Part shown: one piece after another, positions 1-64,000 of the stretch
Layout of the letters: every line of letters starts with the position of its first letter
How positions within the stretch are numbered: position 1 is the stretch's first letter
Assembly: GCF_030142155.1 (NCBI RefSeq)
Contig: NZ_CP126247.1
Span: forward strand, 2,728,001-2,792,000
Direction of reading: 5' to 3'
DNA: 64,000 nt
Origin: Arthrobacter sp. zg-Y820
GTDB lineage: Bacteria; Actinomycetota; Actinomycetes; Actinomycetales; Micrococcaceae
The notes under the pieces: model-generated
The model's input: the letters and a program-made list of their open reading frames with translations, nothing else
What the model was told of the DNA's origin: nothing
The model's database searches: none
Position numbers and translations under genes: made by a program

Positions 1-205
1 GCGAAATAAGGCGCAGCCACTCCAGGTGGGTGTCCGTATAACGACAAACCCCCATCTGCCACCCGCCGGGCGGGAGGCAAATGGAGGCATCGAAAGTACC
101 GAGGGCGCGCCGCAGCTGGCTGCGGCGCACCCCGAACAGAACCACTGCCAGTACCAGCAGGCAGAGAAGCCCTGCCAGCGCAATGAACACATAAGAGCTG
201 CTCAT
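1..205 (-). CDS. DUF2550 family membrane protein (5' part only)
   Basis: Only the first 68 codons are inside the window; the gene runs off the left edge. The ATG at 205 opens a short N-terminal hydrophobic segment (about residues 5-25, rich in Leu, Val and Ala), then a basic RRSQLRR patch, which suggests one membrane anchor with the rest in the cytoplasm. It begins 9 bases after atpC, the place where actinobacterial ATP synthase operons carry a DUF2550 gene. There is no convincing Shine-Dalgarno sequence, so translation may be coupled to atpC. The family's function is unknown. Identification rests on the position and on the N-terminal sequence style. Confidence 0.75.
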   Translation of the reverse strand, partial: MSSSYVFIALAGLLCLLVLAVVLFGVRRSQLRRALGTFDASICLPPGGWQMGVCRYTDTHLEWLRLIS

Positions 206-214
206 TGGGAAGGG

Positions 215-508
215 TCAGCGAGTCCCAGCGTTGGCTGCGTCGTTCATCTGAGCGTTGTCAGCGACAATCACCACGCGGTCGCGGTCGACGGAGAAGAAAC
301 CACCGTCAACGTTCACCGTAAAGCGCGCGCCGGACACCGGTTCAATGGCCATTTCGCCTTCGGCCAGGATGGCCAGCAGCGGGGTGTGGCCGGGAAGGAT
401 CCCGACGTCGCCCTCGCTGGTACGTGCCTTGACCATCTTCGCCGCGCCGGACCAGACAAAATGGTCAGCGGCAACAATCTCAACTTCGAGTTCAGCAGTG
501 TTCGCCAT
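215..508 (-). CDS. atpC: ATP synthase F1 subunit epsilon
   Basis: This is the epsilon subunit of the F1 central stalk, which couples rotation to catalysis and can inhibit ATP hydrolysis. The 97-residue product starts MANTAELEVEIV and holds the typical N-terminal beta-sandwich with GILPGHTPLLAIL near residues 36-48. It is short for the family (about 130 residues in E. coli), because most of the C-terminal helical hairpin is missing; short epsilon subunits are common in actinobacteria. It lies 5 bases after atpD and is the last F1 gene of the operon. Confidence 0.97.
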   Translation of the reverse strand: MANTAELEVEIVAADHFVWSGAAKMVKARTSEGDVGILPGHTPLLAILAEGEMAIEPVSGARFTVNVDGGFFSVDRDRVVIVADNAQMNDAANAGTR

Positions 509-513
509 AGGGC

Positions 514-1995
<1,482 letters not shown>

Positions 1996-2054
1996 TTAGA
2001 TGGCGTGTGGACTAAGTTTGCTTCTGGTGGAACTACGCCGGTTGGCGGCTGGAG

Positions 2055-2948
2055 CTAGGACGCGCTGAGCGCGTCGGCACCGGCCACGATCTCGGACAGT
2101 TCCTGGGTGATCTCGGCCTGGCGGGCGTTATTGCGAAGTCGCGTGTACTTCTTAATAAGGTCGGAGGCGTTGTCCCCTGCGGACTTCATTGCGCGCTGGC
2201 GGGCGGCGAGCTCGGAAGCGGCTGCCTGAAGCATGGCTGCGAAGATGCGCGACTCGATGTAGCGCGGCAGCAGTGCGTCAAGAACCTTTTCGGGCTCGGG
2301 CTCGTACTCGTAGAGAGGCAGCAGCTCAGTCTCGGACTGTGCTTCTTCCTCGACTACTTCCAGCGGAAGCAGGCGGATCACCGTGGGTTCCTGGACAACC
2401 ATCGACTTGAAGCGCGTGTAGACAATGTGGATTTCATCCACGCCGCCGTCTTCGTAGTCAGTGTTGAAGTCATCAAGAAGTGCCTGGCCGATTTCGCGGG
2501 CTGTTTCAAAGTCCGGTGCATCGGTGTTTCCGGTCCAGACACGCGCAGCTTCGCGCTCACGGAAGTCGTAGTAGGCCTGCGCCTTACGTCCCACCAGGTA
2601 GGTCTTGACCTCTTTGCCCTCTTCACGGAGCAGTTCGGCCAAGGATTCGCTTTGCTTCAGCACACTGGCGGAGTACGAACCAGCAAGACCGCGGTCGGAA
2701 GTCAGAACCACCATGGCTGCCCGGCGGATTTGCTCCGGCTCGGTAGTCAGCGGGTGATCGATTTCCGACTGGGACGCCACAGCAGAAACGGCACGGGTGA
2801 TCGCATTGGAATACGGCAATGACGCAGCCACACGGGTGCGTGCCTTTCCAATGCGAGAGGCAGCAATCAGCTCCATCGCCTTGAAGATCTTCTGCATCGA
2901 CGTCGTCGAAGCGATCTTCTGACGGTAGACCCGAATTTGGGCTCCCAT
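2055..2948 (-). CDS. atpG: ATP synthase F1 subunit gamma
   Basis: This is the gamma subunit, the rotating coiled-coil shaft of F1. The product has 297 residues. The N-terminal [20 protein letters not shown] helix and the C-terminal helix ending near [17 protein letters not shown] are the two conserved strands of the shaft. A central acidic stretch ([11 protein letters not shown], about residue 200) is an insertion of the kind seen in actinobacterial gamma subunits. The gene is about 77 bases upstream of atpD and about 97 bases downstream of atpA. Confidence 0.97.
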
Positions 2949-3045
2949 ACTTTTCCTTTCAGTTCCTAGCGTTCTACTAGGGGCTAAGGCTTTGGCAAGG
3001 GTTCCGCGTCCGGATCAGATGATCCGGACGCGGAACGAAGAGCCG

Positions 3046-4683
3046 CTAGCGCTTCTGCTTGACGATCTTTTCCTGGTCAACAGCGTCTTCGCCCAAGGCT
3101 GCGTACTCTTCGTGGCCGGCGGCAACCATGTGGTTGTCTCCTTCGCCGAAGAATCCTTCCTTGAACGCGACTACGCGCTTCTTGAGTTCCTCCACAGTGG
3201 AGTCCTCAAGCTTGCCCGTCTGCGCCAGGGTGGTCAGCACCGAGGTGCTGTGCTTCAGGTGGTCGATGAACTCGCCTTCAAAGCGGAGAACATCTTCCAC
3301 GGGAACATCGTCCAGGTAGCCGTTGGTGCCGGCCCAGATCGAAACAACCTGCTCTTCAACGGGGTACGGAGCGTACTGACCCTGCTTGAGGAGTTCCATC
3401 AGACGCGCACCGCGGGTGAGCTGCTGGCGGGTGGCTGCATCGAGGTCCGAAGCAAACATGGAGAATGCCTGCATGTCGCGGTACTGGGCCAGTTCCAGCT
3501 TCAAAGTACCGGAGACCTTCTTCATGGCCTTCTGCTGAGCAGCTCCACCGACGCGCGAGACGGAAATACCGACGTCGACGGCGGGGCGCTGGTTGGCGTT
3601 GAAGAGGTCCGACTGCAGGAAGATCTGACCATCGGTGATGGAGATGACGTTGGTCGGGATGTACGCCGACACGTCATTTGCCTTGGTCTCGATGATGGGC
3701 AGGCCCGTCATCGAACCGGCACCGAGCTCATCGGAGAGCTTCGCGCAGCGTTCCAGCAGGCGGGAGTGCAAGTAGAACACATCGCCCGGGTAAGCTTCGC
3801 GTCCCGGCGGGCGCCGGAGCAGCAGGGATACGGCGCGGTAGGCTTCGGCCTGCTTGGACAGGTCATCAAAGATGATCAGTACATGCTTGCCGCCGTACAT
3901 CCAGTGCTGGCCAATGGCCGAACCGGCGTAGGGAGCCAGGTACTTGAAACCGGCGGGGTCCGAAGCGGGGGAAGCAACAATGGTGGTGTACTCCATTGCG
4001 CCCTTGTCTTCGAGGGTGCGCTTGATTTCAGCAACGGTCGATGCCTTCTGGCCGATGGCTACATAAATGCAGCGCACCTGCTTCTGAACATCTCCGGAGT
4101 CCCAGTTCGCCTTCTGGTTAAGGATGGCGTCAACGGCAATGGCGGTCTTACCCGTCTTGCGGTCACCGATGATCAGCTGGCGCTGTCCGCGGCCAATCGG
4201 AATCATGGCGTCGATAGCCTTGAGACCGGTCTGAAGCGGTTCGTGTACCGACTTGCGCTGGGTTACGCCCGGCGCCTGAAGTTCCAGTGCGCGGCGTCCC
4301 TCGGCCTCGATCGGGCCCAGGTCATCCATCGGCTCGCCCAGCGGGTCGACAACGCGGCCGAGGAAGTTGTCCCCGACAGGTACGGACAGGACTTCACCGG
4401 TGCGGTGAACTTCCTGGCCTTCTTCGATCCCGGCGAAGTCGCCGAGTACAACGACACCGATTTCACGGGTGTCAAGGTTCTGGGCGAGGCCCAGTGTGCC
4501 GTCCTCGAACCGAAGCAGCTCGTTCGCCATGACGGAGGGCAGGCCCTCCACACGGGCAATGCCGTCGCTGGCGGTTGTTACGCGGCCAACTTCAACGCGC
4601 TCTGCGTTTCCGGGTTCGTAGGACGCCGCAAATTCGTTCAACGCATTACGGACGTCGTCGGCGTTGATGGTCAATTCGGCCAT
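3046..4683 (-). CDS. atpA: ATP synthase F1 subunit alpha
   Basis: This is the non-catalytic nucleotide-binding alpha subunit of F1. The product has 545 residues. The P-loop GDRKTGKT is at residues 173-180. The hexamer-interface stretch around [11 protein letters not shown] and a Lys/Arg-rich C terminus (KIVKQKR) are seen. The C-terminal tail beyond residue 510 is somewhat longer than in E. coli, a usual actinobacterial trait. It follows atpH by about 101 bases. Start at ATG 4683, [15 protein letters not shown]. Confidence 0.98.
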
Positions 4684-4784
4684 CTGCAGTCCCTGCTCTC
4701 CTGTGTTGTGATCATCGCTTGGTGCCGATGACCGTGATTAATTCTCAAATGATCTGAACTGGTCTCAACCGTCCCGCGGGACGG

Positions 4785-5599
4785 CTAGACCGCGAGCTTC
4801 CGACGGAGGTCGGACAGACGGGAAACTACTGATGAATCCAGTATCTCGTCTCCCACTGCGATCCGCACGCCGCCGATCAGTGACGGTTCAACGTCGGCGT
4901 TGATCTTCAACTCACGGCCGTAGAGTCCATTAAGAGAGGACTGCAGACGCGAAAGCTGCTCTTGGGTCAACGGACGGGCGGCCCGAACCTCGGCAATCCA
5001 GCGCTTCTGGCGCCCGGCAACGAGATCCAGGAAGCGTGCCACGAGGGCACTGGGCTTCAGGCCGCGCGGATGCGTGACTGCCTGGCGGATCAGTACCAGT
5101 GCTTCGGGGCTTGCCCCGGGCACCAGCTTCTGCGCCAGAATGACCTTTGCCTCAGGCGATGCCTGCGGCTCGGACAAAGCCCGCTGAAGTTCGTGGCTGG
5201 AAGCGACTGCCCGGCGGAACCGGATCAGGTCGTCTTCCAAGGCGTCTAGGCCTGCAAGACCCGATCCGCGGTTTTCTGCCGTTGCTGAAACAACAGTGGC
5301 AGCCAGTTCCTCGAGCGCATCACCCAAGTCACGCGGAGACCGCCAACGCGAGGAGACCAGATCAGCAACAATGGCCTCGGCGTCTGCCGAAACCTTGCCG
5401 CGTACCAGCTGTGCAACCAGCGCCGCCTTGGCATCGCTTTGACGGGCGGGATCGGTCAGCGCACGCCGGATACCGGCGCTGCTGTCGAGAACGCCCAGGA
5501 TTCCAAAGAGTTCCTCTGCCAGTGACAGCGAAGCAAACGGAAGCTTGGCTTCCAGCTGCTTCTGCGCCACGGCCAGTGATTCGCTCGATACTCCTGCCA

Positions 5600-5600
<1 letters not shown>
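4785..5600 (-). CDS. atpH: ATP synthase F1 subunit delta
   Basis: This is the delta subunit, which ties the top of F1 to the b-subunit stator. At 271 residues it is about 90 longer than the E. coli protein, as expected in Micrococcales. The conserved C-terminal part carries INADVEPSLIGGVRIAVGDEILDSSV near residues 233-258, the usual family signature. Its ATG overlaps the TAA of atpF by one base (TAATG), indicating translational coupling. Confidence 0.96.
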
Positions 5601-6160
<560 letters not shown>

Positions 6161-6190
6161 CTATCTGCTTGGTGGGTCAGTCGGTTCGGA

Positions 6191-6400
6191 CTAGACAATG
6201 AACGCGAGAACCAGACCAAGGATAGCGAGGGCTTCGGTCAGTGCCAGACCCAGGAATGCGATCGGCTGGAGTACACGCTGTGCCTCCGGCTGGCGTGCAA
6301 CGCCGCTGATGTAAGCGAAGAAGACGAGGCCCACGCCGATTGCGCCGCCGATTGCGGAGAGGCCATAGCCGATTGCGTTGAGGCTACCTTCGATTTCCAT
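6191..6400 (-). CDS. atpE: ATP synthase F0 subunit c
   Basis: This is the proteolipid subunit that forms the rotating proton ring. The product has 69 residues and two membrane helices joined by a polar loop with ARQPEAQ (about residues 35-41). The proton-binding carboxylate is Glu56 in ALTEALAI. The Gly-rich first helix ([12 protein letters not shown]) is typical. It is short but complete. This residue region is where diarylquinoline resistance maps in mycobacteria; that is known for the family, not tested here. Confidence 0.97.
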
Positions 6401-6484
6401 GTGTTTTTTCCTTTCAAGATGCCCTGAAGGGCAGGTTGCTTGGGGTTTCCCCGAGGGGAAGCTTAGGTTTCCCGGAGGGAAAGC

Positions 6485-7291
6485 TTAGTGATCGTCTGCC
6501 AGCGCGCCCTGGATGTAAATGGCGGTCAGCAGAGTGAAAACGTAGGCCTGGAGCACCATGATCAGTGCTTCAAGCATGTACATGGCGATACCGCCGCCTA
6601 GAACCAGCACCGAGGAGGCCTGGAGCAGGATGTTGTCCTGGAGGACCAGGAGGTATTCGATGCCGGCGCCGGCGAGCATGATGATCAAGTGTCCGGACAT
6701 CATGGTGGCGAACAGACGCAGGCTGTGCGTGATCGGCCGGACCAGGAAGTTGGAGATGATCTCGATCGGAACCAGAACGGGGAGGATGTACCACGGCACG
6801 CCGGACGGAACCGTCGCCTTCACGAAGTACTTCATACCGTGCTTCTTGATGCCAACACCGATCCACGTCACGTAGACGATTGCTGCCAGCAGGTACGCTC
6901 CGCCCGGGTGGGAGAAGCTGGGCAGCTGGATGAACGGAATGGCACCGTAAATGTTGTTGACAACAATAAAGAAGAACAGTGCGAAGAGGAACGGAACGAA
7001 CTTAAGGAAGTCCCGCTCGCCGATTACGTCCTTGGCGATGCTGTTACGGACGAAGCCGTAACCCCATTCGCCCAGGAACTGCAGGCGTCCCGGCACGAGC
7101 TTTCCCTTGCGGGAAGCAAGAATAAAGAACACAGCGATGATGACAACTGAGATGATGACCAGCAGCATCTGCTTGCCAACACCGGTACCGTATTCGGCGC
7201 CCCACGGGAAAATCTCAGGGAGGTGCATATCTGAAATGGCCGGCGGAACGAATCCACCTTCATTAGTGGCCGGGAGTGCAAGCGCGATCAA
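6485..7291 (-). CDS. atpB: ATP synthase F0 subunit a
   Basis: This is the a subunit, the proton channel stator of F0. The 268-residue product has five or six hydrophobic segments. The essential arginine is Arg192 in HSLRLFATMMSGH. The start is a TTG at 7291, preceded by GAGAGGAAACGCG, a good ribosome-binding site at seven-base spacing; an upstream ATG in the same frame is not seen. It is the first F0 gene, about 80 bases downstream of the atpZ-like gene. Confidence 0.96.
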   Translation of the reverse strand: MIALALPATNEGGFVPPAISDMHLPEIFPWGAEYGTGVGKQMLLVIISVVIIAVFFILASRKGKLVPGRLQFLGEWGYGFVRNSIAKDVIGERDFLKFVPFLFALFFFIVVNNIYGAIPFIQLPSFSHPGGAYLLAAIVYVTWIGVGIKKHGMKYFVKATVPSGVPWYILPVLVPIEIISNFLVRPITHSLRLFATMMSGHLIIMLAGAGIEYLLVLQDNILLQASSVLVLGGGIAMYMLEALIMVLQAYVFTLLTAIYIQGALADDH

Positions 7292-7370
7292 CGCGTTTCC
7301 TCTCTGCTGTGTCCTTCATCGGGCGTGTGAATCGGGGCAAGGGTAGTTGCCCGGTCTAAAATCTTTGGCA

Positions 7371-7640
7371 TTACTGTTCGGCTTCTTCACGGTCGTGGGC
7401 TGGAGGGCCGACGCTGGCTTTCGCAGGTTTGCTTCCGGTCAGGCCGTGCACTTTGGTCAGGTAAAATCCGGCGGCGGCTCCGAAAAGAATGCCGACGAGC
7501 ACCAACCACTGGGTCTCGAACAGATTGTCCAAAAACCACCCTACCAAACCCCAGGCGACGATCCCGCCAATGATATAGCTGAAGACGCGCATGCCGGAGT
7601 CGTACGTGGACTCGGGGTCGAACCCGGGTTTTTCAGACAT
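7371..7640 (-). CDS. AtpZ/AtpI family protein
   Basis: An 89-residue protein with two hydrophobic segments (about residues 20-38 and 45-63, including IIGGIVAWGLVGWFLDN and LVLVGILFGAAAGFYL). This layout matches the small AtpZ/AtpI-type proteins encoded just before atpB, thought to help in c-ring assembly or Mg/Ca transport. The C-terminal 25 residues are hydrophilic. Its start overlaps the end of the next upstream gene by 8 bases. The role is inferred from position and topology only. Confidence 0.85.
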   Translation of the reverse strand: MSEKPGFDPESTYDSGMRVFSYIIGGIVAWGLVGWFLDNLFETQWLVLVGILFGAAAGFYLTKVHGLTGSKPAKASVGPPAHDREEAEQ

Positions 7641-8142
7641 CCTTTTCCCCTTTTACTGAAGATGGTTCCCGGGCCGGCGCAGGCGTCGGCTGCGGCTCGT
7701 CGTCGTAAAGCTGGAAACGAATCCGGGAGAAGGCACGAATTTCCGCGATCTGCCACACCACCACGGTGAGGATGGCGGCGGTGAAGAACCACGTGGCGTC
7801 CAGCCACGCGGGCCTGCCGATCATAAACAGCACCGCGGCGAAGAGGACCACTTTGACGATGTAGATCAAAGCGAACATTGCCATGGCGCCGTGCGGATTG
7901 TCGCGGCCCACTACATGGACGATCAGGAGGCTGACGCCGCTGAACGCCGCGACGAGCGCCCAGCCGAACAGCACGCTGCCGAGGCCCGTGGTGCCGGCAG
8001 CAATTAAGGAAGCCGCGCCGAGAACGACAACCAGCATTCCCGTCCACTTCATTGAGGCTCGGAAGATACCGAGCCAGGGATTCGAAGTGGGTCCGGAGGC
8101 GACAAGGGGACGTCCAGTCAGGGCACCGTCTGCGGGGCTCAT
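7633..8142 (-). CDS. AtpI-like four-helix membrane protein
   Basis: A 169-residue integral membrane protein with about four hydrophobic segments and a hydrophilic C terminus. It sits where mycobacteria carry the Rv1303-type gene between wecA and atpB. I chose the ATG at 8142 (MSPADGALTGRP) because residues upstream of it are basic and low in hydrophobicity, unlike a coding N terminus; the ribosome-binding site there is modest (CAAGAG, close to the ATG). It probably supports ATP synthase assembly, but no catalytic motif is visible. Confidence 0.8.
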   Translation of the reverse strand: MSPADGALTGRPLVASGPTSNPWLGIFRASMKWTGMLVVVLGAASLIAAGTTGLGSVLFGWALVAAFSGVSLLIVHVVGRDNPHGAMAMFALIYIVKVVLFAAVLFMIGRPAWLDATWFFTAAILTVVVWQIAEIRAFSRIRFQLYDDEPQPTPAPAREPSSVKGEKDV

Positions 8143-8257
8143 AACTCTTGGGACATCCTTCGGGCCGGTGCGGGTGGGAGCTGCGGCGCGGGAATCCGCG
8201 ACAGAAGAAATTCTACAACACATAGAAGTTGCCGCCGGCCGTGCGCGTCATGCAGGC

Positions 8258-9256
8258 TCACACGCGGGTGCGCTGCCGGTCGAAGATCCGGGGCGACAGC
8301 AGGTAAAACACCACCACCGCCAGTGCGAACAGGGTCACGGCGACTTTGAGCACATCGCCGGCGCCGGCCACAACCAGCCCCGCCGTCCCCGTCAGCAGGG
8401 TGCACACGGTGACCACGGCCGCCGACTGCAGATGGCTGAGCCCCGCGTCCGTCAGTCGCTGATAGACGTGTTGGCGGTGCGCCGCGTACCAGCGCTCTCC
8501 CCGGCTGATGCGCATCAGGAGGGTGGAAAAGGTGTCAGCCAAGTAGATGAGGATCGGGAAGAGCAGATACTCCACGTTGACGCCGGCGAGGAAGGCGGCC
8601 ACCGCGGTGCCGGCAATCGATGCTCCCAGGAGGTAGCTGCCGACGTCGCCCATGAACACCGATCCGCGGCCCAGGTTCCACGGCAGGAAAGCGGCAAAGG
8701 CGGCGGCGGTGACTGCTCCGGCAACTGTCATCCAGACGTGGTCGCTGAGCAGACCGCCGACGGCGTACAGGACTCCCACGGTGATTCCGTGCAGCCCCGA
8801 GATGCCGTTGACGCCGTCCATGAAGTTGGCGACGTTGATGTAGGCGGCGATGGCCAGCGCCCCCACGGGCACCCACCAGTAGCTCTGCTCCATGGTCCAC
8901 ACCAGTGCCGTGGTGCCCAGGACTCCGAGCGCCAGCTGCAGTCCGGCGCGCAGCCGGACGGACAGGCCGCGGAAGTCCTCAATCCAGCCGAGCAGGGACG
9001 CCGACGCGATGATCACGATCAGGATGAGCACAATCGAGCGGTCAACGGCCACCAGGCCGGTCAACAGGGACAGCATCAGCCCCAGCAGGACGCCTGCGGC
9101 GATGGTCACGCCGACGCCGCGGATAATCTCCTTGGTGTGGGAGGAGCGCTCGTTCGGGATGTCCAGGACACCAAGCCGGCGCAGCAGGGGTATGAAGGCG
9201 AAGGGAAGCAGCAGGCTCACCAGGAAGGCTGCACCGACACACAGGGCCAGCAGCAT
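8258..9256 (-). CDS. wecA: WecA/MraY-family undecaprenyl-phosphate sugar-1-phosphate transferase
   Basis: This enzyme transfers a sugar-1-phosphate (probably GlcNAc-1-P) from a UDP-sugar to undecaprenyl phosphate at the cytoplasmic face, priming cell-wall polymer synthesis. The 332-residue product is polytopic (about ten hydrophobic segments). It has NFMDGVNG at residues 144-151, the GDVGSYLLG motif and the late AAHRQHVYQRL motif of the family. The ATG at 9256 overlaps the stop of the upstream dehydratase gene (TGATG), so a longer reading frame that would enter that gene was rejected. It matches the mycobacterial rfe/wecA position. Confidence 0.92.
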   Translation of the reverse strand: MLLALCVGAAFLVSLLLPFAFIPLLRRLGVLDIPNERSSHTKEIIRGVGVTIAAGVLLGLMLSLLTGLVAVDRSIVLILIVIIASASLLGWIEDFRGLSVRLRAGLQLALGVLGTTALVWTMEQSYWWVPVGALAIAAYINVANFMDGVNGISGLHGITVGVLYAVGGLLSDHVWMTVAGAVTAAAFAAFLPWNLGRGSVFMGDVGSYLLGASIAGTAVAAFLAGVNVEYLLFPILIYLADTFSTLLMRISRGERWYAAHRQHVYQRLTDAGLSHLQSAAVVTVCTLLTGTAGLVVAGAGDVLKVAVTLFALAVVVFYLLSPRIFDRQRTRV

Positions 9257-11181
9257 CAGCCCGTCCGCCGTTCCGCCGTGCCGCCGTTGAACGGATGCAC
9301 GCGGGCCCGCTCGGCGGACACTCCCCCGTGCGCTGCCCCGGGCACTCCCCCGATGCCCGTGACCGGGGGCAGGACCTCTCCGTGGGAGTCCACGCCGCAC
9401 TTGTGCAGCCAGTCCTCGAACCGCAGGTCCGAGGGGTTGAGCTCGTCGACTGCCGTGTGGGAGATCTTCGGGTGCAGCGGACGTGAGTCGTCTTCGCCCG
9501 TCCCGACCAGGATTTCGTGCAGCTTTTCACCCTGCCGAAGCCCGGTGAACACAATTTCAATGTCCTTGCCGGACATGTCGATCATCCGCCGGGCGACGTC
9601 CAGGATCTTCACGGGCTCGCCCATGTCAAGGATCAGCACTTCACCGCCGCGTCCGATCGCACCCGCCTGGATCACCAGCTGGCAGGCCTCGGGAATGGTC
9701 ATGAAGAAGCGGGTGACCTCGGGGTCCGTCACGGTCAGCGGCCCGCCCTGGCGGATCTGTTCGGTGAACAGCGGCAGCATGGAGCCACGGCTGCCGATGA
9801 CGTTGCCGAACCGCACCGACACATAGCGTTCGCCGCTGCTGTCGGCCATCCAGGCGGTGAGCTTCTCGGCCACGCGCTTGGAGTGCCCCAGCACAGTGGT
9901 GGGATTCGCCGCCTTGTCGGTGGAGATGTTCACAAAGTATTTGACCTTGGCCTTTTTGGCCGCGCGCAGGACATTCGCGGTTCCCAGCACGTTGGTCTTC
10001 CAGGCCTCCTGCGGATACTGCTCCAGGAGCGAGACGTGCTTGAGCGCGGCGGCGTGGAAAACGACGTCGGGCCGGCGGTCGGAGAAGATCTGTTCCAGGG
10101 CGTCGGGGTCCCGGATGTCGGCAAGGACGGTGTCCTTGCCGTTGAGCAGTCCGTGGCCGGTGATGGACAGCTGAGTGAGCTGAAGGCCCGTCTCGTCCCG
10201 GTCCACCATGATCAGCTCCGCGGGGTCGAAGGCCGTGATCTGGCGGCACAGCTCGGAGCCGATGGAACCGCCGGCACCGGTGACCAGCACCTTGCGGCCG
10301 GTCAGGTAGCCGGCAACTTCCTCCACATGGATGTCCACGGGGCGGCGCCCGATGAGGTCCTCGACGGCAACCTCGCGGAAGTCGGTCAGTCCGGCCCCGG
10401 CGCCCTTGCTCAGCATGTCCTTCAGCGGCGGCAGCACCAGCACGCGCAGGTCCAGTCCTTCGGCGCGGTCGGTGACCAGCCGCACCTGGCGGGCTTCGAC
10501 GTCGGCGATCGCGATGATCAGGACGGTGGCACGGGTGCGCTGCACGATTTCGCGCAGGTCTTCGAGTTTTCCAAGCACGGGCACCGTGGACAGGCGCAGG
10601 TGCTTCTTGGCCGGATCATCGTCGATCAGCCCCACCGGATAGTAAGGAGATTCCGGGTCCTTCATCATGCGGGTCACGAGGGAACTGCCCAGGAATCCGG
10701 CGCCGTACACCAGCGTGCGGGAGGCCTCATCGCCGGGGCGTGCCTTGCCCTCGACGTACATGCGCTTGAGGTAACGCATGGCTGCCATGAACAAGCAGGC
10801 GAACGGGAAGGCAATCATTCCGGTGCTTCGCGGGATGTCGATGGCCAGGCCGAAGAGTGCGCTGACCAGGACCAGGATGGCGGCAACCACCAGGGTGACG
10901 ATGGCAAGCAGGCGCATCTCGTGGAAGCTGCCGAAACTGTAGCGGCCGCGGTACAGCGCGAAGGAATAGCCGACGATCAGCTGGACCAGCACGGCGGCCC
11001 CGCAGAAGACGGCGACGCCCCCGGGATTGATCTGGTCCACCGTGAGCTCGTACCGGAGCACCAGCGCCAGGACGATGGCCACGATCCACGCCAGCGAGTC
11101 CAGGATGTACTGCGACCACAGCCACAGCGCAGGCTTTTCGTCGCGGATGGGACCGCGCTCGTCCGTGCTTGTCTGCCTCAT
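9256..11181 (-). CDS. CapD/FlaA1-like membrane-bound nucleotide-sugar dehydratase/epimerase
   Basis: A polysaccharide biosynthesis enzyme that modifies a UDP-sugar, typically as a UDP-GlcNAc 4,6-dehydratase. The N-terminal 150 residues hold about four membrane helices. A first Rossmann-like part has VYGAGFLGSSLVTRM. The second, catalytic part has VTGAGGSIGSELCRQ and NISTDKAANPTTVLGHSK, the SDR signature of this family, where the usual Tyr is replaced. Start: ATG 11181 (MRQTSTDERG) was preferred to GTG 11229, which lacks a ribosome-binding site; TTG 11190 is also possible. It is coupled to wecA and divergent from the glycosyltransferases. Confidence 0.88.
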   Translation of the reverse strand: MRQTSTDERGPIRDEKPALWLWSQYILDSLAWIVAIVLALVLRYELTVDQINPGGVAVFCGAAVLVQLIVGYSFALYRGRYSFGSFHEMRLLAIVTLVVAAILVLVSALFGLAIDIPRSTGMIAFPFACLFMAAMRYLKRMYVEGKARPGDEASRTLVYGAGFLGSSLVTRMMKDPESPYYPVGLIDDDPAKKHLRLSTVPVLGKLEDLREIVQRTRATVLIIAIADVEARQVRLVTDRAEGLDLRVLVLPPLKDMLSKGAGAGLTDFREVAVEDLIGRRPVDIHVEEVAGYLTGRKVLVTGAGGSIGSELCRQITAFDPAELIMVDRDETGLQLTQLSITGHGLLNGKDTVLADIRDPDALEQIFSDRRPDVVFHAAALKHVSLLEQYPQEAWKTNVLGTANVLRAAKKAKVKYFVNISTDKAANPTTVLGHSKRVAEKLTAWMADSSGERYVSVRFGNVIGSRGSMLPLFTEQIRQGGPLTVTDPEVTRFFMTIPEACQLVIQAGAIGRGGEVLILDMGEPVKILDVARRMIDMSGKDIEIVFTGLRQGEKLHEILVGTGEDDSRPLHPKISHTAVDELNPSDLRFEDWLHKCGVDSHGEVLPPVTGIGGVPGAAHGGVSAERARVHPFNGGTAERRTG

Positions 11182-11338
11182 AATCCTCAACGGGTGGTTC
11201 CCCGGTTCTCTTCTCGGTGGTTGAAACACAGTTCGGAAGAATCCGGTGTAATAGACTGGAATCTCATCAGCATTCTAACTGCACACCCTTCTCCGTTCGG
11301 CTTGGGCCGCTCATCCGGGTTGCCCCGAAAGGATCATT

Positions 11339-12235
11339 TTGCCGGACACCGTGGCCGTAGCAGCTGTAACGTTCGACCGTCCCGACGACGTGTCCACCCT
11401 GCTGGGCTCACTGGCTGCCCAAAGCGGCAACATTACGTCAGTTTCCTTGGTGGATTCCGGCAAGTCTCCGGTTCAGGATATCGCTGAAGCATCGGCGGCG
11501 AACGTCACGTACATCCGCTCCAACACAAATCTGGGCGGTGCCGGCGGTTTTTCGCTGGCCATCCTGTCGGCCATGGCCTCCGGCGCGGACTGGATCTGGA
11601 TCATGGACGACGACGCCCATCCGGAGGATCCGCACTGCCTGTCGACCCTGCTCGAGGCCGCACGGGAACACAACGTCGATGTTGTCCTGCCCCTGGTGGT
11701 CGCTCCGGGACACCCCGACACCCTGTCCTTTCACTTCCGCCTGGACGGCAAGCTCACGCACGACCGCGCTGCGGTGGAGAAACTGGGCTTCATCCCCGAC
11801 ATCGGGCATTTTTTCAACGGTGCGCTGATCCGCACCGACGTGTTCTTCCGTGTCGGCCTGCCGGACCTGCGGCTCTTCATCCGGGGTGACGAAACCGACT
11901 TCATGATTCGGCTGCGCCGTGCGGGCGTGCGGTTCGGCACCGTCACCTCCGTCGCGCTGACCCATCCCGCCGCCTGGGCCGAGGTCAAGCCGGTGGCAGG
12001 GGAACGGCTGCACGTGCTGGTCCCCGAAAATGCCTTTAAACAGTTCTACTTCTACCGCAACCGCGGCCACCTGACCTGGAAATACAAGCGCCTGCGCTCC
12101 TTCGCAGCCGACGCCGCGGGTTATCCCATCCACTTTGCCAAGACGCGCGATCCGCGTGGCTTTGCCGCCTGGTTCCGTGCCTACACCGCGGGCATGCGCG
12201 GCCGTTTCGGCCCGCCGTCGGACTTCGGTTTCTGA
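11339..12235 (+). CDS. Family 2 glycosyltransferase (GlfT1/rhamnosyltransferase-like)
   Basis: A 298-residue GT-A fold glycosyltransferase. The nucleotide-sugar site shows NLGGAGGFSLA near residues 64-74 and the metal-binding WIMDDDAHPED near residues 84-94. FIRGDETDFMIRLRRAGVRF near residue 180 is a likely acceptor/base region. This arrangement resembles actinobacterial galactofuranosyl and rhamnosyl transferases. The TTG start at 11339 follows AAAGGATCATTT, a good ribosome-binding site. The stop overlaps the next ATG (TGATG). No membrane helix is seen. The sugar donor cannot be read from sequence. Confidence 0.87.
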   Translation: MPDTVAVAAVTFDRPDDVSTLLGSLAAQSGNITSVSLVDSGKSPVQDIAEASAANVTYIRSNTNLGGAGGFSLAILSAMASGADWIWIMDDDAHPEDPHCLSTLLEAAREHNVDVVLPLVVAPGHPDTLSFHFRLDGKLTHDRAAVEKLGFIPDIGHFFNGALIRTDVFFRVGLPDLRLFIRGDETDFMIRLRRAGVRFGTVTSVALTHPAAWAEVKPVAGERLHVLVPENAFKQFYFYRNRGHLTWKYKRLRSFAADAAGYPIHFAKTRDPRGFAAWFRAYTAGMRGRFGPPSDFGF

Positions 12236-13227
12236 TGAGCGGCTCCGACCTCTCAGTGCCCGGAACCGCCCTGACACTGGTCATCACCACGTTTAACCGG
12301 GCCGGTTACCTGCGCGGCCTGCTGGATTCGGTGGCTGCGCTGGATCCGGCGCCGGAGCGGATCATCGTGGTGGACAACGCCAGCACCGATGACACCCAGG
12401 CCATCATCAGCGCGGCGGCTTCCCGGCTGCCGATGCCGGTGGTGAACCTCCGGCTGCCGGTCAACGCCGGAGGCGCCGGCGGGTTTTCCGCCGGCGTGGA
12501 GCGGGCCCTCGCCGAGGGTGCGTCATGGCTGTGGGTGATGGACGACGACGTCGTGGTCCTTCCCGGTGCGGTGGCCGCCCTCATCAAGTGGACCGGCACG
12601 TACCAGTGCATCCACGGCCGGCGCCTGGATGACGCGGGCAGTCCGTTTTTTTGGCAGCACCGCTTCCTGCCGTTCCTTGGCATCCACGTTCCCATCCGCG
12701 GCAACGTCTTCCGGGATACGCCGGTTTTCTCCACCAACGTGGGCTGTTTCGAAGGCATGCTGATCTCCGCCGACCTGGTCCGCCGGATCGGGCTGCCGGA
12801 TGCGCGGTACTTCATCAACGGCGACGACGAAATCTACGGCTGGCTTGCCTCGCGGCTGACGGACGTGGTGTACGTCAACGACTTCGTGCTGCAGAAGGTC
12901 CGCCCGCAGAAGCAGATTGACCTGGGCATCCGCCACCTGAACGACTCCAGCGACCTCAGCCGGTTCTACTCCATGCGCAACCGCGGGCACACCGCCCAGT
13001 ATCTCCTCGCCCACGGCAGGTATTCCCGCGCAGGCTTCGCCCTGGGCACCCTGCTGACCGCCGGCAAGGAGGTGCTGCGGCTGCTTGCCGTGGAGCACCG
13101 CATTTCCGGCGTGGGCAGCCTGTGGCGCGGTTGGCGCGAAAGCCGTGCCATCATGCACGATGAATCATGGCAGCCCCTGCCGCCGCTTGAGGACCTTCCC
13201 CACCACGATCGGAAACATCAGGTTTGA
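12235..13227 (+). CDS. Family 2 glycosyltransferase
   Basis: A 330-residue GT2 enzyme related in layout to the preceding gene. LVITTFNRAGYLRGLL (about residues 13-28) and IIVVDNASTDDT (about residues 42-53) form the nucleotide-binding half, then NAGGAGGFSAG and WVMDDDVVV the metal-binding part. A paired domain with YFINGDDEIYGWLASRL follows. The two genes are probably co-translated (one-base stop/start overlap) and act in sequence on one glycan. The product is soluble or peripheral at the inner membrane. Substrate unknown. Confidence 0.88.
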   Translation: MSGSDLSVPGTALTLVITTFNRAGYLRGLLDSVAALDPAPERIIVVDNASTDDTQAIISAAASRLPMPVVNLRLPVNAGGAGGFSAGVERALAEGASWLWVMDDDVVVLPGAVAALIKWTGTYQCIHGRRLDDAGSPFFWQHRFLPFLGIHVPIRGNVFRDTPVFSTNVGCFEGMLISADLVRRIGLPDARYFINGDDEIYGWLASRLTDVVYVNDFVLQKVRPQKQIDLGIRHLNDSSDLSRFYSMRNRGHTAQYLLAHGRYSRAGFALGTLLTAGKEVLRLLAVEHRISGVGSLWRGWRESRAIMHDESWQPLPPLEDLPHHDRKHQV

Positions 13228-14270
13228 CGCAGCACCTCTCTTCACCGCAGGCATCCGCAGTTCAGCAGCAGGCCGATCCCCCGGCATCCGTTTGGGTGGT
13301 GCTGGGCTCCACAGGTTTTATCGGCGCAGCCGTCTGCGCCGGCCTGCGGGAAGCCGGCATCACGGTGCGGACTGTCCAGGCACCGCGGCTGGAGTCATCT
13401 GCGCAGGATGCAGCGGGGCTGCTCGCTGAGGCCGCCGCCCTGGAGGCGGTGCGGGCGGAGCTTGCCGCCGCCTTCACGGGCGCCCGGGTGGTTGTCAACG
13501 CGGCCGGGCTGGCCACGCCCGGGGGAACGGACTCCCCCGCCCTGCGCGGAGCCAACTCGCTGCTGCCGCTTGTCATCGCCGACGCGGCAGATTCCGCCGG
13601 GCTCCGGCGCTTTGTGCACCTCAGCAGTGCCGCCGTCCAGGGCCACCGCCCGTACCTGGACGAAACCGGCTACGTGCAGCCGTTTTCGGCCTACTCCCGG
13701 TCCAAGGCGCTGGGCGAGCGTGCCCTCGCGGAACGCACCGGCGGCGGCTGCAGTGCCGTGACGATCCGGGCGACGTCGGTGCAGGGGCTGCAGCGTCCCA
13801 CCACCGCCAAGCTCGCCCGCCTGGCGGCCTCTCCGCTGGCCTCGGTCGCAGGCGACGGGACCGCCCCGTCCCCGGTCAGCTCCGTGGATGCCCTGGTGGA
13901 GTTCATCACGACCGTTGGGTCCTACGCCGGGGATGTCCCCGCCGTCGTCCTGCAGCCGTGGGAACGCTCGACGGTGGCCGGAGTGCTCGAGGCGGCGGGC
14001 GGCCGCAAGCCGGTCCGCCTGCCCGCGTGGCTGTGCCGGAGCGCGCTGTGGTGCGGCTACCGGCTCTCCGGCCTCGCCGGTGAGCGGCTGCACGGTCCGC
14101 TGCGCCGGCTGGAGATGATGTGGTTCGGCCAGCGGCAGGTTGCGGGCTGGGCCGAGGCCACCGGCAGTGTCCCCGAACCCCGGGTGCAGGAGATCCTGAG
14201 CTCGCTGCAGAACAGCGAACCGGCCGGCTACCAGGCTTCGGAGAGACTTCCCGAACGGGTTTCCCGCTAA
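13224..14270 (+). CDS. NAD-dependent epimerase/dehydratase
   Basis: A 348-residue extended SDR enzyme. The dinucleotide site is VVLGSTGFIGAAVCAG near residues 25-40 and the catalytic YSRSK lies near residues 155-159 after FVHLSSAAV. It probably makes or modifies the nucleotide sugar used by the two glycosyltransferases before it. The TTG start overlaps the stop of the previous gene (TTGA); the ribosome-binding site is weak, so coupling is likely. The 3' end overlaps the convergent tsaC gene by four bases. Confidence 0.85.
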   Translation: MTQHLSSPQASAVQQQADPPASVWVVLGSTGFIGAAVCAGLREAGITVRTVQAPRLESSAQDAAGLLAEAAALEAVRAELAAAFTGARVVVNAAGLATPGGTDSPALRGANSLLPLVIADAADSAGLRRFVHLSSAAVQGHRPYLDETGYVQPFSAYSRSKALGERALAERTGGGCSAVTIRATSVQGLQRPTTAKLARLAASPLASVAGDGTAPSPVSSVDALVEFITTVGSYAGDVPAVVLQPWERSTVAGVLEAAGGRKPVRLPAWLCRSALWCGYRLSGLAGERLHGPLRRLEMMWFGQRQVAGWAEATGSVPEPRVQEILSSLQNSEPAGYQASERLPERVSR

Positions 14271-14938
14271 ACGGCGTCCTCTGCCGGTCCCTGAACTCCG
14301 GGCACGACCGCCTGGAGCTGCTCCAGGCTGATCGCGCCGGGGCGAACCACGCGGAGGATTTCCGAGGTGGCGTCCACGATGGTCGAGGGCACACCGGAGG
14401 CGCCCTGCTCAGGCCGGTGGCCCGCTTCGAGGTAGACCTCCACGGATTCGGCCAGCTGCGTCCGCGCCTCGGCGGCGCTCTGGGCTGCGGGGTTTCCGGT
14501 GCGGTTCGCCGAGGAGACTGCCATCGGGCCGGTCAGCGCCAGCAGCTCCAGCGCGATGCGGTCATCGGGCATCCGCAGCGCCACGGTGCCCATCGTGTCT
14601 CCCAGGTCCCAGGTCAGGGACGGCTGGGAATGGAAGATCAGGGTCAGCCCGCCGGGCCAGAACGCCTCGGCGAGAGCACGCGCGTCGTCCGAGATGTCCA
14701 CGGCCAGCCCCTCCATCGTCTGCATCCGGGGAATCAGCACGGGCGGCGGCATTGACCGGCCGCGGCCCTTGGCGGCCAGCAGGGTGGCAACAGCCTGCGG
14801 CGAAAAGGCGTCAGCGCCGATCCCGTAGACGGTATCGGTTGGCAGGACCACGCACTGCTTGGCGGCTATGGCCTGCTGGGCCTTGGCCAGGCCCTCGCTC
14901 AGGCCGTCCGGGTCAGTGCAGTTATAGGTGGTAGTCAC
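14267..14938 (-). CDS. tsaC: L-threonylcarbamoyladenylate synthase (Sua5/YrdC family)
   Basis: This enzyme makes threonylcarbamoyl-AMP from threonine, bicarbonate and ATP, the first step of the t6A37 tRNA modification. The 223-residue product has the YrdC fold, with VVLPTDTVYGIGADAF near residues 30-45, KGRGRSMPPPVLI and GPMAVSSANRTGNPAA near residues 140-155. The start is GTG at 14938 with a distant AAGGA. It sits next to prmC and prfA, as in mycobacteria, so translation-related genes cluster here. It converges with the polysaccharide cassette. Confidence 0.94.
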   Translation of the reverse strand: MTTTYNCTDPDGLSEGLAKAQQAIAAKQCVVLPTDTVYGIGADAFSPQAVATLLAAKGRGRSMPPPVLIPRMQTMEGLAVDISDDARALAEAFWPGGLTLIFHSQPSLTWDLGDTMGTVALRMPDDRIALELLALTGPMAVSSANRTGNPAAQSAAEARTQLAESVEVYLEAGHRPEQGASGVPSTIVDATSEILRVVRPGAISLEQLQAVVPGVQGPAEDAV

Positions 14939-14959
14939 GGGAGAGTTCGTTCCTTCTTC

Positions 14960-15832
14960 TCAGATGTCGTGTGCCGTCCGCACCGCGGAGGTGGCCCGCG
15001 GGCGGCCGTTGAGGTCAGTGTGTGTCGCCACGTCCTGCCAGCACGGCTGCGCTGCCAGCAGGGCAGCAATCCGCTCGGCCTGGACCTCGGCATGTTCCAT
15101 CACAAAGTATCCGGAGGTGCGCAGCAGCCGGGCAGCGGTGCCGGCGGCGGCCAGCGGCAGTTCCAGTCCGTCCCGGCCGCCGCCGTACAGCGCCATGGCC
15201 GGATCGTGCTCGGCGGCCTCGGGCTCATTGGGAACCGCGTCCGCGGGCACATACGGCGGGTTGGAAACCACCACATCGAACGTTCCGTCGGAGTCCGCCA
15301 GGGCGGTGCGCAGGTCGTCGTGGAGAAGGTGCACCCCCAGCGGCTCGAGGTTCCGCCGGGCCCAGGCCAACGCCAGCGGGCTCAGTTCGACGGCGTACAC
15401 CTCGGCTTCCGGAACCTCGGTGGCCAGCGACGCGGCAATGGCACCGGATCCGGTGCCCAGGTCCACTGCCTTGACCGGCGCCTTGCCTTCGGCAGCAATC
15501 CGGCGTGCGGCGTCGATGGCGAGCTGCGCCACGGTCTCGGTCTCGGGCCGCGGCACGAAAACACCCGGCCCGACCATCAGCTCGAGATAGCGGAACGAGG
15601 CGGTGCCGGTCAGATGCTGCAGCGGGACGCGGGACGCACGTTCGGCGACAAGCTCCGCGAAGCCGGGCGGCACGGGTGCGTCGGTGAAGGCCAGCGCCTT
15701 GACCCGGCCGCGGGACTCCCCCAGCAGGTGGGCAGCGAGAAGCTCAGCGTCCACGGCCGGGCTCGGCACGCCGGCACCGGCCAGAATGGCGGCGGCTTCG
15801 CGCAGGGCCGCCGCCAGCGTGGTGGATTCCAT
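14960..15832 (-). CDS. prmC: Peptide chain release factor N5-glutamine methyltransferase
   Basis: PrmC (HemK) methylates the Gln of the GGQ motif of release factors with S-adenosylmethionine. The 290-residue product has an N-terminal helical domain, then the SAM-binding VDLGTGSGAIAASLA (about residues 120-134) and the catalytic VVSNPPYVPADAV near residue 190. It begins 8 bases after prfA, whose product is its substrate, so enzyme and target are co-expressed. Confidence 0.96.
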   Translation of the reverse strand: MESTTLAAALREAAAILAGAGVPSPAVDAELLAAHLLGESRGRVKALAFTDAPVPPGFAELVAERASRVPLQHLTGTASFRYLELMVGPGVFVPRPETETVAQLAIDAARRIAAEGKAPVKAVDLGTGSGAIAASLATEVPEAEVYAVELSPLALAWARRNLEPLGVHLLHDDLRTALADSDGTFDVVVSNPPYVPADAVPNEPEAAEHDPAMALYGGGRDGLELPLAAAGTAARLLRTSGYFVMEHAEVQAERIAALLAAQPCWQDVATHTDLNGRPRATSAVRTAHDI

Positions 15833-15840
15833 GTCGAAGG

Positions 15841-16920
15841 TTAGTTCTCGTCACCGATGGCGTCGAGGCGCGCCTGCTCATCCATTTCGATCGCGGCCTG
15901 CACCACTGCTTCGAGGTCGCCGTTCATCACGGTGTCCAGGTTGTAGGCCTTGTAGCCGGTGCGGTGGTCCACAATCCGGTTTTCCGGGTAGTTGTAGGTG
16001 CGGATGCGCTCGGAACGGTCCATGGTGCGGATCTGGGACTTGCGGATGTCCGAGTTCGCGGCGTCGATCTCAGCCTGCCGGTGGGCCAGGATGCGGGAGC
16101 GGAGCACGCGCATGCCGGCTTCGCGGTTCTGCAGCTGTGACTTCTCATTCTGCATGGCCACCACAATTCCGGTGGGAAGGTGGGTGATGCGCACGGCGGA
16201 GTCGGTGGTGTTGACCGACTGGCCGCCCGGGCCCGAGGACCGGTAAACGTCAATCTTCAGGTCGTTCTGGCTGATCTCGACTTCTTCAGGCTCGTCCACT
16301 TCGGGAAGCACCAGCACGCCGGCGGCCGAGGTGTGGATCCGGCCCTGGGATTCCGTGACCGGAACACGCTGCACCCGGTGGACGCCGCCCTCGTACTTCA
16401 GGCGGGCATAGACGCCTTCGGCCGGGTCGTTGGAGGAACCCTTGATGGCCATGGAGACGTCCTTGTAACCGCCCAGGTCCGACTCCGTGGAGGTGATGAT
16501 TTCAGTCTTCCAGCCCCGGGTCTCGGCGTAGCGGGTGTACATGCGCAGCAGGTCACCGGCGAACAAGGCAGCTTCGTCGCCGCCTTCACCGCCCTTGACC
16601 TCAATGATGACGTCGCGGCCGTCGTTGGGGTCGCGGGGAATCAGCAGCCGGCGCAGCTTCTCCTGGGCCTCGTCGAGCTGCTCCTGAAGGACCGGAACCT
16701 CGGCGGCGAATTCGGGATCGTCAGCTGCCATTTCGGAAGCCGCTGCGAGATCGTCTTCGAGGGCGTGCCACTTGTTGTAGGCGTCCACGATGCGGCTGAG
16801 TTCGGCGTAGCGCCGTCCGAGCCGCCGGGCGAGGCCCTGGTCCGCGTGCACCGCCGGATCGGAAAGCCGCAGCTGCAGCTCTTCGTGCTCATCCAACAGA
16901 CCCTGTATGGACTCAAACAT
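15841..16920 (-). CDS. prfA: Peptide chain release factor 1
   Basis: RF1 ends translation at UAA and UAG. The 359-residue product has the tripeptide anticodon as PVT at residues 187-189 (VPVTESQGR) and the universal GGQ at residues 232-234, the hydrolysis centre in the ribosomal peptidyl-transferase site. Length is normal. The gene follows rho after about 200 bases of non-coding sequence, and prmC comes directly after it. Confidence 0.98.
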
Positions 16921-17121
16921 GTTTTACGTTCCTCTTTCGACTGTGGACCCTGGCCCGAACTCGGGCCGGATCCTGAAATCTTTCACCACTGCGGAATTCT
17001 TAGACTGCCCATCAGCAGTTTATCCGTGACTGGAAGTGCACCTGCGGGTTAACTGCCAAGCCGCCCAGGCTCCGGTCTCCGCGGATGCGGATAGCGGAGC
17101 ATGAGCGGCTCGGTAAGGCAG

Positions 17122-19377
17122 CTAGTCGTCCTTGGTGCCCAGGGTGGTCTTCTGGATCTGCATCAGGAATTCGACGTTGGACTGCGTTTCCCGAATCTTG
17201 CCGGTCAGCAGTTCCAGCGCAGACTGGGTGTCCAGGCCCGACAGCACACGGCGCAGCTTCCACATGATCTTGACCTCATCAGGGGACAGCAGGTTCTCTT
17301 CGCGGCGGGTACCGGACGCGTTGACGTCCACGGCCGGGAAGATGCGCTTGTCCGCAAGGTTGCGGGACAGGCGCAGTTCCATGTTGCCGGTGCCCTTGAA
17401 TTCCTCGAAGATGACCTCGTCCATCTTGGATCCGGTCTCCACCAGGGCCGTGGCCAGGATGGTCAGCGATCCGCCGTTTTCGATGTTGCGGGCAGCACCG
17501 AAGAAACGCTTGGGCGGGTACAGTGCGGACGAATCCACACCACCGGACAGGATGCGGCCCGACGCCGGAGCGGCCAGGTTGTAGGCACGGCCCAGGCGGG
17601 TCATGGAGTCCAGGAGAACGACGACGTCGTTGCCCATTTCCACGAGGCGCTTGGCACGCTCGATGGCAAGTTCAGCCACCGTGGTGTGGTCATCGGCGGG
17701 ACGGTCGAAGGTGGAGGCAATGACCTCGCCCTTGACCGTGCGCTGCATGTCCGTGACTTCTTCGGGGCGCTCGTCCACGAGGACCATCATGAGGTGGACC
17801 TCAGGATTGTTGATCGTGATGGCGTTGGCGATTGCCTGCAGGATGAGCGTCTTGCCAGCCTTGGGCGGCGAGACGATCAGGCCGCGCTGGCCCTTGCCGA
17901 TCGGGGCCACCAGGTCGATGACGCGCGGGCCGATCACCTTGGCGGAGGTCTCCAGGCGCAGGCGCTCGGAGGGGTACAGCGGAACCAGCTTGGAGAACTC
18001 CACGCGGTCCTTGTTGTCCTCGGCCGGTTTGCCGTTGACAGTGGTCAGGCGGACCAGCGCGTTGAACTTCTGGCGCTGGTTGCCGCCCTGGTTCTCGCCT
18101 TCGCGGGGAGCACGGATGGCACCGACAACGGCGTCGCCCTTGCGCAGGTTGTACTTCTTGACCTGGGCCAGGGAAACGTAGACGTCGTTCGGGCCCGGCA
18201 GGTAGCCGGAGGTCCGCACAAACGCGTAGTTCTCGAGGACGTCCAGGATGCCGGCCACGGGCAGCAGGACGTCGTCTTCGGTGACCTCAACGTCGTCAAC
18301 GTCCGGGTTCTGGTTCCGGTTGCGGCGGCGCTCGTTGCGGTCGCGGAAACGGTCATTCCGGTCGCTGCGGTCGTTGCGGTCGTTCCGGTCGTTCCGCTCA
18401 CTGCGGTCGTTCCGGTCGCCGCGGTCATTGCGGTCGCTGCGGTTGCGGTTGCGGCGGTTGCGGCCCCGGCCGTTTTCTTCGCTGTCGTCGCGGCTGTCGC
18501 GGGCGTTCTCGCGGTCACCGCGGGTGTTCTCGCGGTTGTTGTCCCGGTCGCCGCGGGTGTTGTCCCGGTTTTCGCGGGTGTTCTCGCGGTTCTCGCGGGT
18601 GTTTTCGCGGTTGTTCTCACGCTCGGCCCGGGTGTTGTCCCGGTCGCCGCGGGAGTTCTCGCGCTTGTCCCGGCCGTTCTCGCGGCTGCGGTCCTCTGAA
18701 CCGTTGGCAGCTGCTCCGTTACCGTTCTCCGACGCGTTTGACGGCGCGGACTCGGTGCTCGGCTGCTCGGCCTTGTTGTTGTCCCGGCCGTTCTCAGACC
18801 GTGCGGTCTCAGACCGTGTGTTCTCGGACCGGCCGTTGTCCGATGCCTCGCTGTCGGCGCGGCGGCTGCGTGAACGGCGGTTGCCGCGCTCCCGCTGGTT
18901 GTCCTCGCGGGGGGTCTCCTCGCGGGCGGTTTCGGCCTGGGCGGCCGGTGCCTCCGCGGCCGGAGCCGGCGCTTCCGCTGCGGGCGCAGTGACGACTCCG
19001 TCACTGGCAGCGCGGCGGTTGCGGTTGCGGGTCCGGGCCGGACGCTCCGGAGCCGACTGCTCGGCGGCGGGCGCCTCGGCAGCTGCCGGGGCTGAGCGGT
19101 CGGAACCGGCCTTGGCGCCGTCGGCCTGTGCGGCGTCAGTGTTGGCGCCGCGCACCGGGCGGTCGGCAACTGCGCCGCCCCGCTGATGGTTGGAGATGGC
19201 TGTTACGAGATCTCCCTTGCGCATGCGGGACCCGCCGGTAATGCCAAGCTGGCCGGCAAGCGCCTGGAGCTGTGCGAGCTTGAGGCCCGCAAGACCGGAG
19301 CTTTTTGAAGTCGCTTCGCCGTTGATTCCGGCGGTAGCTGAGTCCACACCTGTTGTCAGGTCAGTGGTGTCTGTCAC
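17122..19377 (-). CDS. rho: Transcription termination factor Rho, with a long disordered insertion
   Basis: Rho is the hexameric RNA helicase that ends transcription. The 751-residue product is much longer than E. coli Rho (419). The N-terminal SAP-like part (about residues 25-60) is followed by about 280 residues dominated by Arg, Asn, Asp, Glu, Ala and Pro, with repeats such as RENTREN and RNDRNDR, predicted disordered. The RNA-binding domain begins near residue 360 (ILDVLENYAFVRTSGYL). The helicase P-loop SPPKAGKT is near residue 505. The GTG start at 19377 has AAGGA six bases upstream. Such insertions are usual in actinobacterial Rho and affect RNA binding. Confidence 0.97.
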   Translation of the reverse strand: MTDTTDLTTGVDSATAGINGEATSKSSGLAGLKLAQLQALAGQLGITGGSRMRKGDLVTAISNHQRGGAVADRPVRGANTDAAQADGAKAGSDRSAPAAAEAPAAEQSAPERPARTRNRNRRAASDGVVTAPAAEAPAPAAEAPAAQAETAREETPREDNQRERGNRRSRSRRADSEASDNGRSENTRSETARSENGRDNNKAEQPSTESAPSNASENGNGAAANGSEDRSRENGRDKRENSRGDRDNTRAERENNRENTRENRENTRENRDNTRGDRDNNRENTRGDRENARDSRDDSEENGRGRNRRNRNRSDRNDRGDRNDRSERNDRNDRNDRSDRNDRFRDRNERRRNRNQNPDVDDVEVTEDDVLLPVAGILDVLENYAFVRTSGYLPGPNDVYVSLAQVKKYNLRKGDAVVGAIRAPREGENQGGNQRQKFNALVRLTTVNGKPAEDNKDRVEFSKLVPLYPSERLRLETSAKVIGPRVIDLVAPIGKGQRGLIVSPPKAGKTLILQAIANAITINNPEVHLMMVLVDERPEEVTDMQRTVKGEVIASTFDRPADDHTTVAELAIERAKRLVEMGNDVVVLLDSMTRLGRAYNLAAPASGRILSGGVDSSALYPPKRFFGAARNIENGGSLTILATALVETGSKMDEVIFEEFKGTGNMELRLSRNLADKRIFPAVDVNASGTRREENLLSPDEVKIMWKLRRVLSGLDTQSALELLTGKIRETQSNVEFLMQIQKTTLGTKDD

Positions 19378-19774
19378 GAAGGATCCTTCCCCCTCGTCGG
19401 GCGGTCCGGCGCAGTGCCGGCCGCGGATGATTTGGCCCTGGTCCCCCTATGGTCAGACATGGGGGTCAGGGTTCGCCGGTTGCCGGTAAGAGCCGGGAAT
19501 CGGCGAATCTACTGGGTGCCTCTTGGAAAGAAATCCACAGGAGTTTGGTCAGCTTCGCTGCCGAACTATGCGGCATTCATGGGGACTGACCGTTTCTTGG
19601 CAGTACCCGGAAGGCTGCACCGAGAATTGCACTTCCGCAACTGAATAACAGTTTCCGACACGGTGTTTGGACACAATGCCCTCAACAAAGAGTTTTCAAC
19701 AATTCTTCGCCGGCGGTCCAGAAACGGACGGCCTGGATGCAGGAGCACAAGCTGGATGCGGGAACACAAGACGG
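19378..19774. other. Intergenic region between thrB and rho
   Basis: About 400 bases between the end of thrB and the start of rho. It should hold the rho promoter and a long 5' leader on the minus strand. I see AT-richer patches around 19640-19700 but no hexamer pair I would defend. Reading frames here are short and lack ribosome-binding sites or family character. A tandem repeat lies at its thrB end. Confidence 0.6.
19734..19771. repeat. Imperfect tandem repeat, two units of about 19 bases
   Basis: Two adjacent units begin GGATGC and continue with AGGAGCACAAG in the first and GGGAACACAAG in the second. They lie just after the thrB stop codon. The mismatches show an old duplication. No function is evident. 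Confidence 0.6.
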
Positions 19775-20752
19775 TTAGTACCGCTGGTGCTCTTCCACTC
19801 TAGCACCATCTCGGTCCACACTGAGCCGCAAAACACGCCAAAATTGCGTAGTTCCGGCGGCCGTCAGGTACTCGGTAATCAGCTCTTCCGCGCGGCGTGC
19901 CTGATCCGTTCCGTTGGCCAGGGCCATGACGGTGGGCCCGGCGCCGGAGATGACCGCAGCGAGCCCGTTGGCCCTCAGATGGGCCATCAAAGCGGCGCTG
20001 GGCGCCATGGCCTCGGCCCGATAATCCTGGTGCAGGAAATCCCGCGTGCCCTCCGGCAGCAGCGCCGGATCGGCGGCCAGGGCATGGACCAGCAGTGCCG
20101 CCCGGCCCGAATTGGCCGCTGCCGCGGGATGCGGCACGGCCGCCGGAAGCAGTCCGCGGGCACTTTCCGTGGACAGTTCGTTGGCCGGAACGGCAGCAAC
20201 CGGAATGATGTCCGGATGCACCGGGGCCGTCACCGACCGGAACGTTCCGGCCTCCTCCCAGGAGATCGCCAGTCCGCCGGCCAGCGCCGGAGCCACGTTG
20301 TCCGGATGACCCTCCAGCCGGGAGCACAAATCCAGCAGCCCGGCGGCGTCCAGCCGGTGCTCCGGCGGCAGCAGGGCATTGCCCGCCAGGACGCCGGACA
20401 CGATGGCCGAGGCGGAGGAGCCCAGGCCGCGGCCGTGCGGAATGACGTTGTCCGCGTCGAGACGCAGCCCCGGCAGCGAGTATCCGGCGGCTTCCACCGT
20501 GAGCCGGATGGTCCGGACCACCAGGTGGGTGCCGTCGGTGGGCAGCGTGCCGGCACCTTCGCCGGTGATGCTGACGGCGGTGCCGGGCTCGCCGACGGTG
20601 CGCACCCGCACGGTGTCGAACAGGCCAACGGCCAGTCCCAGGCTGTCAAAGCCCGGTCCCAGGTTGGCGCTGGTGGCCGGCACCCGGACCGTGACGTCCT
20701 GGCCTTCGGCCACGGCGGTGCGGGAAGGTGCCGCGGAATCGCTCACATGCAT
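19775..20752 (-). CDS. thrB: Homoserine kinase
   Basis: This GHMP-family kinase phosphorylates homoserine with ATP, a step of threonine synthesis. The 325-residue product has the phosphate-binding PHGRGLGSSASAIVSG near residues 103-118 and GPGFDSLGLAVG near residue 33, both family marks, plus ISGAGPTVMALA near the C terminus. It is 6 bases downstream of thrC. The start may be ATG 20752 or the GTG two codons later, which is better spaced from GAGCGAG. The order hom-thrC-thrB is a standard actinobacterial threonine operon. Confidence 0.95.
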   Translation of the reverse strand: MHVSDSAAPSRTAVAEGQDVTVRVPATSANLGPGFDSLGLAVGLFDTVRVRTVGEPGTAVSITGEGAGTLPTDGTHLVVRTIRLTVEAAGYSLPGLRLDADNVIPHGRGLGSSASAIVSGVLAGNALLPPEHRLDAAGLLDLCSRLEGHPDNVAPALAGGLAISWEEAGTFRSVTAPVHPDIIPVAAVPANELSTESARGLLPAAVPHPAAAANSGRAALLVHALAADPALLPEGTRDFLHQDYRAEAMAPSAALMAHLRANGLAAVISGAGPTVMALANGTDQARRAEELITEYLTAAGTTQFWRVLRLSVDRDGARVEEHQRY

Positions 20753-20758
20753 CTCGCT

Positions 20759-21874
20759 CTAGCCCGCGGCCTGTGCTTCCAGGCCCAGCGCGGCAGCCAC
20801 GGATACGACGTCGAATTCCACCTTGGTGGGCTCCACATCGGAACCGTCGGCAGTGCGCAGCGCCCACTGGGGGTCCTTCAGGCCGTGGCCGGTGACGGTG
20901 ATGACAATCTTCTTGCCGGTGGGAACCTCGCCGGCGGCATGCTTCTTGAGCAGCCCCGCCACTCCCGCGGCGGAGGCCGGCTCCACGAAGACGCCCTCGC
21001 GGGAGGACAGCCAGCGGTGCGCCTCGAGGATTTCAGTGTCGGTGACGGCTTCGATCAGCCCGCCGGACTCGTCCCGGGCGGCGATGGCCTGGTCCCAGGA
21101 GGCCGGGTTGCCGATGCGGATGGCAGTGGCAATGGTGTCCGGGTCCGTGACGGGGTGGCCCTGCACCAGGGGCGAGGCCCCCTCGGCCTGGAAGCCCCAC
21201 ATGGCGGGGGTTTTCGTGGCGACCGGTGGCAGCTCGGTTCCGGCGAGGTTGGTGTACGGCGCGGCGTACTCGGTGTAGCCCTTCCAGTACGCGGTGATGT
21301 TGCCGGCGTTGCCGACGGGCAGCAGGTGCAGGTCTGGGGCGTCGCCCAGGGCGTCAACCACCTCAAAGGCTGCGGTCTTCTGGCCTTCGATGCGTGCCGG
21401 GTTGACCGAGTTGACCAGGAACACCGGGTAGGCCTCGGCGAGCTTGCGGGCCACGTCCAGGCAGTTGTCGAAGTTGCCGTTGACCTGCAGCAGCTCGGCG
21501 CCGTGGGCGATGGCCTGGCTGAGCTTGCCCATGGAGATCTTGCCGTCCGGCACCAGGACGGCGCAGGTGATGCCGGCCTGCGTGGCATACGCCGCGGCCG
21601 AGGCGGAGGTGTTGCCGGTGGACGCGCAGACCACGGCCTTGGCACCGGACTCGACGGCGGCCGTGATGGCCATCGTCATGCCGCGGTCCTTGAAGGAGCC
21701 GGTGGGGTTCATGCCTTCGACCTTGAGGTAGACCTCATTGCCGGTGAGCTCGGACAGCGCCTTCGCCCGGACCAGGGGCGTGCCGCCCTCGCCCAGCGTG
21801 ATGATCTCGGTGCTGTCGGTTACGGGAAGACGATCGGCGTACTCGCGGATAACGCCGCGCCATTGCTGAGCCAC
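20759..21874 (-). CDS. thrC: Threonine synthase
   Basis: A PLP enzyme converting O-phosphohomoserine to threonine. The 371-residue product carries the PLP lysine in [10 protein letters not shown] (about residue 63) and the phosphate loop [16 protein letters not shown] near residue 87. The start is GTG at 21874, preceded by AGGGG at nine-base spacing and only four bases after hom. It is of the shorter, SAM-independent type seen in actinobacteria. Confidence 0.97.
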
Positions 21875-21878
21875 TGTG

Positions 21879-23177
21879 TTAGACCCCTTCTACCCGCAGG
21901 ACGGATGTGACGGAAATGATGACGTCCAGGCCCTTGATGGCCTCGACGGTGGCTGCCAGGGCAGCTTCGGAGGCACGGTGCGTCACGAAGCGCAGTTCTG
22001 CCGCTGCTCCGGTGCCGTCGCCGTGGATGGTCTGGCGCATCGTTTCGATGGAGACGCCGTGATCGGCGAACACCCGGGCCACGGCTGCCAGCACGCCCGG
22101 CTGGTCGGTGACCTGCAGGCCGATGCTGTAGCTGGTGGTAACCATCGGCATCGGCAGGGCCTGAACATGGCCGGTGGGGGTTTCAGCGCCCAGCGGTCCG
22201 CCCAGCACGAGGCGGCGGGCGGTGCTGACGACGTCGCCCATCACGGCCGAGGCGGTCGGGGCGCCGCCGGCGCCCTGGCCGTAGAACATCAGCTCTCCGG
22301 CGTTTTCGGCTTCCACGAACACGGCGTTGAACGCGCCGTGGACAGCGGCCAGCGGATGGGTGCGCGGCAGCAGCGTGGGGTGCACCCGCACGCTGACGCC
22401 GGGTTCGCCGTCGTTCTCCAGCTTTTCGGCGATGGCGAGCAGCTTGATGACGAAGCCGGCATCCTGCGCGGCGGCGATGTCCTCGGCGGTGACCGAGGAA
22501 ATGCCCTCGCATGACACGTTCGCCAGGTCAAAGGTGGTGTGGAACGCCAGCGAGGCGAGGATCGCGCCCTTGGCGGCGGCGTCGTGGCCCTCCACGTCCG
22601 CGGTGGGATCGGCTTCCGCATAGCCCAGGCGCTGGGCTTCGGCGAGGGCGTCGGCGAACTGCGCGCCGGTGGAGTCCATCGCGTCGAGGATGTAGTTGGT
22701 GGTGCCGTTGACGATTCCCAGCACGCGGGTGATCCGGTCGCCGGAAAGGCTGTCGCGGATCGGGCGCAGGATGGGGATCGCACCGGCGACGGCTGCCTCG
22801 TAGGCCAGCCGGACGCCCGCGGCGTCGGCTTTCTGGAACAGTGCGGCGCCGTCGGCAGCCAGCAGCGCCTTGTTGCCGGTGACCACTGACGCACCGTGGC
22901 CGATGGCGTGGAGCATCAGCGTGCGGGCGGGCTCCATGCCGCCCATCAGCTCAATGACGATGTCGGCGTTTTCCACCAGGGCCTCGGCATCGGTGGTGAA
23001 GAGGTCCTTCGGCAGGTCAACGTCGCGGGGCGCGTTCGGATTGCGGACGGCGATGCCGGTCAGCTCCAGCCGGGCTCCGGTGCGCGAGGCCAGGTCTTCG
23101 GCGTCGTTGATGAGGATCCGGGCCACCTGTGAGCCAACGTTTCCGCATCCCAACAGGGCAACTTTCAGGGTGTTCAT
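21879..23177 (-). CDS. hom: Homoserine dehydrogenase
   Basis: It reduces aspartate semialdehyde to homoserine with NAD(P)H. The 432-residue product has the dinucleotide motif GCGNVGS at residues 11-17, the catalytic region around [16 protein letters not shown] near residue 200, and a C-terminal ACT domain (about residues 350-430, [18 protein letters not shown]) that usually senses threonine for feedback inhibition. It lies 9 bases after lysA, so branch-point enzymes for lysine and threonine are transcribed together. Confidence 0.97.
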
Positions 23178-23186
23178 GATGTGGGC

Positions 23187-24644
23187 CTACTCCTTTTGCG
23201 TTTCGGTCGGTCGCGCGCTGGACGCGAAAACGTCGCGGGCCAACAGGTCGTCTTCCGTTTCACCGCGGATGATCAGCCGGGCGGCGCCGTCCCGGACGGC
23301 GACGACGGGCGGCCGGGCGATGTAGTTGTAGTTGCTGGCCAGCGCCCAACAGTACGCACCGGTTCCGGGAACGGCCAACAGGTCACCGTCAGCCGTATCG
23401 GCCGGCAGGTAGACGTCCCGAACCACTATGTCCCCGCTCTCGCAGTGTTTGCCAACCACGCGTGACATAACCGCGTCATCTTCGGAGCTGCGCGAGGCGA
23501 GCACTGCCGAGTAGTCGGCGTCGTACAGCACCGGGCGCGCGTTGTCGCTCATCCCGCCGTCCACCGACACGTACCGGCGCGGCGAGGTGCCGCCGTCGGT
23601 GTCCACCCGCACCGTCTTGACGGTGCCGGCGCGGTACAGGGTAAAGGTGGTGGGCCCAACGATGGCGCGGCCGGGTTCAATGGAGATCCGGGGAACGGCC
23701 AGTCCCAGCTCCTCGCAGGTGGAGCCGACGACGGCGGCCATCGCGCGGGCAATTTCGGCCGGCGGGCGCGGGGTGTCGGCCTCGGTGTAGGCGATGCCGT
23801 AGCCGCCGCCGAGGTCCAGCTCGGGCAGCTCGACGCCGTGCTCGGCCTTCACCTGGGCCAGGAACCCGAGCAGCCGCCGTGCGGCCAGCTCGAAGCCTTC
23901 GGGCTCGAAGATCTGGGATCCGATGTGGCAGTGCAGGCCCAGCAGGCGGATGCCCTCGTGGTCCAGCGCCGCGGCAACGGCCGCGGCGGCGGGCGAGATT
24001 CCGCCGGCCTCGGGGTCCGGTGCCATGGAGAGTCCGAACTTCTGGTCCTCGTGCGCGGTGGCGATGAACTCATGCGTGTGGGCATGGACGCCGGGCGTCA
24101 GGCGCAGCATGACGTTGGCCTGCTCGCCGCGGGAGGACGCCAGTGCGCCCAGGCGCACCAGTTCCGCCATGCTGTCCACGACGATCCGGCCCAGGCCCAT
24201 GTCCAGGGCCCGGGTGAGTTCGGCGTCCGACTTGTTGTTGCCGTGCAGGCCCAGGTCGGCGCCGGGGATTCCGGCGCGGCGGGCCACTGCCAGTTCCCCG
24301 CCGGAGCAGGTGTCCAGGCGCAGGCCTTCGGAGGCCACCCAGCGGGCCACCTCGGTGCAGAGGAAGGCCTTGCCGGCGTAATACACGTCCACTCCCCCGC
24401 ACAGGTCGGCGAACGCGGCGTCAAAGGAGTCCTTGAAGTCCCGGGCGCGGGCCCGGAAGTCGGCCTCCGACACCACGAACAGCGGCGTGCCGAACTCCTT
24501 CGCCAGCGCGGACACCGCCACGCCGGCAACTTCGAGTTCGCCGGAGCCGTTGCGGCTCACGTCGCGGGCCCACATCAGGGGGCGCAGGGCATTGGCGTCC
24601 GCCGGATGGCTGAGCCACTCGGGGGCGAGCGGGGAAACAGTCAC
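23187..24644 (-). CDS. lysA: Diaminopimelate decarboxylase
   Basis: This PLP enzyme makes L-lysine from meso-diaminopimelate, the last lysine step. The 485-residue product has the PLP lysine Lys92 in YYAGKAF, the phosphate-binding LDLGGGYGIAYTEAD near residue 280 and ISIEPGRAIVGP. The start is GTG 24644. Only three bases separate it from argS, so argS, lysA, hom, thrC and thrB form one likely transcript. The order is the same in mycobacteria and corynebacteria (argS-lysA). Confidence 0.96.
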   Translation of the reverse strand: MTVSPLAPEWLSHPADANALRPLMWARDVSRNGSGELEVAGVAVSALAKEFGTPLFVVSEADFRARARDFKDSFDAAFADLCGGVDVYYAGKAFLCTEVARWVASEGLRLDTCSGGELAVARRAGIPGADLGLHGNNKSDAELTRALDMGLGRIVVDSMAELVRLGALASSRGEQANVMLRLTPGVHAHTHEFIATAHEDQKFGLSMAPDPEAGGISPAAAAVAAALDHEGIRLLGLHCHIGSQIFEPEGFELAARRLLGFLAQVKAEHGVELPELDLGGGYGIAYTEADTPRPPAEIARAMAAVVGSTCEELGLAVPRISIEPGRAIVGPTTFTLYRAGTVKTVRVDTDGGTSPRRYVSVDGGMSDNARPVLYDADYSAVLASRSSEDDAVMSRVVGKHCESGDIVVRDVYLPADTADGDLLAVPGTGAYCWALASNYNYIARPPVVAVRDGAARLIIRGETEDDLLARDVFASSARPTETQKE

Positions 24645-24647
24645 GGT

Positions 24648-26297
24648 TTACATCCGTTCCGGTGCTGAGACTCCCAGCAGGCCCAGGCCGTTGGCCAGGA
24701 CCTGGCGGGCGGCGAGGTTCAGCCACAGGCGGGTGCGGTTGACGTCGGTGATCTCCTCGTCGCCCTGCGGGGCGATGCGGCAGGCGTCGTACCAGCGGTG
24801 GTAGGTTCCGGCGATGACTTCCAGGTGGCGGGCCACGCGGTGCGGTTCGCGGAAGGCGCTGGCCTGCGCGACGACGCCGGGATACTGTCCCAGCGCTGCC
24901 AGCAGTTCGCCTTCGGTCGGGTGCGTGAGCAGGGAAGCGTCGAATGCAGAATCGTCGACGCCGGCCGCCTCGGCGTTGCGGGCCAGGGCGTAGGTGCGGG
25001 CGTGGGCGTACTGGACGTAGAACACCGGGTTCTCGTTGCTGCGCTTGGTCAGCAGGTCCAGGTCGACGTCGATGTTGGAGTCGGCGGAGAAGCGGGCCAG
25101 CGTGTAGCGGGCGGCGTCCACGCCCACGGCGTCGACCAGGTCCTCGAGGGTCACCACGGTGCCGGCTCGCTTGGACATGCGCACCGGCTTGCCGTCCTTG
25201 ACCAGGTTCACCATCTGGCCGATCAGCACCTCAACGCAGGCCGGGTCGTGGCCCAGTGCTGCGGCCGCGGCCTTGAGCCGGACGACGTAGCCGTGGTGGT
25301 CGGCGCCGAGCATGTAGAAGTTGAGGTCGAAGCCGCGGTCGCGCTTGTTCTGGATGTACGCGATGTCACCGGCGATGTACGCCGCCTTGCCGTCGGACTT
25401 GATGACCACGCGGTCCTTGTCGTCGCCGAACTCGGTGGAGTTCAGCCACCAGGCGCCGTCCTTCTCGTACAGGTTCTTCGAGCCCTTGAGCTGCTCCAGG
25501 AGCTTGTCCACCTGGCCGTTTTCGTGCAGCGAGTCCTCGTGGAAGAAGACGTCGAAGTCCACGCCGAAGTTGTGCAGCGATTCCTTGATGTCGGTGAACA
25601 TGAAGTCCACCCCCACGGCGCGGAAACGCTCCTGGGCCTCGGCCTCGGGCAGGCTCATGATGTTCGGTTCCGCGGCGAGCACCCGGTTGGCGATGTCTTC
25701 GATGTAGGCACCGGCGTAGCCGTCCTCCGGGGCCGGTTCGCCCTTGGCGGAGGCCAGCAGGGAGCGGGCGAAGCGGTCGATCTGCGCGCCGTGGTCATTG
25801 AAGTAGTACTCGCGGGTGACCTCGGCGCCCTGCGACTGGAAGACCCGGGCCAGGGCGTCGCCGACGGCGGCCCAGCGGGTTCCGCCGAGGTGGATCGGTC
25901 CGGTGGGGTTGGCGGAGACGAACTCCAGGTTGATCCGGGTGCCCTTCAGGACCTCCGAGGTGCCGTACGAGTCGCCGGCGGCCACAATGGTCTTCACCAG
26001 TTCACCGGCGGCACCGGCGGCGAGGGTGATGTTCAGGAAGCCCGGTCCGGCGATGTCCACTTTGGCGACGCCGTCGATCTTCTCGAGGCGGTTCTTGAGG
26101 ATTTCAGCAAACTGGCGCGGGTTCATCCCGGCCTGCTTGGACAGCTGCAGGGCGATGTTGGTGGCCCAGTCACCGTGGTCCCGGTTCTTCGGACGCTCCA
26201 CACGCACCTCCCGGGGCACGTCGATGCTGAAGTCACCGGCATCGATGGCGTCTTGGAGGCAGGCAGTTACGGCGGAGGAAAGTTCTTCAGGAGTCAC
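24648..26297 (-). CDS. argS: Arginyl-tRNA synthetase
   Basis: A class I synthetase that charges tRNA-Arg. The 549-residue product has the HIGH-type motif as HLGG in [15 protein letters not shown] near residue 130 and the KMSK-type motif as RMSKRAGT near residue 375. The N-terminal additional domain (residues 1-90) and C-terminal anticodon-binding helical domain are present. Length is normal. It heads the lysine/threonine operon. Corynebacterial argS-lysA is known to respond to arginine and lysine; no such regulatory element is visible here. Confidence 0.97.
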
Positions 26298-26353
26298 CGG
26301 TTAAGCATAGCCGCCGGGCAGGTGCTGTTCCGCGAACCGTTACGTCGCCGGAG

Positions 26354-26390
26354 ACTTCCCCGTGGCTTCCCCCATGACTTCCCCCGTGGC
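26354..26390. repeat. Short imperfect tandem repeats in the argS upstream region
   Basis: Three neighbouring units of 11-14 bases, ACTTCCCCGTGG, CTTCCCCCATG and ACTTCCCCCGTGGC, lie between the divergent argS and FMN-binding lipoprotein genes. They could be a repeated protein-binding site or a slippage product; nothing in the sequence decides. Confidence 0.5.
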
Positions 26391-26531
26391 CAACCCAACA
26401 GCACGTTTCCAGGCATGGGTCACCCGATAGGCATGGTTCATCCGGATACGTTGTAATGGATACGGACACGGGACCGAAACTTGCGAGCGCCGGCCCGGTG
26501 CCCGCCTGCTGCCCCATCTCCAGGAGACACA

Positions 26532-27011
26532 TTGAACCCCACACGCAAGACCCTGCTGTTCACCGCCGCTTCCCTGACCCTGGTCTCCACCGCCTGTTCG
26601 GGACAGGCATCGGACGAGGCTCCGGCCGCCGAGCCCTCCACCGCTGCCTCGGCCGCACCGCAGTCGGCGGCACCGCAGAGTGCCGCACCTCAGTCGGGGG
26701 AACCGGCCGGCAGCTACGCCGACGGCGAGTACTCGGCACAGGGAACCTACACGCCGCCGTCGAACACTACCGAGGAAGTGGACGTCACCCTGACGCTCGA
26801 AGGCGGCGTGGTGACGGCCCTGGAGGTCACCGCCTCGGGCAACCACCCCACTTCCAAGCAGTACCAGCGGGAGTTCACCTCCGGGGTCCAGGAAGAGGTG
26901 GTGGGCAAGAACCTCGACGAACTCGACGTCGACAAGATTGCCGGCTCCTCGCTGACCAGCAGCGGCTTCAACAAGGCCCTGGAGTCCATCCGCACCGAAG
27001 CCGCGAACTGA
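26532..27011 (+). CDS. FMN-binding domain lipoprotein, probably flavinylated
   Basis: A small extracytoplasmic electron carrier of the NqrC/RnfG FMN-binding type. The TTG start at 26532 follows CAGGAG with good spacing; longer frames lack one. The 159-residue product has a signal peptide ending at a lipobox-like VSTAC (Cys22, slightly degenerate), three AAPQS repeats (about residues 41-55) as a flexible tether, and the FMN-binding fold from residue 62. The flavinylation motif near residues 134-142 reads DKIAGSSLT, with Ser140 where NqrC has the FMN-bearing Thr of SGAT. The next gene is apbE, the enzyme that attaches FMN there. Confidence 0.87.
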   Translation: MNPTRKTLLFTAASLTLVSTACSGQASDEAPAAEPSTAASAAPQSAAPQSAAPQSGEPAGSYADGEYSAQGTYTPPSNTTEEVDVTLTLEGGVVTALEVTASGNHPTSKQYQREFTSGVQEEVVGKNLDELDVDKIAGSSLTSSGFNKALESIRTEAAN

Positions 27012-27023
27012 TCCCCTGCCCCC

Positions 27024-27890
27024 ATGCCGGACCTGACCTTCGACGCCATCGGCACCGCCTGGACCATCACCACTGATGAGCCGCTGAGCGGGCAGCAGCG
27101 CGATGACGTTGCGGACCTGGTGGCCGGATACGACCGGACCTATTCCCGGTTTCGCCGCGATTCAGTGATCGCTCCGCTGGCGCAGGAGGCCGGGACGGTG
27201 CAGCTTCCGCCCTCCGCTGTCCCGCTGCTGCGGCTTTTCGACACCCTGCACCGATTCACCGGCGGCGCGGTGAATCCCCTGGTGGGGCACTCGCTGGAAA
27301 AGCTCGGGTATGACGCCGCCTACTCGTTCTCCAGCTCCGGCCCCTCCGCTGCGCCCGACTGGACCCTGACCGCCCATTGGCGGCAGGCGGAAGACGGGAC
27401 GCAGCTGAGCACCACGGCGCCGGTCACCTTCGACATCGGTGCGGCCGGCAAGGGCCAGCTCGTTGACCTGGTCTTTGGCCTGCTGCGTGCCGCCGGGCAT
27501 CGGAATCTCACTGTCGACGCCGGTTCGGACCTGCGGCACGCCGGCGAACGCGGGCTGCGGGTGGCCCTGGAACATCCCTATGACGCCACCCGGGCCATCG
27601 GTGTCGTACCGCTGCGGAACCGCGCCCTCTGCGCGTCCGCCGCGAACCGCCGCGCCTGGGGCGAAGGACTGCACCACATTGTGGACGCCGGAACCGGCCG
27701 GCCCGTCGAGGCAGTGGCAGCCACCTGGGTGCTGGCCGAGGACGCCATGACCGCCGACGGCCTGGCCACCGCCCTGTTTTTCACCGACCCGGACCTGCTC
27801 GCCGAGGAATTCGCCTTTGACTATGTGCGGATGTTCTCGGACGGGCGGGCCACCTATTCAGATGCCATGGCTGGAGTCCTGTTTTCATGA
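27024..27890 (+). CDS. apbE: FAD:protein FMN transferase
   Basis: ApbE covalently transfers FMN from FAD to Ser/Thr of target proteins on the outer side of the membrane. The 288-residue product shows the family core TFDIGAAGKGQLVDLVFG near residues 134-151, TVDAGSDLRHAGERG near residue 168 and the late MTADGLATALFF Mg-site region near residue 250. No clear signal peptide or lipobox is present, so its location is uncertain; secretion by a non-standard N terminus or a cytoplasmic role are both possible. It lies 12 bases after its likely substrate gene, with no visible Shine-Dalgarno, and overlaps the next gene by four bases. Confidence 0.92.
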   Translation: MPDLTFDAIGTAWTITTDEPLSGQQRDDVADLVAGYDRTYSRFRRDSVIAPLAQEAGTVQLPPSAVPLLRLFDTLHRFTGGAVNPLVGHSLEKLGYDAAYSFSSSGPSAAPDWTLTAHWRQAEDGTQLSTTAPVTFDIGAAGKGQLVDLVFGLLRAAGHRNLTVDAGSDLRHAGERGLRVALEHPYDATRAIGVVPLRNRALCASAANRRAWGEGLHHIVDAGTGRPVEAVAATWVLAEDAMTADGLATALFFTDPDLLAEEFAFDYVRMFSDGRATYSDAMAGVLFS

Positions 27891-29413
27891 GCCTTTCCCT
27901 GCCCGCTCCAACCCGCCGGCTGGACGCCTTCACCGGCCGCTGGACGATGTACCGCCTCACCGTGTTCCTGCTGCTGGCGATCACGGCCTGGTCATTTGTG
28001 CTCTCCTTCGCCGGGCAGCTGTTCTTTACGCCGGCGGAGCTGGCGGCCACCGCCGTCACCGCCGTCGTTGCCTCGCTGGTCGCCAGCCGGGTGATGGGCC
28101 TGCTGTTCCGCACCCGGCCGCAGACCGACTCCTCGCTGATCACCGGGCTGCTGCTCTTTTTCCTGCTGTGGCCCACGACGGACGGAGCCGGGCTGCTGAC
28201 CGTGGCACTGGCGGCCGGCATCGCCACCGCCTCGAAGTACCTGCTGGCCTGGCGCGGCCGCCATATCTTCAACCCGGCAGCCCTGGGTGCAGCGGTCCTG
28301 GCGCTGACCGGGCTGGGCAGCGCCGTCTGGTGGGTGGCGGCGCCGCTGATGCTGGTGGCGGTGCTCCCCGCGGCGGCCCTGGTCCTGTACCGGAACCGGC
28401 TGCTGCCCATGGCCGGCGTGTTCCTGCTCGTCTCGGGGCTCATCATCGTTGTGCGGCTCAGCGCCGCCGGGGAACCGCTGACGGGAGCCTTCGGCACGCT
28501 TCTGGCCTCCTATCCGGTGCTGTTCTTCGCCGGGTTCATGCTGTCCGAACCGCTGACCCTGCCGCCGCGGCGCCCGCAGCGGCTGCTGGAAGCCGCCGTC
28601 GTCGGCGTCCTGTTCGCCGTCCCGCTCAACGTTGGACCGGTTTTCATGTCCCCTGAGCTGGCCCTGCTGGTTGGCAACCTGCTGGCCTTTGCGCTGGCGC
28701 CGCGTGCCGGGATCCGGCTGCGGCTGCGTGAGAACCGGGCCCTGACGCCCACCGCGCGGGAGCTGGTGTTTGAACCGGTGCGTCCGCTGCGGTTCCAGCC
28801 GGGCCAGTATGTCGAGCTGAGCCTCCCGCACGGCAGCGCCGATGCCCGCGGAACCCGGCGGATCTTCAGCCTCGCCACGGCGCCGGAAGACTCCGCCAGC
28901 GTGGCCGTGGGCCTGCGTGCCACCGAACCTGCCAGTTCGTTCAAGACCGCGCTGCTGAAGCTGAAGCCGGGCGCCGTGGTGTCCGCCACGTCAGTGGCCG
29001 GAGACTTCCTGCTCCCCCGCGATCCTGCGGCGCCGCTGCTGCTGATCGCTTCCGGCATCGGCATCACTCCGTTCATGAGCCAGCTGCGTTCCCTCGCTGC
29101 CGACGGTTCCGTAACCCGCGACGTCGTCCTGGTGTACGCCGCATCCTCGGTGGACGAGCTGGCGTATGCCCCTGAGCTGCACGGCTTGGGCATCCGCGTC
29201 CTGGTCTGCACGCCGACCGATCCGCAGATCAGCGGATGGACGCATCTTGGCCCCGGCCTGCCGGATGGACAGGCCCTTGCTTCGGCTGTTCCGGATGTGG
29301 CGCAGCGTGCCGCGTACGTGTCCGGGTCACCGGCTGCCGTGGCGGCGGCGCGTGCCGCGGTCCGGGCTGCCGGCGGCCGTTCCGTGCGGACGGATGCTTT
29401 CCTGGGCTACTGA
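27887..29413 (+). CDS. RnfD/NqrB-like membrane protein fused to a ferredoxin-NAD(P)+ reductase module
   Basis: A 508-residue two-part protein. Residues about 20-280 hold eight to ten membrane helices with GRHIFNPAALG and MLSEPLTLPPR, which resemble RnfD/NqrB helices. Residues about 285-508 are an FNR-type domain: RRIFSLATAPED binds FAD and IASGIGITPFM binds the nicotinamide. There is no 2Fe-2S cysteine set at the C terminus. It probably takes electrons from NAD(P)H in the cytoplasm and passes them across the membrane to the flavinylated lipoprotein. It overlaps apbE by four bases. The final acceptor is unknown. Confidence 0.85.
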   Translation: MSLSLPAPTRRLDAFTGRWTMYRLTVFLLLAITAWSFVLSFAGQLFFTPAELAATAVTAVVASLVASRVMGLLFRTRPQTDSSLITGLLLFFLLWPTTDGAGLLTVALAAGIATASKYLLAWRGRHIFNPAALGAAVLALTGLGSAVWWVAAPLMLVAVLPAAALVLYRNRLLPMAGVFLLVSGLIIVVRLSAAGEPLTGAFGTLLASYPVLFFAGFMLSEPLTLPPRRPQRLLEAAVVGVLFAVPLNVGPVFMSPELALLVGNLLAFALAPRAGIRLRLRENRALTPTARELVFEPVRPLRFQPGQYVELSLPHGSADARGTRRIFSLATAPEDSASVAVGLRATEPASSFKTALLKLKPGAVVSATSVAGDFLLPRDPAAPLLLIASGIGITPFMSQLRSLAADGSVTRDVVLVYAASSVDELAYAPELHGLGIRVLVCTPTDPQISGWTHLGPGLPDGQALASAVPDVAQRAAYVSGSPAAVAAARAAVRAAGGRSVRTDAFLGY

Positions 29414-29544
29414 CGTTTTTGCCCGGGGAAAGCGCGCCCCGGGCGGCCGGTTCCGCTGCCGGATTCGGGGACGTTTTCACACGGCGCGCCGGACCTGCTA
29501 AGCTTCTTGAGTCCCACAGGACCTGCCGGTTTACCGGCGTCCTT

Positions 29545-29617
29545 GCCCTCGTAGCTCAGGGGATAGAGCGGTTGCCTCCGGAGCAACAGGCCGTAGGTTC
29601 GAATCCTATCGAGGGCA
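29545..29617 (+). tRNA. tRNA-Arg (anticodon CCG)
   Basis: The 73-base cloverleaf is complete. The acceptor stem GCCCTCG pairs with CGAGGGC at 29610-29616, followed by discriminator A. The anticodon stem GTTGC/GCAAC encloses the loop CTCCGGA, giving anticodon CCG for CGG codons. The T loop has GGTTCGAATCC. CCA is not encoded. CGG is a common Arg codon in this genome, so the gene is likely used heavily. A strong terminator lies 14 bases downstream. Confidence 0.97.
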
Positions 29618-29631
29618 CTTTGAATGGGGAG

Positions 29632-29664
29632 CACCCCGGTCTTCGGACCGGGGTGTTTTCTTTT
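29632..29664 (+). terminator. Rho-independent terminator after tRNA-Arg
   Basis: A ten-pair stem CACCCCGGTC/GACCGGGGTG with a TTCG tetraloop, followed by TTTTCTTTT. This is one of the clearest terminators in the window and should end the tRNA transcript. Confidence 0.93.
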
Positions 29665-29753
29665 GCCCGAATCGGGCAGGGCACTGCCGGGCCTGCCGCA
29701 TCCGGCTCAGCGGGCCTAGCATGAGAGCCACCGTCGGCACACCGGGAGTTCTC

Positions 29754-31501
29754 ATGGCTAAAACGCTTGCGACCCAACTCATCGACCAGCTGCGCGCCGC
29801 GGGCGTCGAACGCATCTACGGGATTGTCGGGGACAGCCTCATCCGATCGTGGATGCCGTGCGCCGGACGGGAGGAGCCAAAAAGGGCGGCATCGACTGGA
29901 TTCATGTCCGGCACGAGGAAACGGCGAGCTTCGCCGCCTCCGCCGAGGCCCAGCTGACCGGCCGGCTGGCAGTCTGCGCCGGGTCCTGCGGTCCCGGCAA
30001 CCTGCACCTCATCAACGGACTGTATGACGCGAACCGCTCCGGGGCTCCCGTGCTGGCCATCGCCTCGCACATACCGACGGTGCAGATCGGCAGCGGATTC
30101 TTCCAGGAAACACATCCGGACCGAATCTTCAACGAGTGTTCGGTCTATTCCGAGTTGATCAGCTCCACCGACCAGGCACCGCGGGTGATGCAGAGCGCCA
30201 TCCAGCACGCCCTCGCAAAAAGCGGAGTTTCAGTGATCACCCTCCCCGGCGATGTTGCCGGGCAGGATGCCTCCGCGCCGACCCCTGCGCCGGCGCACTT
30301 TGTCCCTGCCACGGTGGTGCCGGCGCCGGAGAGCGTGCGGGAACTGGCGGATGCGGTGAACAAGGCCCGGAAGGTGGCCCTGTTCGTGGGGATTGGAGTC
30401 CAGGGAGCGCACGACGCCGTGACCGGATTCGCCGCGAAGGTCCATGCCCCGGTGGGGCATTCCCTGCGGGGAAAGGACTTCATCCAATATGAGAATCCGT
30501 ACGACGTCGGGATGACCGGGCTCCTGGGTTACGGCGCCGCGGCGGAGGGGATCAAGGATGCGGAACTCTTGATTCTCCTGGGCACGGATTTCCCCTATAA
30601 CCAGTTCCTGCCCGGCACCAAGACCGCCCAGGTTGACCGGGCCGCGGAGCGGCTGGGCCGCCGCACCGACGTCGACATCGCGGTTCACGGCGATGTGTCC
30701 GCCACGCTGCAGGCACTTCTGCCGCTGGTGGAACAGAAACAGGACGACTCTTTCCTGAGGGACATGCTGGCCAAGCACGACCGGCTGATGAACAAGGCGG
30801 TTGGGGCCTACACGCACAACGTCGAGCGGATGCGGCCCATCCATCCCGAATATGCCGCTTCCCTCCTGGACCAGGCAGCCGCAGAGGATGCGGTTTTCAC
30901 GGCGGACACCGGGATGTGCAACGTCTGGACTGCCCGGTACATCAACCCGCTGGGCACCCGGCGGCTCATCGGCTCCTATCTGCACGGGTCCATGGCCAAC
31001 GCCCTTCCCCACGCTGTGGGCGCCCAGCTCGCCTACCCCGGCCGGCAGGTCATCTCGGTCAGCGGCGACGGCGGCCTGGGCATGCTGCTGGGCGAACTGC
31101 TGACGGCGCGCATGTACGACCTGCCGTTGAACGTGGTGGTGTTCAATAATTCAACCCTTGGCATGGTCAAGCTGGAAATGCTTGTGGACGGGCTGCCCGA
31201 CTTCGCCGTGGACGTCAGGGACGTGCACTACGCGGACATTGCCGCGGCCATGGGCTTTCACGCGGTGCGGGTCACCGACCCCGGCGACATCACGCAGGCC
31301 TACCGGGACGCATTTGCCAATCCCGGGCCGTCGCTGGTGGAGCTGATCACTGATCCGAATGCCCTGTCCATTCCACCCAAAATCACCACCGAGCAGGTCC
31401 TCGGCTTTGCCACTGCCCTGTCCAGGGTCGTCCTGAACCGGGGTGCCGGGGAGGCCGTCAGCATGGCGCGAAGCAATCTGCGGAACCTGCCCCGCTCCTG
31501 A
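29754..31501 (+). pseudogene. poxB: Pyruvate oxidase/dehydrogenase (PoxB-type), frameshifted near its 5' end
   Basis: A thiamine-diphosphate enzyme that decarboxylates pyruvate to acetate and CO2, passing electrons to quinone. The ATG at 29754 (MAKTLATQLIDQLRAAGVER) follows GGGAG and gives the expected N terminus to GIVGDSL. Then the frame is lost: at about 29838-29844 the DNA reads CTCATCC where family sequence (DSLNPIVDAVRRTGG) predicts CTCAATCC, one base short. The remainder, open from 29849, carries RHEETASFAA, the GDGGLGML...FNN thiamine-binding motif near 31072-31149, and a normal C terminus. With one base restored it would code for 582 residues. It may be a recent mutation or a sequencing error. 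Confidence 0.88.
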
Positions 31502-31505
31502 CCGG

Positions 31506-32699
31506 TCAGTAGCGGATGGCGTCGATGACCTTCACCCGCACCGCCACCAGCGCCGGAATCAGTCCGGCCAGCGCCCCCACAGCGGTGGCGGCCCCCAGGC
31601 CAATCAGTGCCGCCTCCAGCGGAAACGGCGGCAGCTCGCTGATCCCGGAGGCCACGGCGCGCTGGATCACCGGCAGCTTGACCACGGCGACGGCGGCCAT
31701 GACCCCCAGTACTCCGGCCACGAAGGTCGCCACCACGGATTCCAGCATCACGCCGAAGAAGATGCGGCCCGACGTCGCCCCGAAGCTGCGGCGGATACCG
31801 ATCTCCCGAACGCGGTACTTCACCGTGACCATGGAAATGTTCAACAGCCCCACGGCGCCGAGCAGCATCACCAGCGCGGCGATCCCGGCCACTGCCCACT
31901 GCAGCCCGCCGAACGGATCTCCCCAGGCGGCATAGTCGGACCGGTGCGCGTCAACCTGCATTCCGGGAAACTGCGCCTGCAGATCGGCGGTGACGGCGGC
32001 CCGCAGCGGGTCGCTGAGTTCCTCTGGAATCCACAGTTCCAAGTCGGGGATTCCCATCGGCAGCCCGAGCCTGGCGTACGCGTCGGAGAGCATCATCGCC
32101 TGGGGATACTCCCCTGCGTACTGTTCCCGCGTCACGCCCACGATCACGGCATCGACCGGTTGCCCCGCAGAAATGGGAATCACCGGGTCCACGGCGAGGT
32201 CGGGACGCCCGATTGCTGCGTAGAGGGCCTCGTTGACGACGACGGCGGGGGCCAGCCGTTCGGCGTCGGCCGCGGTGAACCAGGCGCCCTCCACCATCGG
32301 CACCCGCCGCATCACCCTGTAGTCCGGTTCGACCACCACCGTGGTCGCCTGCGTCACGCCGTTCGGCAGCTGAAAGGGCACAGCTCCCGTGGAAATCGTG
32401 GATGAATACTCAATGGAGTAGCGTTCCGCCAGTTCCCGGAAAGCAACCGCAGCCGCTGCGGGATCGGGGCTGGTTCCGTCGTTGCTGTACATCGTCAGGG
32501 ACAGGGTCGCGGGCCTGCCGGACTGCGCCTCGTTGCCCTGGGCAATCGATTCCCGGACCATGTTGCCCAGGCCCACCACTGTTGTCAGCGCGGCCACAGA
32601 CAGAGCCACGCCGATCAGCGCCAGCAGCACCCTTGTCTTGTGGATGCGCAGCTCGGCCCACGCCTCCACCAGGGGGCCCACGATTCCGGAGAGGCTCAC
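31506..32699 (-). CDS. MacB-like ABC transporter permease (FtsX domain)
   Basis: A 397-residue permease with one N-terminal membrane helix (about residues 22-45), a large extracytoplasmic domain (about 50-260) and three C-terminal helices (about 275-390), the MacB/FtsX layout. VKYRVREIGIRRSFGATSGRI near residue 310 is the conserved FtsX cytoplasmic loop. It works with the ATPase and adaptor genes upstream, which overlap by four bases each, to move a substrate outward (macrolide, peptide or lipid-like in known relatives). The start is GTG, inside the ATPase gene end. It converges with poxB with only four bases between stops. Confidence 0.9.
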   Translation of the reverse strand: MSLSGIVGPLVEAWAELRIHKTRVLLALIGVALSVAALTTVVGLGNMVRESIAQGNEAQSGRPATLSLTMYSNDGTSPDPAAAAVAFRELAERYSIEYSSTISTGAVPFQLPNGVTQATTVVVEPDYRVMRRVPMVEGAWFTAADAERLAPAVVVNEALYAAIGRPDLAVDPVIPISAGQPVDAVIVGVTREQYAGEYPQAMMLSDAYARLGLPMGIPDLELWIPEELSDPLRAAVTADLQAQFPGMQVDAHRSDYAAWGDPFGGLQWAVAGIAALVMLLGAVGLLNISMVTVKYRVREIGIRRSFGATSGRIFFGVMLESVVATFVAGVLGVMAAVAVVKLPVIQRAVASGISELPPFPLEAALIGLGAATAVGALAGLIPALVAVRVKVIDAIRY

Positions 32700-33529
32700 G
32701 CCGCCACCGCCAGCCCCGGCACCAGCCGGCCCTCCTGCAGCAGGAAGTGCTCCTGCGCCAGGGCCGCAACGTGTGGATCATGCGTGATGGTCACCAGTGC
32801 AGCGCCGGATTCCGCGGCCACCTCGGCCAGCAGGGCCATCACTGACTGCCCGGTGGCGATGTCCAGGGCGCCGGTCGGCTCATCCGCCAGGATCAGCCGG
32901 GGCGAGCGGACCAGGGCGCGGGCAATTGCCACGCGCTGCTGCTCCCCGCCGGAGAGCTTCCGGGGCCGGTCCTGCAGGCGGTTGCCCAGCCCCACCCTCT
33001 CCAGCATCCGGGCAGCGAGGCGCTCGCGCTGCCAGAACTGCCGACCGCGCGCATACAGCAGAGGGGTCATGACGTTTTCCAGGGCCGTGCGCTCCGCCAG
33101 CAGGTTGAACTGCTGAAAGATGAAGCCGACGGCGGCTCCCCGGGCGAGCGCGCGGCGCTTCTCGTTCATCCGTTCCACGGGAACACCGTCAAAGGTCATG
33201 GTTCCCGAGGTGGGCACGTCCAGCAGGCCCAGAATGTTCAGAAGAGTTGATTTGCCCGAACCGGAGCGGCCCACGATGGAGAGGTGGTCCCCGGGGTACA
33301 CGGTGAGGTCCACACCGGAGAGGATCTGCAGGATTTCATGGTCGGGCAGGCCGACTGCACGGGTGACCTGCGACAGTACCACCAGCGGTTCCTGCTGTGC
33401 CTGAGGTTCCTGCTGTATCTGCTCTGTCTGCCCGGCGTGCCCTGCCTGCTCTGCCTGCTGTGCCTGCTCTGCCTGCCCGGCGTGCTCTGCCTGCTCTGTC
33501 TGCCGGGGTTCCCCGGCCGGCAGACTCAT
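32696..33529 (-). CDS. MacB-like ABC transporter ATP-binding protein with a low-complexity N terminus
   Basis: A 277-residue ATPase. The Walker A is GRSGSGKST near residue 90, the signature LSGGEQQRVAIARAL near residue 195 and Walker B LILADEPTGALD just after. The first 45 residues are an unusual Gln/Glu/Ala/His-rich repeat (units such as AEQAGHAGQ) that relatives lack, so the gene may have gained a simple repeat. A later start within the repeat would also give a working ATPase, but no ATG, GTG or ribosome-binding site is evident there. Its ATG overlaps the stop of the adaptor gene. Confidence 0.91.
   Translation of the reverse strand: MSLPAGEPRQTEQAEHAGQAEQAQQAEQAGHAGQTEQIQQEPQAQQEPLVVLSQVTRAVGLPDHEILQILSGVDLTVYPGDHLSIVGRSGSGKSTLLNILGLLDVPTSGTMTFDGVPVERMNEKRRALARGAAVGFIFQQFNLLAERTALENVMTPLLYARGRQFWQRERLAARMLERVGLGNRLQDRPRKLSGGEQQRVAIARALVRSPRLILADEPTGALDIATGQSVMALLAEVAAESGAALVTITHDPHVAALAQEHFLLQEGRLVPGLAVAA
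33420..33514. repeat. Simple tandem repeat within the ABC ATPase 5' end
   Basis: Repeats of a roughly 9-base unit related to CTCTGCCTG, with TGCCCGGCG variants, run for about 95 bases on the plus strand. They encode the Gln/Glu/Ala repeat of the ATPase N terminus on the minus strand. Such repeats can change length by slippage, in steps of three codons, which would keep the frame. Confidence 0.75.
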
Positions 33530-34680
33530 CCGCCCATCACCCCGGGCATGCCGTTCATCGGATCGCCCTCCGCGGGGGCGCCGGGAACAAACTGGAGGAC
33601 CATTTCGCCTTCCACCAGCCCGGAGGTGATTTCCACCAGCTGTCCGTCGTTCAGCCCCAGCGTGACTTCCCGTTCCACGGCCTCCGCGCCGCCCATGGCC
33701 GCACCTTCGGCCCCCGGGTCCGCAACGGCCCCGCCGTCGACTGCGCCTTCCGCTTCCGGCGCCGGAGCGCCGCCGGGCATGACCCAGACAAGGCCGGTCT
33801 GCACCGCTCCCTGCACCGCCGTCGTCGGCACCGTAATCACCCCTTCAGCCTGCCCGGCGGTGATGTCAATGGCCGCGCCGAGTCCGGAAAAGACCGGAAC
33901 GTCCGCCGGAATGCTGCAGCTCACGCTGCCGGCTGCCGGAGCTTCCAGCTCCGCCGGCTGTCCCGGCCCGGCCTGCTGTGCCTGAGTGCTGATGCCAGGC
34001 TCCGCTGCCGGGGTCCTGCCCATGGTGACATCGCTGCACGGGAAGGGAGCCGGCCCTCCGTTGACGGTGACCATGGCGGTGTTGGCCCGGCCCAGGATGC
34101 GGAACTGCTGATCGGAGGTGAGTGTTCCCGAGACGGAAAAAGTCCCCGGATCCACAGTGGCAACGTCAGTGCCAACCGAGAGCTGCTGCTTGGGCAGCAC
34201 CGACAGCTGCGCAACGGTTCCGTCAGCGGTGGCGAGCACATCGGCATAGGAATACACCGGCGCCGGCGGAGAGTCGGCGGACCGGCCCGGGGACTCGTCG
34301 GCGGACGAACCGGCGTCGGAGGGATCCTCGCCGGCTGCCGGCACCTCCGGCTCCACGAGGGTTTTCACCTGGAACAGGGGCGCACCCGCGATGACTTCAT
34401 CGCCGGCCTGCACATAGATGAAGTCCACTGTTCCGTCGCTGGTGCTTTTCACCGTGACCGCCGGATCGCTCACCACTGATCCCTGCACCTGGACAAGGTT
34501 GGTCACCGTTCCCAGGGCTGCCGGAACAAGCGGAGTGCTGAGTTGGGCGCTCGCCTGTTCACCCCCGCCGGCGGCATCGGCCTTCAGGCCGTCGATGAAC
34601 GCGAGCTTGAAGAGGGCCGCTGCTATCACGGCAAAAACCACCAGCCACAGGACTGGAAAGACATAGCGGCGCACAAGCAT
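33526..34680 (-). CDS. MacA/HlyD-like membrane fusion (adaptor) protein
   Basis: A 384-residue protein with one N-terminal membrane anchor (about residues 5-27, VFPVLWLVVFAVIAAALF) and an extracytoplasmic adaptor part. DGTVDFIYVQAGDEVIAGAPLFQV near residue 85 is a half biotinyl-lipoyl motif; ATADGTVAQLSVLPKQQLSVG (about 150) is the second half; VTLGLNDGQLVEITSGLVEGEMV near residue 350 closes the beta-barrel. A Pro/Ser/Asp-rich insert sits where the coiled-coil hairpin of Gram-negative relatives would be, which fits a Gram-positive without an outer membrane. It is the first gene of the three-gene export operon. Confidence 0.87.
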   Translation of the reverse strand: MLVRRYVFPVLWLVVFAVIAAALFKLAFIDGLKADAAGGGEQASAQLSTPLVPAALGTVTNLVQVQGSVVSDPAVTVKSTSDGTVDFIYVQAGDEVIAGAPLFQVKTLVEPEVPAAGEDPSDAGSSADESPGRSADSPPAPVYSYADVLATADGTVAQLSVLPKQQLSVGTDVATVDPGTFSVSGTLTSDQQFRILGRANTAMVTVNGGPAPFPCSDVTMGRTPAAEPGISTQAQQAGPGQPAELEAPAAGSVSCSIPADVPVFSGLGAAIDITAGQAEGVITVPTTAVQGAVQTGLVWVMPGGAPAPEAEGAVDGGAVADPGAEGAAMGGAEAVEREVTLGLNDGQLVEITSGLVEGEMVLQFVPGAPAEGDPMNGMPGVMGG

Positions 34681-34921
34681 CGGTTCCCCCGTCGAAGCAA
34701 TCTCCCCCGGCAGTAAGCAGCACCGATTGCAACGGGACGCTACCAGCCCGCTTCCCCGCGGCGGTTACATGACACGGCAGCGCGGCGACAGGACACGGCA
34801 GCGGACCCGCCGGCGGAAAAGCGCAGAAGATTCCGATGGTCGAAGGCGGCTCTTTCTTCGGAGCTCTCCTCACTTCTGCGGGGATCTCCTCGGAAGCCCG
34901 GGAATTCTTTCGGCAAAACCC

Positions 34922-34952
34922 TTGCGGACAACGGGTGCGCTGACGGTATGAT
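34922..34952 (+). promoter_or_regulatory. Predicted promoter of the tetR-led operon
   Basis: TTGCGG (34922-34927) and TATGAT (34947-34952) with 19 bases between. The -10 is good, the -35 is fair and the spacing is slightly long. The operator palindrome begins eight bases after the -10, at the expected transcription start. Confidence 0.5.
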
Positions 34953-34959
34953 CCCACAT

Positions 34960-34973
34960 ACCAACCGGTCGGT
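34960..34973. promoter_or_regulatory. Predicted TetR operator 1
   Basis: ACCAACCGGTCGGT is a 14-base palindrome with a single mismatched pair, centred on ACCGGT. It covers the predicted start of transcription of tetR, where a bound repressor would block it. A near copy lies at 42999-43012 in the promoter of the short-chain dehydrogenase gene. Confidence 0.7.
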
Positions 34974-35040
34974 TCCCGCCGTCGTCCCAGGCGGCGCACC
35001 GCCCGGTACGAGACTCCACGAGAAACACGGAACACCGCGC

Positions 35041-35640
35041 ATGAAGACCATGAACATCAAGGAAGAACTGGCCCGCGTCTCCGTCGAGCTCTTTTCCAGC
35101 CAAGGCTACGCCAAGACCAGCGTGCAGCAGATCGTCGACGCCGCCGGCGTCACCAAGGGCGCGCTCTACCACTACTTCAATTCCAAAGACGACCTGCTGT
35201 TCGACATTTACGACCGGATCCTTACCCTGCAGCACCGCAACCTCGACGAGATTATCGCCCGTGGCCTTCCGGTGGAGCAGACGGTCCGCCTGGTCTGCGA
35301 AGACGTCATCGTCACCTCGATTGAATGGATCCGCGAGGGGTCCGTCTTCTTCCGCTCCCAGCACATGCTCAGCCCCGACCGGATGGAGGCGGTGAAAATC
35401 CGACGGCGCCAGTACGGCGAGGTTTTCGGTTCACTGATCACCCGCGGCCGGGAGGAGGGCACCTTCCGGAACGACATTCCCACCGCAGTCCTCGTTGCCA
35501 ACTTCTTCGCCAACCCGCACTACCTCTCGTTCTGGTACCAGCCCTCCGGGGCGCTGTCCAAACACCAGGTCGCAAAACAGCTGACCGACCTGTACCTCGC
35601 CGGGCTGCGGCCTGCCCCACCGGAAGGATCCGTCGAATGA
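35041..35640 (+). CDS. TetR/AcrR family transcriptional regulator
   Basis: A 199-residue repressor. The N-terminal HTH has SSQGYAKTSVQQIVDAAGVTK (two overlapping parts near residues 17-37) followed by GALYHYFNSKDDLLFDIYDRIL, the classic TetR helix 3-4. The C-terminal part (from about residue 60) binds the inducer, unidentified. I chose ATG 35041 (MKTMNIKEELARV); the alternative ATG three codons later is equally plausible. It overlaps the oxidoreductase gene by four bases. The palindromes described nearby suggest it represses itself and the dehydrogenase/hydratase operon at 41725-42953. Relatives often sense acyl-CoA thioesters. Confidence 0.9.
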   Translation: MKTMNIKEELARVSVELFSSQGYAKTSVQQIVDAAGVTKGALYHYFNSKDDLLFDIYDRILTLQHRNLDEIIARGLPVEQTVRLVCEDVIVTSIEWIREGSVFFRSQHMLSPDRMEAVKIRRRQYGEVFGSLITRGREEGTFRNDIPTAVLVANFFANPHYLSFWYQPSGALSKHQVAKQLTDLYLAGLRPAPPEGSVE

Positions 35641-36611
35641 AGGCCTGGAACGTAGTTACCAATGCCGAGCCGCGCGAGGCCCTGCGCCTGACCGAACAGC
35701 CCTCGCCGGTCGCGGCACCGGGCTGCCTGGTGCTGTCCACCCTGGCAGTGGCACTGAATTTTCCCGACGTGCTGCTGTGCCGCGGGGAATACCAGGAAAA
35801 GCCGCCGCTGCCTTTCGTTCCGGGCATTGAGCTGTGCGGCACCGTCACGGGGATCGGCGACGGCGTCACGGGCTTCCATCTGGGCGACCGCGTCATTGCC
35901 TCGCATCTGGGCGTCATGGCCGAGGAGGTGCAGGTCCCGGCAGCCTCGGCGTTTCCCGCACCGGCCTCCCTCTCCGACGCCGAGGCCGCAGCCCTGTGCA
36001 TTGGTTATCAAACCGGATACTTCGGCCTCCACCGCCGGGCACGGATCGCTCCCGGCGAGACCCTGCTGGTGCATGCTGCAGCAGGCGGAGTCGGCACGGC
36101 AGCGGTCCAGCTCGGCAAGGCGGCGGGAGCCACCGTGATCGGCGTCGTCGGCAACGAGGCCAAGCGCCTGGTGGCACAAGAAGCCGGAGCGGATCTGGTG
36201 GTCAACCGCACCACCGAAGATTTCGTGGAGGTGGTCAAGAGCGCCACCGGCGGGCGGGGCGCTGACGTAATCTACGACCCCGTGGGCGGCGAGACCTTCG
36301 AGCGGTCCACCCGCTGCATCGCCTTTGAAGGCCGGATTGTCGTGGTTGGTTTTGCCGGAGGCACCCTGCAGTCGGCCCGCATGAACCACGCCCTGGTCAA
36401 AAACTACTCCCTGCTGGGCCTGCACTGGGCGCTCTATGCGAAGAATGCGCCGCAGCTGGTCGCCGAAGCGCATGAGCAGCTCACGCTGCTGGCGGACAAG
36501 GGCCTGATCCGTCCGCTGGTCACCGAAATTGTTCCGTTCGAGTCAGCGCCCGACGCCGTGCAGCGCCTCGGCGACGGCCTCACCGCCGGGCGGGTGGTGC
36601 TGACCCGGTAG
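35637..36611 (+). CDS. MDR-superfamily NADPH:quinone oxidoreductase
   Basis: A 324-residue zinc-independent medium-chain dehydrogenase. The N-terminal catalytic domain has NFPDVLLCRGEYQEKPPLPF (about 41-60), GIELCGTVTGIGDGVTGF; the nucleotide domain has LLVHAAAGGVGTAAVQLGKAAGATVIG near residue 142, the AxGGVGxxxxQ dinucleotide motif. There are no structural-zinc cysteines. It reduces quinones or enoyl groups in relatives. The ATG overlaps the tetR stop (ATGA) and AAGGA is upstream, so regulator and enzyme are co-expressed. Confidence 0.9.
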   Translation: MKAWNVVTNAEPREALRLTEQPSPVAAPGCLVLSTLAVALNFPDVLLCRGEYQEKPPLPFVPGIELCGTVTGIGDGVTGFHLGDRVIASHLGVMAEEVQVPAASAFPAPASLSDAEAAALCIGYQTGYFGLHRRARIAPGETLLVHAAAGGVGTAAVQLGKAAGATVIGVVGNEAKRLVAQEAGADLVVNRTTEDFVEVVKSATGGRGADVIYDPVGGETFERSTRCIAFEGRIVVVGFAGGTLQSARMNHALVKNYSLLGLHWALYAKNAPQLVAEAHEQLTLLADKGLIRPLVTEIVPFESAPDAVQRLGDGLTAGRVVLTR

Positions 36612-36735
36612 CCGCTCCGTCCACCGTCCCCTGCCGTCCCCTGTCCGCCGACCACCGTATACCGACCCCGGGTCCTGCCCCACACGCCAAGCGTCGCCGA
36701 GTACCGCACCTCTTCACCGAGACAATGGAGTCCGC

Positions 36736-37530
36736 ATGAACGAGCTACATACCGACCAGTCGGTTTTACCGCCCCGCCTGCGCTTCAACGAGGTCAGCGT
36801 GCGCTTCGGCGGCCTCACGGCGCTGGACGCGGTGTCCCTCGAGGTTCCGGCCGGCACCGTGGTCGGCATCATCGGCCCCAACGGAGCCGGGAAAACAACG
36901 CTGTTCAATGTGGTCTGCGGTTTCAACACGCCCGCTGCAGGTTCCCTGGAGCTCGACGGCGAGGCCTTCCGCCCCAAGCACCACCGTCTTGTCCACCACG
37001 GGGTCTCCCGAACCCTGCAGGGGCTGGGGCTGTTTCCCGGCCTCACCGTGCTGGAGAACGTGATGCTCGGCCTGGAAGTCACCGCGCGGCACAACGCCCT
37101 GCAGGATGCCCTGCTCCTGCCGCGGTCCCGGCACGGCGAGGCGCAGCTGCGGGACCGCGGACTCCGGGCGCTGGATGACCTGGGCATCGTAAACCGGGCG
37201 ACCGCCCTCCCGGACACGCTGCCGTACGGAATCCGCAAGAAGGTGGCGCTGGCACGGGCGCTGGCGGGCGCGCCCCGGCTCCTGCTCCTGGACGAACCCG
37301 CCGGCGGGCTCGCCCACGAGGACATCGAGGAGCTGGCGGAGATCATCCGCAGGATTCCGCAGACCGGCTGCTCAGTGGTGCTTGTGGAACACCATGTGGA
37401 CCTGGTGATGAGTGTCTGCGAGCGCATTGCGGTCCTGGATTTCGGCAAGCTGATCGCCGAGGGAACACCGGCGGAGATCGGCGCCAATCCGGCGGTCACC
37501 GACGCTTATCTGGGGGTGGATCCGGCATGA
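36736..37530 (+). CDS. livG: Branched-chain-type ABC transporter ATP-binding protein LivG
   Basis: A 264-residue ATPase of the HAAT (Liv) importer family. Walker A is GPNGAGKTT at about residues 48-56; the signature is the LivG form (LPYGIRKKVALARAL, near residue 160) and Walker B is LLLLDEPAGGLAHED. GGAG lies before the ATG. It is the first of five overlapping genes livGFHMK. The gap of 124 bases from the oxidoreductase contains no terminator, so read-through from the tetR promoter is possible. The substrate could be a branched or aromatic acid rather than an amino acid. Confidence 0.93.
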   Translation: MNELHTDQSVLPPRLRFNEVSVRFGGLTALDAVSLEVPAGTVVGIIGPNGAGKTTLFNVVCGFNTPAAGSLELDGEAFRPKHHRLVHHGVSRTLQGLGLFPGLTVLENVMLGLEVTARHNALQDALLLPRSRHGEAQLRDRGLRALDDLGIVNRATALPDTLPYGIRKKVALARALAGAPRLLLLDEPAGGLAHEDIEELAEIIRRIPQTGCSVVLVEHHVDLVMSVCERIAVLDFGKLIAEGTPAEIGANPAVTDAYLGVDPA

Positions 37531-38243
37531 GCGATTTGCTGGTCCTGGACTCGGTGAGCGCCGGCTACGGCCCCATTCCCGTGCTGCACGGCGTCAGCCT
37601 CACGGTGGCGGCGGGAAGCATCACCGCCGTCGTCGGCGCCAACGGCGCGGGCAAGACCACCCTGCTGCGCACCGTTGTCGGCCAGCTGCGGCCCACGGGC
37701 GGCAGCATTCACTTCGACGGCGCGGATCTCGCCGCCGTCAAAGTGGAGGACATGGTTCGGCGCGGCATCGCGCTGGTGCCGGAGGGACGCGGAGTCATTA
37801 CCGAGCTCAGCGTGGACGAGAACCTGCGCCTGGGCGGGCTGTGGCGCCGCGACCGGGCCGCCGCCTCCGCCCTGCGTGCCCGGATGTATGAACTCTTCGA
37901 GCCGCTGGACCGCCGCCGCAAGGCTGCCGGGCACCAGCTGTCCGGCGGCGAACGCCAGATGCTCGCCCTCGGCCGGGCACTCATGGCCGGACCCCGCCTG
38001 CTGCTGCTCGATGAACCGTCCCTTGGCCTGGCGCCGCGGATCACGGCCCAGATCCTGGGCCTGCTGCGCAGCTTGCGCGAGGACACCGGCCTGACCGTCC
38101 TCCTGATCGAGCAGAACGTCCGCAGCGCGCTCGCTGTGGCCGACGACGGCGTCGTCCTCAACCTGGGCAGTGTTGTCGCCTCCCGCCCCGCTGCCGACCT
38201 GGCCGCGGATACCGACCTTCGCCACACCTATCTGGGGTTCTGA
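37527..38243 (+). CDS. livF: Branched-chain-type ABC transporter ATP-binding protein LivF
   Basis: A 238-residue ATPase, the second nucleotide-binding subunit. GANGAGKTT at about residues 37-45, LVPEGRGVITELSVDENL near residue 88 (the LivF signature) and LSGGERQMLALGRAL near residue 136 are all present. The ATG overlaps the livG stop by four bases, and the stop overlaps livH by one. Confidence 0.93.
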   Translation: MSDLLVLDSVSAGYGPIPVLHGVSLTVAAGSITAVVGANGAGKTTLLRTVVGQLRPTGGSIHFDGADLAAVKVEDMVRRGIALVPEGRGVITELSVDENLRLGGLWRRDRAAASALRARMYELFEPLDRRRKAAGHQLSGGERQMLALGRALMAGPRLLLLDEPSLGLAPRITAQILGLLRSLREDTGLTVLLIEQNVRSALAVADDGVVLNLGSVVASRPAADLAADTDLRHTYLGF

Positions 38244-39121
38244 TGGACAGATTTCTCTTCCTCACCGTCGACGGCCTGGCGCGCGGCGCCGTGCTGGCTG
38301 CCTTCGCGCTCTCCCTCGTCATCATCTGGCGCGCCGCCCGCATCGTGAACTTCGCGCAGGGTGCCATGGCGGTGGCCACCACCTACGTCGCCTTCACCGT
38401 CACCAGCGCCACCGGCAGCTATTGGCTGGGTCTGGCATCCGCCGTCGTGGCGGGACTGGTCCTGGGCGCCCTGGTCGAGCGGACCGTTATGCGCTTCGTG
38501 GGGAACACCTCCCCGTTGAACTCGGTGATCGCCGGACTGGGGCTGCTGCTGGTGATCCAGGCCGTCCTGGGCATGATCTTCGGAAACGGCTACAAATCGA
38601 TGGCCACGCCGTTCAGCACCTCACCGATCTCCCTGGGCGGCGTCAGCGCCGTCTCCCCCTACGATCTGTTCATCTTCGCCTGCATAGCGGCGATCATGGC
38701 GGGCCTGGCCCTGCTCTTCACGAGGACTTCCCTGGGGCTGCGGCTGCGCGCGGCCGCCTTCGCCCCGGAACTGGCCCGGCTGCTCGGGGTGCGGTCCTCC
38801 CGCATGCTGACCCTGGGCTGGGCGTTGTCCTCCGCGGTCGGAGCACTGGCGGCCCTGCTGATCATCCCCACCGAACTGGGGCTGAACCCGCACGCGGTCG
38901 ACACCGTCTTTGTCTATGCCTTCACCGTCGCCGTGGTGGGCGGGCTGGATTCCGCCGGAGGTGCTGTCGCCGGAGGCCTCGCCGTCGGCGTGGTGCTCAG
39001 CTGGGTCAGCGGCTATCTCGGCGCCACCCTGGCCCCGATCGCCGTGCTGGTGCTTCTTCTGGCCGTGCTGCTCCTGCGCCCTGCCGGACTGTTCTCGATG
39101 ACTAAGGAGCGCACGGTATGA
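38243..39121 (+). CDS. livH: Branched-chain-type ABC transporter permease LivH
   Basis: A 292-residue permease with about eight hydrophobic segments. RIVNFAQGAMAVATTYVAF near residue 34 is the LivH family N-terminal mark (NFAQG). VVGGLDSAGGAVAGGLAVGV near residue 230 is the conserved GG-x-x-x-x-GA loop that contacts the ATPase. The stop overlaps livM (ATGA). Confidence 0.93.
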   Translation: MDRFLFLTVDGLARGAVLAAFALSLVIIWRAARIVNFAQGAMAVATTYVAFTVTSATGSYWLGLASAVVAGLVLGALVERTVMRFVGNTSPLNSVIAGLGLLLVIQAVLGMIFGNGYKSMATPFSTSPISLGGVSAVSPYDLFIFACIAAIMAGLALLFTRTSLGLRLRAAAFAPELARLLGVRSSRMLTLGWALSSAVGALAALLIIPTELGLNPHAVDTVFVYAFTVAVVGGLDSAGGAVAGGLAVGVVLSWVSGYLGATLAPIAVLVLLLAVLLLRPAGLFSMTKERTV

Positions 39122-40323
39122 ACCCTTTCCGCACCCTGCTGATTGCCGCGGCAGCCGCCGGCCTGCTGATTGGGCTGACCTTTGTGGTGGAACCGTACAC
39201 GTCCTACCAGCTGGCCACGGTGTGCGCCTATCTGTGCGCGGTGGCCGGCCTGACCGTACTTACCGGCACCGGCGGCCAGCTCTCCCTGGGGCAGGCGGCG
39301 CTGATGGCCGCCGGCGCGTACGCCTATGCCCTCTCCGCCAACGCCCTGGCCGAGGCCGGGATCGAAGGCCCGCTCCTGCTGCTGGCCCCGCTCGTTGCCG
39401 CCGTGCTGGGCGCCGCGGTGCTGGGCCTGATCATCGGCTGCGCCGCCGGGCGGCTGCACGGTCCCTATCTGGCCGGCTTCACCATGGCGCTGGTCGTGGC
39501 CATTCCGGCGGTCACCAGCACCTTTTCCGGCGTGCTCGGCGGAGATCAGGGACTGTGGATCACGGTGGAAAAGCGCCCGGCTTCGCTGCGCGGCATCGTC
39601 AGCAACGAGCAGTGGCAGTCCTGGCTGGCGATTATCTGCGCCGTCGCCGTCATGGTTGTCCTGAACAACCTGCTGCGCGGACGCTTCGGGCGCCAGCTGC
39701 GGGCGGTGCGCGACAACGACGCAGCCGCTTCCCTCTCCGGCGTCAACGTTGCCCGAACCAAGATCGCGTCCTTCACCGTCAGCGCCGCCGCCGCCGGACT
39801 GGGCGGCGGCCTGCTCGCCTACATCACGCAAAGTGCCAGCCCGGGAGCGTATTCGCTGGTCCTGTCCCTGTACCTGCTGATGGCGGCTGTCATCGGCGGG
39901 ATCGGCTCGCTCACCGGCGCCGTCTGGGGCGCCCTGATCCTGGTGTTCCTGCCCTACTCCATCAATTCCCTCACCGCAGACCTTCCGGTCTCCGCCGACG
40001 TCGCCCAGCGGCTGGACGGAAACCTGGCCATCGCGGTGTTCGGGACTGTCCTGGTGCTGGTGATCCTGCTCGCCCCGCGCGGCCTTCAGGGGCTGCTCTC
40101 CGCAGCCGCCCGCAGGATTCGCGGCCGGCGCTCCCCCGCCGCCGGGCGGCCGTCGTCGTCATCCGCGGCGTCGGCGTCGGCGGGCTTCCCGCACCCCGCC
40201 GACGGCGAAGCTGCTCCCGAAACTTCCGGTGAAGCCTCTTCCGATGTCTCCGGCGCTGCCGGTTCGGCATCGGGTTCCCCTCCCCTGCCAGTGAATCTAT
40301 CCACCACGAAAGGCCAGCAATGA
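39118..40323 (+). CDS. livM: Branched-chain-type ABC transporter permease LivM, with a disordered C-terminal tail
   Basis: A 401-residue permease with about nine hydrophobic segments. GTGGQLSLGQAALMAAGAYAYA near residue 50 and VIGGIGSLTGAVWGALILVFLP near residue 260 are the conserved Liv permease motifs; AVRDNDAAASLSGVNVARTK is the cytoplasmic loop. After about residue 330 comes a tail of about 70 residues rich in Ser, Ala, Pro and Gly, not part of the usual fold. The stop overlaps livK by four bases. Confidence 0.92.
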   Translation: MNPFRTLLIAAAAAGLLIGLTFVVEPYTSYQLATVCAYLCAVAGLTVLTGTGGQLSLGQAALMAAGAYAYALSANALAEAGIEGPLLLLAPLVAAVLGAAVLGLIIGCAAGRLHGPYLAGFTMALVVAIPAVTSTFSGVLGGDQGLWITVEKRPASLRGIVSNEQWQSWLAIICAVAVMVVLNNLLRGRFGRQLRAVRDNDAAASLSGVNVARTKIASFTVSAAAAGLGGGLLAYITQSASPGAYSLVLSLYLLMAAVIGGIGSLTGAVWGALILVFLPYSINSLTADLPVSADVAQRLDGNLAIAVFGTVLVLVILLAPRGLQGLLSAAARRIRGRRSPAAGRPSSSSAASASAGFPHPADGEAAPETSGEASSDVSGAAGSASGSPPLPVNLSTTKGQQ

Positions 40324-41594
40324 CCAGAACCAAGTACACAGTCCTTGCCGCCGCCGTCACGGCGGCCCTCGCCCTGGGCTCCTGCGGGTCCTCAGGGGGC
40401 GGTGAATCCGCCGAGGCCGAAGACGTGCCCGGCATCACCGACACCACCGTCAAGGTGGGAACCCACCAGCCCCTCACCGGCCCCGCCGCCGCCGGCTATG
40501 CCTCCATCTCGCCGGCAACGAAGGCCTACTTCGACTACGTCAACGCCAACGGCGGCGTGCACGGCCGCACCATCGAATACAGCGTCAAGGACGACGGCTA
40601 CAACCCCGCGAACACGCAGAGCGTGGTGCGGGAGCTGGTGCTCCAGGACGAAGTGTTCGCCCTGGTCGGCGGCCTGGGCACACCGCCGCACAGCTCCGTG
40701 CTGGATTTCCTGAACGACAACGAGGTTCCGGACCTCTTTGTCGCCTCGGGCAGCCCGACGTGGAACCAGCCCGAGGAATATCCGTACACCTACGGCTTCA
40801 TGCAGGACTACGACACCGAAGCCAAAGTCCTGGCCACCTACGTGCAGGAGGAGTTTCCGGACGGCACGTACTGCCTCTTCGGGCAGGACGACGATTTCGG
40901 CGCCGATTTCAAGACCGGGCTCGAGTCGGCGCTGGGCAGTGACGGGCTGGCCAGCTCGCAGGTCTACTCCACGGCAAACACCGACGTCGCCGCGCAGATC
41001 AGCGCCCTGCAGGCGGCCGGCTGCGACGTGAACTTCCTGGCCTCGATCAACGGATTCAGCGCCCAGGCCATCGGGACCGCCGCCAAGCTGGGCTACTTTC
41101 CGAAGTGGGCAGCGTCTTCCGCCGGCGGCGACTACAACACCCTGGCCAGCTACCTCGGAGAAAACACCGACAAGCTCCTGGAGGGCTTCATCAGCGCCAA
41201 CTATCTTCCGGCCTACTCCGACGAGACGGACGAGTGGACGGCGAAGTTCTCCGAAATCAACGAGGAATACAACCCCGGGGCGGAGTTCGACGGCAACACC
41301 ATCTTCGGCATGTCAGTGGGCTACCTCTTTGTTGAGGCCTTGAAGGAAGCCGGTGAGAACCCCACCCGGGAGTCGCTGCTGGAGGCGCTCGAATCCGGCA
41401 ACGTCAAGGGCAACGGGCACGTGCCGCTGGGCTTCAGCGCGGACAGCCACGCCGGCTACACCGGCGGAATGATCACGCTCGTCTCCGGCGGCGTGCAGTC
41501 CTACACCGGCACCCCGTACGCGGTTGACGGCGATTCGGTCAGCCCCTACACCGAGGAGCGCCCCGCCATGCCGGCGAACGGCATCCCGCAGTGA
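40320..41594 (+). CDS. livK: Branched-chain-type ABC transporter substrate-binding lipoprotein LivK
   Basis: A 424-residue lipid-anchored binding protein. The signal peptide ends at ALALGSCGS (Cys about residue 22). The mature part has TVKVGTHQPLTGPAAAGYA near residue 42, the type I periplasmic-binding (LivJ/LivK) fold, and FALVGGLGTPPHSSVLDFLN near residue 113. It captures the unknown substrate outside the membrane for LivHM. A terminator lies about 65 bases after its stop, so this is the end of the operon. Confidence 0.93.
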   Translation: MTRTKYTVLAAAVTAALALGSCGSSGGGESAEAEDVPGITDTTVKVGTHQPLTGPAAAGYASISPATKAYFDYVNANGGVHGRTIEYSVKDDGYNPANTQSVVRELVLQDEVFALVGGLGTPPHSSVLDFLNDNEVPDLFVASGSPTWNQPEEYPYTYGFMQDYDTEAKVLATYVQEEFPDGTYCLFGQDDDFGADFKTGLESALGSDGLASSQVYSTANTDVAAQISALQAAGCDVNFLASINGFSAQAIGTAAKLGYFPKWAASSAGGDYNTLASYLGENTDKLLEGFISANYLPAYSDETDEWTAKFSEINEEYNPGAEFDGNTIFGMSVGYLFVEALKEAGENPTRESLLEALESGNVKGNGHVPLGFSADSHAGYTGGMITLVSGGVQSYTGTPYAVDGDSVSPYTEERPAMPANGIPQ

Positions 41595-41657
41595 CCGGAT
41601 CCCTCAGTAACCGAATCCCGAAGTAGTTAGACCCCGACGCAAGGCTCGGCAACCGCC

Positions 41658-41695
41658 AAGGGCCCTGCACATCAACTGATGTGCAGGGCCCTTTC
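41658..41695. terminator. Bidirectional hairpin between livK and maoC
   Basis: An exceptionally long stem, AAGGGCCCTGCACATCA paired with TGATGTGCAGGGCCCTT, ending CCCTTTCGGG. It lies between two convergent genes and probably terminates both, chiefly the plus strand; the T-run is short. Confidence 0.8.
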
Positions 41696-41724
41696 GGGCT
41701 GATCGAACCCCTTCGCCGGCGGCG

Positions 41725-42177
41725 TCAGGCCATGACGTACAGGGAAATGGACTCGGCAACCGCTGCCGGCTTGTCCGCCCCCTCCAGCTCCACGGTGACG
41801 TTGGAGATGACTCGGACACCCGCAGGGGTGATGTCCACCTTGGCCAGCTCGGACACCGTCCGCACCCGGCTGTTCACGCGCACCGGATGGGGAAAGCGCA
41901 CGCGGTCCAGCCCGTAGTTGATGCCCATGACCGTCCCGTCCACGCTCATCCGGCCGGAGGCGAGCGCCGGCAGCAGCGAGAGGATCAGGAAGCCGTGCGC
42001 GATGGTGGCCCCGAAGGGCCCCGCCGCGGCGCGCTCGGGATCGGTGTGGATCCACTGATGGTCATCGGTTGCGTCGGCGAACCGGTCGATGCGGTCCTGG
42101 TCGATGGTGATCCAGTCGCTGGTCTCCCGCGATCCAACCGCGGCTTCCAGCTCATCCACAGAAGCAAAGTGTGCCAT
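41725..42177 (-). CDS. MaoC-family (R)-specific enoyl-CoA hydratase
   Basis: A 150-residue hot-dog-fold hydratase acting on enoyl-CoA. The catalytic pair is in FADATDDHQWIHTDPERA near residues 50-67 (Asp and His separated by the family's usual five residues), followed by ATIAHGFLILSLLPAL. It begins two bases after the dehydrogenase gene with GAGGGG just upstream, so both are translated from one mRNA. Hydratase plus ketoreductase is the usual pair for beta-oxidation or polyhydroxyalkanoate-type steps. Confidence 0.9.
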   Translation of the reverse strand: MAHFASVDELEAAVGSRETSDWITIDQDRIDRFADATDDHQWIHTDPERAAAGPFGATIAHGFLILSLLPALASGRMSVDGTVMGINYGLDRVRFPHPVRVNSRVRTVSELAKVDITPAGVRVISNVTVELEGADKPAAVAESISLYVMA

Positions 42178-42179
42178 GG

Positions 42180-42953
42180 TCAGCCCCTCGGTCCGCCGGC
42201 GACGTACAACACCTGTCCGGAGACAAAGGATGCTTCCTCCCGGATGAAGAACGACGCCGCCGCGGCGATGTCGGCGGGCCGGCCCGCCCGCCCCACGGGA
42301 ATGTCGGCGGCTGCCTGCCGGATGAACTCCTCATAGGGAACACCGACGCGGTCCGCCGTAGCCCGGGTCATGGCGGTTTCGATCAGCCCGGGGGCGATGG
42401 CGTTGACCGTCACGTTGTAGCGGCCCAGTTCGACGGCGAGGGTCTTGGTGAACCCCTGCAGCCCCGCCTTGGCGGCGGCGTAGTTGGCCTGGCCGCGGTT
42501 GCCCAGCGCCGAGGTGCTGGACAGGTTGACGATGCGGCCCCATTTTTCCCGCACCTGGTGGACCTGCACCGCACGGCTCATCAGGAATGCCCCGCGCAGG
42601 TGCACGCTCATGACCGCATCCCAGTCCGTGTCGGTCATTTTGAACAGCAGGTTGTCCCGCAGGATCCCCGCGTTGTTGACCAGGATGGTGGGTGCGCCCA
42701 GCTCCTCGGCGATGCGCGCCACCGCGGAGTCCACGGCGGCGGCATCGGAAACGTCGGCTCCCACCCCCACCGCCTTGCCGCCGGAGTTGTTAATGGCCTC
42801 AACCGTGCCCGCGGTGTCCTCTTCGCGGAGGTCAAGGACGGCAACGCGGTGGCCGTCGGCGGCGAGCCGGGACGCGATGGCGGCGCCGATGCCGCGGCCC
42901 GCTCCCGTGACGACGGCGGTGCGCTGTTCAGGTGGTGCCGGAAACTCGGTCAT
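42180..42953 (-). CDS. Short-chain dehydrogenase, FabG-like 3-oxoacyl-ACP/CoA reductase
   Basis: A 257-residue SDR. VVTGAGRGIGAAIASRL near residues 14-30 is the Rossmann motif, NNAGI near residue 93 and YAAAKAGLQGFTKTLAVEL (Tyr and Lys of the active site) near residue 158. The ATG at 42953 was chosen because its upstream region holds the predicted promoter (42994-43022) and the extension is of unlikely composition. It probably reduces or oxidizes a 3-hydroxyacyl/3-oxoacyl-CoA. Confidence 0.91.
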   Translation of the reverse strand: MTEFPAPPEQRTAVVTGAGRGIGAAIASRLAADGHRVAVLDLREEDTAGTVEAINNSGGKAVGVGADVSDAAAVDSAVARIAEELGAPTILVNNAGILRDNLLFKMTDTDWDAVMSVHLRGAFLMSRAVQVHQVREKWGRIVNLSSTSALGNRGQANYAAAKAGLQGFTKTLAVELGRYNVTVNAIAPGLIETAMTRATADRVGVPYEEFIRQAAADIPVGRAGRPADIAAAASFFIREEASFVSGQVLYVAGGPRG

Positions 42954-42993
42954 GGCTCTCCTTCGAGCTGAAGCTGGATTCTGTCGTCCGCCG

Positions 42994-43022
42994 AGCGTAC
43001 CGACCGGGCGGTACGGGCGCAA
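42994..43022 (-). promoter_or_regulatory. Predicted promoter of the SDR-maoC operon
   Basis: Read on the minus strand, TTGCGC (43022-43017) and TACGCT (42999-42994) are separated by exactly 17 bases. The start codon is at 42953. The palindrome 42999-43012 falls inside the spacer, so binding there would block polymerase. Confidence 0.65.
42999..43012. promoter_or_regulatory. Predicted TetR operator 2
   Basis: ACCGACCGGGCGGT, identical to operator 1 at 12 of 14 positions, both fitting ACCnACCGGnCGGT. It lies within the -35/-10 spacer of the SDR-maoC promoter. Its two non-matching positions are also the places where the palindrome is imperfect. Confidence 0.68.
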
Positions 43023-43222
43023 TGAAATCCGCAACCGGACCGGCTAGCCTGCGGCCGCGGAACCCCGGAAGGCCCGGCGGTACGCAGCGGGGCTGGCGCC
43101 GACGTCGCGGTGGAAATTCGTACCTTCCGCCGATCCGCCGAACGGCGCTGCAGGCATATGGCCGCCGAGCCCCGAACAATTGCAGATCAGGACAGCTTCT
43201 GTCCTCGGGCGGGAGTAACTTG

Positions 43223-44227
43223 GTGACCATGTTGGAAACCTCAGCACGCCTGCTGCACCTGCTGTCGCTGCTGCAAATGAGGCGGGAGTGGACCGGCGCC
43301 GCGCTGGCGGAACGGATGACGGTCACCGAACGGACGGTCCGCCGCGACATCAGCAAGCTGCGCAGCCTGGGCTATCCGATCTCGGCGTCCCCGGGCATTG
43401 CCGGCGGCTATCAGCTCGGGTCCGGAGCCCAGCTGCCGCCGCTGCTGCTCGACGACGACGAAGCGCTCGCCGTCGCCCTCGGACTGGCCGCCGTCGCCAC
43501 CGGCCCGGTCGCCGGCATCGGCGAAGCTTCGGTCCGTGCCCTGGCCAAGCTGGAACAGGTGCTGCCGGGCCGCCTGCGGCCCAAGTTTTCCGCGCTCCGC
43601 CAGTCAGTCAGCGTCCTCGCCGGGAACGCCGCGAGTGTTGATCCGCAAACCCTCACGGCCCTCTCCGGAGCCATCGCCGAACAGCGGGTGGTCGCCTTCC
43701 GCTACACCGCCGTCGGCGCCGCCCCGGGACGGCGCCTGGTGGAACCGTACAAGCTGGTCAGCACCGGCCGGCGGTGGTACCTGGCCGCCTGGGACCTGGA
43801 ACGGCAGGACTGGCGGACCTTCCGCATGGACCGCTGCCAGAGCATCCCGGCCGTCCGCGAGCGCTTCTTCCCCCGGCCCCTGCCGGCTAGGGACATGGCC
43901 GCCTACGTGCAGGATTCGATTACCCGCTTTCCGTCCCGGTACGACGTCGTCCTGCGGTTGGCGGCGCCGCTCGCCGATCTGCGGGACCGGATCCCGCCCG
44001 AAGCCGCCACGCTGGAAGCCGACGGTCCGGAATCGACGATCCTGCGGGGCGGCTGGGACTCGCTGGACCTGCCCCTGATGTATCTGGCCGGATTGGGCGT
44101 CGACTTCGAGATCCTGGCGCCTGCCGAAATGCGGGAACAGGCCAGTGCCGCCGCTTCCCTGCTCCTCCGGGCCGCCGCCGTCCAGCCGTCGGCGGAATCC
44201 GGGAAAGCTGCCGGTTCCAGCCACTAG
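43223..44227 (+). CDS. WYL-domain transcriptional regulator (DeoR-type HTH)
   Basis: A 334-residue regulator. The N-terminal HTH has LAERMTVTERTVRRDISKLRSLGYPISA (about residues 28-55) and the ligand-binding WYL domain has RRWYLAAWDLERQDWRTFRMDR near residue 187. The GTG at 43223 is seven bases after GGGAG; the ATG two codons later is too far for that site. It is divergent from the SDR-maoC operon (270 bases apart) and just before hrpA, from which it is separated by 13 bases. Targets unknown. Confidence 0.88.
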   Translation: MTMLETSARLLHLLSLLQMRREWTGAALAERMTVTERTVRRDISKLRSLGYPISASPGIAGGYQLGSGAQLPPLLLDDDEALAVALGLAAVATGPVAGIGEASVRALAKLEQVLPGRLRPKFSALRQSVSVLAGNAASVDPQTLTALSGAIAEQRVVAFRYTAVGAAPGRRLVEPYKLVSTGRRWYLAAWDLERQDWRTFRMDRCQSIPAVRERFFPRPLPARDMAAYVQDSITRFPSRYDVVLRLAAPLADLRDRIPPEAATLEADGPESTILRGGWDSLDLPLMYLAGLGVDFEILAPAEMREQASAAASLLLRAAAVQPSAESGKAAGSSH

Positions 44228-44240
44228 ACTGGGATCAATC

Positions 44241-47200
44241 ATGGCACTGACTATTTCCTATCCCGCCCAGCTGCCCGTTTCGGAGCGCCGCGAAGACATC
44301 ATGGCTGCGATCGCCGCCAACCAGGTGACGATCATCGCGGGCGAAACCGGTTCCGGCAAGACCACGCAGATCCCCAAAATGTGCCTGGAACTCGGGCTGG
44401 CAGAGACGGGTCTCATCGGACACACCCAGCCGCGCCGGCTCGCTGCCCGGACGGTGGCCGAGCGCATCGCCGAGGAGCTCGACGTCGAGCTCGGCGCCGA
44501 GGTGGGCTACCAGGTGCGGTTCACCGGCGAAACCAGCCGGCAGACCAAGGTCAAGCTGATGACCGACGGCATCCTGCTGGCCGAGATCCAGCACGACCGC
44601 AAGCTGAAGAAGTACAGCACCATCATCATTGATGAGGCCCACGAGCGCAGCCTGAACATCGACTTCATCCTGGGCTACCTGCGCCGGCTGCTGCCGGAAC
44701 GCCCGGACCTGAAGGTCATCATCACCTCGGCCACTATCGATCCCGGGCGCTTCGCCGAGCACTTCGCCGCTGACGGCAAGCCCGCGCCCATCATCGAGGT
44801 GTCCGGCCGGACCTTTCCCGTGGAGATCCGGTACCGGCCGCTGAACCAGCCCGCGGACGGCGGCTCCGACGACGAGGACTCCGACGACGAGCTCGAGGAA
44901 GACCGCGACCCGGTGGACGCCGTGTGCGACGCCGTCGAGGAACTCTCCCGCGAGGCTCCGGGCGACATCCTGATCTTCTTCTCCGGCGAACGCGAGATCC
45001 GCGACGCCGCCGACGCGCTGCGCTCCTCGGTGCAGCGGGTTCCCCGGCTGCAGGGCACCGAAATCCTGCCCCTGTTCGCCCGGCTGTCGATGGCTGACCA
45101 GCACAAGGTCTTCCACCCCGGCAAGCACCGGCGCATCATCCTGGCCACCAACGTCGCCGAGACGTCGCTGACCGTGCCCGGGATCAAGTACGTCATCGAC
45201 ACCGGCACGGCCCGCATCTCCCGCTACTCGCACCGCACCAAGGTGCAGCGGCTGCCGATCGAGCGCATTTCCCAGGCCTCGGCCAACCAGCGCTCGGGAC
45301 GCTGCGGGCGCGTCTCCGACGGCATCGCCATCCGGCTGTACTCGCAGGAGGACTTCGAGGCCCGGCCGGAATTCACCGATCCGGAAATCCTGCGCACCAA
45401 CCTGGCGGCCGTCATCCTGCAGATGTCAGCCATGGGCGTTGCCAAGGGCCCCAAGGACGTCGCTGATTTTCCGTTTGTGCAGCCGCCGGATTCCAAGGCC
45501 ATCAACGACGGCGCCACCCTGCTCAAAGAGCTCGGCGCACTCGAAGCCTCCGGCGCCATCACTCCGGTGGGCCGCAAGCTCTCGCAGCTGCCGGTGGACC
45601 CCCGGATGGGCCGGATGATCGTGGAGGCCGGCGCCCGCGGCTGCGCCAAGGAAGTCATGGTGCTCACCGCCGCCCTGACCATCCAGGATCCGCGCGAACG
45701 GCCGAACAAGGACGACGCCGCCCGGGCCCAGAAGGCCGCCGAACTGCACAAGCGGTTCGTGGATGAGAACTCCGACTTCACCGGCTACCTGAACCTCTGG
45801 CGCTACCTGCAGGACAAGCAGAAGGAACTCTCCTCCTCCGCGTTCCGGCGGATGTGCAAAAACGAGTTCCTGAACTACGTCCGCATCCGGGAATGGCAGG
45901 ACCTGTTTGCGCAGCTGCGCCAGATCGCCAAGCCGCTGGGCATCACGCTCAGCCCGGATCCGGTGGACCCGGTGGCGCACGACAAGGAGATCCACATGAG
46001 CCTGCTCGCCGGCCTGCTCAGCCATATCGGCCTGTACGACCAGCGCAAGCGGGAGTACGCCGGCGCCCGCGGCACCCGGTTCGCCGTCTTCCCCGGCTCC
46101 GCCCTGTTCAAGAAGACCCCGGACTGGGTGATGGCCGCCGAGCTGGTGGAGACCTCCCGGCTCTGGGCCCGCGTCGCGGCGAAGTTCGATCCGCTCTGGG
46201 TCGAGGAGGTGGCCCCGCACCTGATCAAGCGCAGCTACAGCGAACCGCACTGGTCCAAGAGCCGCGGTTCGGTGATGGCCTACGAGAAGGTCACGCTCTA
46301 CGGCGTGCCGGTCATTCCGCAGCGCAGCATCAACTACGGCCGGGTCGATCCGGAGCTGTCCCGCGAGATGTTCATCCGCCATGCCCTGGTGGAGGGCGAC
46401 TGGCGCACGCACCACAAGTTCTTCCACCGCAACCAGGCGCTGCTGGCCGAGGTGGAGGAACTGGAGAACCGGGTCCGCCGCCGCGGCCTGCGGGTGGACG
46501 ATGAGACCCTGTTCGAGTTCTACGACGAGCGCGTCGGCAAGGAAGTGGTCTCCGAACGGCACTTCGACAAGTGGTGGAAGGGCGCGCGGCACGAGAACCC
46601 GGCGCTGCTGGACTTCGATCCCGAGGCGCTGCGCACCGACGACGCCGCCGGCCTGGATGAGAACGACTTCCCGAAGATCTTCACCTACGGCGATTTCCAG
46701 CTGCCGATGACCTACGAGTTCTCCCCGGGCGTCGCGGGAGCCGGCGACGGCGTGAGCGTCGAGGTGCCCGTGCTGTTCCTGAACCAGCTGGATCCCGAGC
46801 CGTTCAAGTGGCAGATTCCCGGTCTGCGCGCCGAACTGATCACCGCGCTGATCAAGTCCCTGCCCAAGGCTGTCCGCAAGAACTTCATCCCGGCGCCGGA
46901 CGTGGCCCGGGCAGCCGCCGCGGCGCTGGCCGAGAACTTCGACCCCGCCTCCGACGCCCTGGAACCGTCCCTGGAACTGGCCCTGCGCCGGCTCAAGGGG
47001 CACATCATTCCGCCCGGTTCCTGGAACTGGGAAGCCGTCCCCGAACACCTGCGGATGAGCTTCTCGGTGGTGGACGGTTCCGGAAAGGTCCTCGACGAAG
47101 GCAAGGACCTCGCTGCCCTGCAGGAATCCCTGGCCCCTGCCACCCGCCGTGCCATTGCCGAGTCGCTGGGCGCCACCCCGAAAACGGTGACGTCCAAGGG

Positions 47201-48164
47201 ACCCGGCCAGCGGGCCGGAAAGGGCAAGGGGGCCGGAGCCGCCGGCAGCGCCGGGCAGCGGCAGCCGGAAACCGCCGGAGCCGGGCCGTCGCTGGCCGAG
47301 AAATCGGGGCTGACCGAGTGGAGCGTCGGCACCGTGGACAGGCAGGTGCAGCGCCTCGTGGCGGGGCACATGGTCACCGGCTATCCGGCACTGGTCGATG
47401 AGGGGAAAACCGTCGGCCTGCGGATGTTCCAAAATGCCGGGGAACAGGCAGTCGCCATGCGCGGCGGCGTCATCCGGCTGCTGGTGCTGCGCGTTCCCAG
47501 CCCGGCCAAATACGTGCTGGAGCACCTGAGCAACACCGAGAAGCTGACTTTCAGCCAGAATCCGCACGGTTCAGTGGCGGCCCTGATTGAGGACTGCACG
47601 CTGGCGGCGGTGGACAAGCTCACTCCCGAGGCGCTCCCCTGGACCCGCACCGAATTCGATGAACTGTATGAGAAGGTCCGTGCCGAGCTGATCGACACGG
47701 TCTTCACGGTAACCGCCACGGTGGAGAAGATTCTCTCCAGCACCCGCCGGATCACCAAGGCGCTGAAGGGCACGCAGTCCCTGGCCCTGATCAGCGCCCT
47801 CAATGACATCCGCGCCCAGCTGGATTCACTGGTCTACCCCGGGTTTGTCGCCCGCACCGGGTACGCCCAGCTGACGCACCTGCCGCGGTATCTGGCCGGC
47901 ATCGAGCGCCGTCTGGAGAAGCTGCCCACCAATGTCCAGCGCGACGCGCAGCAGATGGCGGTGGTGCAGGCACTGGAAGACGACTACGACGACGCCGTGG
48001 CGGCGCTGCTGCCCGGAGCCGGCACCCCGCCCGCGCTCACCGAGGTCCGCTGGATGATCGAGGAGCTGCGGATCAGTTTCTTTGCGCAGGAGCTGGGCAC
48101 GGTGCGGTCCGTGTCGGAAAAGCGCATCCGGACCGCGCTGAACGCTGCACTCGCCCCGGCCTAG
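44241..48164 (+). CDS. hrpA: ATP-dependent RNA helicase HrpA
   Basis: A 1307-residue DEAH-box helicase. The N-terminal core has GETGSGKTTQIPK at about residues 34-46, IIIDEAHERS near residue 130, SATIDPGRFAEHF, and QRSGRCGRVSDGIAIRLY near residue 350. The rest is the long helicase-associated and DUF3418 region typical of HrpA, ending RSVSEKRIRTALNAALAPA. A basic/Gly-rich linker (KGPGQRAGKGKGAG) falls near residue 990. In relatives it resolves stalled ribosomes. The ATG follows TGGGATC; GC content is high and codon use matches its neighbours. Confidence 0.95.
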   Translation: MALTISYPAQLPVSERREDIMAAIAANQVTIIAGETGSGKTTQIPKMCLELGLAETGLIGHTQPRRLAARTVAERIAEELDVELGAEVGYQVRFTGETSRQTKVKLMTDGILLAEIQHDRKLKKYSTIIIDEAHERSLNIDFILGYLRRLLPERPDLKVIITSATIDPGRFAEHFAADGKPAPIIEVSGRTFPVEIRYRPLNQPADGGSDDEDSDDELEEDRDPVDAVCDAVEELSREAPGDILIFFSGEREIRDAADALRSSVQRVPRLQGTEILPLFARLSMADQHKVFHPGKHRRIILATNVAETSLTVPGIKYVIDTGTARISRYSHRTKVQRLPIERISQASANQRSGRCGRVSDGIAIRLYSQEDFEARPEFTDPEILRTNLAAVILQMSAMGVAKGPKDVADFPFVQPPDSKAINDGATLLKELGALEASGAITPVGRKLSQLPVDPRMGRMIVEAGARGCAKEVMVLTAALTIQDPRERPNKDDAARAQKAAELHKRFVDENSDFTGYLNLWRYLQDKQKELSSSAFRRMCKNEFLNYVRIREWQDLFAQLRQIAKPLGITLSPDPVDPVAHDKEIHMSLLAGLLSHIGLYDQRKREYAGARGTRFAVFPGSALFKKTPDWVMAAELVETSRLWARVAAKFDPLWVEEVAPHLIKRSYSEPHWSKSRGSVMAYEKVTLYGVPVIPQRSINYGRVDPELSREMFIRHALVEGDWRTHHKFFHRNQALLAEVEELENRVRRRGLRVDDETLFEFYDERVGKEVVSERHFDKWWKGARHENPALLDFDPEALRTDDAAGLDENDFPKIFTYGDFQLPMTYEFSPGVAGAGDGVSVEVPVLFLNQLDPEPFKWQIPGLRAELITALIKSLPKAVRKNFIPAPDVARAAAAALAENFDPASDALEPSLELALRRLKGHIIPPGSWNWEAVPEHLRMSFSVVDGSGKVLDEGKDLAALQESLAPATRRAIAESLGATPKTVTSKGPGQRAGKGKGAGAAGSAGQRQPETAGAGPSLAEKSGLTEWSVGTVDRQVQRLVAGHMVTGYPALVDEGKTVGLRMFQNAGEQAVAMRGGVIRLLVLRVPSPAKYVLEHLSNTEKLTFSQNPHGSVAALIEDCTLAAVDKLTPEALPWTRTEFDELYEKVRAELIDTVFTVTATVEKILSSTRRITKALKGTQSLALISALNDIRAQLDSLVYPGFVARTGYAQLTHLPRYLAGIERRLEKLPTNVQRDAQQMAVVQALEDDYDDAVAALLPGAGTPPALTEVRWMIEELRISFFAQELGTVRSVSEKRIRTALNAALAPA

Positions 48165-48176
48165 TCCGGCCGGGGC
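48153..48176. terminator. Hairpin overlapping the hrpA stop codon
   Basis: GCCCCGGCC pairs perfectly with GGCCGGGGC; the loop TAGTCC contains the stop codon TAG. No T-run follows, so it is not a classical intrinsic terminator; it may protect the mRNA end or act with Rho. It lies between convergent genes. Confidence 0.4.
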
Positions 48177-48185
48177 GGGTCCCGC

Positions 48186-48614
48186 TTACTGCGCCGGTAC
48201 GACGTCGCCGTGTCCGGCCGCCCGCAGCGCTTCCCGGAGCTTGTCCGCGCTGGCAGCCATCCGCTCGGGGTCCGGGTTGGACTCCGCCTTGCTGAAGTCG
48301 AAGTCCTGCAGGGAGTTGGTGGGCCAGACGTGCAGGTGCAGGTGGTCGACCTCAAACCCGGCGATGCTGAGGCCGGCCCGCTCGGAGCCGAAAGCCGCGA
48401 TCTGGGCCCGGCCGATGGCCTGCGCCACTGACGTCAGTTTTTGCAGCAGCTCCGGCGGGGCGTCGGTCCATTTGTCGATCTCCTGCCGCGGAACCACCAG
48501 GGTGTGTCCGTCGCTGAGCGGACCGATGCTCAGGAACGCCACCACGTCATCGTCCTTCCAGACGAACCGGCCGGGAATTTCGCCGTTGATGATCTTGGTG
48601 AAGAGGGTGGGCAT
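48186..48614 (-). CDS. HIT family nucleotide hydrolase
   Basis: A 142-residue histidine-triad protein. The N terminus MPTLFTKIINGEIPGRFVW matches the Hint/HinT group. GFEVDHLHLHVWPTN near residues 93-107 holds the HxHxH triad. The ATG at 48614 follows GAAGGAGCAACC, a strong ribosome-binding site; a longer frame upstream was rejected. Hint proteins hydrolyse AMP-N-phosphoramidates; the physiological substrate here is unknown. Confidence 0.93.
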   Translation of the reverse strand: MPTLFTKIINGEIPGRFVWKDDDVVAFLSIGPLSDGHTLVVPRQEIDKWTDAPPELLQKLTSVAQAIGRAQIAAFGSERAGLSIAGFEVDHLHLHVWPTNSLQDFDFSKAESNPDPERMAASADKLREALRAAGHGDVVPAQ

Positions 48615-48728
48615 GGTTGCTCCTTCGGAAGGGGTGGCGGAGGCTGGTGCGCTGCCGGACGGCACAGCATCAGGCACCACCAGGTGCAGCGGCGGGGGTA
48701 CGGGACGGCCTCTCATCATGATTAGACG

Positions 48729-49601
48729 CTATCGCCTTTGCCCGGTTCCGGGCCATTCGCCCGGTTTCTGCCCCACGGCCACCGGAGATCCCTTCGTGGA
48801 GGACCACTGCGACCAGGATCCGGGGTAGAGCGCTGCCCGGTAGCCGGCAAGTTCCAGCGCCGCCACCTCATGGGCGGCCGTAACGCCGGAGCCGCAGTAC
48901 ACGCCCACCGGGGCATCCGGGCGCACCCCCAGAGCCTCAAAGGATGCCCGCAGCTCTTCGGGTGAGCGGAACGTTCCCTCGGCAGTCAGGTTCCCCGCCG
49001 ACGGCGCGCTGACCGCCCCGGGAATGTGCCCGGCAAGCGGGTCCACGGGCTCGCGGTCGCCGCGGTAGCGTTCCCGGGCCCGCGCGTCGAGCAGCTTTCC
49101 GCCGCTTATCAGCGCGGGGACGTCCCACATTTCCAGGACCGGCATCTTCCCCCAGGTCAGCTCCGCATCACCGGGCTTCGGCACCACTGTCCCGCCTTCC
49201 AGGGCCAAACCGGCACGGTGCCAGGCCACGACTCCCCCGTCGAGCAGGTACACGGAGTCCAGCCCGGCGTGCCGCAACAGCCACCAGGCCCGGGCGGCCG
49301 AGGTGCCGCCGACGGCGTCGTAAGCCACCACGGTGTCGCCCTGCGAGATTCCCCAGCCCCGGGCAATCTCTGCGAATTCCTGCGGATCGGGCAGCGGATG
49401 CCGGCCCGCGGCGCCCTTTCCTGGCGGTGCGGCCAGTTCCTTTTCCAGGTCCACATACACGGCGCCGGGGATGTGGCCGCGCTGGTACTGCTTGTTTCCG
49501 TCGGTGCTGCCCAGCGCCCACCGCACATCCAGCAGGACCACTGATTGCCCTGATGCCAACAGTTCCTGCAGGCCCGGAACATCAATGAGCGGCCCGCTCA
49601 T
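48729..49601 (-). CDS. Two-domain rhodanese-type sulfurtransferase (SseA-like)
   Basis: A 290-residue protein with two rhodanese domains; the catalytic cysteine is in the second, GVYCGSGVTAAHEVAAL near residue 235. The CGSGVTA loop is the type assigned to 3-mercaptopyruvate sulfurtransferases rather than thiosulfate enzymes. It transfers sulfur to thiols or cyanide. Its ATG overlaps the preceding hydrolase stop by four bases, so the two are co-translated. Confidence 0.92.
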   Translation of the reverse strand: MSGPLIDVPGLQELLASGQSVVLLDVRWALGSTDGNKQYQRGHIPGAVYVDLEKELAAPPGKGAAGRHPLPDPQEFAEIARGWGISQGDTVVAYDAVGGTSAARAWWLLRHAGLDSVYLLDGGVVAWHRAGLALEGGTVVPKPGDAELTWGKMPVLEMWDVPALISGGKLLDARARERYRGDREPVDPLAGHIPGAVSAPSAGNLTAEGTFRSPEELRASFEALGVRPDAPVGVYCGSGVTAAHEVAALELAGYRAALYPGSWSQWSSTKGSPVAVGQKPGEWPGTGQRR

Positions 49602-50287
49602 ACCTCGACCGACTCGCCCGCGGACAGGTGCCGGTAGACGGTCCCGTACAGTTCCCCGAACCGGGTGACGTGCCCTTCGGCGACGTTCAGTCCGTTTTCG
49701 TTGAGCAGTGCGTCGTGGATGGGGTAGGCCCGTTCCGCGCCGCAGGCAATGACAAAGTCGATGACTTCCCCGACCTTGGACCACGGCGCGTGGATGGGCA
49801 CCAGCAGGGTCCGGACGGTGAGTCCGTTGGGCACCACGAAGGAGTCCCCCGGATGGTAGAGCGTTCCGTCAATCAGGTAGCCCACGTTGGCTACCACCGG
49901 GACCAGGGAATGGATCAGGGCATGCTGCCCGCCGAAGGACTGCACCTCGAAGCCGGCAACGGAAAAGGTGCTGTTCGGCTCCACGTCGAGGATTCGGCCT
50001 GCCGGGCCCTCGGCGTCGCTGCCGCTGCCGCTGCTGTCTCCGGCCGCCGCCGCGCGCAGTCCGGCGGCCAGCGCCGCCGGCGCGTACAGCACCAGGGACG
50101 TGTTCGCGCGGAGCTGCGCCAAGACCCGGTCCCGGTCCAAATGATCGGCGTGTTCATGGGTGATCAGGACGGCATGCGCGCCGGTGAGGGCCTCCTCCAC
50201 TTCCGAAAAAGTGCCGGGGTCCAGCACCAGGACATTGCCGTCGCGCTCCAGGCGCACGCAGGAGTGGGTGTACTTGGTCAGTTTCAT
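49598..50287 (-). CDS. Metallo-beta-lactamase-fold hydrolase (UlaG-like)
   Basis: A 229-residue MBL-fold protein beginning MKLTKYTHSCVRLERDG. ITHEHADHLDRDRV near residue 58 is the metal-binding HxHxDH; FGGQHALIHS and HPGDSFVVP supply later ligands. It is the kind of cytoplasmic hydrolase with unclear substrate. Start ATG 50287; the ribosome-binding site GAGGGG is 13 bases away, so initiation may be weak. It overlaps the sulfurtransferase gene by four bases; an interplay with sulfur compounds is a guess from this pairing. Confidence 0.87.
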   Translation of the reverse strand: MKLTKYTHSCVRLERDGNVLVLDPGTFSEVEEALTGAHAVLITHEHADHLDRDRVLAQLRANTSLVLYAPAALAAGLRAAAAGDSSGSGSDAEGPAGRILDVEPNSTFSVAGFEVQSFGGQHALIHSLVPVVANVGYLIDGTLYHPGDSFVVPNGLTVRTLLVPIHAPWSKVGEVIDFVIACGAERAYPIHDALLNENGLNVAEGHVTRFGELYGTVYRHLSAGESVEV

Positions 50288-50380
50288 ACGGTCAGAGTAC
50301 CCCTCGGTTCTCTTGACCGGACCCGTAGCGGCGGGCAAGCCGGGCAGCGGATGGGCGGCCCGGGGCCCTGCCCTGTCCGG

Positions 50381-50389
50381 TGCGATAAT
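50381..50389 (+). promoter_or_regulatory. Extended -10 promoter element before zur
   Basis: TGCGATAAT gives an extended -10 (TGn plus GATAAT). No good -35 is visible, which fits an extended -10 promoter. It lies about 105 bases before the zur start. Confidence 0.45.
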
Positions 50390-50494
50390 CTGTAAGTTGC
50401 GCCGGCCCCGGTCGGTGAGTTCAGTTCAGCTGCCGGTGCAGCTTCCGGATTATCCGGCCCGCCGGCCCGGGCATCACCGTTCCAAGGAGTGAGC

Positions 50495-50929
50495 ATGTCA
50501 TCCGAGACGTCCCAGCCCGCCAAGCGCGGCCCGGAGCAGCGGGTCACACGCCAGCGCCTGGCGGTGGGCCGAACCCTGGATGAGCTCGATGACTTCATCA
50601 GCACGCAGGAGCTTTACCGCCTGCTGCACGAGCGCGGCGACAGCATTTCCTTGGCCACGACCTACCGCATTCTCCAGTCCATGGCCGAGGACAACCAGGT
50701 GGACGTGCTCCGCAACGGCGAGGGCGAGGCGCTCTACCGCCGCTGCGCCGTCGAGCACCACCATCATCACCTGGTGTGCCGCAGCTGCGGCAAAGCGGTG
50801 GAAGTCGAGGCACCGGCCGTGGAGGCCTGGGCCGCGGGCCTGGGTGCCCAGTACGGCTTCACCGAGGTTGCCCACACAGTGGAGATCTTCGGACTCTGCC
50901 CTGAATGTTCGGAAGCGTCAGGGTCCTAG
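50495..50929 (+). CDS. zur: Fur-family zinc uptake regulator Zur
   Basis: A 144-residue Fur-family repressor. The N-terminal winged helix includes QRLAVGRTLDELDDFISTQELYR and the DNA-binding SLATTYRILQSMAEDNQ near residue 54. HHHHHLVCRSCGKAVEVE near residue 88 and LCPECS near the C terminus are the two zinc-site groups (CxxC pairs). I call it Zur, not Fur, because znuABC, transcribed convergently next to it, is preceded by a typical Zur box. The ATG at 50495 follows AAGGAG at five-base spacing; the GTG at 50489 overlaps that site. Confidence 0.92.
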   Translation: MSSETSQPAKRGPEQRVTRQRLAVGRTLDELDDFISTQELYRLLHERGDSISLATTYRILQSMAEDNQVDVLRNGEGEALYRRCAVEHHHHHLVCRSCGKAVEVEAPAVEAWAAGLGAQYGFTEVAHTVEIFGLCPECSEASGS

Positions 50930-50952
50930 GCGCGGATTCTTCAGCGTTGCCG

Positions 50953-51825
50953 CTAGGCGGCGGCCGCGCCCGTCCGGACCCGCCCCCTGGTGCGGCTGCG
51001 CTTGATGAGCCGGCAAGCCAGGTAGATCAGGAACGAGATCGTCGTGATGTACGGGCTGATCGAAATCCGTCCGCCCAGCGCCAGCAGGATGCCGCCCACG
51101 GATGAGGCCACGGCAAACAGCACGCTGAGCAGCACCACCAGCCGCGGGGAGGACGTCACCAGCAGCGCGGCCGCCGAGGGCGTGATCAGCAGCGACAGCA
51201 CGAGCAGGGCGCCGACAACCTGGATCGACAGGGCAACCGACAGCCCCAGCAGGATCATGAAGACAATGGACAGCACGCGCACCGGGACGCCTCGTGCTTC
51301 GGCCAGTTCCGGGTCGGCGCTGGCGAAGGTCAGCGGCCGCCAGATCAGGACAAGACCGGCCATGACGACGACGGCGGTGCCGGCCAGCAGGTTCAGCTGC
51401 ACGGTGTCCACGGCAACGATCTGCCCGGTCAGCAGCCCGAATTTGTTGGCCGACCGGCCCTCGTAGAGGCCAAGGAACAGGATCCCCAGGCCGAGGCCGA
51501 ACGGCATGATGACGCCCGTCACCGAGTTGCGGTCCCGCGCTTTCAGCCCCATCACGGCCAGCAGGAGCGCGGCGGCCACGGAACCGATGAGGGAACCAAG
51601 GACCACGTTGGCGCCGATCAGCAGCGCAAAAGCTGCACCGGCGAAGGACAGTTCGGCGATCCCGTGCACTGCGAAGGCAAGATCGCGCATCAGGACAAAG
51701 GTGCCGATCAGCCCGCCCACGAGCCCAAGGATCGCGGCAGCCCAGATGGAATTGGTGACCAGCGGCAGCAGCTGCCCGTAGTCGCTGAAGTCGAAGACGG
51801 CGGAGAAGAATTCACGCAAGTCCAT
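50953..51825 (-). CDS. znuB: Zinc ABC transporter permease ZnuB
   Basis: A 290-residue permease with about eight hydrophobic segments. LVGGLIGTFVLMRDLAFAVHGIAELSF near residue 34 is the metal-type ABC-3 permease signature, and VVGALLVLSLLITPSAAALLV near residue 205 is the conserved coupling region. Start ATG 51825, after GAGGA at good spacing, overlaps the znuC end by 14 bases. It converges with zur. Confidence 0.93.
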   Translation of the reverse strand: MDLREFFSAVFDFSDYGQLLPLVTNSIWAAAILGLVGGLIGTFVLMRDLAFAVHGIAELSFAGAAFALLIGANVVLGSLIGSVAAALLLAVMGLKARDRNSVTGVIMPFGLGLGILFLGLYEGRSANKFGLLTGQIVAVDTVQLNLLAGTAVVVMAGLVLIWRPLTFASADPELAEARGVPVRVLSIVFMILLGLSVALSIQVVGALLVLSLLITPSAAALLVTSSPRLVVLLSVLFAVASSVGGILLALGGRISISPYITTISFLIYLACRLIKRSRTRGRVRTGAAAA

Positions 51826-52627
51826 GCTCGTCCTCGCTTTCTCCGTGTACGTGGGTGGTGGCGTCGGGGATGCCGAGGACAACGATCCGGCCGTGGCTGC
51901 GGAGCACTTCCACCCGGCTGCCGTACATTTCGGACAGCACATCCGAACGGAGCACTTCCGCCGGCGTGCCGGTGCGGAAGGTGCCGCCGGCCAGGTACAG
52001 GACGCGGTCCACGTAGTCGATCACGGGATTGATCTCGTGGGTCACAAACACCACGGCGGAACCCTGCTCGTGGCACCTCCGGTCGATCAGCGCACTGATG
52101 GCCTGCTGGTGGTGCAGATCCAGGGACAGCAGCGGCTCGTCGCACAGCAGCAGGTCGGGGTCAGTGGCCAGCGCCTGGGCAGCGCGCAGCCGTTGAACCT
52201 CGCCGCCCGAGAGCAGGCCCACCGGCTCATTGGCGTATCTGGTGGCTCCGACCTGTTCCAGCAGCTGGTCAACGCGGCGCCGAACGGGTGCCCGCTTCAG
52301 GCGCAGCCCCCACTTGTTGCCGTCCACGCCCAGGCCCACGAGGTCCCGGGCCCGCAGCGGGGTTCCCGGTCCAAAGGCTTTCTGCTGGGGGATGTAGCCG
52401 ATGTCGGGGCTGCCGCGCCTGGCTGGCTGCCCATTGATCTCCACTGAGCCCTGGGTGAGCTCCTGCAGCCCCAGCAGGACTTTGAGGAAACTGGTCTTGC
52501 CGGACCCATTGGGCCCCAGCACGGCGAGGAATTCACCGGCCCTGATGTCCAGGTCCAGTCCGTCCCACAGGGTCCGGCGCCCGAAGGACAGCCCCGCGTT
52601 CCGCAGGCGTACTACCGGACCGGTCAC
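51812..52627 (-). CDS. znuC: Zinc ABC transporter ATP-binding protein ZnuC
   Basis: A 271-residue ATPase. GPNGSGKTSF near residues 38-47, LLSGGEVQRLRAAQAL near residue 140, and LLLCDEPLLSLD are Walker A, signature and Walker B. The GTG start at 52627 overlaps the znuA stop by four bases (GTGA). A His/Glu-rich C-terminal tail (DATTHVHGESEDEHG) could bind metal; it is absent from many relatives. Confidence 0.93.
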   Translation of the reverse strand: MTGPVVRLRNAGLSFGRRTLWDGLDLDIRAGEFLAVLGPNGSGKTSFLKVLLGLQELTQGSVEINGQPARRGSPDIGYIPQQKAFGPGTPLRARDLVGLGVDGNKWGLRLKRAPVRRRVDQLLEQVGATRYANEPVGLLSGGEVQRLRAAQALATDPDLLLCDEPLLSLDLHHQQAISALIDRRCHEQGSAVVFVTHEINPVIDYVDRVLYLAGGTFRTGTPAEVLRSDVLSEMYGSRVEVLRSHGRIVVLGIPDATTHVHGESEDEHGLA

Positions 52628-53628
52628 CGCAGCACGTCGTCGATGGAAGCCACGTTTTCGCCCATCCAGGTCAGGTAGTCCGAGCCTTCGGGAAGGGTTT
52701 CGGAGAAGTCCAGGACCGGGACGCCGGCCTCTTCCGCCGTGGTGCGGACAGCTTCGGTTTGTGACGTTGCAGTCTGGGTGTTGAAGGCCAGGAAGGCAAT
52801 CGAACCGGAACGCAGCAGTTCCTGCAGCTCGTTCAGCACGGCCGGGGGGACGTCGGAGCCCGCCTCGACGGCCGACGTGAAGTCGGCCGGAGTGACGTTG
52901 TGCAGGCCGGCGGCTTCGAAGAGATACTCGGGAACGGGTTCGGTGACGGCCACATTCCGCCCGCCCGCTGCCGCCTTGTCTTCGGCCAGGTCAGCAGTGA
53001 GGTCCGTTATGCCGTCCTCAAATTCAGCGGCGTTGTCGCGGTAGGCGGATGCATTGTCCGGGTCCAGGACTGCCAGGCGTTCCGCTGCGGCTTCGGCGAG
53101 CAGCCCCATCGCTTCGGGGCTGTACCAGACGTGTTCGTTGAAGGACCCGTGCTCGTGCCCGCCATGGTCATGGTCATGGTCATCGCCCTCCGATTCGGCT
53201 GAGGCATCCGGGGACGCGCCGGCGCCGTCGTCGTGGGTTTCGGCGTCCTCCAGTCCGGAGATTTCGACCGGGTTGAGGACGTCGGCGCTGTCGATGCCGG
53301 CGTCGGCAACCAGCTGTTCCATGAAGGTGTCGAATCCTCCGCCGTTAAGCACCACCAGGTCGGCATCGGTGACGGCCAGCTTGTCGCGGGCCGAGGCCTC
53401 GTAGGAGTGCGGATCCTGGCTCGGCCGGTCGATGATCGACGTGACGTTGACGGCGTCCCCGCCCACGGTCTCCATGATGTTGCCGTACACGTTGGTGGAG
53501 GCAACGATGTCAAGTGTGTCCTCCCCCGTGCCGGCGGAATCGGAGTCCGGGCTTGCCGAACAGCCGGTCAGGGCAAGGGCTCCGCCGGTCAGGAGGACCC
53601 CGGCAAGACGGACGGAGAAGCGTTGCAT
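52624..53628 (-). CDS. znuA: Zinc ABC transporter substrate-binding lipoprotein ZnuA
   Basis: A 334-residue binding protein. The signal peptide ends at ALALTGCSAS (Cys about residue 23). The mature form has the cluster A-1 zinc fold. The middle (about residues 150-165) is a His/Asp-rich loop, DDHDHDHGGHEHG, the zinc-loading loop that marks ZnuA; SFNEHVWYSPEAMGLL follows. It captures zinc outside and passes it to ZnuBC. The Zur box 95 bases upstream shows zinc control. Confidence 0.94.
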   Translation of the reverse strand: MQRFSVRLAGVLLTGGALALTGCSASPDSDSAGTGEDTLDIVASTNVYGNIMETVGGDAVNVTSIIDRPSQDPHSYEASARDKLAVTDADLVVLNGGGFDTFMEQLVADAGIDSADVLNPVEISGLEDAETHDDGAGASPDASAESEGDDHDHDHGGHEHGSFNEHVWYSPEAMGLLAEAAAERLAVLDPDNASAYRDNAAEFEDGITDLTADLAEDKAAAGGRNVAVTEPVPEYLFEAAGLHNVTPADFTSAVEAGSDVPPAVLNELQELLRSGSIAFLAFNTQTATSQTEAVRTTAEEAGVPVLDFSETLPEGSDYLTWMGENVASIDDVLR

Positions 53629-53722
53629 AAGTGTTGGTGTCCCTGTTCCGGCGTGGATGGTGAAGATTAAAAGAGTCTGGCGGGAGCCCTGCGCTGCAGA
53701 ACTCCCACCAGCATAACCTAAA

Positions 53723-53737
53723 CGCGAATCATTCGCA
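53723..53737 (-). promoter_or_regulatory. Zur box upstream of znuA
   Basis: On the minus strand the site reads TGCGAATGATTCGCG, with a GCGAAT/ATTCGC inverted repeat around a single central base, close to the actinobacterial Zur consensus TGAAAATGATTTTCA. It lies about 95 bases before znuA, the only zinc operon here, and within the probable promoter. Confidence 0.85.
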
Positions 53738-53774
53738 TCAAAGCCTGCGTTGTTGCCGCGGGCCCGCCCGGGAC

Positions 53775-54845
53775 CTATTCCGAGTAGCTTTCTCCGGACC
53801 GGCGGAAGCCCTGCGCCTGGGTGGCATCCCGGATCTCGCCCACCAGCTGCTCAATGATGTCCTCCAGGAAGAGCACTCCGCGCGTCTGGTTGTCCGGGCC
53901 CAAAACACGCGCCAGGTGGGAACCGGTGCGCTGCATGGTGGCCAGGGCGTGCTCGATTTCGTCGTCCAGCCGAAGGTTCGCCAGGGTCCGCACCTTGTTC
54001 TCGGTCAGCGGCCGGTCGTAGGCATCGGCCGGAATGGCCATGATGTCCTTCAGGTGCATGTAGCCCGTCAGGTTTCCCTGCTCGTCCATGAGGACAAACC
54101 GGGAGAACCCGGTGCGTCCCACCGCCTTCTCGAACTCCGCCGGAGTGGTGTCCGTGCGCAGCGTGACGAGCTCGTCGAGCGGAACCATGACGGTGCCCGC
54201 CGACTGCCCGGAAAACTCCAGGGCACCGGAGATGACTCCGGAGTCATCGGCAACTGTCCCGTGCTTGGTGGATTCCTCCACGATCGACTGCATCTCCTCC
54301 AGCGTGAACGCCGAGGCAACCTCGTCCTTGGGCGTGATGCCCATGGCCCGCAGTGCGTGGTTCGCCAGCCAGTTCAGGCTGAAGATGATCGGCCGCACCA
54401 CCCGGGAAATGAGCACCAGCGGGGGCGCCAGCAGGAGCGCCGCCCGGTCTGCCACGGACACGGAAATGTTCTTCGGAACCATCTCCCCGAAGGTCACGTG
54501 CAGGAAGGTAACGATCAGCAGGGCCACCAGGAACCCGGCGCCGTCGGCGATTTCCACCGGCAGCCCAATGGCCTCCAGCGGAGCAGCCAGCAGATGGTGG
54601 ATTGCCGGTTCGGCCACGGAGAGGATCAGCAGCGAGCACACGGTGATGCCCAGCTGCGCGCAAGCGAGCATCAGGGACACATGTTCCATGGCCCAGAGCG
54701 TGGTCTTTGCCCGCTTGGAGCCGGCGTCGGCCAGCGGTTCTATCTGGCTGCGGCGGGCCGACATCACGGCAAACTCGCTGCCCACGAAGAAGGCGTTGCC
54801 GATCAGCAGCACCACCAGCCAGAAAATGCCCATCAGGTCACTCAT
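53775..54845 (-). CDS. CNNM/HlyC-type membrane protein with CBS domains (short form)
   Basis: A 356-residue member of the DUF21/CBS family. The N-terminal 190 residues carry four hydrophobic segments (DUF21), including LIGNAFFVGSEFAVMSARRSQIEPL near residue 14. Residues 200-345 hold two CBS motifs (VMVPLDELVTLRTDTTP; GVLFLEDIIEQLVGEI). It lacks the C-terminal CorC_HlyC domain of its upstream neighbour. Such proteins export Mg or Co; the substrate here is not known. It overlaps the neighbour's stop by four bases. Confidence 0.9.
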   Translation of the reverse strand: MSDLMGIFWLVVLLIGNAFFVGSEFAVMSARRSQIEPLADAGSKRAKTTLWAMEHVSLMLACAQLGITVCSLLILSVAEPAIHHLLAAPLEAIGLPVEIADGAGFLVALLIVTFLHVTFGEMVPKNISVSVADRAALLLAPPLVLISRVVRPIIFSLNWLANHALRAMGITPKDEVASAFTLEEMQSIVEESTKHGTVADDSGVISGALEFSGQSAGTVMVPLDELVTLRTDTTPAEFEKAVGRTGFSRFVLMDEQGNLTGYMHLKDIMAIPADAYDRPLTENKVRTLANLRLDDEIEHALATMQRTGSHLARVLGPDNQTRGVLFLEDIIEQLVGEIRDATQAQGFRRSGESYSE

Positions 54846-56302
54846 CGCTGGTCCCCCTTGCCGGCGGCATCCTTCGCCGCTGATCTTTTCGCTGCGGCAT
54901 CCTGAACTGCGGCTTCCCGAGCTGCGGCCTGCCGCGCAGCGGACTGTGTGCCGGACTCCTGCCCGGGTGGCTGCACGCTTTCATCGGCTGCGGCGGGATC
55001 GTCCTCGTTTTCCTGCGGAACGAAACTGACGCGGTCGATCCGGCGCCCGTCCATGCGCTCGACCTCCAGCAGGCCGCCGTCGACCTCCACGTGGTCACCC
55101 GCCCGGCCAATCCGTCCGAGCTCGGCCATGATGTATCCGCCCACGGTCTCGTAACCGGCTTCGTCCGGGATGTTCAGCAGCGGCACCAGCCGGGAGACTT
55201 CATCAGGCCGCATGATGCCGGGGAAATACCAGGCGCCCGCCGCACTTTGCAGCACCCCGGGCTTGATCTTGTCGTGTTCGTCGGAGACTTCTCCGACAAT
55301 CTCCTCCACGAGGTCTTCCAGCGTGGCGACGCCGGCGGTTCCGCCCCACTCGTCGAGGACGACGGCGAGCTGGAGGTTGGCTCCGCGCAGTTCGGAAAGC
55401 AGGCTGTCCAGGTGAACCGTCTCCGGCACGCGCAGCACCTCGCTCATGATGGCGCCGGCGGGGAGGTGGTCCCGCCGGCTGCGCGGCACGGCCACCGCCT
55501 TCTTGACGTGGACCACGCCGCGGATGTCATCCGGGGAATCCCCGAGGACGGGAAAGCGGGAATAGCCGGTTCGTCGGGCGGCCTCGATGACATCGGCCAC
55601 CGACTGCTCGGAATCAATGGTCTCCAGCCGGATGCGGGGCGTCATGACATCCGCAGCCGTACGCTCCGCAAACGAAAAGGTGCGGGACAGGAAGTTTGCG
55701 GTGCCCTGGTCCAGAGTGCCCATTTCGGCCGAGCGGCGGACCATGGAGGACAACTCGGCGGGCGTACGCGCGCCGGTCACCTCTTCCTTGGCCTCCAAGC
55801 CGAAGAGGTGCAGCACCTTGTTGGAGAATCCGTTCAGCAGCAGGATGGCCGGCTTGAACAGCACGGTGAACGCCAGCTGAGGACGGGCCAGGGCCCGTCC
55901 CATGCGGAAGGGCAGCGAAATGGACATGTTCTTGGGGATGAGCTCACCCAGCAGCATGGACAGGAAGGTCGCGAGAATCATGGCGGCCACTACCGAGACG
56001 GAGTCCACGGCGACGGGCGGCAGTCCCAGACCGGCCAGCGGAGGCTGCAGCAGCCTGCCCACCGAGGGCTCCATGACAAATCCGGTGAGCAGCGTCGTCA
56101 GGGTAATGCCCAGCTGGCAGCTGGAGAGCTGGGTGGACAGGGAAGTCAGGCAGCGCAGCAGCGGCTCTGCCGCCTTGTCGCCGTTTTCCACCGCGCGGCG
56201 GACCGTCGGCTGGTCCAGTGCCACCAGGGAAAACTCGACTGCCACAAAAAAACCGGTGCCGAGAATCAGCACCAGGCCAAAGGCTAGATACAGCCATTCC
56301 AT
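54842..56302 (-). CDS. CNNM/HlyC-type membrane protein with CBS and CorC domains
   Basis: A 486-residue protein. DUF21 covers about residues 1-190 with four membrane segments and ILGTGFFVAVEFSLVALDQPT near residue 12; CBS motifs (VMTPRIRLETIDSEQSV; TAGVATLEDLVEEIVGEV) cover 210-350 and a CorC_HlyC domain follows near residues 355-435. The last 50 residues are Ala/Lys/Gln-rich. The ATG at 56302 follows GGAGGCCTAAT, a strong ribosome-binding site; a 152-residue upstream extension in the same frame was rejected. With the following short paralogue it probably forms a pair of membrane subunits. Confidence 0.91.
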   Translation of the reverse strand: MEWLYLAFGLVLILGTGFFVAVEFSLVALDQPTVRRAVENGDKAAEPLLRCLTSLSTQLSSCQLGITLTTLLTGFVMEPSVGRLLQPPLAGLGLPPVAVDSVSVVAAMILATFLSMLLGELIPKNMSISLPFRMGRALARPQLAFTVLFKPAILLLNGFSNKVLHLFGLEAKEEVTGARTPAELSSMVRRSAEMGTLDQGTANFLSRTFSFAERTAADVMTPRIRLETIDSEQSVADVIEAARRTGYSRFPVLGDSPDDIRGVVHVKKAVAVPRSRRDHLPAGAIMSEVLRVPETVHLDSLLSELRGANLQLAVVLDEWGGTAGVATLEDLVEEIVGEVSDEHDKIKPGVLQSAAGAWYFPGIMRPDEVSRLVPLLNIPDEAGYETVGGYIMAELGRIGRAGDHVEVDGGLLEVERMDGRRIDRVSFVPQENEDDPAAADESVQPPGQESGTQSAARQAAAREAAVQDAAAKRSAAKDAAGKGDQR

Positions 56303-56859
56303 ATTAGGCCTCCACCGCAACTGGGCGGCGGAACAGTTCCGCGGCCGGATCGGTTCCGGAAGTTCCGGGGAAACGAAGGGTTGGAGAATTATCGCTGCGC
56401 GGTGCAGGCGGAGGATGATCGGCCGAGGCCGGTCTGGAAGGCTCCGATGCGGCAGGAGGGGTTCGGTGCGTCTGGGTTCGGGCGTGGCCGGCTCTGTGCG
56501 AGCGGTCCGCAGGAGCTGCGGACCGGGTTGCAGGCCGGCGCCTAGAGAAACTGTCCATAGATTTTCCAGTTTACAGGTTTGAATTTTCGCCGCCACAGGC
56601 CGCCACAAGTACACACATTGCAGACACCGGCGCCCCTGCGCTTCGGAGCGGCCGTTGTTCGGGGCCGGGGGCCGGCGGAGCAGGAACGTGATGGATGTCA
56701 AACGGGAATTGGCCAGTTGTCCCGAAATGTCACTAGACTGGCATGAAGTCTCGGTCACTGCTCACCGGCCGAGCCGCACCAGTGAGCTTTGTGGGTTTCA
56801 GCCCTCAGACATGGTGCCAATCAGGGCAAAAGGCAACTCATGGAAGAGGCGTATTAACA
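56303..56859. other. Divergent control region between the CNNM pair and kgd
   Basis: About 560 bases. The right part holds the predicted kgd promoter (56709-56739) and a roughly 115-base leader. The left part should hold the CNNM promoter; an AT-richer stretch at 56560-56595 is the likeliest place, though I cannot name a firm hexamer pair. Reading frames here look non-coding. Confidence 0.6.
56709..56739 (+). promoter_or_regulatory. Predicted kgd promoter
   Basis: TTGGCC (56709-56714) and TAGACT (56734-56739) with 19 bases between. TAGACT is a good actinobacterial -10; the -35 and spacing are only fair. Confidence 0.5.
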
Positions 56860-59800
56860 GTGCCAGACCAATCCAACCACCGGCTGCCGGAAGAATTCGG
56901 CGGCAACGAGTGGCTTGTCGATGAACTCTACGAGCAGTACCTGAAGGATAAAAACTCGGTTGACAAGAAGTGGTGGAGCATCTTCGACTCCTTCAAGGAC
57001 GGCGAGGCGCAGGGCTCCGGCACCGCCGGAAACGGCTCCGCTGCCAACGGCTCCGCCCCTCGGGAACAGTCGGCCGCCAACCCGGCCACGCGCCAGCTTC
57101 CGGTAGTGCAGGCTGAAGCGGCCAAGCCGAAGGCCTCCGGGGAATCCCCTGCTTCGACCCAGCAGTCCGGCAAGCCCCCGGTCGCCAAGGAAACGGCAGC
57201 ACCGAATTCCGCTGCCAAGGATTCCAAGCCCGCCGAGGCGAAAGCCGAAGCTGAGAGCAAGACTCCTCCGATTCCGGCCCAGCTGCCCAAGACCCAGCCC
57301 AACAAAGCGGCGACTGAGGATGACAAGGTCAGTGTCCTGCGCGGCCCGGCCAAGGCCATCGCCACCAACATGGACCTCAGCCTGAGCGTTCCCACGGCCA
57401 CCACGGTCCGTGCCGTTCCGGCCAAGCTGCTGATTGACAACCGGATCGTCATCAACAGCCATCTTGAGCGCGCCCGCGGCGGCAAGGTGTCCTTCACCCA
57501 CCTGCTTGGCTACGCCATCATCCGTGCGGCCGCCATGTTCCCGTCCCAGAACGTGTATTACGACGTCGTGGACGGCAAGCCCGTTGCTGTCCAGCCTGCG
57601 CACGTAAACTTCGGCCTGGCCATTGACATGCCCAAGCCGGACGGCACCCGTCTCCTCGTGGTCCCGAACATCAAGAAGGCCGAGACCCTGAACTTCTCGG
57701 AGTTCTGGCATGCCTACGAAGAGCTCGTGAAGAAGGCCCGCAACGGCAAGCTCACGGCTGACGATTACAAGGGCACCACCATTTCTCTGACCAACCCGGG
57801 CGGCATCGGAACGGTCCACTCCGTGCCGCGCCTCTCCAAGGGCCAGGCCTGCATCATCGGCGCCGGCGCCCTTGACTATCCGGCAGAGTTCCAGGGGTCC
57901 AGCGAGAAGATCCTGGCGCGCAACGCCATTTCCAAGATCATCACCCTGACCTCCACCTATGACCACCGCGTCATTCAGGGTGCCGGCAGCGGAGAGTTCC
58001 TGCGCATTATTCACCAGCTGCTCCTCGGCGAGCAGGGCTTCTATGACGAGATCTTCGAATCGCTGCGCATCCCGTACGAGCCGGTCCGCTGGAGCCCTGA
58101 CATCCAGGTCAACCCGGAAGAGCAGATCAACAAGGTTGCGCGCATCCAGCAGCTGATCCACTCCTACCGCGTCCGCGGCCACCTGATGGCCGATACCAAC
58201 CCGCTGGAATATGTTCAGCGCCGCCACGCCGACCTGGACATCCTGAACCACGGCCTGACGCTGTGGGACCTGGACCGCGAGTGGCCCACCGGCGGTTTCG
58301 GCGGCAAGCCGATGCTGAAGCTGCGCAAGATCCTCGGCGTGCTCCGCGATGCCTACTGCCGCACCGCGGGCATCGAGTACATGCACATCCAGGACCCGGC
58401 CGAGCGCGAGTGGTTCCAGGACCGCCTGGAGACCAAGTACAGCAAGCCGACCCGCGAAGAGCAGCTGCGCATCCTGAGCAAGCTCAACGCGGCCGAGGCC
58501 TTCGAGACGTTCTTGCAGACGAAGTTCGTCGGCCAGAAGCGCTTCTCGCTTGAAGGCGGCGAATCCCTGATTCCGCTCCTGGACACCGTGATTTCAGGCG
58601 CGGCCGACGACGGCATGTCCGAAGTCGGCATCGGCATGGCCCACCGCGGCCGGCTGAACGTGCTGACCAACATCGCCGGCAAGACCTATGCCCAGGTCTT
58701 CCGCGAATTCGAAGGCACCCAGGACCCGCGCAGCGTGCAGGGCTCCGGTGACGTCAAGTACCACCTCGGCACCGAAGGCACCTTCACCTCCGACAACGGC
58801 AACCAGACCAAGGTCTATCTGGCCGCCAACCCCTCGCACCTCGAAGCCGGGGACTCCGTCCTCGAAGGCATCGTGCGGGCCAAGCAGGACCGGCTGGACA
58901 AGGGCGACGAATTCCCCGTCCTGCCGATCCTCATCCACGGCGACGCGGCCTTCGCCGGCCAGGGCGTGGTTGCGGAAACCCTGAACCTGTCCCAGCTGCG
59001 CGGCTACCGCACCGGCGGAACCATCCACATTGTGGTGAACAACCAGGTCGGCTTCACCACCTCCCCCACGTCATCTCGGTCCTCGGTGTACTCCACCGAT
59101 GTCGCCAAGATGGTTCAGGCACCGATCTTCCATGTGAACGGTGACGATCCGGAGCAGGTGGTGCGCATTGCTCAGCTGGCCTACGACTACCGGCAGCGCT
59201 TCAACAAGGATGTCGTCATCGACATGGTTTGCTACCGCCGCCGCGGCCACAACGAGGGTGATGATCCCTCGATGACGCAGCCCATGATGTACAGCCTGAT
59301 CGAGGCGAAGCGCTCGGTGCGCAAGCTGTACACCGAGTCCCTGATCGGACGCGGTGACATCAGCCAGGAAGAGGCCGAACAGGCACTGCGTGACTACCAG
59401 GGCCGGCTGGAACGGGTCTTTGCTGAAACGCACGCCGCCCAGACCTCTCCCCTGCCGGTCATCACCAAGGACACCGAAGCCGTTTCCGATCTGGAGCGCC
59501 CCGCGTCCCAGCAGGAAGGCAGCACCATCGTGTCGCCGGCCTCCACGGCCATCTCCGCCGAGGTCCTGGCGCACATCGGCAAGGCCCACATCGCCGTGCC
59601 CGAAGGCTTCACCGTCCATCCGAAGCTCAAGGCCCTGCTGGAGAAGCGCGAGCAGATGTCGCGTGAAGGCGGCATCGACTGGGGCTTCGCCGAAATTGCC
59701 GCGTTCGGCTCCCTGGTCATGGAAGGCGTGCCCGTACGCCTGGCAGGACAGGACTCGCGCCGCGGCACGTTCACCCAGCGCCATGCCACCTTCCACGACC

Positions 59801-60696
59801 GCGCCACCGGCGCCGAGTGGACGCCCCTGGCCGAGCTTGACCCGAACCAGGCAAAGCTGTGGATCTACGATTCGCTGCTTTCGGAATTCGCCGCCATGGG
59901 CTTCGAATACGGTTACTCGGTGGAGCGCCCGGACGCCCTCGTGCTGTGGGAGGCTCAGTTCGGCGACTTCGTCAACGGCGCCCAGACCATCATCGACGAG
60001 TTCATTTCCTCCGCCGAGCAGAAGTGGGGCCAGCGCTCGTCGCTGGTGCTGATGCTGCCGCACGGCTACGAGGGACAGGGCCCGGACCATTCCTCGGCCC
60101 GGATCGAGCGTTTCCTGCAGATGTGCGCCGAGGACAACATGATTGTTGCCAACCCCACCACGGGAGCCTCGCACTTCCATCTGCTGCGGCGCCAGGCCTA
60201 CAGCCGTCCGCGCAAGCCGCTGATCATCTTCACGCCGAAGCAGCTGCTTCGCCTCAAGGCGGCGGCAACCTCGGTTGAGGACTTCACCCAGGGTTCGTTC
60301 CAGCCGGTCATTCCGGAACACGCGGACCTTGACGCGAACGCCGTCGAACGCGTGCTCCTGGTCTCCGGCCGCCTGTACTACGATCTGCTGGCCAACCGCC
60401 AGAAGACCGGCGACGAGAAGACGGCGATCGTCCGCGTCGAGCAGCTTTACCCGTTGCCCGCAGCGGAGATCCAAGCCGCGATCTCCAAGTACCCGAACGC
60501 CGACGTCGTCTGGGCACAGGACGAACCCGCCAACCAGGGTCCGTGGCCGTTCATCGGCCTGAACCTGCCGGCACAGCTGGACCGGCCGCTGCGCCTGGTC
60601 TCGCGTCCGGCATCGGCGTCCACGGCGACCGGCTCGGCCAAGCGCCACGCCGTCGAGCAGGACATCCTTGTCAAGAAGGCCTTCGAACGCCAGTAG
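56860..60696 (+). CDS. kgd: Multifunctional 2-oxoglutarate dehydrogenase (E2-E1 fusion)
   Basis: This 1278-residue protein joins an E1 N-terminal segment (residues 1-50, GGNEWLVDELYEQYLKDKNS), an Ala/Pro/Lys-rich linker (to about 150), an E2 succinyltransferase catalytic domain (about 160-390, with YDHRVIQGAGSGEF near 368) and the E1o thiamine-dependent domain (about 400-1278, MAHRGRLNVLTNIAGK; GDAAFAGQG). It has no lipoyl domain, so it must work with a separate lipoyl protein. It decarboxylates 2-oxoglutarate in the citric acid cycle. The GTG at 56860 was chosen by homology to family N termini. A strong terminator follows. Confidence 0.95.
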   Translation: MPDQSNHRLPEEFGGNEWLVDELYEQYLKDKNSVDKKWWSIFDSFKDGEAQGSGTAGNGSAANGSAPREQSAANPATRQLPVVQAEAAKPKASGESPASTQQSGKPPVAKETAAPNSAAKDSKPAEAKAEAESKTPPIPAQLPKTQPNKAATEDDKVSVLRGPAKAIATNMDLSLSVPTATTVRAVPAKLLIDNRIVINSHLERARGGKVSFTHLLGYAIIRAAAMFPSQNVYYDVVDGKPVAVQPAHVNFGLAIDMPKPDGTRLLVVPNIKKAETLNFSEFWHAYEELVKKARNGKLTADDYKGTTISLTNPGGIGTVHSVPRLSKGQACIIGAGALDYPAEFQGSSEKILARNAISKIITLTSTYDHRVIQGAGSGEFLRIIHQLLLGEQGFYDEIFESLRIPYEPVRWSPDIQVNPEEQINKVARIQQLIHSYRVRGHLMADTNPLEYVQRRHADLDILNHGLTLWDLDREWPTGGFGGKPMLKLRKILGVLRDAYCRTAGIEYMHIQDPAEREWFQDRLETKYSKPTREEQLRILSKLNAAEAFETFLQTKFVGQKRFSLEGGESLIPLLDTVISGAADDGMSEVGIGMAHRGRLNVLTNIAGKTYAQVFREFEGTQDPRSVQGSGDVKYHLGTEGTFTSDNGNQTKVYLAANPSHLEAGDSVLEGIVRAKQDRLDKGDEFPVLPILIHGDAAFAGQGVVAETLNLSQLRGYRTGGTIHIVVNNQVGFTTSPTSSRSSVYSTDVAKMVQAPIFHVNGDDPEQVVRIAQLAYDYRQRFNKDVVIDMVCYRRRGHNEGDDPSMTQPMMYSLIEAKRSVRKLYTESLIGRGDISQEEAEQALRDYQGRLERVFAETHAAQTSPLPVITKDTEAVSDLERPASQQEGSTIVSPASTAISAEVLAHIGKAHIAVPEGFTVHPKLKALLEKREQMSREGGIDWGFAEIAAFGSLVMEGVPVRLAGQDSRRGTFTQRHATFHDRATGAEWTPLAELDPNQAKLWIYDSLLSEFAAMGFEYGYSVERPDALVLWEAQFGDFVNGAQTIIDEFISSAEQKWGQRSSLVLMLPHGYEGQGPDHSSARIERFLQMCAEDNMIVANPTTGASHFHLLRRQAYSRPRKPLIIFTPKQLLRLKAAATSVEDFTQGSFQPVIPEHADLDANAVERVLLVSGRLYYDLLANRQKTGDEKTAIVRVEQLYPLPAAEIQAAISKYPNADVVWAQDEPANQGPWPFIGLNLPAQLDRPLRLVSRPASASTATGSAKRHAVEQDILVKKAFERQ

Positions 60697-60704
60697 GCTA
60701 AGTT

Positions 60705-60740
60705 GGGGTGGGGCGCCGGTGGCGCCCCACCCCGTTTTTT
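60705..60740 (+). terminator. Rho-independent terminator after kgd
   Basis: GGGGTGGGGCGCC pairs with GGCGCCCCACCCC through a three-base loop; a run of six T follows one G after the stem. It begins 8 bases after the kgd stop. Confidence 0.93.
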
Positions 60741-60760
60741 GTGACCGGAGAAGGTGACTA

Positions 60761-61360
60761 GTGGAACAACGCAAAATCAGGCTTGCAGCCGTTGGGGACG
60801 AGCTGCTGGCCGGGCACGGAGACCCGCGGGCCCTGGGCTGGCTGGGCCGAGTCTTGGCCCGCACCACGCCCGAAAACGTGAGCGTTCAGGCGTACGCACT
60901 GGCTGCGCCCCAGGAGGGGACTGAATCCCTCGCCAACCGCTGGCTGCAGGAAGCGGGACGCCGGTTCGATGACCGCTGCGAGAACCGCTTGGTAATCGGG
61001 CTGTCGGACCGCGACCTTGACCTTGGCTTGTCGACGGCGCGCAGCCGCCTCAACCTCGCCAATATCCTGGACGGTGCGGCGCAGATGAACATTAAAGTCT
61101 TCGTTGTGGGCCCCCCGCCCTGCCTGGATGCTGAGCGGAACCGCCGAATTTCGGATTTGTCCGCTGCTTTCGGCGACGTGACGACACGGCGCAAGCATGT
61201 GTATGTGGACACCCTCACCCCGCTGCTGAATCACGAGCAGTGGCGCACCGATCTGGCTTCCAACGGCGGCACTCCCGGGCAGGCAGGTTACGGCCTGATC
61301 GCCTGGCTGGTCCTGCACCGCGGGTGGTACCGCTGGCTGGACCTGCCGGAAATGAACTGA
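60761..61360 (+). CDS. SGNH/GDSL-fold protein with catalytic residues replaced
   Basis: A 199-residue protein of SGNH-hydrolase layout. Block I reads AAVGDELLAGHGDPRALGWL (Gly12-Asp13-Glu14), so the nucleophilic Ser of GDS is Glu. The usual block III GxND looks like GLSDRD, and the C-terminal D-x-x-H is NGGT (Asn168, Thr171) before PGQAGYGLIAWL. The first and last hallmark residues are thus not those of an active esterase. The GTG start at 60761 has AAGGTGAC upstream. It is likely a binding protein or a pseudo-enzyme. Confidence 0.8.
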   Translation: MEQRKIRLAAVGDELLAGHGDPRALGWLGRVLARTTPENVSVQAYALAAPQEGTESLANRWLQEAGRRFDDRCENRLVIGLSDRDLDLGLSTARSRLNLANILDGAAQMNIKVFVVGPPPCLDAERNRRISDLSAAFGDVTTRRKHVYVDTLTPLLNHEQWRTDLASNGGTPGQAGYGLIAWLVLHRGWYRWLDLPEMN

Positions 61361-61412
61361 GCGGCAAGGCTTTACCGGACATCCTGAGAGGACATCCGAA
61401 TAAGCCGTATTG

Positions 61413-61450
61413 AAATGAGGGCCCCGGCAGCAGCCGAGGGCCCTCGTTTC
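61413..61450 (+). terminator. Terminator after the SGNH-fold gene
   Basis: GAGGGCCC pairs with GGGCCCTC and an inner CGGC/GCCG stem encloses the loop AGCA, with one bulged A; GTTTCGTT follows. It is a good hairpin, with a modest T-run. Confidence 0.75.
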
Positions 61451-61628
61451 GTTAAGACAAACTGTGCCCGTGACACGGCACCCTTGACGCACACCGCGCC
61501 GTTGCGACACGCCCGCAGAACAGCGGGTGGAAACTCCGCGGCGCAGGCTCCGGCGACGCCCTGACATGGTCCTGCACCGCTTTTCCCCAAGCCGCTCAGG
61601 TAACGATCGGTTAACATCCGCTAACAGT

Positions 61629-61659
61629 TTGCACACTGGAAACAAATAGTGGCTAGTCT
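61629..61659 (+). promoter_or_regulatory. Possible promoter of the peptide-type importer
   Basis: TTGCAC (61629-61634) and TAGTCT (61654-61659) separated by 19 bases. The spacing is long; the actual -10 may be shifted by a base. It would give a leader of about 80 bases. Confidence 0.4.
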
Positions 61660-61744
61660 TTCGGACATGTGGCGGTCATCACGGCCGCTTTGGGGGAGCC
61701 GCCGATGGTGGTTCCTGACGACTCATCCTCAGTTAGGACTACGA

Positions 61745-63499
61745 ATGCGTACAAAGCGCACGGCAACTCTTGCCGCACTTTCCGTGGGAGCGCTCTTCCT
61801 TGGCGCCTGCGGTTCAGCCGGAGGCGGCGAAACCGCCGAATCCGACACCACGGAGGACGCCAACCTCGCGTCGTCCATTTCCGTAGCCATTAGCCAGGCG
61901 CCGGACTTCTACAACGGCGGAACGTCCAAGTCCAACAGCGTGTACAACACCTACGTGGACAACCTGGTGCACAGCAACTTCTCGGAGTACAGCCCCGAAG
62001 GCGTCATCCGCAACGAGGAGTTCGGCACCTTCGAAAAGGTCAGTGATGATCCCCTGACCGTGAAGTACACCATCAACGAGGACGCCGTATGGTCCGACGG
62101 CACGCCGATCGACTTCGACGACGTCCTGCTGAACTGGGCGGCTTTCTCCGGCAAGGTCCTGGAGGGCGAAGCCGAAATCTTCGAGCCCTCCTCCAACAAC
62201 GGCTACGAATACCTGTCGATGCCCGAGGGCGAAGCCGGGTCCAAGGAGTTCGAGTACGTCTACGAGACTCCGTACGCCGACTGGGAAAACGTGATGATCG
62301 GTTCCCTCATGCCCGCCCATATCGCGGCTGAGCAGGGCGGACTGAGCGTTGAAAACGACGGCGAGGCACTCGTCGCCGCGATCCAGGACAACGACCTGGC
62401 TTCCCTGAAGCCTGTTGCCGAGTTCTGGAACACCGGCTGGGGTTATGCCGAGGGCCTCCCCTCGCTTCCCGATGCAGCACTGATCCCCTCCTCCGGCCCG
62501 TACATTCTGGACAACGCAGCCGGCGGAAACCTGACGCTGACCAAGAATGAGAATTACTGGGGCGAAGAGCGCCAGGGTGCCACGGAGAGCATTGTCTTCA
62601 AGACCATCGAGGACACCGAAGCCGTGCAGGCGCTGCAGAACGGTGACGTGGACATCATTGAACCGTCCGGTCCCACCGGTGACACCAAGGACCAGATCGA
62701 AGCCATCGGTGAGTCGGTCTCCCTGCTTACCGGTACGGGCATGACGTTCACCCACATTGACCTGGACCAGTCCGAAAACGGCGTGTTCAAGGACCTCAAG
62801 GTCCGCCAGGCTTTCTCCAAGTGCGTTCCGCGCCAGGACATCGTGGACAAGTTCGTCAAGCCGGTCGACCCGGAGGCCACCGTGCTGAACCTGCGCGACT
62901 TCCAGCAGTCGCAGCCGGAATACGACGAAGTTCTTGAAGCAGCCCCGTCCGCCAGCGAATACGACGAGGTTGACCTCGAAGGCGCCAAGGCGCTGATGGA
63001 AGAGGCCGGCAAGACCGAGCCCGTTGACGTCCGTATGCTGTTCTCGTCGGCAAGCCAGGTGCGCGCCGATATCACTGCCCTGATCAAGGATTCCTGCGAC
63101 CAGGCCGGCTTCAACATCATCGCCACCCCCGACGCCGAGTGGACCGCGAAGCTCGATGAGCTCGGCTCCTGGGATGCCGCACTCTTCGGCTGGTCCGGTT
63201 CAGGCCTGGTAGCCAGCGCACAGTCGATCTACGACTCCGAGGGCGTCCAGAACTACGGCAAGTTCAAGAGCGAAAAGGTCGACGAGCTGTGGGACGAAAT
63301 TGCCCGCACCACTGAAGCCGACAAGGTGCTGGAGCTGAAGAAGGAACTCGAAGAGGAACTGGCCAAGGACGTCTACAACGTCGTTCTTTACACCCAGGCC
63401 GACATTGTTGCCCACAACTCCGGCATGGAGAACGTGGAGTACAACCCCACTCAGAGCGGCGTGACATGGAACGCCTTCAAGTGGACCAAGCAGGCCTAA
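61745..63499 (+). CDS. Family 5 ABC transporter substrate-binding lipoprotein (peptide/nickel type)
   Basis: A 584-residue binding protein of the DppA/OppA family. The signal peptide ends at LFLGACGSAGGG (Cys about residue 22). The mature protein has the family's DPLTVKYTINEDAVWSDGTPIDFDDVLL segment near residue 100 and EAVQALQNGDVDIIEPSG near residue 296. The ATG at 61745 follows TAGGA at six-base spacing. The next gene is a DppB-type permease, so this is the first gene of an importer operon. A terminator-like hairpin follows it and may reduce expression of later genes compared with the binding protein. Confidence 0.93.
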   Translation: MRTKRTATLAALSVGALFLGACGSAGGGETAESDTTEDANLASSISVAISQAPDFYNGGTSKSNSVYNTYVDNLVHSNFSEYSPEGVIRNEEFGTFEKVSDDPLTVKYTINEDAVWSDGTPIDFDDVLLNWAAFSGKVLEGEAEIFEPSSNNGYEYLSMPEGEAGSKEFEYVYETPYADWENVMIGSLMPAHIAAEQGGLSVENDGEALVAAIQDNDLASLKPVAEFWNTGWGYAEGLPSLPDAALIPSSGPYILDNAAGGNLTLTKNENYWGEERQGATESIVFKTIEDTEAVQALQNGDVDIIEPSGPTGDTKDQIEAIGESVSLLTGTGMTFTHIDLDQSENGVFKDLKVRQAFSKCVPRQDIVDKFVKPVDPEATVLNLRDFQQSQPEYDEVLEAAPSASEYDEVDLEGAKALMEEAGKTEPVDVRMLFSSASQVRADITALIKDSCDQAGFNIIATPDAEWTAKLDELGSWDAALFGWSGSGLVASAQSIYDSEGVQNYGKFKSEKVDELWDEIARTTEADKVLELKKELEEELAKDVYNVVLYTQADIVAHNSGMENVEYNPTQSGVTWNAFKWTKQA

Positions 63500-63525
63500 C
63501 CAAGGCCTCGCGCCTCAACGGTTAG

Positions 63526-63566
63526 AAGCCGGGATGGGCAGACCAGTGGTCTGCCCATCCCGGCTT
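63526..63566 (+). terminator. Strong hairpin between the binding-protein and permease genes
   Basis: A perfect 19-pair stem AAGCCGGGATGGGCAGACC/GGTCTGCCCATCCCGGCTT with loop AGT; the T-run is short (CTTTG). Within an operon, such a hairpin usually stabilizes the upstream mRNA and gives excess binding protein. Confidence 0.7.
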
Positions 63567-63609
63567 TGTGCCGCAACGGCTTTTCGTACCATCCCCATAG
63601 GAGCCTTCG

Positions 63610-64000
63610 GTGTTCTTCTTCATCCTTAAAAGAGCGGTGACCTCGTTCTTCATCCTGCTCGCAGCCACCGTGCTGATGTTCGTCCTGGCCGTCAACTCGG
63701 GAGATCCCCTCCAAGAATTCTTCGAACTGCAAAGCGCTGAACGCGACGCACGCATCGCCCAGACCACTGCGGCGCTCCACCTGGACGAACCCGTGGCGGT
63801 TCGTTACCTGCTGTGGCTGCAGGAAGTGGGCCGGTGCATCATTCCCGGGGGCGCCGAGTGCACGCTGGGCCTGAACCGGGCCGGCAATCCCGTCATCGAA
63901 CAGCTGCAGACCGCCATCGGCTCGACGTTCCGGCTCGTTGTTGTCGCCACCCTCGTCGCCCTTTTCCTCGGTGTTGCGATCGGCCTGGTCACCGCCCTGC
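63610..64000 (+). CDS. DppB-type ABC transporter permease (5' part only)
   Basis: The first 130 codons only; the gene runs off the right edge. The GTG at 63610 follows AGGAG at six or seven bases. The product starts MFFFILKRAVTSFFILLAAT with a membrane helix, then VNSGDPLQEFFELQSAERDARI, then LHLDEPVAVRYLLWLQEVGRCI and the start of the next helices (IGSTFRLVVVATLVALFLGV). Two cysteines (VGRCIIPGGAECTLG) in the external loop may form a disulfide. It should pair with the preceding binding protein. Confidence 0.9.
   Translation, partial: MFFFILKRAVTSFFILLAATVLMFVLAVNSGDPLQEFFELQSAERDARIAQTTAALHLDEPVAVRYLLWLQEVGRCIIPGGAECTLGLNRAGNPVIEQLQTAIGSTFRLVVVATLVALFLGVAIGLVTAL

Follow-up and report, generated by a model that had tools for sequence, protein, structure and literature searches.

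The TetR-repressor kind of switch is well known, and several described members bear on the locus analyzed here. PfmR (TTHB023) from Thermus thermophilus HB8 is, in passages of PMC7022988, a self-regulating repressor of acyl-type metabolism genes, and its predicted consensus operator is TACCGACCGNTNGGTN (Agari et al., quoted in PMC7022988). PaaR (BCAL0210) from Burkholderia cenocepacia represses a CoA-thioester catabolic pathway, encoded by the phenylacetate genes, and its operator, ACCGACCGGTCGGT, is placed between -10 and -35 in the portions of PMC2770484 that describe it. The TetR regulators FadP and LiuQ act in the use of fatty acids and branched-chain amino acids and, of the groups compared in PMC5343134, are described there as confined to betaproteobacteria; compared by role, the system predicted below resembles them in the control of acyl-CoA degradation genes.

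We analyzed a 64,000-nucleotide stretch of Arthrobacter DNA (the window) that contains a tetR gene (35041-35640, + strand) followed on the same strand by genes for a quinone oxidoreductase/zinc-type dehydrogenase (35637-36611; PIG3-like, under the curated cut-off of that family), two ABC transporter ATPases (livG, 36736-37530, and livF, 37527-38243), livH-like and livM-like permeases (38243-39121 and 39118-40323), and a livK-like substrate-binding protein of the Peripla_BP_6 type (40320-41594). A FabG-like SDR oxidoreductase (42180-42953) and a MaoC-type hydratase (41725-42177) are encoded on the - strand, and a WYL-domain protein gene (43229-44227) is divergent from the SDR gene. The tetR start was assigned to the ATG at 35041, from which the orthologues align; a second in-frame ATG at 34948 falls within the -10 element. 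The encoded regulator (TetR_N plus TetR_C_24) matched PF00440 and PF17932 above cut-off, so the TetR_N DNA-binding domain is present, and no NCBIfam model names the protein above its cut-off. Its structure model (pLDDT 91.5) is all-helical with TetR structures as the best structural matches, and the helix-turn-helix is almost invariant across 20 orthologues. Among the 50 matches listed in the fold search, the highest TM-score (0.87) was that of PfmR, AibR (isovaleryl-CoA bound) and KstR2 were also near, and the best match by E-value was DarR, whose ligand is cyclic di-AMP, not acyl-CoA. The likeness to AibR and KstR2, both acyl-CoA-type TetR repressors at 20-23% identity, is one of fold and, for KstR2, of sequence too. 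PfmR was the fifth row, not the best, in the PDB sequence matches; its predicted consensus is close to the operator of the present system, but it differs in its target genes and is 24-26% identical.

Direct reading located the 14-mers ACCAACCGGTCGGT at 34960-34973 and ACCGACCGGGCGGT at 42999-43012, where the original prediction had placed two palindromic sites agreeing at 12 of 14 positions. The agreement is as claimed, the palindromes are imperfect (6 of 7 pairs in each), and the count of two was too low, a third site having been overlooked. The natural unit of the predicted operator is 16 bp, approximately TACCGACCGGTCGGTA, and the three sites are O1 (34959-34974, + strand, TACCAACCGGTCGGTT) where tetR transcription is predicted to begin, O2 (36750-36765, + strand, TACCGACCAGTCGGTT) at livG codons 5-10, and O3 (42998-43013, - strand, reading TACCGACCGGGCGGTA on the + strand) between the -35 and -10 elements of SDR-maoC. 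Each is one fixed base off the PfmR consensus, with A for G at position 5, A for G at position 9, and G for T at position 11 in O1, O2, and O3, respectively. Promoter-like hexamers for tetR (34922-34952, + strand) were read directly as TTGCGG (34922-34927) and TATGAT (34947-34952) with a 19-bp spacer; a consensus promoter scan instead paired CGGACA (34925) with TATGAT, 16 bp apart. TTGCG was found 19 bp upstream of the tetR -10 element in all 10 Arthrobacter loci examined, and in locus L026 this -10 element is TAGGGT. The O1 14-mer starts 6 bp past the -10-like TATGAT and therefore overlaps the expected tetR transcription start, as had been proposed. For SDR-maoC, the hexamers (42994-43022, - strand, direct reading) are TTGCGC (43022-43017) and TACGCT (42999-42994) with a 17-bp spacer, a promoter that the consensus scan of the window did not list. 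The second site had been assigned to the inside of this spacer, and so it is in the main, except that one of its 14 bases (42999) doubles as the first base of the -10 element. TTGC and TAnnnT flank an O3-type operator as -35 and -10 elements in 20/20 SDR loci of the genus (17 scored by script at the window spacing; L118, L120, and L122, which are one base longer in spacing, read by eye).

Both the sequence of O3, one base changed from ACCGACCGGTCGGT, and its position in the -35/-10 spacer recall PaaR as described in the relevant parts of PMC2770484. This same 14-bp operator at the same -10/-35 place would suit a TetR that is PaaR itself, the phenylacetate repressor. The PaaA/PaaC family (PF05138) had no match in the genome, however, whereas the controls were positive in 4 of 14 genomes, and therefore TetR is not a phenylacetate regulator there; in addition, the strict operator pattern occurs nowhere outside the cluster. 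We rejected this identity as very improbable; the likeness to PaaR is one of operator and of a role in repressing acyl-CoA-type metabolism.

The strict 15-mer pattern, TACCNACCNGNCGGT, was found at three places in the 3.79-Mb genome, all of them O1, O2, or O3, compared with one for the reversed control, so that a genome search in which unrelated matches would have told against the regulon returned only the cluster. Because the pattern was derived from these very sites, conservation is the fair test of chance. Looser matches are frequent, with 27 sites of up to 2 mismatches in the window versus 13.6 expected, and 14 genomic places within 3 mismatches of the ideal palindrome versus 17 for the control. 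A fourth genomic match with up to 2 mismatches to the palindrome, at 3599165, equals O1 and O2 in mismatch count; it lies inside an unrelated gene with transketolase domains and was judged to be chance. The same judgment was made for a one-mismatch site at 43325 within the WYL gene: among the nine Arthrobacter relatives with the WYL gene, only L039 had a site with up to 3 mismatches in roughly that position (17170). Three-mismatch sites in L027 (18879), L035 (11755), and L039 (17594) are unexplained and were taken as chance. The abundance of loose matches in window and genome is what would be expected if the palindromes were chance matches in a GC-rich genome, but the confinement of the strict pattern to the cluster and the conservation of the sites across relatives reduce that explanation to a negligible probability.

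TetR is present in 21 of 29 genomes of the genus, and the pattern occurs near tetR in all 21; 49 of the 62 pattern matches in the genus lie within 9 kb of tetR, and 13 are elsewhere in the 29 genomes. TetR and livG co-occur in the same 21 genomes, which leaves no TetR-less liv cluster as a control. The operator scan of relatives covered L024-L059 of the 79 loci L024-L102. Sites with up to 3 mismatches were found in 30/30 loci with a 41-91% identical TetR (64 sites versus 3 for the reversed pattern) and in 0/6 loci with 25-28% identical TetRs. A site departing from the palindrome at 1 to 4 positions precedes tetR or SDR-tetR in 30/30 relative loci (L024-L053); these positions were picked by hand, in some cases by choosing the closest match around the start of the gene. 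The named relative contigs and the genus genomes have species in common and do not count as independent samples. Genes in relatives were called with a simple program that produced some incorrect frames, and the operon of L034 was read again. In other actinobacterial families, orthologous loci retain operators despite differing gene order. Some relatives additionally have an operator ahead of an acyl-CoA dehydrogenase gene, a phosphotransferase gene, or SDR genes. Genome G000 has 36-39% identical homologues of the phosphotransferase and acyl-CoA dehydrogenase of Glaciihabitans as neighboring genes at two other loci; the genome scan detected no strict operator at either. The conservation expected of working sites in related species was thus found in the genus and beyond it, and placement that had been called hard to get by chance stands up to this comparison even though loose matches are common. 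The palindromes might instead be bound by another regulator, such as the divergent WYL-domain protein, with TetR a mere neighbor, given that the WYL gene adjoins O3 and is kept in nine named Arthrobacter loci. We regard this as very unlikely, since loci of other families carry the operators beside TetR with no WYL homologue found up to ~10 kb on each side, L026 has the WYL gene but lacks SDR-maoC and O3, and operators of this type belong to TetR repressors.

The fixed location of O2 inside livG is the unusual part of the predicted regulon. O2 keeps the same livG position and the same spacing to the start codon across 21/21 livG loci of the genus, where its codons include a rare Ser TCG (21/21) and a rare His CAT (19/19) and where amino-acid changes occur at livG codons 5, 8, and 10. 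Outside Arthrobacter and Salinibacterium, a site is upstream of livG in 13/13 loci with livG in the cluster. No livG promoter was recognized in the window by the consensus scan, weak evidence in that the scan also missed the SDR promoter. O2 could be a non-working relic or coincidence within livG, with liv controlled from the tetR promoter alone or not at all; its position inside a reading frame, the lack of a recognized livG promoter, and two Salinibacterium loci that manage without O2 are consistent with this. Weighed against the fixed place in all 21 genus loci, with its rare codons and changes at codons 5, 8, and 10, and against the upstream site in the 13 other loci (the genomes are related and neither count is of independent cases), a non-working O2 appears unlikely. 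We tentatively suggest, at somewhat less than even probability, that the operator settled inside livG in the genus and acts as an elongation roadblock or by looping with O1, that separate control of tetR-qor and of the transporter would thereby be possible within one transcript, and that the LivG N-terminus may have been shaped by a DNA-binding site.

Taken together, tetR, livGFHMK, and SDR-maoC most likely constitute one local TetR regulon, because the strict pattern is confined to the cluster and is conserved with TetR, in other families too. The single regulon including the SDR-MaoC pair agrees with the original prediction, and livGFHMK, listed there as a "perhaps," is strengthened as a member by its own site. 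The quinone oxidoreductase, also named as a member, belongs by position only: its gene overlaps the tetR 3' end without an operator of its own, and six of the nine named Arthrobacter relatives lack it in the interval from tetR to livG. The sequences themselves show the three sites, that their placement is conserved, and how closely they accompany this TetR across genomes; binding by TetR, repression rather than activation, an acyl-CoA inducer, and the class of substrate are inferred. With good confidence, TetR is predicted to bind the 16-bp palindrome at O1-O3, to repress tetR-qor, liv, and SDR-maoC, and to respond to an acyl-CoA. A TetR dimer would repress its own gene and the quinone oxidoreductase from O1, which covers the transcription start; livGFHMK from O2, just inside livG; and SDR-maoC from O3, between -35 and -10. 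In the least certain step, O2 probably blocks polymerase arriving from the tetR promoter or serves as an auxiliary operator, as no separate livG promoter was recognized in the window. An acyl-CoA formed from an imported carboxylate would most likely release TetR, and uptake and beta-oxidation-like enzymes would then be switched on together.

In the literature searched, we found neither a description of this set of target genes nor the ideal 16-mer. The predicted regulon supplies a specific candidate operator for an uncharacterised TetR present in several actinobacterial families. Through it a Liv-type transporter is linked with MaoC and SDR genes, and in relatives also with phosphotransferase and acyl-CoA dehydrogenase genes, so that the substrate can be sought via induction. 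The conserved operator inside livG would offer a clear-cut example in nature on which to test whether a protein bound inside a gene represses it.

Direct reading located the two palindromes from which the original prediction had drawn a single TetR regulon, O1 before tetR (34959-34974, TACCAACCGGTCGGTT) and O3 (42998-43013, TACCGACCGGGCGGTA) in the intergenic stretch common to SDR-maoC and the divergent WYL gene. That regulon idea was right but incomplete, as a third predicted operator, O2 (36750-36765, TACCGACCAGTCGGTT), had been missed inside the first codons of livG. A strict pattern derived from the three sites, TACCNACCNGNCGGT, matches the 3,792,570-base genome at exactly these three places and nowhere else (one match for the reversed control). 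When up to three mismatches to the ideal 16-bp palindrome were allowed, 14 places were obtained versus 17 for the control, so loose palindrome matches alone carry no weight. O3 is alone in the genome in having one mismatch, and the places with two are O1, O2, and one within an unrelated gene.

O1 was positioned downstream of a -10 element lying 19 bp after TTGCG in 10/10 Arthrobacter loci, and O3 occupied the spacer between TTGC and TAnnnT in all 20 genus loci (17 scored by script at the window's spacing and L118, L120, and L122, one base longer, by eye). The longest tetR frame begins at an ATG within the -10 hexamer (34948-35040 extension), the conserved start being the ATG at 35041; the automatically annotated product may be 31 residues too long.

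Because the strict pattern was drawn from O1-O3 themselves, it was tested in relatives. TetR is present in 21 of 29 genus genomes (our own counted), and the 29 contain 62 pattern matches, 49 within 9 kb of tetR and 13 elsewhere. Matches near tetR were found in every genome with TetR (46 matches after removal of the window's own), and the expectation at the outside rate is ∼0.002 matches per 18 kb of a genome. The eight genomes without TetR gave no match in six and one each in two. Since livG is found in exactly these 21 genomes, and SDR in 20 of them, no TetR-free cluster is available as a control. On named contigs (L024-L053), all 30 loci with TetRs 41-91% identical carried one or more sites with no more than three mismatches, amounting to 64 sites versus 3 for the reversed pattern; such a site was found in 0/6 loci with TetRs of 25-28% identity (L054-L059). 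The sites are kept in related species by both measures, 21/21 genomes and 30/30 loci.

Counting from the first base of the livG start codon (ATG in 20 loci, TTG in one), O2 begins 14 nt further on in 21/21 genus loci. Ser codon 9 is TCG in all 21 (TCG usage is 20% in ten cluster genes, livG included), His occurs at codon 5 in 19 loci and is always encoded by CAT (CAT usage, 18%), and codons 5, 8, and 10 vary in amino acid. This codon pattern suggests that selection acts at the DNA level, though the genomes are related and the counts not independent. For the 13 loci with livG outside Arthrobacter and Salinibacterium, the site is upstream of livG, mostly a few bases 5' of a -10-like TAnnGT. A consensus scan listed no livG promoter, and because it misses the SDR promoter too, we only infer that O2 would act by roadblock or looping.

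The closest named relatives are Arthrobacter (TetR identity is 91% in A. gandavensis and Arthrobacter sp. ATA002), with the layout O1-tetR-(qor)-O2-livGFHMK plus O3-SDR-maoC; the window therefore probably belongs to Arthrobacter as well. The quinone oxidoreductase gene qor (35637-36611) stands between tetR and livG in three of nine named Arthrobacter relatives; in the other six it is not at that place and livG directly follows tetR. O3 was found in 8/8 of these relatives having SDR-maoC, and L026 lacks both; a DUF808 gene (15542-16567 of L026) lies there between livK and the WYL gene. The WYL-domain regulator gene (43229-44227), divergent from SDR-maoC, keeps its place in all nine named Arthrobacter relatives. 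Among the 24 relative loci whose cluster includes livG, O2 was present in 22 and absent from L032 and L038 (a 34% paralogue in L052 was omitted).

Two Salinibacterium loci are arranged O-SDR-tetR-qor-liv, the second site being absent; Glycomyces, Phytomonospora, and Leifsonia have O-SDR-tetR-qor-SDR and O-liv (with four mismatches in the first site and three in O2 for Leifsonia), and Kineosporia has O-tetR-SDR and O-liv. A site in Glaciihabitans L034 precedes a phosphotransferase, acyl-CoA dehydrogenase, SDR, and MaoC run, ∼45 bp upstream of the likely phosphotransferase start (our reading of its position), and one in Nonomuraea L053 is immediately upstream of an acyl-CoA dehydrogenase gene. 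APH family phosphotransferase genes adjoin the regulon in L034 (14179-15348, with an acyl-CoA dehydrogenase neighbor) and L037 (17186-18295); at loci elsewhere, the window's genome carries two pairs of APH and acyl-CoA dehydrogenase genes. The phosphotransferase/acyl-CoA dehydrogenase pair in relatives is reminiscent of ACAD10/11-type 4-hydroxy acid use (PMC12440821 and PMC11342911), a lead only.

The TetR protein comprises TetR_N and TetR_C_24 domains, and its helix-turn-helix is nearly invariant across 20 orthologues (some sequences incomplete at the end), as would be the case for proteins that recognize a common operator. On the basis of a structure model (pLDDT 91.5, pTM 0.85), the closest fold by TM-score is PfmR (0.87), AibR with bound isovaleryl-CoA and KstR2 are also near matches, and the best match by E-value is DarR, a cyclic-dinucleotide binder. 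The likeliest inducer would be an acyl-CoA, given targets comprising MaoC, SDR, the quinone oxidoreductase, a Liv-type importer, and, in relatives, acyl-CoA dehydrogenase.

Both the operator type and the repressor type are already known. The B. cenocepacia PaaR operator ACCGACCGGTCGGT lies between -10 and -35 (PMC2770484), the predicted PfmR consensus TACCGACCGNTNGGTN is quoted in PMC7022988, whose own selected consensus is somewhat different, and Thermus PaaR (TTHA0973) has a different sequence, AACnAACGTTnGTT (PMC6651687). PaaA and PaaC had no match in the window's genome; the target set therefore differs from that of PaaR, an identity rejected for this TetR. No paper on this regulon was found in the limited collection searched. 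Comparative genomics gives good support for the cluster being an ordinary type of local TetR regulon, in which the predicted operator inside livG is the single unusual feature, and a testable one.
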